Shown here piece after piece: positions 1-35,286 of a stretch of 35,286 nt of DNA (position 1 is its first letter; every line of letters begins with the position of its first letter). A program made the translations under genes and the position numbers. Source of the stretch: Caulobacter sp. HMWF025 (GTDB lineage Bacteria; Pseudomonadota; Alphaproteobacteria; Caulobacterales; Caulobacteraceae). Location: NCBI RefSeq assembly GCF_003060965.1, contig NZ_QAII01000065.1:1-35286 (forward strand), written 5' to 3'. Below the pieces are notes generated by a model. That model was not told the DNA's origin and ran no database searches. It saw nothing but the letters and a program-made list of their open reading frames with translations.

Positions 1-251
1 GGTTGGGGGTCAGGTTCAGGGGCCGGCTCCGGCACGGCGACCACCGGCAGCGGCTCGACCGCGACCTCGGGCGCCGTCCACGGCGAGACCACCGGCGGCA
101 CGGGTTCGACGTTGGCCGGAACCACGGGCGCGGCCCGCACGACCGGCTCCGGACGCCGCAAAAGCTCGGCCACCCGCGTCTCGAGCGCCTTCAGGCGACG
201 GTCCTGCCGGTACAGCACGACCGCCAGAACAAGGATGATCAGCCAATGCAC
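1..251 (-). CDS. N-terminal fragment of a membrane protein, probably DUF2339 family
   Basis: The reading frame runs off the left edge, so only about 83 residues are visible. It begins with a hydrophobic stretch (HWLIILVLAVVLY) followed by a short basic, heptad-like segment (RRLKALETRVAELLRR) and then a long Pro/Val/Ala/Glu-rich linker. One transmembrane helix, a short coiled coil and a Pro-rich linker is the usual start of DUF2339 polytopic membrane proteins; the family name is inference from this architecture. I place the start at GTG 251 because an AGGGA sits 9 nt upstream. An in-frame ATG at 296 would add 15 residues (with three Cys/Gly-rich positions) but lacks a Shine-Dalgarno sequence. 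Confidence 0.5.
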   Translation of the reverse strand, partial: MHWLIILVLAVVLYRQDRRLKALETRVAELLRRPEPVVRAAPVVPANVEPVPPVVSPWTAPEVAVEPLPVVAVPEPAPEPDPQ

Positions 252-519
252 CCGGTCGAGTCCCTGAAAGCCGCAAGCGTCACAGGACCGACCCATAGCA
301 CAGGGATCACGGAAAGGTTGCACCCTGAGTGGGCAGGTGAAGGCGGAGCGTTTCGGATTTCAGGCGGGGGGGGCATGCTCGCAAACGCGCCTTCACGGCC
401 GCCGCCACCGCACGCTTCGCCAGTAGGGAGGACGAGACCCCTTTTCCTCCACTGCATCGCGGGCGAGGTGGCACGGCGCGGATAGGCGAACTTCAAATCG
501 TCCGCTATTCGGTGCCGGC

Positions 520-1500
520 ATGATCCTCGCCCCCTCTTGCCAAGCTTGCCTTACTGAACCGGCTCGCCACCGGATCGACAGTGGCGATGAACTGCGACCG
601 TTTTTGACCTGTCGAGGCTGCGCCAACCGGTTGGAAAGCCTGGCTTTGCGCCCGTTGGAGTGGTTCAGGCTCGCGGCGCTCCACGGCCCGCTTGCGTTTC
701 TACTTCATGACGACTTCTATTCCGAAGACGGCGTGGCTGATCAGAACAGGATCCCGGTTCAACAGGCAGGACTATTCCCTGCTCCCACGCTGGATAGTGT
801 TCGGGCCGACTTGCAAAAGCTTTTCGACTACACCTTTACGCGCTGGCGTTTGGAAGCGCCCGTCGTCGCGGCGTTAAACGTGTATGCCCCGGAAGTTCTG
901 CTGCGGACGATGTCACAGCGCATGCTGGAGTGCCCAATACCGTGGATCGAAAGTCGATGCTTTGAGGTGGCGGCGACCCTGGGCCCTGCGGCGCGCGACT
1001 GGGTCAGGGCCAACTGGGCCAATGGCACCAAATCAGCCACGCTTTACGCCTTTCTAAAGTCCGCTGCGGCCTGCCTCCCGGCCCCGGAAGCCGTTCCGCA
1101 AGCTCTTCAAGCCGTCGAGGCTGCAGATGGCGGGGATATCTCCGTCACCGCCCTGGCGCTGGTGGACTTTCACTCGCCCCAGGTCCTCGATTGGATCGAG
1201 CGCACCGTAAGGTCCCCGGTTTCAGACCGTTGGGGCTATCTGGCTGCGAGGTCGAGCCTGACCTGGGCGGTCGCCGCAAGATGGCTCTCGGCAGGACGGC
1301 CCACGAGCCTCGTCGCTCTGGACGCACTTTTGAATGTCTATTGCGCGCATCCGTCGGTTCGCCATCCCATCCCGGCCGAACTGCCAGATCAACCCGGAAC
1401 GCCGCTGATTTTGCAGACCCTCCATGACGCCGCCCTGGTCGATCCGGTCCCCCGCGTTGAAAAGGCGGTGGCCGCCATCGTGCGGAGCATAGCTGGCTAG
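520..1500 (+). CDS. Unrecognised protein with an N-terminal zinc-ribbon-like Cys motif (326 aa)
   Basis: I do not recognise a family. Two CxxC pairs at residues 7-10 (CQAC) and 31-34 (CRGC), about 20 residues apart, look like a small treble-clef or zinc-ribbon knuckle. The rest (about 90-320) is predicted helical, rich in Ala/Leu/Val with repeated short helices, and could be an alpha-solenoid-like domain; this is inference. There is no signal peptide or membrane segment, so a cytoplasmic protein is expected. The ATG at 520 precedes the first Cys pair and no better start is visible. Composition is less GC-biased than the flagellar genes downstream, and the gene stands alone between non-coding stretches, so it may be accessory. 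Function unknown. Confidence 0.6.
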   Translation: MILAPSCQACLTEPARHRIDSGDELRPFLTCRGCANRLESLALRPLEWFRLAALHGPLAFLLHDDFYSEDGVADQNRIPVQQAGLFPAPTLDSVRADLQKLFDYTFTRWRLEAPVVAALNVYAPEVLLRTMSQRMLECPIPWIESRCFEVAATLGPAARDWVRANWANGTKSATLYAFLKSAAACLPAPEAVPQALQAVEAADGGDISVTALALVDFHSPQVLDWIERTVRSPVSDRWGYLAARSSLTWAVAARWLSAGRPTSLVALDALLNVYCAHPSVRHPIPAELPDQPGTPLILQTLHDAALVDPVPRVEKAVAAIVRSIAG

Positions 1501-1723
1501 GCCGACGCGCATGGAGGCGCGACGCGCGCTTACATGCCGATGTCCGGCAAACCTTCGGGCGGCTAGGCTGCTCTCAAAAGTCGGGGCCCTAAAGCAATCC
1601 GCTGAAGTCCCCTCGCTCTGCAATCCCCCCTCTCAGACATGTGCCGGGGCCGGTTCCAGGGTAGGCGTCAAAGGTCAGCTTTCGGGCTGCGTGGTTCTTT
1701 CCGCTCGCGCCCCATAGCGGACC
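1501..1723. other. Intergenic spacer between two unknown genes
   Basis: No gene is seen. The sequence around 1627-1700 (CTCTCAGACATG, then a segment ending TTTCGGGCTGCG) loosely resembles the block at 2241-2310 (CTTCTCAGACATTCG, ending TTTCGGGCG), so it may be a degenerate copy of the repeat found after the next gene. Confidence 0.3.
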
Positions 1724-2230
1724 ATGCTGTTCAGCACTAAAATCTCACTCATGGGGTTTTGGTGGCGTCGAGAAGAGATGCATGAGGCACGGATTATCCG
1801 GGCCGCAGAGACGCTCGCCCAGACCTTTGACCTTGGTGAAGGCGAACAGGTTTCAGCTCTCCAGGGCGAAGGCTTCGCCGAAGGCGAGGCGTGGCGGATA
1901 GTCACGCTGCTTCCGCTGGCCTTCAGCCGGCCGGTATTGGAGCAATTAGGTGTCCGCCGCTTCGTGATGCGCGTGACAGCGCGACAGGCCGACGGACGGC
2001 GCGTGACGGCAATGTTGACGCGTCAGCCCGAATACGTCGCAGGCCTAAAGCTAGCGCGAAAGCATCGCCAGAATGGTGTGATGGAACACAGCGTTTACGT
2101 CCGCATCGCGGAGAGCAGCGCCGACATTAACGCGGCAAGCAAAGCGCTGAATGAGGGCGCGGATATAGCTGGCGCAACTGTTGCCGCATCGCTGGTCGGG
2201 CCGGAGATCGCCAAGCATCTCATTCGCTGA
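1724..2230 (+). CDS. Unrecognised small protein (168 aa or shorter)
   Basis: No family is recognised. The translation has mixed alpha/beta character: a segment around residues 25-75 with acidic helices (AAETLAQTFDLGEGEQ) and a strand-rich centre (EAWRIVTLLPLAFSRPVL, RRFVMRVTARQADGRRVT). It ends in an Ala-rich helix. No signal peptide or clear transmembrane helix. Three in-frame ATGs (1724, 1751, 1778) are possible. None has a well-spaced Shine-Dalgarno; a GAGAAGAG abuts the third. Starting at 1778 (MHEARIIRAAETLAQ) would give 150 residues, a cleaner soluble N-terminus. It is flanked on both sides by repeat-derived DNA. Function unknown. Confidence 0.5.
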   Translation: MLFSTKISLMGFWWRREEMHEARIIRAAETLAQTFDLGEGEQVSALQGEGFAEGEAWRIVTLLPLAFSRPVLEQLGVRRFVMRVTARQADGRRVTAMLTRQPEYVAGLKLARKHRQNGVMEHSVYVRIAESSADINAASKALNEGADIAGATVAASLVGPEIAKHLIR

Positions 2231-2238
2231 GTCTGCTG

Positions 2239-2263
2239 ACCACCCTTCTCAGACATTCGCTAG
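2239..2263 (+). repeat. 25-bp direct repeat, left copy
   Basis: The segment ACCACCCTTCTCAGACA plus the following bases to TCGCTAG recurs at 2556-2580 with one mismatch (T versus G). The two copies bracket the nested palindromic element at 2359-2553. Confidence 0.7.
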
Positions 2264-2358
2264 ATCCGCTTCCGGTGCGATCGTCGAAAGTCAGGTTTCG
2301 GGCGTATTGAAAGTTTTCCGCTTCCGATCCAAGCCCGCCACTCGCCTCTTCGTCATTC

Positions 2359-2553
2359 CCACCCCTTTCAGTCGCTGCGTGGGTCTGCACTGGGCTCTCG
2401 TCATCCGCTCTCCCCGGCGAAAGCCGGGGCCCAGATTCAGCCTGGGCCTCGGGGATGATGCACCTACGCGCCTGGCCGAGCGCGTTCAGCGTTCGGGGTT
2501 CGATCTGGACCCCGGCTTTCGCCGGGGAGAGCGGAGATGCAGGTTAGGTCCGC
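2359..2553 (+). repeat. Dispersed nested palindromic element, copy 1 (about 195 bp)
   Basis: A near-identical sequence occurs in reverse orientation at 8058-8253. The core has two 25-bp arms, 2405-2429 and 2510-2534, that are perfect reverse complements. Each arm is itself a hairpin (CCCCGGC, GAAA loop, GCCGGGG). The arms enclose about 80 bp containing a second conserved block (CGCCTACGCGCC-like). Outside the arms both copies keep GGGTCTGCACTGGGCTCTCGTCATC on one side and an AGGT..GGTCCGC segment on the other, so the mobile or duplicated unit is larger than the palindrome. No protein is encoded. This looks like a REP/MITE-like intergenic repeat. Confidence 0.85.
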
Positions 2554-2555
2554 AA

Positions 2556-2580
2556 ACCACCCTTCTCAGACAGTCGCTAG
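2556..2580 (+). repeat. 25-bp direct repeat, right copy
   Basis: Matches 2239-2263 except for one base. It could be a target duplication, a remnant of a second element, or simply an element terminus; the opposite-strand element copy near 8230-8253 ends in a related ACCACCCCTTTCAGACG sequence, favouring the last explanation. Confidence 0.65.
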
Positions 2581-2632
2581 GTTAGGTTCCGGGTTAAGGG
2601 CCAAGTGCCCTTCCCCCGCCCGCCACCAACCC

Positions 2633-2647
2633 CTAACGCCTCATTAA
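2633..2647 (+). promoter_or_regulatory. Candidate CtrA binding site upstream of fliQ
   Basis: CTAA-CGCCTCA-TTAA followed by CC matches the CtrA consensus TTAA-N7-TTAA with one mismatch in the first half-site. It lies 67 nt before the fliQ start, where a promoter is expected. Early flagellar operons including fliQ are established CtrA targets in Caulobacter crescentus; assignment here is by sequence match only. Confidence 0.6.
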
Positions 2648-2713
2648 CCATGTTCACCGCATCCTGAGCCCGCGATTCCCAGCCCTGTTCGGGCGCGTGC
2701 GAGAGGGGCCCTG

Positions 2714-2977
2714 ATGACCGGCGCTGAAGTTCTTGATGTCGGTCGCGACGCCATCTGGCTGACCCTGCAGCTGTGCGCGCCGGTGCTGATCGTCGGTCTG
2801 GTGGTCGGGGTGGCCATCGGCCTCTTTCAGGCCCTGACCCAGATCCAGGAAGCCACCCTTGTCTATGCCCCCAAGATCGTGGCCATCTTCGTGTCGCTGC
2901 TGATCTTTCTGCCGCTGATGGGCTCGCTGATGGCGGGCTTCATGCGCCAGATCGCCGCTCGCATCGCCGGCATGTAG
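2714..2977 (+). CDS. fliQ: Flagellar type III export apparatus protein FliQ
   Basis: FliQ is a small inner-membrane subunit that, with FliP and FliR, forms the export gate of the flagellar type III secretion system. The 87-residue protein has the family length and two hydrophobic helices: LTLQLCAPVLIVGLVVGVAIGLFQA and KIVAIFVSLLIFLPLMGSLMAGF. They are joined by the characteristic TQIQEATLVYAPK loop. The ATG at 2714 is preceded by GAGAGGGG at 5-nt spacing. It is the first gene of a fliQ-fliR-flhB run with short spacers, consistent with an operon driven by the upstream CtrA-type box. fliP is not adjacent, as is normal in Caulobacter. Confidence 0.97.
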   Translation: MTGAEVLDVGRDAIWLTLQLCAPVLIVGLVVGVAIGLFQALTQIQEATLVYAPKIVAIFVSLLIFLPLMGSLMAGFMRQIAARIAGM

Positions 2978-2993
2978 GGAAGGACCCCGGCGC

Positions 2994-3749
2994 TTGGACT
3001 CCTACGCCACTGCGGCCCAGGTCTATGTCGCCGGTCTCGTCTTCGCACGGGTCGGGGCCATGGTCATGCTGATGCCCGGCATCGGTGACACGGCCGTGCC
3101 GCCGCGCATCCGCCTGTCGTTCGCGCTGCTGATGGCCATGATCCTGACGCCGTTGGTCCAGGCCAGTGTCGGCCGTGTGCCGTCCAGCGTCGGCGGCCTG
3201 GCCGGCCAGGTGATCCACGAGATCCTGATCGGCCTGATGATCGGGGCCGTCCTGCGCCTGTTCTTCACGGCCCTGTCGACGGCCGGTGAAATCGTCTCCA
3301 TGCAGACGACCCTTTCGTTCGCCCAGAGCACCAACCCGTCGATGGGCCAGTCGAGCACGGCGGTGGCGACCTTTCTGTCGATGCTGGGCCTGACCCTGAT
3401 CATGGCCACCGACCTGCACCACCTGTTCATCGGGGCGATCGTCAAGTCGTACGACCTGTTCCCGTTCAGCCGCGCCGTGCCGGTCAATGACGCCGCCACC
3501 CTGGCCCTGCGCACCGTCGCCGACAGCTTCTCGCTGGGCGTGCAGCTGGCTGCGCCGGTCATCGTCTTCTCGCTGGTCTTCAACCTCGCGGTCGGCCTGG
3601 TGGGACGGGTGATGCCGGCCTTCCAGATCTTCTTCGTGGCCTCGCCGCTCAGCGTGATCCTGGGCCTGTCCCTGCTGGCCCTCAGCCTCGGCGGCATCGC
3701 CATGGTCTGGACGGACCGCTATCGCGACCTCCTCTCGGTCTTCAACTAG
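2994..3749 (+). CDS. fliR: Flagellar type III export apparatus protein FliR
   Basis: FliR is the polytopic inner-membrane component of the flagellar export gate. The 251-residue translation has the family length and multiple hydrophobic helices. It contains family-typical segments: MLMPGIGDTAVPPRIRLSFA near residue 25, EILIGLMIGAVLRLFF near 78-93, and the FNLAVGLVGRVMPAFQIFFV region near 195-215. The start is TTG at 2994, supported by AGGGAAGGA about 9 nt upstream; an ATG start would lose the conserved N-terminus. It lies 16 nt after fliQ and 9 nt before flhB, so the three genes are almost certainly co-transcribed. Confidence 0.96.
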   Translation: MDSYATAAQVYVAGLVFARVGAMVMLMPGIGDTAVPPRIRLSFALLMAMILTPLVQASVGRVPSSVGGLAGQVIHEILIGLMIGAVLRLFFTALSTAGEIVSMQTTLSFAQSTNPSMGQSSTAVATFLSMLGLTLIMATDLHHLFIGAIVKSYDLFPFSRAVPVNDAATLALRTVADSFSLGVQLAAPVIVFSLVFNLAVGLVGRVMPAFQIFFVASPLSVILGLSLLALSLGGIAMVWTDRYRDLLSVFN

Positions 3750-3758
3750 GGGCGGGCC

Positions 3759-4844
3759 GTGGCGGAAGACACAGACAACGACTCGAAAACCGAAGAGCCG
3801 TCAGCCAAGAAGCTCGACGATGCCAAAAAGCGCGGTGAAACGGCCAAGAGCGCCGACATCCCGCAACTGGCCTCGCTGGCGGCGGCGATCGCCGTGGTCC
3901 TGCTGGCCGGCGGCTGGCTGTCGCGCAACCTGATGGCGGCGCTCGAGCCCTTCCTGGCCCATGCCGGGCAGATGGACCTCAGCAGCGGCGGCGCGGTGGT
4001 CATCGCCCGGCAGGCCATCCTCGCGGCCCTGCCACCGCTGGTGCTGGTCATGCTGACCACGGCCCTGGCCGGGGGCGCGGCCCACGTCGCCCAGTCGGGC
4101 TTCATCTTCAGCGGCGAGAAGATCAAGCCGGACTTCAAGAAGCTGGACCTGATCAAGGGCATGGGCCGGCTGTTCGGCATCGACGGCCTGATGCAGTTCG
4201 CCAAGTCGGCCGTAAAGTTCATCGTCACCGGCATCATCGCCTGGTTCGTGCTCAAGCCTCATGCCGGCGAGGTGGTCAATCTGGTCGGCATGGACCCGGC
4301 GGCGATGATCCCGGAATCGATGAAGCTGGCCAAAAAGCTGTTGTTTGCCGTGCTGCTGCTGCTGACCGTGACGGCGGGCTTTGACTGGTTCTGGCAACGC
4401 CAGCGCTTCATGCAGCGGATGCGCATGACGCTGCAGGAGGTGAAGGACGAGTTCAAGCAGTCGGACGGTGACCCGCACATCAAGGCCAAGCGCCGGCAGA
4501 TCCAGATGCAGCGCTCGCGCCAGCGGATGATGCAGGCCGTGCCCAAGGCCACCGTCGTGGTCATGAACCCGACCCACTATGCCGTGGCGCTGAAGTACGA
4601 GGCCGGCGAGACGCCTGCGCCGCTCTGCGTGGCCAAGGGCATGGACGACCTGGCGCTGAAGATCCGCGCCGTCGCCGAGGAGCATGGCGTCCCGGTGCTG
4701 GAAGATCCGCCCCTGGCCCGCGCCCTCTATGCCGCCGTCGAAATCGACGAGGAAATCCCCGCCGAACACTTCGAAGCCGTCGCCAAGGTGATCGGCTTCA
4801 TCCTCAACGGCAAAAAGCCCAAGCCGCGGGCGAGGCCGCTCTAG
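3759..4844 (+). CDS. flhB: Flagellar export switch protein FlhB
   Basis: FlhB controls the substrate-specificity switch of the flagellar export gate from rod/hook to filament subunits. The protein (361 aa) has a charged N-terminus (DNDSKTEEPSAKKLDDAKKRGE, typical of FlhB), four hydrophobic helices up to about residue 215, and a cytoplasmic domain. The autocleavage motif NPTH is intact at residues 270-273 (VVVMNPTHYAVALKY), followed by the conserved AEEHGVPVLEDPPLARALY segment. Start is GTG 3759, with a GGGGCGG-type ribosome site. It closes the fliQ-fliR-flhB run and is followed 103 nt later by cckA, which appears to have its own promoter. Confidence 0.97.
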   Translation: MAEDTDNDSKTEEPSAKKLDDAKKRGETAKSADIPQLASLAAAIAVVLLAGGWLSRNLMAALEPFLAHAGQMDLSSGGAVVIARQAILAALPPLVLVMLTTALAGGAAHVAQSGFIFSGEKIKPDFKKLDLIKGMGRLFGIDGLMQFAKSAVKFIVTGIIAWFVLKPHAGEVVNLVGMDPAAMIPESMKLAKKLLFAVLLLLTVTAGFDWFWQRQRFMQRMRMTLQEVKDEFKQSDGDPHIKAKRRQIQMQRSRQRMMQAVPKATVVVMNPTHYAVALKYEAGETPAPLCVAKGMDDLALKIRAVAEEHGVPVLEDPPLARALYAAVEIDEEIPAEHFEAVAKVIGFILNGKKPKPRARPL

Positions 4845-4862
4845 ACGTGATTCTTCAGCCCT

Positions 4863-4891
4863 CTGACCTTGCCTTCCAGAAAGAGTATGCT
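4863..4891 (+). promoter_or_regulatory. Candidate sigma-70-type promoter for cckA
   Basis: CTGACC (4863-4868), a 17-nt spacer and TATGCT (4886-4891) resemble -35 and -10 elements; transcription would begin near 4897. An in-frame TTG at 4891 would overlap this -10 element, so if the promoter is real the ATG at 4948 is the start of translation. Prediction by eye only. Confidence 0.4.
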
Positions 4892-4947
4892 TGACCCAGT
4901 CCCAGGTGAGTCGCGGCTCACGCGTTGAACAAGGATTTGTCTGGTCC

Positions 4948-7035
4948 ATGGCGCAAACGCCCGTCCAGGACATCACCGAGACCGGCGCGACGCCCCGCCG
5001 CTTCGACCCCCTGATCTGGGGGGCGGTGCTCTTCTTCATGGCCGCTGCCGCCCTGGCGGCGGTGCCCGCCATGCGCGCCGGACCGGCCACCTTGGCCGGC
5101 CTGCTGCTGCTGGGCGGGGTCGCCGGAGTCGCGATCCTCGGCCTGGTGGCCATCCGTGCCTCAACCCATCACGAGAGCGACGCCGACGCCGCCGAGGTGT
5201 TCATCGACGTCCTGTCCGAGCCTTCCGCCCTGGTCGCGGCCGACGGCCGGGTGCTGGCCGCCAACCGGCCCTGGCGCGACCTGCTGGGCGAAGCCCGCAG
5301 CCTGCCCAAGGGCGCGGCCGGTGCCGGCCTGTTCTCGGCCCTGGTCCAGGCCCGCAAGGGTGCGCTGGCCGAAGGCGTGCTGCGCCTGCCCAGTGGCGAG
5401 CGCACCGCCACCGTGTCGCAACTGCCCGGCGGCCGTCTGCTGGTCCGCCTGTCGTTGCCGACGACGGCGCCGGTTTCGCTGGCCGAGGTGCCTCTGGCCC
5501 CAAGGATCGAGGCCGTGACCCCGCCGCCCGGATCGCTGGATGCCTTTGCCGGGGCCTCGCCGTTCGGAGCCGCCCTGCTGGACGGCCCGGAGCCGTTCAA
5601 GGCCCGCATTCTGGAAGCCAATCCCGCCCTTCTGGCCATGGGCGGGGCCAATGCCCGGGCCGGGGTCGTGTTCGGCGAGATGATCGAGCCCACCACCCGG
5701 ACCGAGGCCGAGACGCGGCTGGCCGGCGGCAAGGCCGGTCCGTTCGAGGTGCGCCTGTCGCGCGACCCGACCCGCATCGCCCACCTGTATCTCTACAAGG
5801 CCGAAGGCCGGCTGGTCGCCTATCTGATCGACGTCTCCGAGCAGAAACAGATCGAGCTGCAACTGGCCCAGGCCCAGAAGATGCAGGCCATCGGCCAGCT
5901 GGCCGGCGGCGTGGCCCACGACTTCAACAACCTGCTGACCGCCATCCAGCTGCGCCTGGACGAGCTGCTGCACCGTCACCCGGTCGGGGACCCCTCGTAT
6001 GAGGGCCTCAACGAGATCCGCCAGACGGGCGTGCGGGCCGCCGACCTGGTGCGCAAGCTGCTGGCCTTCTCGCGCAAGCAGACCGTGCAGCGCGAGGTGC
6101 TCGATCTGGGCGAACTGATCTCCGAGTTCGAGGTGCTGCTGCGCCGCCTGCTGCGCGAAGACGTCAAGCTGATCACCGACTATGGCCGCGACCTGCCGCA
6201 GGTGCGGGCCGACAAGAGCCAGCTGGAAACGGCGGTCATGAACCTGGCCGTCAATGCCCGCGACGCGGTGCGAGCCGCCAAGGGCGGCGGCGTGGTGCGC
6301 ATCCGCACGGCCCGCCTGACCCAGGAAGAGGCCGTCAGTCTCGGCTTCCCCGGGGCAGAGGGCGACACCGCCTTCATCGAGGTCAGCGACGACGGTCCGG
6401 GCATTCCGCCCGACGTCATGGGCAAGATCTTCGACCCGTTCTTCACCACCAAGCCGGTGGGCGAAGGCACGGGTCTGGGCCTGGCCACCGTCTATGGCAT
6501 CGTCAAGCAGAGCGACGGCTGGATCCACGTCCACAGCCGGCCCAATGAAGGGGCCGCCTTCCGGATCTTCCTGCCGGTGCATGTGCCGACCGCCGCTGCT
6601 GTTGCAGCCGCAGCTGCCGTCGCCGCCGAGCCGCCCAAGGCCCGACCGCCCCGCGACCTGTCGGGGGCCGGTCGCATCCTGTTCGTCGAAGACGAGGACG
6701 CCGTGCGCGGCGTCGCCGCCCGCCTGCTGCGGGCCCGCGGCTACGAGGTGCTGGAAGCCTGCGACGGCGAGGAGGCCCTGCTGATCGCCGAGGAGCATGC
6801 CGGGACCATCGACCTGCTGATCAGCGACGTGATCATGCCCGGTATCGACGGTCCGACCCTGCTGAAAAAGGCACGCGGCTATCTGGGCAATGCGCCGGTG
6901 ATGTTCATCAGCGGCTATGCCGAGGCCGAGTTCAGCGACCTGCTGGAAGGCGAAACCGGCGTCACCTTCCTGCCCAAGCCGATTGACATCAAGACCCTGG
7001 CCGAACGGGTCAAGCAGCAGATGGCGGCCGCCTGA
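4948..7035 (+). CDS. cckA: Cell-cycle hybrid histidine kinase CckA
   Basis: CckA feeds phosphate through ChpT to the master regulator CtrA and to CpdR, and acts as a phosphatase under c-di-GMP control; it sits in the inner membrane at the poles. In order: two transmembrane helices (about residues 20-40 and 48-70), two PAS-like regions (about 80-180 and 190-310), a DHp domain with GGVAHDFNN and His324, an HATPase domain ([28 protein letters not shown]), an Ala-rich linker and a receiver with acidic pair EDED, Asp627 in SDVIMPG and Lys in LPKPID. Residue numbers are close to C. crescentus H322 and D623. I start at ATG 4948 (695 aa), preceded by AAGGA, rather than the in-frame TTG at 4891. Location after flhB is as in Caulobacter. 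Confidence 0.96.
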
Positions 7036-7098
7036 AGCCAGCCGGCTTCCCGCTGAACCGAACTGGCCCTAGTCTGGGCTGCGGGTCAGGGGGATGAC

Positions 7099-7821
7099 AT
7101 GGCATCGGCGGATAGCGCGCAACGGTTCGGGCCGGGCACGGACGGCCCCTTCTTCAGGATCATGGCCGTAGTCGTCGCCCTGGTCGTCGTCGCCGGGTTC
7201 GGGCCCAGCTATGCCGCCAGCCTGCCACCGCCCGGCCTGCCGGTCTGGGTTCACCTGCACGGCGCGGTGATGACCGCCTGGATTGTCCTGTTCGCCGTCC
7301 AGGCCTGGTTGGTGGGCCGGCGCGACCTAGCGCTCCACCGGCGGCTGGGGACGCTGTCAGTCGGTCTGGTCGTCGTCATGGTGCCGCTCGGGATCCTGAC
7401 CAATGCCATGGCCGTCCACCGCGGCGCGACGCCGCCCTTTTTCACCCCGGCCATGATGATGGCCGCCGACGGCCTGGACCTGACCCTGTTCGTCGGCCTG
7501 TTCACGGCGGCGATCCTGCTGCGCCGCCAGGGGGCGTGGCACAAGCGGCTGATGCTCTGCGCCACCGTCCTGCTGACCTGGCCGGCCCTGGCCCGTCTGG
7601 CACCGCTGCGCAGTCTCGGCCTGGAGATGATCATCCCCGCCTCGATCACCCTGCTGATCCTGCTCGCCCTGGTCGGACCGGCCTATGACCTGATCACCCG
7701 GCGGCGCGTGCATCCGGCCTATCTCTGGGGCGTCGGCCTGATCCTCCTCGCCCAGCCGCTGCACGGCCTGATCGCGGCCACCCCGCTTGTGCAGGACATG
7801 GCCCGCCGGCTGCTGGTCTGA
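7099..7821 (+). CDS. Polytopic membrane protein of unknown function (240 aa)
   Basis: About seven hydrophobic segments are visible. Several carry histidines at helix ends: HLHGAVMTAWIVLF, LHRRLGTLSVGLVV, WHKRLMLCATVLL and HPAYLWGVGLILL. This His pattern recalls small cytochrome-b-like or DUF2306-type membrane proteins, but I cannot assign a family with confidence and heme binding is only a guess. Start ATG 7099 follows GGGGGAT at good spacing. It is monocistronic: 63 nt separate it from cckA, and it is followed by several hundred bases of repeats. Confidence 0.75.
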   Translation: MASADSAQRFGPGTDGPFFRIMAVVVALVVVAGFGPSYAASLPPPGLPVWVHLHGAVMTAWIVLFAVQAWLVGRRDLALHRRLGTLSVGLVVVMVPLGILTNAMAVHRGATPPFFTPAMMMAADGLDLTLFVGLFTAAILLRRQGAWHKRLMLCATVLLTWPALARLAPLRSLGLEMIIPASITLLILLALVGPAYDLITRRRVHPAYLWGVGLILLAQPLHGLIAATPLVQDMARRLLV

Positions 7822-7871
7822 GCAGGCGAGGGAGCGGTCAGGCCTGGCCGCTCTTCGCCAATCCCAATCCC

Positions 7872-7996
7872 CTTGTCATCCCGGCCGTATCCCGGCGAAA
7901 GCCGGGGGAAGAGCCGGGACCCAGGGGCCGCCGCACTGCCGTTGCCCCTGGGTCCCGGCGCTCCCGCCCTCACGGGCGTCCGGCCGGGATGACAAG
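7872..7996. repeat. Palindromic repeat, CTTGTCATCCCGGCCG family, copy 1
   Basis: The ends CTTGTCATCCCGGCCG and CGGCCGGGATGACAAG are exact 16-bp reverse complements. Internal blocks GAGCCGGGACCCAGGGGC and GCCCCTGGGTCCCGGCGCTC also pair, giving a long stem. A second full copy is at 17561-17674 and a half copy at 11672-11722. Confidence 0.85.
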
Positions 7997-8057
7997 TGTT
8001 TATAGGGCGAAGTGGAAGCCCCCGAACGGACCGTCCGTGGTGCCGTTATGGGTTGGA

Positions 8058-8253
8058 GGCGGACCTGCCCCGCTTCTCCGCTCTCCCCGGCTTTCGCCGG
8101 GGTCCAGATCGAGCCCCGAACGCTGCAAGCGCTCAGCAAGGCGCGTAGGCGCATCAACCCCAGAGGCTCGGGCTGAATCTGGGCCCCGGCTTTCGCCGGG
8201 GAGAGCGGATGACGAGAGCCCAGTGCAGACCCACACAGCGTCTGAAAGGGGTG
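8058..8253 (-). repeat. Dispersed nested palindromic element, copy 2
   Basis: Reverse-orientation counterpart of 2359-2553, recognisable over the whole unit including both flanks. The arms are 8078-8102 and 8184-8208. In the left arm the small loop reads TTTC where perfect symmetry with the right arm would require GAAA, so the inner hairpin loop has flipped relative to copy 1. Confidence 0.85.
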
Positions 8254-8274
8254 GTTTGGGGACAACACAATCAC

Positions 8275-8388
8275 CGTCATCCCGCGCTTTATGCGCGGGA
8301 CCCATTTGACTGTCGCAGGTGCGGTACGCCGTGGATTTCCCACGTGGAAGCCGAACCATGGGTCCCGCGCATAAAGCGCGGGATGACG
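8275..8388. repeat. 31-bp perfect inverted repeat element
   Basis: Arms 8275-8305 and 8358-8388 are perfect 31-bp reverse complements (beginning CGTCATCCCGCGCTTTATGC). Each arm also contains an inner hairpin (CCCGCGC, TTTAT, GCGCGGG). The 52-bp spacer contains nothing recognisable. Same architecture as the other palindromic elements but a different sequence family. Confidence 0.85.
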
Positions 8389-8593
8389 GCTTGTTCGTTT
8401 TGGAAGCTGAACTTCCAAACGTCCGCAACGGGTCGGGAGCGGCAACTAGCTCGCCGCCTGAAACCGGACCTTCAACGATCATCCTCGAAGCGGCCCAAGC
8501 CAATGTCCGACAAGGCTGGAGGGACTGACGCTCAAACCGGTCCTTCTGTCAGGGAGAGCTGGACCATGGCCGTCCGACGTCTACCGCCGTCCC

Positions 8594-9463
8594 CTAGTCC
8601 TCATCCGGCCCCAGATCCGCCGCCGCCCAGGCGGCCGCTGACGCCAGGCTGGCGCCGCGGGCGCGGGCGGCACGGGCCAGGCGGCGGGCGACCGGGTCGT
8701 CGTCGATCTCGACCAGGCCGCGGGCCTCGCTGACCGCCGCCGTCAACCGCTCGAGGTCCTGGGGGCGCGAGAGCCGGTGGTCGCCGTCCTTGATCAGGGT
8801 GAAGACCACGTCCTGACCGGTCAGGGCATTGGCCAGCGCCAGGGCGTGGGTCCAGGGCACGTCGGGGTCGGCGCCGCCCTGCAGGATGCGCACCGGCACG
8901 TCGATCGGCACCGGACCGGGCAGGATCGACCACTGCGCCCCGTCCTCCAGCAGTGCCCGGGTGATCGGATAGCCGCCGTCGTCATAGTCGGACGGCCGGA
9001 TCCAGAAGCCGTCGCGGGCGATGGCGGCCCGGGCGTCCTCCGACAGTTCGGGGGCCATCAGCTTTTCGGTGAAGTCCGGGGCCGGCGCGATCAGCACCAT
9101 GGCCCTGACCCGCTCGGGCCGGGCCAGGGCGACCAGGCAGGCGATCCAGCCGCCCATCGACGAGCCCACCAGGATCAGCGGCCCCTCGGTCAATTCATCG
9201 ACGGCGGCCAGGGCGTCGGCGCGCCAGCGGCTGATCGTGCCGTCGGCGAAGCGGCCGTCCGACTCGCCATGTCCGAAATAGTCAAAGCGCAGGAACCGCC
9301 CGCCGGTCGCCTCGGCCTGCTCGGCCAGGGTCTGGGCCTTGGAGCCGGTCATGTCGGAGTGAAATCCGCCCAGCCAGACCACCGTGGCCCCCTCGCCCGA
9401 CACCTGGCGATAGGCCAGGCGGTGTTTGTCGTCGCGAACAAGCCACTCTGGGGATTCGGTCAT
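8594..9463 (-). CDS. Alpha/beta hydrolase, ABHD10-like serine esterase/thioesterase
   Basis: The 289-residue protein shows a complete alpha/beta-hydrolase plan. There is an oxyanion-region VVWLGGFHSDMTGSKA near residues 28-43 and FDYFGHGESDG at 60-70. The nucleophile elbow is GSSMGG, with Ser102. The acid is probably Asp199 in LQGGADPDVPW, and the base is His229 in DGDHRLS. The G-G-F-x-S-D-M-x-G pattern followed by FDYxGHGxS is typical of the ABHD10/palmitoyl-protein-thioesterase-like group; substrate is unknown. The C-terminal 40 residues are Ala/Arg-rich and dispensable-looking. It is cytoplasmic (no signal peptide). It is divergent from the glycosyltransferase gene, 54 nt away. Confidence 0.88.
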   Translation of the reverse strand: MTESPEWLVRDDKHRLAYRQVSGEGATVVWLGGFHSDMTGSKAQTLAEQAEATGGRFLRFDYFGHGESDGRFADGTISRWRADALAAVDELTEGPLILVGSSMGGWIACLVALARPERVRAMVLIAPAPDFTEKLMAPELSEDARAAIARDGFWIRPSDYDDGGYPITRALLEDGAQWSILPGPVPIDVPVRILQGGADPDVPWTHALALANALTGQDVVFTLIKDGDHRLSRPQDLERLTAAVSEARGLVEIDDDPVARRLARAARARGASLASAAAWAAADLGPDED

Positions 9464-9517
9464 GGCGCGGCCTTGATCCTTTCGCTAACTAAACGGGCCA
9501 TCTCAGCCGAGAGTCGC

Positions 9518-10699
9518 GTGCCCGACATTCCCGCCGATTTTACCCTTCTGCAGGTCACACCCGAACTGGAAACAGGCGGGGCCGAACAGACGACGATTGA
9601 TGTCGCCCATGCGGTCGTCGCGCAAGGCGGCAAGGCCCTGGTCGCGACCCGGGGCGGACGCATGGCCTCGCGGCTGGAAGCCGACGGCGGTCGGCTGGCC
9701 CAGATGCCGGCCCAGTCCAAGAACCCGCTGATCATGCTGGGCAATGCCGCGCGCCTGATCGACCTGATCCGGCGCGAGAAGGTCAGCCTGGTCCATGCCC
9801 GCTCGCGCGCTCCGGCGTTCAGCGCCCTCTGGGCTGCCCATGCGACGAAGACGCCGTTCGTGGCCACCTATCACGGGGTCTACAATGCCCGCTCCAGCCT
9901 GAAGCGCTGGTACAATGCGGTGATGACCAAGGGCACCCTGGTGATCGCCAACTCGGAATACACCCGCGCCCATGTGATTGCCGAGCACGGCGTGGACCCC
10001 GACCGGGTGGTGGCGATCCCGCGCGGCGTCGACCTGACGCGTTTTGAACCGGGTCTGGTCAGCCGTGACCGCCTCGCCGCCCTGCGCTCGGCCTGGGGCC
10101 TGGCGGCCGATGACCGCCGGCTGAAGGTCTTGCTGGCTGGACGTCTGACCCGCTGGAAGGGCCAGGCCATGGTCATCGAGGCCATGGCCCGCCTGAAGGC
10201 CGCCGGCGATCCGAAGATCCTGCTGCTGCTGGTCGGCGACGATCAGGGCCGCAAGGCCTATCGCGCCGAGCTGGAAGCCCAGATCGCGGCCGCCGGCCTG
10301 CAGGACGACGTGCGGATCGTCGGTCACTGCGACGACATGCCGGCCGCCTACCTGCTGGCCGATGTCGCCATCGCGCCCTCCCTCGAACCCGAGGCCTTCG
10401 GCCGCACGGCCGTGGAGCCCCAGGTGATGGGCCTGCCGGTTCTGGCCTCAGACCACGGCGCGGCCCGCGAGACGGTGGTTCCGGGCGAAACCGGCTGGCT
10501 CGTGAAGCCGGGCGATCCCGGGGCCTGGGCCGTGGCCCTGGCCGAAGCGCGCGATGCCGGGGCCTCACGCCGCCAGATCATGGGACAAAGTGCCCGGACG
10601 CGCGCCCGCCAGTTGTATTCGGTAGACGCCATGTGCGAAGCCACGCTCAAGGTCTATGCGCGGATTCTGAACGCAAGACCCCCGGAGCCAGGACGGTGA
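9518..10699 (+). CDS. GT4-family glycosyltransferase (GT-B fold)
   Basis: Transfers a sugar from an activated donor; in this setting probably to an envelope polysaccharide or LPS precursor, which is inference. The N-terminal half opens with the acceptor-domain signature LQVTPELETGGAEQTTIDVA. The C-terminal half has VLLAGRLTRWKGQ (phosphate-binding region), a VGHCDDMPAAYLLADV segment and the EX7E motif (EPEAFGRTAVEPQ) near residues 291-299. I choose GTG 9518 as start (393 aa) because it precedes the conserved N-terminus and has GAGAG upstream; the open frame extends far upstream only because it runs antisense to the hydrolase. The stop overlaps the next gene's GTG (GTGA), implying translational coupling. 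Confidence 0.9.
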   Translation: MPDIPADFTLLQVTPELETGGAEQTTIDVAHAVVAQGGKALVATRGGRMASRLEADGGRLAQMPAQSKNPLIMLGNAARLIDLIRREKVSLVHARSRAPAFSALWAAHATKTPFVATYHGVYNARSSLKRWYNAVMTKGTLVIANSEYTRAHVIAEHGVDPDRVVAIPRGVDLTRFEPGLVSRDRLAALRSAWGLAADDRRLKVLLAGRLTRWKGQAMVIEAMARLKAAGDPKILLLLVGDDQGRKAYRAELEAQIAAAGLQDDVRIVGHCDDMPAAYLLADVAIAPSLEPEAFGRTAVEPQVMGLPVLASDHGAARETVVPGETGWLVKPGDPGAWAVALAEARDAGASRRQIMGQSARTRARQLYSVDAMCEATLKVYARILNARPPEPGR

Positions 10700-11664
10700 G
10701 CAAGGAAATCAAGAAGGTCCTGGTGATCAAGCTGGGGGCCCTCGGGGATTTCGTGCTGGCGCTCGCCGCGATGAAGAAGATCCGCGAAGCCCACCCCAAG
10801 GCCAAGATCACCCTGCTGACCACCCCGCCGTTCGAGGCCCTGGCCAGGCTGAGTCCCTATTTCAACAGCATCGAGACGGACGGTCGTCCCGGCGACGTCG
10901 GCGACCTGACCAAGATGCTGGGACGCCTGCGCGCGGCCCGCTACGACCGCGTCTATGACCTGCAGACCAACAGCCGCACCAACTGGTACTTCCAGGCCCT
11001 GCGGCCGTTTCCGCCGCAATGGAACGGCATCGCCTCCGGCTGCGCCCTGCCCCAGCGCGGCACGGCCCGGCTGCGGATGCACACCCTGGAGCGTCAGGCC
11101 GACCAGCTGCGCGCCGCCGGCATCTGGCCCGACGCCCCGACCGAGCCCGGCAGCGCCCCGCCGCCGGACCTGTCCTGGATCCTGCGCCGCCACAAGGAGC
11201 CGCGGCCGGTGGCCGGCGCGGCGGCCCCGCGTCCCTATGTGCTGTTCGTGCCGGGCGGCTCGGCCCACCGGCCCGAAAAGCGCTGGCCGGTCGAGAACTT
11301 CGCCCAGCTGGGCTCGCTGCTGAAGGCCCGGGGCCTCGACATCGTCATCATCGGCGGGCCGCAGGAAAGCGCCATGGCCCGCCAGATCCAGAAGGCCGTG
11401 GGCCAGGCCCGCGACCTGACCGGCCGCACCGACTTTGCCCAGCTGGCCGTGCTGGGAGCAAAGGCGGCCCTGGTGGTCGGCAACGACACCGGCCCAACCC
11501 ATCTGCTGGCCGCCGCCGGGGCCCCGACCATCGCCCTGTTCTCCGGGGCCTCGGACCCCGACCTGTGCGGCCCGCGCGGCCATGTGGCGGTGATCCGCTC
11601 GCCCGACCTCAAGGCCCTGCCCGTCTCGACCGTGGCCAGCGCCGCGATGAGCCTGCTGCCCTAG
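10696..11664 (+). CDS. GT9-family heptosyltransferase-like protein
   Basis: GT9 enzymes move ADP-heptose (or a related sugar) onto the lipopolysaccharide core. Visible hallmarks: the N-terminal beta-strand and glycine loop VLVIKLGALGDFVLALAAM, an inverting-GT9 linker region, and the C-terminal sugar-nucleotide site VVGNDTGPTHLLAAAGAPTIALFSGASDP (about residues 265-293). At 322 aa it has normal family length. The start GTG 10696 overlaps the upstream stop by GTGA, so it forms a two-gene unit with the GT4 enzyme. Whether it is WaaC- or WaaF-like cannot be decided. Confidence 0.9.
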   Translation: MSKEIKKVLVIKLGALGDFVLALAAMKKIREAHPKAKITLLTTPPFEALARLSPYFNSIETDGRPGDVGDLTKMLGRLRAARYDRVYDLQTNSRTNWYFQALRPFPPQWNGIASGCALPQRGTARLRMHTLERQADQLRAAGIWPDAPTEPGSAPPPDLSWILRRHKEPRPVAGAAAPRPYVLFVPGGSAHRPEKRWPVENFAQLGSLLKARGLDIVIIGGPQESAMARQIQKAVGQARDLTGRTDFAQLAVLGAKAALVVGNDTGPTHLLAAAGAPTIALFSGASDPDLCGPRGHVAVIRSPDLKALPVSTVASAAMSLLP

Positions 11665-11671
11665 AATAAGC

Positions 11672-11722
11672 CTTGTCATCCCGGGCGGACCCCGGCGAGA
11701 GCCGGGGGGAGACCCGGGACCG
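11672..11722 (+). repeat. Half copy of the CTTGTCATCCCGG palindromic repeat
   Basis: Begins CTTGTCATCCCGGGCG and contains the internal hairpin CCCCGGCGAGAGCCGGGG, but lacks the mirrored right arm. It sits between convergent genes and could also help terminate transcription, although no T-run follows. Confidence 0.6.
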
Positions 11723-11735
11723 CCAAGCCTGAACC

Positions 11736-12356
11736 TCAATACCCCGCATACCGCCCCGGCCGGTGATTGGCGATGATCACCAGGCTGAGGGCCACGGCCG
11801 AGAGAATCGACAGGGCCAGCCGGGCCGGGTCGATCACGGCAAAGGCGGCCGCCACGATCAGGCAATCGGCCACCATCTGCACCTTGCCGGCACTGACTCC
11901 GCGCTTTTCCTGCAGATAGAGCGCCAGCACCCCGATTCCGCCGACACTGGCGCGGTGACGGGCCAGGGCCAGGATGCCCATGCCGATGATCGTGCCGCCG
12001 AACACCGCCGCGAACAGCGGGTCAACGCCGGTGACCTTCAGCCAGTGCGGCATGCCGAAGGCCAGTCCCGCCAGCAGCAGGTTGGTGGCCAGGGTCTTGA
12101 GCGTGAACATCCAGCCCAGGGTGCGCTGGGCCAGGATGTAGAAGGGAATATTGAGCACCAGGAACACCGTCCCGACCGGCCAGTCGGTCAGATAGGACAG
12201 GATCAGCGCCACCCCCGCGACCCCGCCGGTCACCAGTCCCGCCGTCTTCAGCAGGGTCAGGCCCACCGCGATGAAGCTGGAGCCGATCAGCAGGGCGTGG
12301 ACGTCTTCAAGGGCAGTGTGGCGGGTTTGAACCATGGCGAGGGCAGGCGTTTCCAT
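11736..12356 (-). CDS. YitT-family membrane protein
   Basis: A 206-residue inner-membrane protein with about five or six transmembrane segments. It shows the YitT-type N-terminal pattern GSSFIAVGLTLLKTAGLVTGGVAGVALILSY and later TIIGMGILALARHRASVGGIGVLALYLQEKRG. YitT proteins are widespread but of unknown biochemical role. This copy has the transmembrane domain but not the C-terminal DUF2179 domain of longer homologues. Start is taken at ATG 12356; a second in-frame ATG at 12335 (MVQTRHTALEDVH) is equally possible and neither has a convincing ribosome site. It is divergent from infC. Confidence 0.85.
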   Translation of the reverse strand: METPALAMVQTRHTALEDVHALLIGSSFIAVGLTLLKTAGLVTGGVAGVALILSYLTDWPVGTVFLVLNIPFYILAQRTLGWMFTLKTLATNLLLAGLAFGMPHWLKVTGVDPLFAAVFGGTIIGMGILALARHRASVGGIGVLALYLQEKRGVSAGKVQMVADCLIVAAAFAVIDPARLALSILSAVALSLVIIANHRPGRYAGY

Positions 12357-12453
12357 CAGTGACCGGGTGGGTCCCTGCCTGTCCGTTTCCGCCCTGCGAC
12401 GCCCTGTCGCCCGAAAGGATGGGCGGCAAGCGGCTGTCTTTGGTTCGCGCCGC

Positions 12454-12484
12454 TTGATAGGGGGCACCCGACAGGTCATATATC
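12454..12484 (+). promoter_or_regulatory. Possible promoter for infC
   Basis: TTGATA (12454-12459) and an AT-rich TATATC (12479-12484) are separated by 19 nt, longer than ideal; the AT-rich patch stands out in this GC-rich DNA. A small G/C hairpin follows at about 12492-12514 in the predicted leader. Confidence 0.3.
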
Positions 12485-12533
12485 AATATCTCGCCGCGCG
12501 CTTCCGCGCAGCGCGACCTTCTTCAACTGTACC

Positions 12534-12548
12534 GGAGCCGCCCCTATT
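12534..12548 (+). promoter_or_regulatory. Ribosome binding site selecting the infC ATT start
   Basis: GGAG at 12534-12537, 8-nt spacer, ATT at 12546. This spacing is ideal for ATT and poor for the ATG 12 nt further on. Confidence 0.65.
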
Positions 12549-13079
12549 CGCCGTCCTATGCAAACGCCGCCCGTCAAGGACGGGCCGCGTATCAACGATG
12601 AAATCCGCGTCCCGCGCGTCCTGCTGATCGACCAGAACGGCGAGAAGCAAGGCGAGATGCCGACCGCTTCCGCCCTCGAGGCGGCAGAAGAAGCCGGCCT
12701 GGACCTGGTGGAAATCGTTCCGAACGCCAACCCGCCCGTCTGCAAGATTCTGGACTATGGAAAGTTCAAGTTCCAGGAACAGAAGAAGAAGAACGAGGCG
12801 CGCAAGCGGCAGAAGGTCGTCGAGCTCAAGGAAATCAAGCTCCGTCCGAACATCGACATCCACGACTACGAGGTGAAGGCGAAAGCCATGCACCGGTTCT
12901 TCGACGAAGGCGACAAGGTCAAGGTGACCCTGCGCTTCCGCGGCCGGGAAATGGCCCACCCCGAACTGGGCATGAAGCTGCTGATCAAGGTCAAGACCGA
13001 CTTTGAGGAAGTGGCCAAGGTCGAGTACGAGCCCCGCATGGAAGGCCGTCAGATGATCATGATCCTCGCGCCGAAGTGA
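12546..13079 (+). CDS. infC: Translation initiation factor IF-3, probable ATT start
   Basis: IF-3 binds the 30S subunit, blocks premature 50S joining and checks start-codon choice. The product (177 aa from ATT) has the N-domain ([52 protein letters not shown]), the linker helix and the C-domain ([20 protein letters not shown] ... [14 protein letters not shown]). The start is ATT at 12546: a GGAG at 12534-12537 lies 8 nt upstream, whereas the in-frame ATG at 12558 would be 20 nt from it. Starting at ATT gives the RRP N-terminus typical of alphaproteobacterial IF-3. Non-AUG starts permit IF-3 autoregulation in E. coli. A strong terminator follows, so rpmI-rplT, usually adjacent, lie 6.6 kb away. 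Confidence 0.93.
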
Positions 13080-13109
13080 TCTGAGTCCCGACACGCCGAT
13101 CGACAGGAA

Positions 13110-13141
13110 CGCCCCGGACACCGTCCGGGGCGTTTTTGTTT
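13110..13141 (+). terminator. Rho-independent terminator after infC
   Basis: Perfect 10-bp stem CGCCCCGGAC / GTCCGGGGCG with an ACC loop, followed by TTTTTGTTT. It starts 31 nt after the infC stop. An identical hairpin is found at 15269. Confidence 0.93.
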
Positions 13142-13228
13142 GCGGCCCCTGGCGAGACAACCTCAAACGCGTCTCGACACGAACACTCGCCCTGATAGAA
13201 ATTGCTGCAGGTCGGGGGATTGTTCAGC

Positions 13229-15181
13229 GTGAAGAAGATGCATTTAGCCGCAATGGCGGCATGCCTGGCGATGCTGGTCGCTGCACCGGCCTCGCATGCG
13301 GCGACCGAGAAGACCCCCCTGGCCGCCTATGGTGGCCTGCCCAATATCGAACAGCTCGAAATCTCGCCGGACGGTACCAAGCTCGCCGTGGTGGTCACCA
13401 ACCAGGAAAACCGGGCGATCGTTGTTCGGGGTACGGCGGAGGACAGTAAGCCAGAACGGGTCTTGCTGTTCGACAATCACAAGCTGCGAAGTGTGCGCTG
13501 GGCGGGGCAGGATCATCTGCTGATCACCACCTCCCAGGTGGTCGAGACCCTCCGCTTCGAGGGCCCCAAGCGCGAATACCTGATGGCCTTCGACTACAAT
13601 CTCGTCACCGGCAAGCAGACCAAGCTGATGACGAAGCTGCCGGGCACCCTGAGCGTGGTGCTGGGCCCTCCGGAGGTGCGGATCATAGACGGTGCCCCCT
13701 ATGCACTCGTCGAGGGGATCAATGTCGAGGATGTCCAGGGCCGAAACAGCCTGTTCCGGATCAATCTGGAGACCGGCTTTACCTCGAAAATCGACATCGG
13801 CGGCGATGTCGATACCGACGACTGGCAGGTCGGCCCTGACGGTACGCCCATGGGCCAGACCCTCTACAACGAGAAACGCCAGGCCTGGACCCTCAAGGTG
13901 CGCGACGAGGCCGACTTCAACATCGTCGAGCGGGCAACCCTGCCCATGGGTTCCAGACAGATCGAGGGTCTGGGGCGCGACGGGCGATCCGTGGTGGTCT
14001 GGGTCGACGATCCGGCCAATCCCGACCAGACGATCCTGCGCGAATACCGGGCCGACGGCAGCAAGACCGATGTTCCCGGCTCCGCCGCGTTTGAAGGCCT
14101 GATCTTCGCGCCCGGTGACTCCCGGCTGATCGGCGGGGTCAGGCAGGCAGGGGATGTTGCGGCATATGAGTTCTTCGACCCCAGGGATCAGGCGGCCTGG
14201 CAGACGGTCCTCAAGGCCTTTCCCGGCGACCAGGTGGCGCTGACCTCCTGGTCAGACGACCGTCGCAAGGTGGTGGTGATGGTCGACTCGCCGATGGTCG
14301 GCCCGGCCTATGCCCTGGTCGATCTCAACACCAAGAGCGCCCGCTGGCTGGGCGACATCTATCGCGGCCTGCACTCCGACAGCGTTTCGGAGGTGCGACC
14401 GGTCCGCTACAAGGCCGCCGACGGACTTGAGATCAACGGCTATCTCACCCTGCCGAAGGGACGAGACCCCAAGAACCTGCCGCTCATCGTGTTCCCGCAC
14501 GGCGGTCCGGAAGGTCGCGATGTGCTCGGCTTCGACTGGCAGGCCCAGGCCCTGGCCTCCCGCGGCTATGCGGTCCTGCAGCCCAATTTCCGGGGCTCGG
14601 AGGGCTATGGCAGGGCTTTCCTCGAGGCCGGCTTTGGCCAATGGGGCAAGAAGATGCAGACCGACCTCTCCGACGGTGTGCGCGATCTTGCGGCGCAGGG
14701 GATCATCGATCCCAAGCGGGTCTGTATCGTCGGCGGCAGCTATGGCGGCTATGCCGCCCTGGCCGGAGCAACCATCGATACCGGCGTCTATCGCTGCGCG
14801 GTGTCGATCGCCGGCCCGTCGGACCTCAAACGCTTCCTCGACTACACGGGCTCGCGGTATGACGGCCCCAATTCAGCCCTGCGCTACTGGTTGCGGTTCA
14901 TGGGAGCCGACGGCGTGCGCGATCCGGACCTGGCCACCCTTTCGCCGGCGCGACTGGCGGACCGGGCAAGCATTCCGATCCTGCTGATCCACGGCAAGGA
15001 CGACACGGTGGTCCCCTACGATCAGAGCCAGGTGATGGCGGCCGCGCTCAAACGGGCCGGACGTCCGGTCGAGATAGTCACGCTGGACGGTGAAGACCAC
15101 TGGCTGTCCCGCGGCGCGACCCGCCTGACCATGCTGACCGCGACCGTCGACTTCCTCGAGAAGCACAATCCGCCGGACTAG
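13229..15181 (+). CDS. Exported S9-family (prolyl oligopeptidase-type) peptidase, copy 1
   Basis: A serine peptidase of the dipeptidyl/acylaminoacyl-peptidase type, likely cutting short peptides in the periplasm. It has a signal peptide (KKMHLAAMAACLAMLVAAPASHAA), a beta-propeller region with repeated strands such as LEISPDGTKLAVVV, and a C-terminal alpha/beta-hydrolase domain. Nucleophile Ser504 lies in GGSYGGY, probable acid Asp592 in HGKDDTVVP, and His624 in GEDHWLS. Start GTG 13229 follows a GGTCGGGGG ribosome site at 9 nt; that site lies inside the longer open frame beginning at 13202, so the longer start is unlikely. 650 aa. A diverged paralogue follows in tandem, separated by a copied piece of infC. 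Confidence 0.93.
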   Translation: MKKMHLAAMAACLAMLVAAPASHAATEKTPLAAYGGLPNIEQLEISPDGTKLAVVVTNQENRAIVVRGTAEDSKPERVLLFDNHKLRSVRWAGQDHLLITTSQVVETLRFEGPKREYLMAFDYNLVTGKQTKLMTKLPGTLSVVLGPPEVRIIDGAPYALVEGINVEDVQGRNSLFRINLETGFTSKIDIGGDVDTDDWQVGPDGTPMGQTLYNEKRQAWTLKVRDEADFNIVERATLPMGSRQIEGLGRDGRSVVVWVDDPANPDQTILREYRADGSKTDVPGSAAFEGLIFAPGDSRLIGGVRQAGDVAAYEFFDPRDQAAWQTVLKAFPGDQVALTSWSDDRRKVVVMVDSPMVGPAYALVDLNTKSARWLGDIYRGLHSDSVSEVRPVRYKAADGLEINGYLTLPKGRDPKNLPLIVFPHGGPEGRDVLGFDWQAQALASRGYAVLQPNFRGSEGYGRAFLEAGFGQWGKKMQTDLSDGVRDLAAQGIIDPKRVCIVGGSYGGYAALAGATIDTGVYRCAVSIAGPSDLKRFLDYTGSRYDGPNSALRYWLRFMGADGVRDPDLATLSPARLADRASIPILLIHGKDDTVVPYDQSQVMAAALKRAGRPVEIVTLDGEDHWLSRGATRLTMLTATVDFLEKHNPPD

Positions 15182-15191
15182 CGCCCGCTCT

Positions 15192-15237
15192 CCGCATGGA
15201 AGGCCGTCAGATGATCATGATCCTGGCCCCGAAGTGA
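15192..15237 (+). pseudogene. infC 3'-end remnant (last 14 codons plus stop)
   Basis: The bases encode [14 protein letters not shown] and a stop, identical in protein sequence to the end of IF-3 at 13034-13079. Nucleotide identity is near complete: 33 bases match without a break from 15192, with only two changes before the stop codon. There is no upstream reading frame, so this is a duplicated fragment. Similarity continues through the terminator. It marks the junction of a tandem duplication that copied the infC tail, terminator and peptidase gene. Confidence 0.92.
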
Positions 15238-15268
15238 TCTGATCCTTCAGGACGCCGATCGACAGGAA

Positions 15269-15296
15269 CGCCCCGGACACCGTCCGGGGCGTTTTT
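15269..15296 (+). terminator. Duplicated infC-type terminator after peptidase 1
   Basis: The same 10-bp stem, ACC loop and T-run as at 13110, embedded in an unbroken identical stretch of more than 40 bases (ACGCCGATCGACAGG onward). It now serves as terminator of the first peptidase gene. Confidence 0.92.
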
Positions 15297-15404
15297 GCTG
15301 GGCGATCCGGGGGGCGCTCCGGGAAAACAACCCAACAGTGCAAACCGCCTCGACCGCAGCCGAGGCCTGTTCTAGGTTCGCGGCAGTTTGGGGGAATTGA
15401 TGTG

Positions 15405-17369
15405 ATGCGACGTTTACTGACCGTCCTGACGGCGGGCCTGCTCATGGCCGTGGCAAGCCTGACCACCGGACCGGCCAGGGCCGCCGCACCGCTGGAGGCC
15501 TATGGCCGACTGCAGTCGATGGACAGCGTAGCGATCTCGCCCGACGGCACCATGATCGCCTTCATCGTCACGGCCGAGGCCGGCAATGATCGCTTCATCG
15601 TCGTACAGCCCCTGGGCGGCGCGCCGATCCAGACCGCCACGATCGGCTTCCGCAAGGTGCGCTACATCAAGTGGGCCGGCCCCGATCACGTGGTGATCGT
15701 GACCTCGACGACCGATGTCGTACCGGGCGTCTTCTACACCGGCGAAATGTTCCAGGGGGCCAGCCTCAATGTCCGCACAGGCAAGATGGCCCGCCTGCCG
15801 GCCCGCTCGGCAGAGTCGGTGGTCAATGTGCTGATGGGCGACGTGCAGCCCGGCATGATCGGCGGCAAGCCCTCGGTCCTGACCGGCCTGTTCGTGGCCG
15901 ACGGCAAGAGCATCCGCACCGCCAATGACCGGCTGGATCTCTACTCGATCGATCTCGACACCGGTATCGCCCACCGCCAGCAGATGGGCGATACCGACAC
16001 CAGGGCCTATCTGGCCCGCAATGACGGCACGCCCCTGGCCAAGATCAGCCAGCGTGACCGCGAGGGCAACAGCCAGTGGACCCTGTCCCTGCGCAAGGGC
16101 TCGAGCTGGCAGGATGTCTATAGCGTCACGGCCCCCATCGACACGCCGGACCTGTTCGGCATCACCCGCGACGGCTCGAAGCTGGTCGTCGACAGCCTGG
16201 ACGAAGCCACCCACAGCTGGCGCCTGACCTATCTCGACATCGCGTCCGGCAAGCTCGGCGACTATGTCGGTGGAGCCGGCCAGTCCAGCGTGGTCACGGA
16301 CGACGACGCGGTGGTGCTGGGCTATGCGACCCAGGACGGCTTCGTCGACTACGACTTTACCGAGCCCAGGCTGAAGGCCGCCTGGCCGATGGTCAAGGGC
16401 GTGTTCAGGGGCAAGCAGGTCACCCTGGCCTCGTGGACGCCCGATTTCGCCAAGCTGGTCGTCTATGTCGATGCGGGCACGGAGTCGGGCACCTACTATC
16501 TCGTCGATCTGGCGGCCAAGAAGGTCAATCCGCTCGGCCGCGCCTTCCCCAAGCTGGCGGCGACGGATGTCGGCGAGGTTCGGGCCATCCGCTACGCAGC
16601 GGCCGATGGCCTGATGATTTCAGGATACCTCACCCTGCCCCCGGGCCGCAGTGCCGCCAAGGGCCTGCCCCTGATCGTCCTGCCGCACGGCGGACCACAA
16701 TCCCGCGACACCGCCGGCTTCGACTGGTGGGCCCAGGCCCTGGCCTCGCGGGGCTATGCCGTCCTGCAGCCGAACTTCCGGGGTTCCTCGGGCTTCGGCC
16801 AGGCCTTCACCGAGGCAGGTCACGGAGAGTGGGGCCGCAAGATGCAGACCGACCTGTCGGACGGCGTGAGCTATCTGGCCGCGGAGGGCACGATCGATCC
16901 CAAGCGCGTCTGCATCATGGGCGGCAGCTATGGCGGTTATGCCGCCCTGGCCGGCGTGACCCTGCAGAAAGGCATCTATCGTTGTTCCGTTGCCGTGGCC
17001 GGGGTCGCCGACCTGAAGGACTTCCTGCAGTGGCGAGCCGATATGGGCGGGAGCAAGTCCCTGACCATCCGCTACTGGAACCGCTTCCTCGGCGTCGACG
17101 CCTATAACGACCCCAAACTCAACACGCTGTCACCGACCCGGCTGGCCGCCCAGGCCAGCAGTCCGATCCTGCTGATCCATGGCAAGGACGATACGGTGGT
17201 GCCCTATGCGCAGAGCGCCGACATGGCCAGGGCCCTTCAGGGCGCAAGAAAGCCGGTCGAATTCGTGACCCTGCGCAGCGAGGATCACTGGCTCTCGAGT
17301 GCCGAGACCCGGCTGGAGATGCTCACCTCGGCGGTCACCTTCCTCGAGAAGCACAACCCGCCGAACTAG
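15405..17369 (+). CDS. Exported S9-family (prolyl oligopeptidase-type) peptidase, copy 2
   Basis: Paralogue of the preceding gene with the same layout. There is a signal peptide (MRRLLTVLTAGLLMAVASLTTGPARAAA), a propeller-like region opening with LEAYGRLQSMDSVAISPDG, and a hydrolase domain. Ser508 lies in GGSYGGY, Asp596 in HGKDDTVVP and His628 in SEDHWLS, and all are intact. The two proteins align end to end; the hydrolase halves are close (PHGGP, GFDWWAQALASRGYAVLQPNFRGS, KMQTDLSDGV) while the propeller halves have drifted. Start is ATG 15405 (654 aa), with GGGGGA upstream; a GTG directly before it at 15402 is also possible. No terminator is obvious after the stop. Confidence 0.93.
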   Translation: MRRLLTVLTAGLLMAVASLTTGPARAAAPLEAYGRLQSMDSVAISPDGTMIAFIVTAEAGNDRFIVVQPLGGAPIQTATIGFRKVRYIKWAGPDHVVIVTSTTDVVPGVFYTGEMFQGASLNVRTGKMARLPARSAESVVNVLMGDVQPGMIGGKPSVLTGLFVADGKSIRTANDRLDLYSIDLDTGIAHRQQMGDTDTRAYLARNDGTPLAKISQRDREGNSQWTLSLRKGSSWQDVYSVTAPIDTPDLFGITRDGSKLVVDSLDEATHSWRLTYLDIASGKLGDYVGGAGQSSVVTDDDAVVLGYATQDGFVDYDFTEPRLKAAWPMVKGVFRGKQVTLASWTPDFAKLVVYVDAGTESGTYYLVDLAAKKVNPLGRAFPKLAATDVGEVRAIRYAAADGLMISGYLTLPPGRSAAKGLPLIVLPHGGPQSRDTAGFDWWAQALASRGYAVLQPNFRGSSGFGQAFTEAGHGEWGRKMQTDLSDGVSYLAAEGTIDPKRVCIMGGSYGGYAALAGVTLQKGIYRCSVAVAGVADLKDFLQWRADMGGSKSLTIRYWNRFLGVDAYNDPKLNTLSPTRLAAQASSPILLIHGKDDTVVPYAQSADMARALQGARKPVEFVTLRSEDHWLSSAETRLEMLTSAVTFLEKHNPPN

Positions 17370-17477
17370 GCTGGACAGGAGCCTGCCCTGCAGGGGCCGT
17401 CGAGCGCAAACCGGCCGGCACCGCAGGCCCCCACCTGACCGGCTGACGCCGGTCGTCCGCCCCCAACAGGGGCGGAT

Positions 17478-17535
17478 GAGACCCTCTTCCCCCTCCGGGG
17501 GAAGACGGCTGCGCAGCAGCCCGTAGGGGGCAAGT
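17478..17535. repeat. Short palindromic repeat, CCCCCT/AGGGGG family, copy 1
   Basis: Contains the hairpin CTTCCCCCTCCGGGGGAAG followed by GCGCAGCAGCCCGTAGGGGGC. The same modules recur at 24279-24390 and 26023-26134. Confidence 0.7.
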
Positions 17536-17560
17536 GCGGGGATCAAATAGACACTCTCTC

Positions 17561-17674
17561 CTTGTCATCCCGGCCGCAGCGTAGCGAAGAGCCGGGACCC
17601 AGGGGCAACCGCAGTGCGCCTACCCCTGGGTCCCGGCGCTCCCGCCCTCGCGGGCGTCCGGCCGGGATGACAAG
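17561..17674. repeat. Palindromic repeat, CTTGTCATCCCGGCCG family, copy 2
   Basis: The ends CTTGTCATCCCGGCCG and CGGCCGGGATGACAAG mirror each other and match 7872-7996. Internal blocks GAGCCGGGACCCAGGGGC and CCCTGGGTCCCGGCGCTC pair as in the first copy. Confidence 0.85.
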
Positions 17675-17864
17675 GATTTTGAGCTTGAGAGCGGGGATCC
17701 ATCGACACCAATCCCCGTCATTTCCAAGACAAACCCCAACCCGATCAACCCCTTACAAATATCTCCATCGCGCCAATCAAACGCGCTCAGAACCCCCCGC
17801 ATAATCACCTCACCTCGTCGCGGGGAAGGGCGCTTGGCCAGCGACCGGAGCGGCGGCGTGGGGT

Positions 17865-18170
17865 GGTCGAGCGGGAAGCTCAACCGATGGCAGGTGAAAG
17901 CTGCCAACCCTGTCGTGTCTGGCGGCGGTCGGCCGTGGATCACAGAAACGACGTCACGTCAGGGGTCGGGCGAGCAGCAGGCTGATCTGGAAGGATCAGC
18001 AGTCCGGACCGGGGCCGCAACCCGGTCCGCCCGCCGGAGGCTTCAAGGCGGCGAGGCTCTAACAGGGCTCAGGCGTCGCACGCTTCCGACAGAACGATCA
18101 CGCGGAGCGTTCAGACTTCGTCGAAACGGTAATCAAAACTCTTTTTCCGGGCGAGGCCCGAACGCTCCGC
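17865..18170. other. Hairpin-dense non-coding segment, possible structured RNA
   Basis: Successive stems are visible: GGT.GAGC/GCTC.ACC (17865-17884); GGCAG/CTGCC with loop GTGAAAG (17889-17905); GCTGATC/GATCAGC with loop TGGAAG (17981-18000); CGGACCGGG/CCCGGTCCG (18005-18029); CCGCC/GGCGG (about 18031-18052); and GCGGAGCGTTC/GAACGCTCCGC (18102-18112 with 18160-18170). The last encloses TCTTTTTCC and a GGGC-GAG-GCCC hairpin. The density of perfect stems without coding potential suggests an RNA gene or a long leader, strand unknown. I could not match it to RNase P, SRP, tmRNA or 6S RNA. Confidence 0.35.
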
Positions 18171-18323
18171 AGCCCTTCCCATCCCTTCAGCGGCCAAACC
18201 GCGTGAGGCGGCGATCGCGTGGCGGTCCCTGTTCCACCGCGTCGCGGCACAGGGAGACCTGAGCTCGCCCATCCGCATCGACGGTCGCCACGGCCGTCAA
18301 TCAGGACTACACCGCGCCTCGTC

Positions 18324-19556
18324 ATGACCCAGTCCGCCACGCCGCAGCCCGCAAAAGCCGAGCCTGAAACGCCGGCCGCCAGCCCGCGCGCGCTCTATGT
18401 CCTGCTGCTGGTGGTGTTCATCAATCTGGTCGGCTTCGGGATCGTCATCCCGCTGCTGCCCTTCTATGCCAAGTCGCTGAACGCGGCCCCCTGGCAGATC
18501 ACGGCCCTGTTCTCGGCCTACAGCCTCGGCCAGTTTTTCGCCGAGCCGTTCTGGGGCCGGATGTCGGATCGCATCGGCCGCCGGCCGGTGCTGATCATCA
18601 CCATCCTGGCCAATACCGCCGCCTATGTGGCCCTGGCCTTTGCGCCCAATCTCTGGGCCGCCTTCGCCATCCGGCTGGTCGGCGGGTTCGCCACCGGCAA
18701 CATCTCGACCATCCAGGGCTATATGGCCGACGTCACCCCGCCGGAACAGCGCGCCGGGCGGATGGGCCTGCTGGGGGCGGCCTTCGGGGCCGGCTTCGTC
18801 ATCGGCCCGGCCCTGGGTGGTCTTCTGGCCCATCCGGAGGCCGGCCATCTGGGCTTCCAGATCCCGCTGTTTGCAGCGGCGGGCCTGTCGGCCCTGGCCT
18901 CGCTGGGCGTCTTCCTGTTCGTGGTCGAGAGCCGCTCGCCCCGCGCCGTCGACGCGCCACGGCCGCATCGCCGGGCCGCCCTCGAGGCCGCCCGCTCCCA
19001 TCCGGTGCTGTCGCGCATCCTGCTGGTCACCCTGGTCTCGACGGCGGCCTTTGCGGGCATGGAATCGATCTTTGGCCTGTGGACCGAGGCCCGCTTCGGC
19101 TGGGGTCCGCAGCAGGTGGGCCTGTGCTTTGCCGTGATCGGCATCGTCGCCTCGATCGGCCAGGGGGCCGTGACCGGGCGGCTGGCCCGCCGCTTTGGCG
19201 AACCGCGCGTGCTGATCGCAGGCCTGTCGATCATTGCCCTCAGCCTGACGATCACGCCCTTTGCCCCGAACGGGGCCAGTGTGCCGCTGTTCGTCGGCCT
19301 GACCGCCTTTGGCCAGTCGCTGGTCTTCCCCTGCGTGGCGGCGCTGATCTCGCGCTCGACCGCCTCCGACCAGCAGGGGGCCATGCTGGGCCTGAACATG
19401 GCCGCCGGGTCGCTGGCGCGGATGGCCGGACCGATGCTGGCCGGACCGCTGTTTGGCCTTGCCATCGGCGGCCCCTACTGGTTCGGCGCGCTGCTGACCC
19501 TCCCCGCGATCGCTCTGGCGGTGATGATCAGCCGCTCGCTGCGCCGGGCGGCCTGA
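18324..19556 (+). CDS. MFS transporter, TetA/MdtG-like drug:proton antiporter family
   Basis: A 410-residue inner-membrane transporter with about twelve hydrophobic helices. It has the DHA1-type opening LVVFINLVGFGIVIPLLPFYAKSL and motif A after helix 2 (GRMSDRIGRRPVLI), whose acidic and basic residues are intact. A motif-C-like glycine-rich helix follows (AAFGAGFVIGPALGGLL). TetA-like exporters remove drugs or metabolites using the proton gradient; the substrate is unknown. ATG 18324 is chosen because the protein then starts just before helix 1; the frame stays open to 18219 but that part is basic and Pro-rich and lies in the leader. No regulator gene is adjacent. Confidence 0.9.
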   Translation: MTQSATPQPAKAEPETPAASPRALYVLLLVVFINLVGFGIVIPLLPFYAKSLNAAPWQITALFSAYSLGQFFAEPFWGRMSDRIGRRPVLIITILANTAAYVALAFAPNLWAAFAIRLVGGFATGNISTIQGYMADVTPPEQRAGRMGLLGAAFGAGFVIGPALGGLLAHPEAGHLGFQIPLFAAAGLSALASLGVFLFVVESRSPRAVDAPRPHRRAALEAARSHPVLSRILLVTLVSTAAFAGMESIFGLWTEARFGWGPQQVGLCFAVIGIVASIGQGAVTGRLARRFGEPRVLIAGLSIIALSLTITPFAPNGASVPLFVGLTAFGQSLVFPCVAALISRSTASDQQGAMLGLNMAAGSLARMAGPMLAGPLFGLAIGGPYWFGALLTLPAIALAVMISRSLRRAA

Positions 19557-19706
19557 GGAGGACGGCGACGTGATCCGCCGACTCCCCTTGCCTTCCCCGA
19601 CTCTTTCCCGTAGTAACCCCGCCTTTCCGGAACCGCCTGGCTTATTGGCATGCCATGGCGGTTCGTCTTGCTATCCCAGAGGACGGGGCGAAAGCTCCGA
19701 CGCGAA

Positions 19707-19907
19707 ATGCCTAAGTTGAAGACCAAGTCGGGCGCCAAAAAGCGCTTCAAGATCACGGCCACGGGCCTGCTGAAAGCCGGCGTCGCCGGCAAGCGTCACC
19801 GTCTGATCGGCCACAACGGCAAGTACATCCGCCAGAACCGCGGCACGAAGGTCATGAGCGAATCCGACGCCAAGACCATCCGTTCGTACCTGCCCTACGG
19901 CCTTTAA
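19707..19907 (+). CDS. rpmI: 50S ribosomal protein L35
   Basis: The 66-residue basic protein starts [20 protein letters not shown] and contains the L35 core KRHRLIGH...[12 protein letters not shown]. It is a component of the large ribosomal subunit. The ATG at 19707 gives the exact family N-terminus; upstream in-frame codons are not conserved. It is followed 15 nt later by rplT, and the two form the usual operon, separated here from infC by several genes. Confidence 0.97.
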
Positions 19908-19922
19908 GAGGAGCGCTGACAC

Positions 19923-20282
19923 ATGGCTCGCGTCAAACGTGGCGTCACCGCCCACGCCAAGCACAAGAAGGTTCTTGAACAGGCGAAAGGCTTCTACGGC
20001 CGCCGCAAGAACACCATCCGTACCGCCAAGGCCGCCGTCGACAAGGCCGGCCAGTACGCCTACCGCGACCGCAAGGTCCGCAAGCGCGCCTTCCGCTCGC
20101 TGTGGATCCAGCGCATCAACGCCGGTGCGCGCACCGAAGGCTTCACCTACTCGCAGTTTATCCACGGCCTGGACGTGGCGGGTATCGTGATCGACCGTAA
20201 GGTCCTTTCGGATATCGCGGGTAACGACCCGATCGCGTTCAAGGCCATTGCTGACAAGGTCCGCACCGCCCTGGCCGCCTAA
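19923..20282 (+). CDS. rplT: 50S ribosomal protein L20
   Basis: L20 binds 23S rRNA early in 50S assembly. The 119-residue translation is full length: [30 protein letters not shown] at the start and the globular domain with [11 protein letters not shown] and YSQFIHGL. A ribosome site AAGAGGAG lies at 8-9 nt from the ATG. Terminated by a strong hairpin 36 nt downstream. In some bacteria L20 represses its own operon; no matching RNA structure was identified here. Confidence 0.98.
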
Positions 20283-20318
20283 GGTCTTTTTCGGGTCCGT
20301 CCCGAATGCGATCTAGAA

Positions 20319-20349
20319 AAGCCCCTCGGTGCGAACCGGGGGGCTTTTT
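20319..20349 (+). terminator. Rho-independent terminator of rpmI-rplT
   Basis: AAGCCCCTCGGT / ACCGGGGGGCTT stem (one G-T pair), small loop, followed by TTTTT. Confidence 0.92.
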
Positions 20350-20402
20350 GCTGCGCGCTCCCCTACTCCGCCCCGCCCGAATGCTCTAGACGGAAGCCCG
20401 TC

Positions 20403-21476
20403 ATGACCGATCTCAAAACCCTCGAATCCGATGTGCTGGCGCAAGTCGCCGCCGCCGCTGACCTTTCCGCCCTCGACGCCGTGCGCGTCGCGGCCATCGG
20501 CAAGACCGGCTCGATCTCCGGCCTGCTGAAAACCCTCGGCGCGATGAGCCCCGAGGAGCGCAAGGATCGCGGCGCGGCCATCAACGCCCTGCGCGATGTC
20601 GTCCAGACCGCCCTCGCCGAGAAAAAGGCCGCGCTGGAAACCGCTGCGCTCGACGCCCGGCTGGCCAGCGAGACCCTCGACCTGACCCTGCCGGCGCCGC
20701 ATCGCCGCAAGGGCAGCGTCCATCCGACCATGCAGACCATGGACGAGATGATCGCCATCTTCGCCGAGATGGGCTTTGCCGTCGCCGAAGGTCCGGACAT
20801 CGAGGACGACTTCCACAACTTCACGGCCCTGAACTTCCCCGAGAAGCACCCGGCCCGCGAGATGCACGACACCTTCTTCTTCAACCCGAAGGATTCCGGC
20901 GAGCGCATGCTGCTGCGCACCCACACCAGCCCCGTGCAGGTGCGGACCATGGTCTCGCAGACGCCGCCGATCCGCATCATCGCCCCGGGCCGCACCTATC
21001 GCTGCGACAACGACGCCACCCACACGCCGGTGTTCCACCAGGTCGAGGGTCTGGTGATCGACAAGGGCATCCACATGGGCCACCTGAAGTGGACGCTGGA
21101 GACCTTCCTGGCGCGGTTCTTCGAGACCGATGCGGTGACCACCCAGTTCCGCCCGCACCACTTCCCGTTCACCGAGCCCTCGGCCGAGATGGACGTGCAG
21201 TGCGACCGCTCGGGCGGCGAGATCAAGATCGGTCAGGGCACCTCGTGGCTCGAGATCCTTGGCTGCGGCATGGTTCACCCCAACGTGCTGCGGGCCTGTG
21301 GCATTGATCCCGACGAGTACCAGGGCTTTGCCTTCGGCATGGGTGTCGACCGTCTGGGCATGCTGAAATACGGCATGCCCGACCTGCGCGACATGTGGTC
21401 GTCCGATACCCGCTGGCTTTCGCACTATGGCTTCAGCGCCTTTGCCGCGCCGAACGCTGCTTCCGGACTGAGCTGA
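20403..21476 (+). CDS. pheS: Phenylalanine-tRNA ligase alpha subunit
   Basis: Catalytic alpha subunit of the (alpha-beta)2 enzyme that charges tRNA-Phe. The 357-residue protein begins with a coiled-coil arm (residues 1-95). The class II synthetase core follows: motif 1 region [19 protein letters not shown], motif 2 [21 protein letters not shown], and motif 3 [17 protein letters not shown]. Length and motifs are complete. The stop codon overlaps the ATG of the next small gene (TGATG), and that gene in turn overlaps pheT, so all three should be co-translated. Confidence 0.98.
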
Positions 21477-21874
21477 TGACCGACACGACGCAACCGCAAT
21501 CCCGTCCCCGCCGCGTTCCGGCCGATCCCCTGGCCCCGGTGCTGGAAGATCTCGACATCGTCCTGTTCGAGCTGTTCCGCGCCAACATGATCGCCGGTGA
21601 CCAGGTCATCCGTGGCCGCACGTTCCGCAACTGTCTGATCGAAGGTCCGGCCGTCATGCTGGTGCTGCCCGGCACCCATTTCGACGACACCAATTTCGGC
21701 TTTGCCGACGGCGACATCCGCAACCTCGTCCTGCGTCCGGCCGGCCCGCAAAAGGTCGTCGGCGCGATCCCCGTTCAAGACTGCACCTTCATCGGCTGTC
21801 ACTTCCACGGCGTCGGCTTCACCGGCCCCGAGGCTTTCCTGCAGCAGATCCTGGCGCTGGATAATTCCCAATGA
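21476..21874 (+). CDS. Small protein encoded between pheS and pheT (132 aa)
   Basis: I do not recognise a family. After a Pro/Arg-rich tail (residues 1-20) the protein has an amphipathic helix ([20 protein letters not shown]). A strand-rich region follows with irregular five-residue periodicity ([55 protein letters not shown]), suggesting a short beta-helix like that of pentapeptide-repeat proteins. It starts within the pheS stop (TGATG) and its stop overlaps the pheT start (ATGA). Tight coupling on both sides argues that it is a real expressed protein with a link to translation or to the synthetase; that role is inference. Confidence 0.85.
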
Positions 21875-24270
21875 AGTTCACCCTGTCCTGGCTCAAGGAC
21901 CACCTTGAGACCACCGCCACCGCGCCCGAGATCGTCGCTGCCATGACCATGGCCGGCCTCGAGGTCGAGCACGTCACCGATCCGGCCACCAAGCTGGCGG
22001 CCTTCACGGTCGCCAGGATCGTCGAGGCCGTGCAGCATCCCAATGCCGACCGGCTGCGGGTCTGCCAGGTCGAGACCGTCGACGGCATGAAGGAAATCGT
22101 CTGCGGCGCGCCCAATGCCCGGGCCGGCCTGACCACTATCTATGCCCCGATCGGCGCCTATGTGCCGGGCCTGGACGTCACCCTGGCCCTCAAGCCGGTG
22201 CGCGGCGTCGTCTCCAACGGCATGCTCTGCTCGGCCTCCGAGCTGGAAGCCGCCAGCGAGAGCGACGGCATCATGGACCTGCCGGGCGATCTGGCCGTCG
22301 GCACCCCGGCCGCCACCGCTCTCGGCCTGGAAGCCGTCATCGACTTCGAGGTCACCCCCAACCGTCCCGACTGGCTGGGCGTCGCCGGCATTGCCCGCGA
22401 CCTGGCCGCCGCCGGGCTCGGCACGCTGAAGGACCTGTCGATCGACCCCGTGGCCGGCACCTTCCCCTGCCCGATCTCCGTCAAGGTCGACGGCGAGGCC
22501 TGCCCGGTGTTCGCCGGTCGCCTGATCCGCGGCGTCAAGAACGGCCCGTCGCCCCAGTGGCTGCAGGACCGCCTGCTGGCGATCGGCCTGCGCCCGATCA
22601 GCGCCCTCGTGGATATCACCAACCTGATCAGCTACGACCGCGCCCGGCCGCTGCACGTCTATGACGCGGCCAAGCTGTCAGGCAGCGAGATCTCGACCCG
22701 TCTGGGCCGCCACGGCCAGAACGGCGACGAGCACCTGATCGCGCTGGACGGCAAGACCTATGAACTGACGCCCGACATGTGCGTGATCGCTGACGCCTCA
22801 GGCGAGCGCCCGATCGGCCTCGGCGGTGTCATGGGCGGCGAAAGCACCGGCTGCTCGGACGAGACCACCGACGTCTTCGTCGAAAGCGCCTGGTTCGAAC
22901 CGATTCGCATCGCCCAGACCGGCCGCACCACGGGCATCAAAAGCGACGCCCAGTACCGCTTCGCCCGCACGGTCGACACCGGCTCGGTCGTGCCCGGCGT
23001 CGAGCTGGCGACGAAGCTGATCCTCGAGCTCTGCGGCGGCGAGCCGTCGGAGATCGTGGTCGCCGGCACGGCACCAGCCGCCCCGACGGGCTTTGGCTTC
23101 GAGCCCGACTATGTCGAACAGTTGGCGGGCCTGGCGGTGACACCGGAACGCACGCGCCAGATCCTCAGCGATCTGGGCTTCGACATCCAGCTGGGTTCGC
23201 CCTGGACCGTGACCCCGCCGAGCTTCCGCCGCGACGTGGCCGGCAAGGCCGATCTGGTCGAAGAAGTCGCCCGCATCGCCGGCTACGGGGCCCTGCCCTC
23301 GACGCCCCTGCCCGAAGTGCCCCGCGCCGTCGGCGGCATCCTGACGCCCAGACAGGCCCGGGGCCGGGTCGCCCGTCGCGCCCTGGCCGCGGCCGGCTAT
23401 GCCGAAGCCCTGACCTGGAGCTTCACCAACCAGAAGACGGCTGCCCTGTTCGGCGGCGGCGCGCCGGAACTCGTGCTGGCCAATCCGATCGCCTCGGAAC
23501 TGGACTGCATGCGTCCGTCGCTGCTGCCCAACCTGATCGAGGCGGCGGGCCGCAATGCCCGCAAGGGCTTCCCCGATGCGGCCCTGTTCGAGATCGGCCC
23601 GACTTTCCACGGCGACCGTCCGCAGGACCAGCGGACCATGGTCAGCGCCATTCTCGTTCCCCGCGCCCCGCGCGGCTGGGACAAGGCGGCCCAGGACGAC
23701 CTGTTCACCCTGAAGGCCGACCTTCTCGCCCTGCTGGAAGAGCTGGGCGCGCCGGTCGACAAGCTGCAGACCGCCCAGGGCTCGGCCTCGACCTGGTGGC
23801 ATCCCGGCCGCTCGGCCCGGTTGCAGCTGGGTCCCAAGGCGGTGATGGCCGAGTTCGGTGAACTGCATCCGGCCGTTCTCAAGGCACTGGACGTGACGGG
23901 TCCCGTCTATGGCTTCGAGATCACCCTGGACGCCATTCCCGAGCCGAAGAAAAAGGCCACCAAGGGCCGGCCGGCGTTCTCGCCCTCGCCCCTGATGCCG
24001 CTGACCCGTGACTTCGCCTTCCTGGTCGAAAAGACCAGGCCGGCCGGCGACCTGGTGCGTGCCGCGGCCGGGGCCGACAAGGCCCTGATCGCCGCCGTCC
24101 AGGTGTTCGACGTCTATGAAGGCCCCGGCGTGCCGGACGGCTTCAAGTCGGTCGCCCTGGAAGTCGTCGTACAACCGCGCGAGGCCACCCTGACTGAAGC
24201 CGAGATCGAAGCCCTCTCGGCCCGCATCGTGGCCGCAGCCGAAAAGGCCGGCGGCAAGCTGCGGGGGTAG
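21871..24270 (+). CDS. pheT: Phenylalanine-tRNA ligase beta subunit
   Basis: Beta subunit of phenylalanyl-tRNA synthetase, handling tRNA binding and editing. The 799-residue protein is full length: an N-terminal strand and tRNA-binding OB fold (about 1-150, with [10 protein letters not shown] and [11 protein letters not shown]), B3/B4 editing region (about 210-390), B5 domain (about 400-475), a catalytic-like core (480-690) and the C-terminal FDX-ACB anticodon-binding domain (705-799, starting [23 protein letters not shown]). The ATG at 21871 lies within the previous gene's last codons (ATGA overlap). It ends the pheS-unknown-pheT unit and is followed by a palindromic repeat. Confidence 0.98.
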
Positions 24271-24278
24271 ATCGAAGA

Positions 24279-24390
24279 CTCGCCCCCTCCGGATGCTGCG
24301 CATCCTCCTCCCCCATAGGGGGAAGACAAGGTGCGCGACGGTCCTCTTCCCCCTCTGGGGGAGGAGCGCCGCAGGCGCGGAGGGGGCGAG
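24279..24390. repeat. Palindromic repeat, CCCCCT/AGGGGG family, copy 2
   Basis: Outer arms CTCGCCCCCTCC (24279-24290) and GGAGGGGGCGAG (24379-24390) are perfect mirrors. The interior carries CATAGGGGGAAGAC and TCTTCCCCCTCTGGGGGAGGAGCGCC modules shared with 17478-17535 and 26023-26134. Confidence 0.8.
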
Positions 24391-24533
24391 TGCTCAACGA
24401 GGTGGCAACGTCGCCGCTCATTCGAACAATCAGCCCAAAACCGCGGCCAAACGCCTCCTTCGCAGGCAAAGCCTTGCGCAAGCGCCCTGCCCACGCTACC
24501 TCTAGGCTGCACGCACGGAGCTTCCACCTCACC

Positions 24534-24671
24534 ATGGCCTCGCAACTCGTCCTCAACATCGCTTTTGCGACCGGCTTTGCCGCCGTCGCTGCGATGTCGT
24601 GCGTCGCGACCATGATGTGGACCCAGATTAAAACCGTTCCGGTACGGACGGGGCAACGGCGCGCGAGATAA
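24534..24671 (+). CDS. Possible 45-aa single-pass membrane protein
   Basis: MASQLVLNIAFATGFAAVAA begins a 45-residue frame with one convincing hydrophobic helix (about residues 4-30), then TQIKTVPVRTGQRRAR, a basic tail that would face the cytoplasm. No family is recognised. It lies alone between a repeat and a strong terminator 33 nt after its stop, and that terminator, not needed by any other gene, is the best evidence that something is transcribed here. The frame is open to 24390 but the extra residues come from repeat-flanking DNA. No good Shine-Dalgarno is visible. Confidence 0.4.
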   Translation: MASQLVLNIAFATGFAAVAAMSCVATMMWTQIKTVPVRTGQRRAR

Positions 24672-24703
24672 CCAGACCGCAGCCGACAGATCGCAAGATC
24701 TTC

Positions 24704-24738
24704 AAAAGCCCCGCTTCCGAAAGGAGCGGGGCTTTTTG
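24704..24738 (+). terminator. Rho-independent terminator
   Basis: AAAAGCCCCGCT / AGCGGGGCTTTTT stem with loop TCCGAAAGG and a following T-run. It separates the small membrane ORF from the ACT-like pair. Confidence 0.92.
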
Positions 24739-24782
24739 TTGTGCGGTCTGTCGGTCTTTCCAAACTCAAGGGGGACCGAACC

Positions 24783-25079
24783 ATGAGCTACCTGCCATCA
24801 CCACCCGCCTTCAACAGCGATGCCGACGGCGTCACCGTCCATCAGCTGCTGCTGGCCGCCCAGGACGCCCACAGCGCGCTGGACGCCGTGCGCCAGGGCC
24901 TGGCCGACAGCGGTGCCGAGCTGTGCGCCTTCACCCTCAAGCCTGTCGGGCAGATCGTCGAGGCCAGCCTGCGCGTCCGGCATCTGGGCGATCAGGCGGC
25001 CCGACTGCTGGCCCGTGACCTGGCCGCCTGGCCCGGCGTCAGCTCGGCCAGCGTCGAGCATCAGTGGGTCCGGCCATGA
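24783..25079 (+). CDS. Small ACT-like protein 1 (98 aa)
   Basis: The protein has a beta-alpha-beta-beta-alpha-beta rhythm like an ACT domain: VTVHQLLL, helix AQDAHSALDAVRQGLADSG, strands AELCAFTLKPV and IVEASLRVRHL, helix DQAARLLARDLAAWPG, final strand VSSASVEHQW. ACT domains bind amino acids as regulatory modules, for example in acetolactate synthase small subunits. Family assignment is by fold pattern only. Start ATG 24783 follows GGGGGA. Its stop overlaps the ATG of the next gene (ATGA), and the two are similar in size and pattern, so they may form a heterodimer. Confidence 0.7.
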   Translation: MSYLPSPPAFNSDADGVTVHQLLLAAQDAHSALDAVRQGLADSGAELCAFTLKPVGQIVEASLRVRHLGDQAARLLARDLAAWPGVSSASVEHQWVRP

Positions 25080-25330
25080 AACCCGAGGACGACAAACGAC
25101 GGCTCTTCCTCGTCACGGCCGAGGACACACCCGACGCCCTGATGCGGGTCCTCGGCGTGGCCAGCGTCCAGCAGGCCCGCCTGCGGACCCTGACCGCCGC
25201 CCCGGAAGGCCAGTCCCTAGCCATCCGGCTCGAGATCGATGACCAGGGCGATGAGCGGGCCGAGGTCCTGGCCTCGCGTCTGGCGGCCTGTCCGTCGGTG
25301 CGCGGCGTCGGATTCGGCTGGCGGGCGTAA
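25076..25330 (+). CDS. Small ACT-like protein 2 (84 aa)
   Basis: It resembles the small regulatory ACT proteins of the IlvM type: strand RRLFLVTAEDTP, helix DALMRVLGVASVQQ, strands ARLRTLTAAPE and SLAIRLEIDD, helix RAEVLASRLAACPS, and strand VRGVGFGWRA. No acetolactate synthase large subunit gene is nearby, so the regulated enzyme is unknown. It is translationally coupled to the first ACT-like gene by ATGA. The final helix-strand (LAACPSVRGVGF) matches LAAWPGVSSASV of its neighbour, hinting at an old duplication. Confidence 0.7.
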   Translation: MKPEDDKRRLFLVTAEDTPDALMRVLGVASVQQARLRTLTAAPEGQSLAIRLEIDDQGDERAEVLASRLAACPSVRGVGFGWRA

Positions 25331-25397
25331 CCAAAGCGCCCGCCCATCCGTATCTGATGCACAGGCCCGCCTTCCGGGCCGCTTCCGGGATCGCTCG

Positions 25398-26003
25398 ATG
25401 CGCCGCCTTCTTAGACTGATCACTGCCGTTCTGCTGCTGACGGGCCTGCCCGCCCTGGCCGCCACGCCGCCAAAGCCGGCCCCAAAGACCGCGACCGCCG
25501 TCTTCGCGGGCGGCTGCTTCTGGTGCATGGAGCACGACATGCAGGGCGTGCCGGGCGTGCTCAAGGTCGAGAGCGGCTATACCGGCGGCCATGTCGACCG
25601 GCCCACCTATCGCGACGTGACCAGCGAGCGCAGCGGCCACTATGAAGCCGTCCGCGTCACCTATGATCCGGCCAAACTGGACTATGGCTTCCTGCTCTAT
25701 CGCTACTGGAAGCTGGTCGACCCTACCGACGACAGCGGCCAGTTCTGCGACCGGGGCCCGTCCTATCGTCCGGCCGTCTTCGTTGACGGGCCCGCCCAGC
25801 GCGCTCTTGCCGAAAAGTCCCGGGCCGAGGCGGCCAAGCGTCTGAAGACCGGCAAGATGGTCACGCCGGTCCTTGACCTGAAGACCTTCTGGCCAGCCGA
25901 GGAATACCACCGCGACTACGCCAAGCGGAATGCGCTGAACTACCAGGCCTACCGCATGGGCTGCGGTCGCGACCTGCGGCTGAAGCAGGTTTGGGGCGGG
26001 TAA
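25398..26003 (+). CDS. msrA: Periplasmic peptide-methionine (S)-S-oxide reductase
   Basis: MsrA repairs oxidised methionine. A signal peptide (MRRLLRLITAVLLLTGLPALAA) directs this 201-residue form to the periplasm. The active-site motif GCFWC has the catalytic Cys40. Further conserved elements are SGYTGG, HYEAVRVTYDP, and the C-terminal AEEYHRDYAKRN...YRMGCGRD region, where the Cys near residue 192 may resolve the disulfide. The ATG at 25398 gives exactly the signal peptide. MsrB is not fused or adjacent. The gene is 67 nt after the ACT-like pair. Confidence 0.93.
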   Translation: MRRLLRLITAVLLLTGLPALAATPPKPAPKTATAVFAGGCFWCMEHDMQGVPGVLKVESGYTGGHVDRPTYRDVTSERSGHYEAVRVTYDPAKLDYGFLLYRYWKLVDPTDDSGQFCDRGPSYRPAVFVDGPAQRALAEKSRAEAAKRLKTGKMVTPVLDLKTFWPAEEYHRDYAKRNALNYQAYRMGCGRDLRLKQVWGG

Positions 26004-26022
26004 GAGGCGGTGCCGCAATCAC

Positions 26023-26134
26023 TTGCCCCCTCCGCGCCTGCGGCGCTCCTCCCCCTGAGGGGGAAGATGAGGTCCGCGCTTTTCCTCTTCCCCCTCAGGG
26101 GGAAGACGGTCGCGTAGCGACCCGTAGGGGGTCA
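26023..26134. repeat. Palindromic repeat, CCCCCT/AGGGGG family, copy 3
   Basis: TTGCCCCCTCCGCGCCTGCG opens the element, followed by GGCGCTCCTCCCCCTGAGGG and, after a spacer, CTCTTCCCCCTCAGGGGGAA and GCGTAGCGACCCGTAGGGGG. These are the same modules as at 24279-24390 and 17478-17535. Confidence 0.8.
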
Positions 26135-26230
26135 GCGGCTTCTGCCCTACTTCCGAATGCCCCCGCACGACGCGCCTCGACTTCGCCTCATTCCCATATA
26201 GATTTACGATCATAAAATGGGAGATCACCG

Positions 26231-27604
26231 ATGACTCGCCGCGCGCTTCTGACGACCGCCGCTCTGGTTCTGATCGCAGGCCCGGTGCACGCAGCCCAAA
26301 CTGCGCCCGACCTCTCGGTGACCATCTACAATTCCGACCTGGCCCTGGTCGAAGACGCCCGGACCCTGGACCTCAAGGCCGGTCGCCAGAAGCTGGAGTT
26401 CAAGGACGTCTCGGCCGCCATCCGCCCAGAGACCGTCAGCCTGTCGGCCCCCGGCGTCAGCATTGTCGAGCAGAACTTCGACTATGACCTGCTGACCCCC
26501 GACAAGCTGATGGAAAAGGCGGTCGGCCAGCAGGTGAAGATCGTCCGCACCAATCCCGGCGACGGCAAGGAGACCACCGAGGTCGCTACCGTCTTGGCTG
26601 CCAATGAGGGCGTGGTCCTGAAGATCGGTGACCGCATCGAGGTGCTGCGCGACGACGGCGTGCCCACCCGCGTGATCTTCGACAAGGTGCCCGAGACCCT
26701 GCGCGCCCGCCCCACCCTGTCGGTGACCGTCGACGCCGAGAAGGCCGGGCCACGCGGCACCAAGCTCAGCTACCTGACCTCGGGCCTCGGCTGGAAGGCC
26801 GACTATGTGGCCCTGTTTGACGAGAAGAAGCAGGCGTTGGACCTGCAGGGCTGGATCACCCTGACCAACAACTCCGGCACGCCCTTCGAAAACGCCCGCA
26901 CCCAGCTGGTGGCCGGTCAGGTCAACCAGCTGAACAACGGCGGCTATCGCCCGCAGCCGCGCTCCATGGTTTCGGCCGGAACCGAAAGCGGCACCGGCGA
27001 GCGGGTCGCCGACTACTACATCTACCCCCTGCCCCAGCGCACCACGATCGCCGCCAACCAGAACAAGCAGGTCGGCTTCCTGTCGGCCCAGGGCGTGGCG
27101 GCCAAAAAGGTCTATGAGATCCGCGAAGCCTGGTTCGGCAGCGAGGAGAACCCGACCTCCGCCACCGTGGCCATCCAGTTCAGCAATGCAAAGCTGGCGG
27201 GCCTGGGCAGCCAGCTGCCGGCCGGCGTCATGCGGGTCTATATGCGCGACCAGGCCGGTGATCCCAAGTTCATCGGCGAGAACGCCCTGGACCACACTCC
27301 GGCCGGTTCGGAGCTGTCGATCAAGACCGGCGAAGCGTTCGACGTCACCAGCCAGGCCACCCTGGTCAGTCAGGAAAAGGTCTCCAAAACCCGCTCGCGC
27401 TACGAGATGAAATACCTGGTCCGCAATGCTCGGCCGGAGGCCGTGACAGTGGAGCTGCGCCAGGGCGGCCTGTGGCGCGACGGCGAGGTCAGGGCCGAGA
27501 GCCTCAAGAGCCGCCGCATCGACGCCCGCACCCTGGGCTGGAGCGTGCCGGTGCCGGCCAATGGCGAGACGGTGCTGACCTTCACGGTCGAGACAGGCTG
27601 GTGA
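26231..27604 (+). CDS. Exported DUF4139-family protein, copy 1
   Basis: The 457-residue protein has a clean signal peptide (MTRRALLTTAALVLIAGPVHAA) and then a beta-rich body: LSVTIYNSDLALVEDARTLDLKAGRQ, LSYLTSGLGWKADYVALFDE and, near the end, SKTRSRYEMKYLVRNARPEAVTVELRQ. These are DUF4139 features (MuiA/mucoidy-inhibitor-like group, function unknown). It is probably periplasmic. GGGAGATCACCG precedes the ATG. The upstream DNA (26195-26220) is unusually AT-rich for the window and likely holds the promoter. The stop overlaps the GTG of a paralogue (GTGA). Confidence 0.88.
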   Translation: MTRRALLTTAALVLIAGPVHAAQTAPDLSVTIYNSDLALVEDARTLDLKAGRQKLEFKDVSAAIRPETVSLSAPGVSIVEQNFDYDLLTPDKLMEKAVGQQVKIVRTNPGDGKETTEVATVLAANEGVVLKIGDRIEVLRDDGVPTRVIFDKVPETLRARPTLSVTVDAEKAGPRGTKLSYLTSGLGWKADYVALFDEKKQALDLQGWITLTNNSGTPFENARTQLVAGQVNQLNNGGYRPQPRSMVSAGTESGTGERVADYYIYPLPQRTTIAANQNKQVGFLSAQGVAAKKVYEIREAWFGSEENPTSATVAIQFSNAKLAGLGSQLPAGVMRVYMRDQAGDPKFIGENALDHTPAGSELSIKTGEAFDVTSQATLVSQEKVSKTRSRYEMKYLVRNARPEAVTVELRQGGLWRDGEVRAESLKSRRIDARTLGWSVPVPANGETVLTFTVETGW

Positions 27605-29268
27605 GCAGAATATTCCGCTCATCCCCGCGAAAGCGGGGACCCAAGCTGAGGTCGAACGGCCTGCGTCATTGGGGAGCCGCCCTCGCATGGATCCCCGCTT
27701 TCGCGGGGATGAGCGGCTTTGGGGTATCCACCCAGGCCGACACCATTGCCTCATCGGCTCCGGAAAAGCTGTCCATCACCCTCTATCGGGATGGCGACGG
27801 ACCCTTCCAGGCTCTGGACGAATGGCAGCGCGAGGAGGCCCGCGAGAAGGGCCTGATCCTGGTCACCGAGACCCGGACCATGGATCTGCCGGCCGGGCGA
27901 CACACCCTGCGCTTTGACGGCGTTGCCGAGGGTCTGATCCCGCAGAGCGCGGCGGTCGAGGGCCTGCCCGGCCCGGCCGTGGAGCGTAACTATGACTACG
28001 CTCTGCTCAGCCCCGGCACCCTGATCGAACGCTCGCTGGGCCAGCCAATCAAGGTGGTCCGCACGGACCGTCGCACAGGGCACCAGAAGACCGCCGACGC
28101 CGTTCTGATCCAGGGCCCGAGCGGTCTGATGGTCCGCACCGCCGAGGGCGTCGAGGCCCTGGGCTGCTCCGGCGGCCCCGAACGGCTGGTTCTGGCCCGC
28201 GCGCCGGACGGCCTGACCGACAAGCCCAGCCTCTCGACCATCGTCGATGTGCCCGAGCCGATGCGGGCTAAACTGACGGTGTCGTACCTGGCGCTCGGCG
28301 TGAACTGGCAGGCTGACTATGTGGCGCGCATCCATCCGGACGGAAAGCGGCTGGACCTGTCGGGCTGGCTGACCCTGGTCAACAGCGGCGGCAGCCAGTT
28401 CGCCAACGCCCCCGCCCAGGCCGTGGCCGGCAAGCTGGCGCGGGAAGAGGTCGAGGTCAGCCGGGGCGAGGCCAAGGCGATCAGCCGCGCCTGTTGGCCG
28501 ATGGACACGACGCATGTGGGCAAGCGCCTCATGACTCCGCCGATGATAGTGCCCCCGCCATCACCACCCGACATGATGGTGATGGCCCCCGCCCCCATGG
28601 CCCGAGCCGAGGCTGAGGAAATCGTCATCACCGGCGCCCGCGCCAAGCTGGCCGAGCAGTCCGATCTGGGCGACTACAAGCTCTACACCCTGCCCGAGCC
28701 GGTCACGCTCAATCCCCGCCAGACCAAGCAGGTGGCCTTCCTCGACCAGAAGAACGTCGCCTTCCAGCGGCTCTATGTCGTCGGGGTCAATGTCTGGACG
28801 CCCTACCAGGACGACGCCGCCCCGCAGGCACCCGAGGTCGTCCTCCGCCTGGAAAACAAGGCCGCCAACGGCCTGGGCAAGCCCCTGCCCTCAGGAGCCC
28901 TTTCCGCCATGGAGACCGCCGACGGCCGCCCGACCTTTGCCGGCGAACAGGCCGTGCGAGACGTTCCGGTGGGCGAACCGCTGGATCTGGTCATCGGTCG
29001 CGCGATGGACGTGCGGGCCCGCCCTAGGCTCGTTGAACTGAAAGCGTTCAAGAACAACCAGGTTCGCAGCACCTACGAAGTCGACCTGTCGAACGCCAAG
29101 ACCGTTCCGGCAACCTTCGAGATCCGCCAGGACCCGAGCCCGGCCTTCTTCAAGGTTTTGTCTGAGCCCTCCCGACATGACATCCGGCAGGGCCAGGTCG
29201 CGTGGAGAGTCACCCTGGCTCCTGGAGAGACCCGGACATTCCGCTACCGGATCCAGTACGTTGACTGA
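27601..29268 (+). CDS. Exported DUF4139-family protein, copy 2, with repeat-encoded N-terminus
   Basis: Paralogue of the preceding gene (LSITLYRDGDGPFQALDEW; LSYLALGVNWQADYVARIHP), 555 aa from GTG 27601. The GTG overlaps the previous stop (GTGA), favouring it over the far upstream in-frame codons. Residues 5-39 are encoded by a palindromic repeat (27615-27716) and read as a basic n-region (SSPRKRGPKLRSNGLRHW) plus a hydrophobic stretch (GAALAWIPAFAGMSGFGV) ending STQA before the mature domain. A Pro/Met-rich loop (about residues 310-335) leads to EEIVITGARAK at 339-349, which resembles the TonB-box region of TonB-dependent receptors. Function unknown. Confidence 0.82.
   Translation: MSRIFRSSPRKRGPKLRSNGLRHWGAALAWIPAFAGMSGFGVSTQADTIASSAPEKLSITLYRDGDGPFQALDEWQREEAREKGLILVTETRTMDLPAGRHTLRFDGVAEGLIPQSAAVEGLPGPAVERNYDYALLSPGTLIERSLGQPIKVVRTDRRTGHQKTADAVLIQGPSGLMVRTAEGVEALGCSGGPERLVLARAPDGLTDKPSLSTIVDVPEPMRAKLTVSYLALGVNWQADYVARIHPDGKRLDLSGWLTLVNSGGSQFANAPAQAVAGKLAREEVEVSRGEAKAISRACWPMDTTHVGKRLMTPPMIVPPPSPPDMMVMAPAPMARAEAEEIVITGARAKLAEQSDLGDYKLYTLPEPVTLNPRQTKQVAFLDQKNVAFQRLYVVGVNVWTPYQDDAAPQAPEVVLRLENKAANGLGKPLPSGALSAMETADGRPTFAGEQAVRDVPVGEPLDLVIGRAMDVRARPRLVELKAFKNNQVRSTYEVDLSNAKTVPATFEIRQDPSPAFFKVLSEPSRHDIRQGQVAWRVTLAPGETRTFRYRIQYVD
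27615..27716. repeat. Palindromic repeat inside a coding sequence (102 bp)
   Basis: Arms 27615-27639 and 27692-27716 are perfect 25-bp reverse complements, starting CCGCTCATCCCCGCGAAAGC. Each arm contains its own hairpin (CCCCGC, GAAA, GCGGGG). The architecture matches the intergenic elements elsewhere in this window. The element is exactly 34 codons long and has no stop in the reading frame of the DUF4139 gene. Confidence 0.9.
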
Positions 29269-29381
29269 GGGCACGAGCGACTTTCGAGGCTGTGACCCCT
29301 AGACTAGCTCTCGGCTGTTTGGGCGTCCTGACCTAGAGATCGTCATCTCCAGTCGCTAGAACGGCCGGACGTCGGGAGACC

Positions 29382-29912
29382 ATGATGAAGAAGCCTGCCC
29401 TGGAAACTGCACTGGAACGCGGCCTGTTCGCCTCGCGCTGGCTGATGGCCCCGTTCTATGTCGGTCTGGTCATCGCCCTGGCCGCCTTGCTGGTGGTCTT
29501 CTTCCAGGAGCTGTTTCGCGAGCTGCCGCACATTCTGGCGATGACGCCAGAGGATGCGATCCTGATGGCCCTGACCCTGATCGACCTGTCGCTGGCGGCC
29601 AACCTGCTGGTGATCGTGATCCTGTCGGGCTACGAAAACTTCGTCTCGAAGATCGACACCGCCAGCCACGAGGACCGCCCCGACTGGATGGGAACGGTGG
29701 ACTTCTCCGGCCTCAAGATGAAGCTGATCGCCTCGATCGTAGCGATCTCGGCCATCGCCCTGCTCAAGGCCTTCCTGAAGCTGACGGAACCCGGCATCGC
29801 ACTCGACCAGCCGCGCCTGTTCTGGCTGGTCGTCGTCCACCTGTCCTTCGTGGTCTCCGGCGTGCTGCTGGCCCTCATGGACTGGCTGAACAGCAAGGTC
29901 AAAGCTGGCTGA
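29382..29912 (+). CDS. UPF0114/YqhA-family membrane protein
   Basis: A 176-residue inner-membrane protein matching E. coli YqhA in order and wording: FASRWLMAPFYVGLVIALAALLV, FFQELFRELPHIL, DLSLAANLLVIVILSGYENFVS, the acidic/trp motif DRPDWMGTVDFSGLKMKL, IVAISAIALLKAF and a last helix WLVVVHLSFVVSGVLLALMD. Three to four transmembrane helices. The family's function is unknown. Start ATG 29382 follows GGGAGACC; the next codon is also ATG. Monocistronic, convergent with eipA. Confidence 0.92.
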   Translation: MMKKPALETALERGLFASRWLMAPFYVGLVIALAALLVVFFQELFRELPHILAMTPEDAILMALTLIDLSLAANLLVIVILSGYENFVSKIDTASHEDRPDWMGTVDFSGLKMKLIASIVAISAIALLKAFLKLTEPGIALDQPRLFWLVVVHLSFVVSGVLLALMDWLNSKVKAG

Positions 29913-29929
29913 AGTCGGCCGGCTTCTGC

Positions 29930-30538
29930 CTAGAACGGCAGGACCTTGCGCTTGCGGCTGTAGCCCAGATAGCCGACATTGGCCCCCAGCCGCAGACCGA
30001 CGCCGGCGCGGATCGGGGCCAGGGTGATGTCGTCGGCGCGCTGGTAGTTCACGCCCAGCCCCCCGACCAGATAGGCCGTGCCTTCGACCCCCGGGAAACG
30101 GCGATAGATGGCGTCGCCGTACTGCAGGTTATAGCACAGGGTGAAGACCCGGCTGGCATTGCCGCCCCAGTCCCAGCCCACCGAGGGGCCCTGCCAGAAC
30201 ACTTCCTGGGTGGGCCGGCCCTTCATGTAAAGCAGGCCCCGCCCGTAGCGCAGGCCGACGCCGACCGCGCCCGAGCCTTCCTCACCGGCGATATAGCCCG
30301 TGGGCTGGCCCTTTTCACGGAAGATCCGTTCGATGGCTCCCCCGGCGGCTTCGGCCGTGACGCCGAGGAAATCTGACGTGGCCCGGATCATTTCGTCCGC
30401 CGAATAGGTCGAGGCCGCGCCTGTCGGATAGCTCGCGCCACTTCCGGGTGCCGAGGCCGGCTCCTGTCCGAAGGCGCTGGACGCCGCCGAAGTGCCTGCA
30501 GCAGCCATGCCGGAAATGATCAGCTTGCGACGGTCCAT
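29930..30538 (-). CDS. eipA: EipA-like envelope integrity protein (DUF1134)
   Basis: DUF1134 proteins are small periplasmic proteins of alphaproteobacteria; in Brucella abortus EipA is needed for envelope stress resistance and is under direct CtrA control. This 202-residue copy has a signal peptide (MDRRKLIISGMAAAGTSAASSAFG) and the conserved body: TADFLG-like helix (RATSDFLGVTAEAAGGAIERIFREKG), GEEGSGAVGVGLRYGRG, the GWDWGGNASRVFTLCYNL core and the C-terminal GLRLGANVGYLGYSRKR. GAGAGG lies 7 nt before the ATG. A perfect CtrA box sits 70 nt upstream, between this gene and lepA. Confidence 0.88.
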   Translation of the reverse strand: MDRRKLIISGMAAAGTSAASSAFGQEPASAPGSGASYPTGAASTYSADEMIRATSDFLGVTAEAAGGAIERIFREKGQPTGYIAGEEGSGAVGVGLRYGRGLLYMKGRPTQEVFWQGPSVGWDWGGNASRVFTLCYNLQYGDAIYRRFPGVEGTAYLVGGLGVNYQRADDITLAPIRAGVGLRLGANVGYLGYSRKRKVLPF

Positions 30539-30607
30539 GGTTGGCCTCTCATTGGATTCGTTGCGCTACTGTTGCAGCCCATTGGGACCGGTTTGCGGCG
30601 GCCGCCT

Positions 30608-30622
30608 TTAAGGCTTGGTTAA
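30608..30622. promoter_or_regulatory. Perfect CtrA box between eipA and lepA
   Basis: TTAA-GGCTTGG-TTAA matches TTAA-N7-TTAA exactly. It is 70 nt from the eipA ATG and 64 nt from the lepA ATG. By analogy with Brucella, eipA is the likely target. Confidence 0.72.
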
Positions 30623-30685
30623 GCATGAGGAAACACCGCCTCAAGCCCCCTCGCGAAACGGCGCAAATGTGCTAGACGCGGGCGC

Positions 30686-32494
30686 ATGACCTCTACCCCG
30701 CTCGACAAGATCAGAAACTTTTCCATCGTGGCCCATATCGACCACGGCAAGTCCACGCTGTCGGATCGCCTGATCCAGGAGACCGGCGGCCTCACCGCGC
30801 GCGAGATGACCGCGCAGGTGCTGGACAATATGGAGATCGAGAAGGAACGCGGGATCACCATCAAGGCCCAGACCGTGCGTCTGGAGTACAAGGCCGATGA
30901 CGGCGAGACCTATATCCTCAACCTGATGGACACCCCCGGCCACGTCGACTTCGCCTATGAGGTCAGCCGCAGCCTGGCCGCCTGCGAGGGCTCGATCCTG
31001 GTCGTCGACGCCTCGCAAGGCGTGGAAGCCCAGACCCTGGCCAATGTCTATTCGGCCATCGACAACAATCACGAGATCGTCCCGGTCCTCAACAAGATCG
31101 ACCTGCCCGCCGCCGAGCCCGAGCGCGTCCGGGCCCAGATCGAGGACCTGATCGGCCTCGACGCCAGCGACGCCGTGCTGGCCAGCGCCAAGTCGGGCCT
31201 CGGCATCCATGACGTGCTGGAAGCCATCGTCACCCGCCTGCCCGCCCCCAAGGGCGACGAGAGCGCCCCGCTGAAGGCCCTGCTGGTCGACGCCTGGTAC
31301 GACGCCTATCTGGGCGTCGTGGTGCTGGTCCGGGTCTTCGACGGCCGCCTGAAGGCCGGAATGAAGATCAAGATGATGCAGCACGGCTCGGTCCACCTGA
31401 TCGACCGCGTCGGGGTCTTCAAGCCGAAGAACACCCCTGTCGAGAGCCTCGGCCCCGGCGAGGTCGGCTTCTTCACCGCCCAGATCAAGGAAGTGGCCGA
31501 CGCCGCCGTCGGCGACACCCTGACCGAGGAAAAGCGCCCCACCGAAAAAGCCCTGCCGGGCTTCAAGGACGTCCAGCCCGTGGTGTTCTGCGGCCTGTTC
31601 CCGGTCGACGCCGCCGACTTTGAAGACCTGCGCGCCGCCGTCGGCCGCCTGCGCCTCAATGACGGCAGCTTCACCTACGAGATGGAAAGCAGCGCCGCCC
31701 TGGGCTTTGGCTTCCGCTGCGGGTTCCTGGGCCTGCTGCACCTGGAAATCATCCAGGAGCGCCTGTCGCGCGAGTTCGACCTCGACCTGATCGCGACCGC
31801 CCCCTCGGTGGTCTACAAGATCCACATGCGCGACGGCACCGAGATCGAGCTGCACAACCCCGCCGACCTGCCCGACCCGATGCACATCGAGAGCATCAGC
31901 GAACCGTGGATCAAGGCCACCATCTTCACCCCCGACGAATATCTCGGCGGCGTGATCAAGCTGTGCCAGGACCGTCGCGGCATGCAGCGCGAGCTGTCCT
32001 ATGTCGGCAGCCGCGCCATGGTCGTCTACGACCTGCCGCTGAACGAGGTGGTCTTCGACTTCTATGACCGCCTGAAGTCGATCTCCAAGGGCTATGCCAG
32101 CTTCGACTACCAGGTCGAGGACTACCGCAAGGGCGACCTCGTCAAGATGTCGATCCTGGTCAATGCCGAGCCCGTCGACGCCCTCTCCATGCTGGTCCAC
32201 CGCGACCGCGCCGAGAGCCGCGGCCGCGGCATGTGCGAGAAGATGAAGGACCTCATCCCGCAGCACATGTTCGTCATCCCGATCCAGGCCGCCATCGGCG
32301 GCAAGATCATCGCCCGCGAAACCGTCCGCGCCCTGCGCAAGGACGTCACCGCCAAGTGCTACGGCGGCGACGCCTCGCGGAAGCGCAAGCTGCTGGACAA
32401 GCAGAAGGCCGGCAAGAAGCGCATGCGCCAGTTCGGCAAGGTCGAGATCCCGCAGGAAGCGTTCATTGCGGCGCTGAAGATGGACGAGGATTGA
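30686..32494 (+). CDS. lepA: Elongation factor 4 (LepA), ribosome back-translocase GTPase
   Basis: LepA is a translational GTPase related to EF-G. The 602-residue protein is complete: GTPase domain with P-loop [14 protein letters not shown], switch [10 protein letters not shown] and [10 protein letters not shown]; domain II (about 190-290); two EF-G-like alpha/beta domains; and the LepA-specific C-terminal domain ending with the basic stretch [21 protein letters not shown]. The ATG at 30686 gives the normal N-terminus ([21 protein letters not shown]). Only 28 nt separate its stop from the end of the convergent restriction gene, and no terminator hairpin is visible there. Confidence 0.98.
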
Positions 32495-32522
32495 TCGGGG
32501 GCTGAGCTAGGGCCCTCTGAAA

Positions 32523-33386
32523 TCAGTCCAAATGTCCTGCAGCACGTAGCTGCTCTCGCTCCTCAGCATTGCTTGGGCTCAAGCTGATAAATTCATCTGA
32601 CAGCGTCGCTGGGAGCTGGAGGGCAGCTATCAGTGCTCTATCTTTTGTGCCCCAAAGGATTGCGATGCCCTGCGGGCGTAAAATGTCACGAGCACCACCG
32701 TTCTTCCTGACGCGCTTCAACGGGTCTAACTGTGCTGCAATCGCAGGAATAGCGCTCCTCGGAATTGGCTTGCGCTGAATATTCCGGAACAGTTCTGCTA
32801 TTCGCGCTGCACCACCGCGGTGGGAATTTATAAGTGTAAGTAGCTTAGGGTCGAAGCCTTGCCAAATATTAGGTGGATAAGGCTCATCCTTCGCCAACCA
32901 AACGACCTGCTCGCGACCATAGGCTGAGATCTGCAATTTCCGATCTCCATTGTCGCCACTGGTTAGATTTTCAGGGCGGCATATGACTACGCCCAGATTG
33001 AAGCGAGCTTTTATTTCATTTTCCGATATGAGAACGCAAGGCTTATTGATTGCCTCCTTCGGGATCATCCATGATTTTTTTATTGTATGCTTTATGTCGA
33101 CGTCTACCCCGCCGAGGTCGAGGTCTAGGAATTTACCTTTAGGCTGACCTATAGCATCTCTGAATAGAATTTCGATCTTTGTACCGAGATACGTTTTCTC
33201 CGTCTTTTCGCATTGGGAGAGAACAAGGCGCTTGGTTCTGGGCGCATCGATTAACTCATCAATAGCGCGACGAATTAACTGAGCAGTCGCGCCCACAACT
33301 CCGTCAGGATCACTGACTGCGCGTTTGAGCTTGTCGGTCAGATAGACCAATAGTTCGCGATCGTCGTTGAAGTGAGGCTGCTTCAT
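32523..33386 (-). CDS. NaeI-family type II restriction endonuclease
   Basis: Type IIE NaeI cuts GCCGGC and needs a second DNA site as effector. This 287-residue protein follows NaeI throughout: KTEKTYLGTKIEILFRD, VDVDIKH, SWMIPKEAI and KRVRKNGGARDILRPQGIAIL. By my alignment from memory the catalytic residues NaeI E70, D86, D95, K97 correspond to E72, D88, D97, K99, all present. NaeI L43, whose change to Lys creates topoisomerase activity, aligns with L45 in DELID, so a nuclease is expected. The second half is the effector DNA-binding domain; the protein ends sooner than NaeI (about 30 residues shorter). GC content is clearly lower than in neighbouring genes. It lies 37 nt after the methyltransferase in the same direction. 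GCCGGC specificity is inference. Confidence 0.88.
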   Translation of the reverse strand: MKQPHFNDDRELLVYLTDKLKRAVSDPDGVVGATAQLIRRAIDELIDAPRTKRLVLSQCEKTEKTYLGTKIEILFRDAIGQPKGKFLDLDLGGVDVDIKHTIKKSWMIPKEAINKPCVLISENEIKARFNLGVVICRPENLTSGDNGDRKLQISAYGREQVVWLAKDEPYPPNIWQGFDPKLLTLINSHRGGAARIAELFRNIQRKPIPRSAIPAIAAQLDPLKRVRKNGGARDILRPQGIAILWGTKDRALIAALQLPATLSDEFISLSPSNAEEREQLRAAGHLD

Positions 33387-33423
33387 ACCACAGCGTCACA
33401 TACCCGCGTATACGTTAGGTTAA

Positions 33424-34491
33424 CTACGCTGCGAGCTGCCGTTCGACCAGAATATCCCGGACAGTCTTCGCTAGCTCTCCGGCGAGATTTGGCGGAACCG
33501 CGTTTCCAATCTGTCGCGCGACCTCAACCTTGGTCCCGTAAAATCTGAAACTGTCCGGAAACCCCATCAAGCGCGCAGCCTCCCGATGGCTAATCGGGCG
33601 GTTAGCTTCAGGGTGAAGGTAGCGCCCCTTCTCGGGCTTATAAAATTCAGTGCGGATCGTCACCGAAGGTCGATCCCACCACAAGCGTCCGAACAGGTCA
33701 GTGCCGCCGCTGGTCTTACGAACCCAGCAATCCGGCGTGATGTCTGGACGTTTAGCCAAGAGATCAAAGCGATTTCCACCGGGCGGTACAGCCGCATATC
33801 GCTCAAGGCTCTTCTGCGTGGGCGTGCGTCCAAAATGCAGGTTCAGCGTCGGAACAGATCCGATCTCAGTCCCTAACGTTTGCATCGGCAGATCCGATAT
33901 CACGTCGCGAACCGTACGCCATCGCGGCAGATTGCTTTTCAACTTCGGGTCCGCGTGCGACGGCAGCGGAGGAAAGTTCGGGAAGCTATTCGCTTCCCGC
34001 CAACCCAGGATGATTGTCCGCTTACGCGTCTGAGGCGCTCCATAATCGGCCGCATTGACTATCGTCGCTTGAGTTTGAAAACCATGCTGCCTGGCTTTGG
34101 ACTCGATCAACTGACGCTCAGGCGAGCGGAAAAGCTCTGCGACGTTCTCCATGACGAACACTCGAGCACCTGAACGCTCAGCAATTTCAATGAACGGCTC
34201 CCAAAGCGCGCGGCGCGTGTCACCGTCACGCTTCTTGTTCAGCAGGCTGAAACCTTGGCAAGGCGGGCCGCCGATGACCACGTCGGCTGCCGGCACCTCG
34301 TTGTGCAGCAGCCATTCCTCAATATTCGCGCAAACTGCTCGACCAGGGAAATTCAGCTCATGGGTTTTGACGGCGGCCTGATCATTGTCGATCGCTAGGA
34401 CGGTCTCAAAACCCCCGCAAAAATTCTGATCGCAGAACCCCAGGCTCATGCCGCCTGCGCCGCTGAACAGATCAATCACACGGAGAGTCAT
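33424..34491 (-). CDS. DNA (cytosine-5) methyltransferase, partner of the NaeI-like enzyme
   Basis: Protects the host's own sites from the adjacent endonuclease. It has all C5-methyltransferase blocks: motif I VIDLFSGAGGMSLGF, motif IV GGPPCQGFS with catalytic Cys78, motif VI ENVAEL, motif VIII QTRKRTI, a target-recognition region between about 190 and 300, motif IX (HREAARLMGFPD) and motif X QIGNAVPPN. Length 355 aa from ATG 34491. An in-frame start 33 nt further upstream (MFQLSERWIIL) is less likely since MTLRVIDLF is the standard N-terminus. GATAAT lies only 4 nt before the ATG, so the mRNA could be leaderless. Base composition matches the endonuclease, not the core genes. Confidence 0.95.
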   Translation of the reverse strand: MTLRVIDLFSGAGGMSLGFCDQNFCGGFETVLAIDNDQAAVKTHELNFPGRAVCANIEEWLLHNEVPAADVVIGGPPCQGFSLLNKKRDGDTRRALWEPFIEIAERSGARVFVMENVAELFRSPERQLIESKARQHGFQTQATIVNAADYGAPQTRKRTIILGWREANSFPNFPPLPSHADPKLKSNLPRWRTVRDVISDLPMQTLGTEIGSVPTLNLHFGRTPTQKSLERYAAVPPGGNRFDLLAKRPDITPDCWVRKTSGGTDLFGRLWWDRPSVTIRTEFYKPEKGRYLHPEANRPISHREAARLMGFPDSFRFYGTKVEVARQIGNAVPPNLAGELAKTVRDILVERQLAA

Positions 34492-34495
34492 AAGA

Positions 34496-34524
34496 ATTAT
34501 CCACCGTTCCGATAACTGGAACAA
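34496..34524 (-). promoter_or_regulatory. Candidate methyltransferase promoter with inverted-repeat operator
   Basis: Reading the minus strand: TTGTTC (34519-34524), 17-nt spacer, GATAAT (34496-34501), then TCTT and the ATG. Initiation would fall at or next to the start codon. An inverted repeat GTTCC-N7-GGAAC (34506-34522) occupies the spacer and could be an operator. A further TTGACA lies upstream (34544-34549) without a good -10 partner. Confidence 0.45.
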
Positions 34525-34585
34525 AACGCGAATATCGAGTTCCTGTCAAGCAATCGCTTGTTAGGATGCCGGCTACCGGCTGATT

Positions 34586-34990
34586 CTACAGCACATGCGC
34601 AGTCAGCTTTTCCGCAAGCCGCCCGCGGTCCTTTGTCTCGCATTCCCAGACCGTCAGAACCCGCAGCCCGAGTCCCGACAAAGCGCTCTCTGCCTGAACG
34701 TCCCGTTCCTTGTTGCGCTCGAATTTGGCTCGCCAGAGTTCACCGTTGTGAGACGGCATCGAGCCTCGGGCGCAAGTATGTTGATGCCAGAAGCACCCAT
34801 GAACTTGCACAACCCACTTTCTCCTGCGGTTTGCAAAGTCAGGTGAACCTGGGAGTGATCTAACGTTCCTCCGGTATGCCACCCCTATTTCGCGCAGCAG
34901 CGAGGCTACACATTCCTCCGGAGTTGTCCGCTTCTGGCGCACTCGCGCCATCGCCATGGAAGTTCGCGGGTCTTTTGGCTTCATCGACAT
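34586..34990 (-). CDS. vsr: Very short patch repair endonuclease (Vsr)
   Basis: Vsr nicks DNA 5' of the T in T:G mismatches that arise when 5-methylcytosine deaminates, starting repair at methylated sites. The 134-residue protein matches E. coli Vsr so closely that key residues have the same numbers: catalytic Asp51 (GSPDF), His64 and His69 (HGCFWHQH), and zinc ligands Cys66, His71, Cys73 and Cys117 (VWEC). E. coli Thr63 is Val here. It lies upstream of the methyltransferase, same strand, 94 nt apart. Classical Vsr serves Dcm sites; here the partner is a NaeI-type enzyme, so a different mismatch context is expected. Lower GC than core genes. Confidence 0.93.
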   Translation of the reverse strand: MSMKPKDPRTSMAMARVRQKRTTPEECVASLLREIGVAYRRNVRSLPGSPDFANRRRKWVVQVHGCFWHQHTCARGSMPSHNGELWRAKFERNKERDVQAESALSGLGLRVLTVWECETKDRGRLAEKLTAHVL

Positions 34991-35028
34991 GAATTGCTTT
35001 GATGGACCAAACCGACACTACACCGAAA

Positions 35029-35286
35029 TCACCCCGCGCGCCCCGGCGCTTCCTGACGAGAGCCATAGTGTAGACGTCCAACCCGCCGGTAGCCCCCGTA
35101 ACCCGACCCCAACGTCGGTGCGAACCTTATATCTCCTGGAGGCTGCAGCGTGCCGGGCTGGACAGGTTGGTCAAGGACTGGCCTTCGGCCAGCCGCGACG
35201 CGGCGGCGCGGAGCGCCGTCCTTGAGCAACCTGTCCAGACCGGCGATCGTCTCGCCGTGAGATGTAAGGATGGCTCTGCCCAGAGG
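35029..35286 (-). CDS. Possible 3' end of a gene running in from the right edge
   Basis: One minus-strand frame is open from the window edge to a stop at 35029 (85 residues). The first part, PLGRAILTSHGETIAGLDRL, looks protein-like. From about residue 18 the sequence coincides with the palindrome at 35158-35238 and becomes Arg/Pro/Gly-rich and unconvincing. It may be a gene tail altered by repeat insertion, or chance. No family recognised. Confidence 0.22.
   Translation of the reverse strand, partial: PLGRAILTSHGETIAGLDRLLKDGAPRRRVAAGRRPVLDQPVQPGTLQPPGDIRFAPTLGSGYGGYRRVGRLHYGSRQEAPGRAG
35158..35238. repeat. 81-nt branched palindrome at the right edge
   Basis: Outer arms CTGGACAGGTTG (35158-35169) and CAACCTGTCCAG (35227-35238) are perfect. 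A second stem CAAGGAC / GTCCTTG lies 2 nt inside on each side. The interior folds into TGGCC-TTC-GGCCA (35179-35191) and a G/C-rich hairpin (about 35197-35217). This predicts a three-way-junction structure in single strand. Confidence 0.75.

Follow-up and report, generated by a model that had tools for sequence, protein, structure and literature searches.

Palindromic repeats recurrently occupy, in frame, the putative leader of a DUF4139-like protein in Caulobacter

The locus

The window is the whole stretch of DNA that was analysed, 35,286 nucleotides from Caulobacter sp. HMWF025. It contains two consecutive genes, gene 1 and gene 2 (Table 1), which score 28.0 bits (E 2e-6) and 27.5 bits (E 3e-6), respectively, against the Pfam DUF4139 profile (PF13598). 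Judging by these scores both genes are related to DUF4139, although they fall under the gathering cut-off of 31.8; no NCBIfam family matched either of them. The signal peptide of gene 1 had been called ordinary, and its leader indeed looks so on reading its sequence. The GTG of gene 2 overlaps the stop of gene 1 as GTGA. An open reading frame on the minus strand (26225-27754), which also reads through the palindrome, was taken as a GC-rich artefact.

Table 1. Position of the genes and of the leader features in the window
Feature	Positions	Strand	Basis and remarks
Gene 1, DUF4140/DUF4139-like paralogue	26231..27604	+	Directly upstream of gene 2; ordinary-looking signal peptide
Gene 2, second DUF4139-like gene	27601..29268	+	ORF list and translation; GTG start; mature part begins near codon 47 (27739)
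Gene 2 leader coding region	27601..27738	+	46 codons including the element; mature start aligned over 28 orthologues
Class A palindromic repeat	27615..27716	+	102 bp; inverted-repeat search, arm-motif matches in 40 of 75 genus genomes, flank profile
Left arm	27615..27639	+	Perfect 25 nt; in-frame reading is a basic n-region, RSSPRKRG
Right arm	27692..27716	+	Perfect 25 nt; in-frame reading is uncharged, PAFAGMSG
Candidate hydrophobic core WGAALAWIPAFAGMSGFGV	27670..27726	+	Mostly element-encoded; best 12-residue hydropathy 1.59

The element in the leader of gene 2 is an inverted repeat whose arms (27615-27646 and 27685-27716) are 32 nt each, 94% complementary and separated by 38 nt. The preliminary description of this DNA reported perfect arms of 25 bp and a length of exactly 34 codons free of stops, and both statements are borne out: the outer 25 bp all pair, and there are zero stops in the frame of gene 2. 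It also placed an in-frame ATG at 27708, which actually lies at 27709.

A dispersed repeat of Caulobacter

The 20-base arm motif occurs twice in the window with up to 3 mismatches, compared to 0.01 occurrences expected from shuffles. The motif, CATCCCCGCGAAAGCGGGGA, is found in inverted pairs at many sites, which makes the element a copy of a dispersed repeat of Caulobacter (class A). With at most 1 mismatch it is present in 40 of the 75 genomes of the genus, with a maximum of 58 per strand in one genome, so that the element is not unique to gene 2. The whole genome to which the window belongs has three such occurrences, two of which are the arms of the element at 27615-27716, and a single paired copy of the repeat.

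The limits given here probably cut off a few bases, the true outer end being near 27724: in other class A copies the repeat often goes on to a run of C or of G that lines up with CTTTGGGG at 27717-27724 (profile of 60 paired copies). No target-site duplication of the kind expected of a MITE is evident by eye in the flanks of class A copies (60 profiled, 40 listed), and a search of a plasmid collection with the element gave zero matches.

Turnover of repeats in the leader of gene 2

Gene 2 is found in 38 of the 75 genomes, including that of the window, and 28 close orthologues (window included) were counted. Nine relatives were left out as distant (40-47% identity: G092, G016, G085, G064, G081, G078, G074, G013 and G018); those of their leaders that were read by eye seem short and without a repeat, the parse of G074 being faulty. 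G095, whose gene 2 is split over two contigs, was also left out; at its junction there is an 87% match to a class B leader (L102).

Compared for the presence or absence of the repeat, 25 of the 28 orthologues carry a palindromic repeat at the leader site, but not always the same one: the repeats fall into five classes, two of them probably related, as assigned by eye and pattern and not by formal clustering, and the class differs even between sister species. The other three orthologues (G006, G077 and G032) have no repeat and a short, ordinary-looking signal peptide. The leaders are 45-84 residues long with a repeat, versus 20-30 without. On the tree of the orthologues (good support for 13 of the 25 inner branches, 3 forks unresolved), the repeat superfamily changes at least 10 times and, G070 being left out, the gap length at least 20 times. 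Rather than a singular domestication, the element in the window is one of a series of in-frame landings that recur at this site.

The proposed cleavage site of gene 2 lies after STQA and before DTIAS, with T-Q-A providing small residues at positions -3 and -1; the Ala at -1 and the start of the mature part are aligned in all 28 orthologues. If the flanks of the element are joined by eye, 12 residues precede the mature part, in agreement with the dozen or so reported. The claim that the repeat had become the signal peptide stands in part. The class A element does encode most of the uncharged stretch before the conserved cleavage position, but export was probably not created by the element: three close orthologues have short, ordinary-looking signal peptides without any repeat, and in 22 a repeat of another class stands ahead of a retained signal-peptide core. 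The repeat thus appears mostly just to lengthen an older signal peptide, and in class A to supply the hydrophobic core as well.

Reading frame and start of gene 2

The gap length equals 2 modulo 3 in 27 of the 28 orthologues, which means that the frame set by the overlap start is kept; for 20 length changes the chance of this is (1/3)^20, or about 3e-10. The preliminary assignment of the start to the GTGA overlap agrees with this conservation. In the repeat-bearing leaders the frame of the gene is open in 25 of 25 cases, versus 4 and 12 of 25 for the other two frames (16/50 together). An accidentally open frame was rejected on the basis of these two observations. The exception is G070, where the frame is off by one base and no in-frame overlap start is present; this is likely to be an assembly error, because its gene 2 is also cut short.

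Base changes in the leader are spread evenly over the codon positions (36/40/46), whereas two thirds of those in the mature part fall on position 3 (153/108/499; 7 related same-class pairs, p 3e-9, p values here being guides only since the rows share descent). Thus the leader drifts in its amino acids but holds its frame, and a leader with a repeat is apparently translated yet disposable.

An in-frame start is found at the stop of gene 1 in 24 of the 25 repeat-bearing orthologues. Eleven of the 25 have no ATG, GTG or TTG in the last 30 codons of the leader, in 10 the sole late start lies just 4-15 codons from the cleavage site, which is too close, and in 4, all of class E, a start lies 19-25 codons before this site. 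A start codon occurs inside the repeat in 10 of the 25, and 8 have the overlap starts only. A start at ATG 27709 would leave just MSGFGVSTQA before the cleavage site of the window.

A second gene with the same pattern, and repeats elsewhere

By comparison of its leaders, a gene with a TPM domain is a second instance of the pattern. Its leader is open in all 40 repeat-bearing cases, one of them in the genome of the window. We examined 50 of 69 genomes; a script parsed 47, every one of them open in the gene frame, and 36 of these fold strongly (below -60 kcal/mol), the other 11 including remnants. The 36 strongly folding leaders are all open and have an in-frame start within -4 to +6 of the upstream stop, while the other two frames are open in 1/36 and 16/36. 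Codon-position differences over 8 pairs are 43/31/37 in the leader versus 53/40/174 in the mature part. G020, G067 and G064, in which the upstream stop had been wrongly assigned, and the three unparsed genomes were read by eye: in G020, G067, G087 and G079 a repeat is present and open, with a TTG at the upstream stop, and the leaders of G064 and G010 are short. Leaders without a repeat are found in G032, G029 and others.

As a control, 40 class B-E copies were sampled in 800 kb of two genomes: not one of them is convincingly within a gene, and 37 are intergenic or lie at the end of a gene. The remaining three lie in long open reading frames (a UvrD-helicase/addA-like gene with Pfam UvrD and PDDEXK domains, a ribose-phosphate pyrophosphokinase and one unknown), which are longest-start artefacts, each gene having an ATG after the repeat; in G096 the GGGGGGAGG end of the repeat directly precedes the ATG of the addA-like gene. 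The names lemA, addB, addA and msrA are presumed from the look of the sequences or of the neighbourhood, and are not named matches.

Leader peptides also match open frames of at least 300 aa at 19 places (counted by eye). In the 18 stretches examined, most matches are antisense or untranslated-leader readings, as judged by eye, and two are the TPM gene. Among 175 signal-peptide-like ORFs of the 800 kb sample, 11 have no nearby start and none of these clearly has a repeat in its leader, so that exported genes do not follow the pattern in general.

Interpretation

We propose that a copy of a dispersed palindromic repeat has landed in the DNA that encodes the signal peptide of an exported DUF4139-like protein. 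Because gene 2 would start at the overlap with the stop of gene 1, ribosomes would read straight through the repeat. Its peptide would join the leader and be removed with it by signal peptidase; the mature protein would therefore stay unaltered, and selection would bear only on the frame and the absence of stops, not on the amino acids. Repeats of several classes would come and go in this leader; in class A the insertion would have split the old signal peptide, and the centre and right arm of the repeat would now serve as its hydrophobic core. The comparison of genomes itself shows where the element lies, that it belongs to a dispersed family, the turnover of classes, the kept frame, the neutral amino acids and the recurrence of the pattern in the TPM gene; what we infer is that the leader is translated from a start coupled to the overlap, that it directs Sec export and that signal peptidase cleaves it off. 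Taken as a whole, we are fairly confident in this model.

It could be, instead, that the class A repeat has been truly domesticated, i.e. that it is selected as a targeting signal with its centre tuned to be hydrophobic. The cores of the three class A leaders (1.59, 1.78 and 1.73) indeed exceed the median of 0.73 of 35 same-register open readings of other copies (p 0.004, or 0.015 if G000 and G070 alone are counted; 4 readings of DUF4139 copies omitted out of 134), only 1 of 81 class A open readings elsewhere is as high, and the arms are read in the sole register that gives a basic left arm and an uncharged right arm (by eye). However, there are just two or three cases, G000 and G090 being probably one insertion, and hydrophobicity is lower in the class A leaders than in any other of the 28: the core in the window is the lowest, the 25 leaders of other classes or without repeat range from 1.97 to 3.09, and by the same measure (first 60 residues) one of two cytosolic controls, PheT, reaches 1.78, above the leader in the window, the other being at 0.33. 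The signal peptide of the repeat-free relatives looks ordinary, and therefore the function probably predates the repeat. We consider domestication unlikely.

Somewhat less likely still is that the hairpin itself is selected in the mRNA, for example for the stability of the gene 1 message or for coupling, the frame being kept for spacerless coupling only. All 25 repeat-bearing leaders fold strongly (-76 to -158 kcal/mol) despite the sequence differences between classes, and so do the 36 leaders of the TPM gene, but these repeat families are palindromic anyway, and relatives without any repeat exist for both genes. Finally, it is very improbable that the repeat is effectively intergenic, with the real start of gene 2 inside or after it (e.g. 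at ATG 27709) and an open frame that is accidental in a GC-rich genome: the position of the sampled copies, the G096 junction, the late starts in class E and the starts inside the repeat would suit this idea, whereas the frame kept over at least 20 length changes, the lower openness of the other frames, the eight orthologues with overlap starts only, the short remnant left by ATG 27709 and the TPM locus all speak against it.

Relation to known elements

Palindromic elements within protein-coding genes are known in Rickettsia (RPE). By the frame and stop tests gene 2 is likewise a conserved protein gene with a dispersed palindrome inserted in frame; the difference is that several classes of repeats replace one another at a single leader spot, in the free-living Caulobacter. 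The leaders share with Sec/signal peptidase I signal peptides a basic n-region, an uncharged stretch, small residues at -3 and -1 and a conserved mature start; they differ by the length of those that carry a repeat, and the cleavage is putative.

A YPAL/RU-2 element is described in the Yersinia gene YPO1552, whose relatives have signal sequences unrelated to the element (Delihas 2007, PMC2759123). In the passages compared, that case concerns one gene and one element and relies on prediction alone, while recurrent turnover, a frame test and a neutrality test appear only here. The Caulobacter CIR (CerM-associated intergenic repeats) are abundant, about 110 bp long, with long inverted repeats; in the passages compared they are described as carrying GANTC, as having stops in all six frames and as not being intragenic (PMC2229807). 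In contrast, GANTC is absent from 24 of the 25 leader elements, including that of the window (there is one in G067), and all 25 are open in the frame of the gene. Our search of the open-licence literature found no earlier report of recurrent repeats in leaders.

Significance

These observations point to a genomic setting where mobile palindromes live in coding DNA at apparently little cost. A possible generalization, which we put forward tentatively, is that the cleavable leaders of coupled exported genes are a safe harbour for palindromic mobile repeats: signal peptidase would achieve an excision at the protein level, as for inteins or introns, the position of the start at the upstream stop would oblige insertions to preserve the frame, and the site would be reoccupied by different repeats, which now and then supply a hydrophobic core. 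Leaders of this kind may be mis-annotated, because the repeat resembles intergenic DNA and translation would begin right at the stop of the previous gene. They also provide a natural series (no repeat, several classes, two genes, dozens of species) of the sequence that is tolerated before a signal peptide. If the class A leader does export its protein, it would mean that the core of a signal peptide can arise from a repeat.

Gene pair and repeat element

The palindromic element in the front of gene 2 belongs to a dispersed repeat family. With at most one mismatch allowed, the 20-base arm motif of this family (class A) turns up in 40 of the 75 genomes of the genus, with a maximum of 58 occurrences per strand. 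The window contains the motif twice (up to three mismatches allowed), against 0.01 expected by chance. Other class A copies have CCG...CGG ends and often, farther out, a C-run and a G-run (60 copies profiled). The preliminary description had suggested looking for the element at intergenic positions of the same genome; copies there are scarce, the motif occurring three times, of which two are the element itself and only one lies outside it.

The palindrome itself stands as first described: its outer 25-base arms are perfect and the gene 2 frame is free of stops throughout. The stop of gene 1 and the start of gene 2 share a GTGA overlap. The DUF4139 names of both genes are tentative because their Pfam scores (28.0 bits for gene 1, 27.5 for gene 2) are below the cut-off of 31.8. 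The nearest named relatives that have gene 2 are Caulobacter records.

Features of the gene pair and its surroundings
Feature	Position	Strand	Remark
Gene 1, DUF4139-like	26231-27604	+	
Gene 2, DUF4139-like	27601-29268	+	in tandem with gene 1
Inverted repeat in the 5' part of gene 2	27615-27716		terminal 25 bases perfectly paired
Class B type repeat	25998-26068	minus	between msrA-like gene (presumed name) and gene 1
Second class B type repeat fragment	24345-24415		

In seven relatives a repeat match lies near position 3200 of the fetched stretch (L088, L092, L093, L094, L096, L100, L102), roughly where the class B site upstream of gene 1 would be expected. A 509-codon frame antisense to gene 1 (26225-27754, minus strand), in which the palindrome reads WVPAFAGM, is regarded as an artefact.

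Repeat turnover in the gene 2 leader

Gene 2 is present in 38 of the 75 genomes, the window's own included (E <= 1e-60); 37 junctions were retrieved, and 28 close orthologues, the window among them, could be compared. When these are examined for the element, as had been proposed, the answer is more than presence or absence: the region from the gene 1 stop to the conserved mature start holds a palindromic repeat in 25 and none in three, and the repeats fall, sorted by eye, into classes A (the window's kind, n=3), B (9), C (4), D (3) and E (6), of which B and E probably form one superfamily. Leaders without a repeat are 20-30 residues long and resemble ordinary signal peptides, versus 45-84 residues with a repeat.

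The repeats differ between well-supported sisters (G020, class D, and G067, class B; G088, class D, and G006, none), and also in the less well-supported pair G082 (B) and G096 (C). On a tree of mature parts, with good support for 13 of its 25 inner branches and three unresolved forks, the minimum is 11 superfamily changes (10 without G070) and 21 changes in gap length (20 without G070). In G007 and G073 (L047, L050), 46 repeat-derived codons are identical despite 134 base differences in 300 codons of the mature part; recent insertion or recombination may thus renew the leader repeats.

Probable translation through the repeats

The gap length is 2 mod 3 in 27 of the 28 orthologues, which places a start at the gene 1 stop overlap in frame with the mature part. 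That the minimum of 20 length changes without G070 should all be in steps of three has a chance of about 3e-10 if lengths were free, a figure weakened by shared history and tree uncertainty, its sense being unchanged. The sole exception, G070, is missing a base of one arm, and the gene is truncated further on, which suggests assembly errors.

From the gene 1 stop, the gene frame is open in all 25 repeat-bearing leaders and the other two frames in 4 and 12 (p 2e-9); in 29 class B-E copies elsewhere, 66 of 174 frames are open. An in-frame start codon lies at the gene 1 stop in 24 of the 25, in line with the start originally assigned to gene 2. The final 30 leader codons contain no ATG, GTG or TTG in 11 of the 25; in 10, the only start sits 4-15 codons ahead of the cleavage site. 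The repeat itself contains a start codon in 10 of the 25. In the remaining four leaders (G063, G021, G009, G098) a start lies 19-25 codons ahead of the cleavage site; as all four are class E, it may be that in this class, taken by itself, translation begins later than the overlap.

A probably disposable leader peptide

In seven same-class orthologue pairs, differences at codon positions 1/2/3 number 36/40/46 in the leader minus its last 20 codons and 153/108/499 in the first 300 mature codons (leader versus mature, p 3e-9). The mature start lines up in all 28 orthologues, as does the proposed cleavage position (small residue, X, Ala). A leader that keeps its frame while its amino acids drift is most simply explained by removal of this part: the repeat peptide would be lost with the leader, which would leave its amino acids free to change.

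We therefore consider it likely, from sequence comparison, that the gene 2 repeat is a translated, discardable leader insert. Translation through the repeat is supported by this comparison, while we infer export, cleavage and coupling.

The class A repeat as a probable hydrophobic core

The element had been proposed to have become the signal peptide of gene 2. What survives is that the class A repeat probably supplies a predicted core, though a weak one, and this is better viewed as one instance of a pattern that recurs. In G000 (the window's genome), G090 and G070, most of the uncharged stretch is encoded by the repeat centre and right arm, and the sequence after the repeat is too short for a signal peptide. 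The best 12-residue Kyte-Doolittle means are 1.59, 1.78 and 1.73; among other copies in the same frame, one of 81 open readings is equally high. Against 35 readings of the same arm register, p is 0.004, or 0.015 with G000 and G070 alone; the G000 and G090 repeats probably derive from one insertion, since they share an inner-arm base change and similar centres. Against a role as core, these leaders are the three least hydrophobic among the 28, and the first 60 residues of the cytosolic protein PheT reach 1.78 on the same measure. That the element serves, perhaps after tuning, as a core is the least certain step.

A second locus

Among 18 genus stretches with the leader peptide inside a long open frame, two are the start of a gene for a TPM-domain protein (PF04536), found in 69 of the 75 genomes and preceded by what we take to be lemA. 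We looked at 50 leaders of this gene, 47 of them parsed by script. In the 36 that fold strongly (below -60 kcal/mol), the gene frame is always open, the other frames in 1 and 16, and an in-frame ATG, GTG or TTG always lies close to the upstream stop, between -4 and +6. The gene frame is also open in the 11 parsed leaders with a weaker fold and in four further repeat-bearing leaders read by eye, which have TTG at the upstream stop. Over eight pairs, codon positions 1/2/3 carry 43/31/37 differences in the leader, against 53/40/174 in the mature part.

By eye, class C repeats apparently have opposite orientations, and also different frames, in the TPM gene and gene 2; the frame is thus set by the gene in which the repeat sits and not by the repeat itself. 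Their right end is CGGGTGAGG in many TPM leaders (L281, L278 and others) versus CGGGGGAGG in several gene 2 copies, and the CGGGTGAGG variant yields GTG-Arg directly ahead of the hydrophobic core. In some TPM leaders the repeat end near the core supplies GTG or ATG, possibly creating a second start. The TPM leader of the genome from which the window comes (L295, contig C158) has another palindrome, TCATCCCGG...CCGGGATGA; this one genome thus carries two kinds of repeat in two genes for putatively exported proteins.

Repeats elsewhere and earlier reports

The idea that a small repeat can supply a signal peptide is already in print. According to an excerpt of PMC2229807, RPEs are fused in frame within genes of Rickettsia, and CIRs have not been found inside genes. 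Among open-licence papers, our literature search found no description of one leader that is occupied time and again by different repeats while its frame is kept and its amino acids change neutrally.

In 400 kb each from G096 and G005, with genes called crudely from ORFs and GC3, 37 of 40 class B-E copies are intergenic or at gene ends; for the three inside long ORFs, each with an ATG downstream of the repeat, the apparent position within a gene is an artefact of taking the longest start. In G096, a class B repeat (L145:14462-14653) precedes an addA-like gene, and its GGGGGGAGG end, just upstream of the ATG, may be the ribosome-binding site of that gene. No further clear repeat-in-leader case was found among 175 signal-peptide-like ORFs of the 800 kb sample. 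These counts indicate that in-frame residence is rare per copy, yet recurrent at particular junctions.
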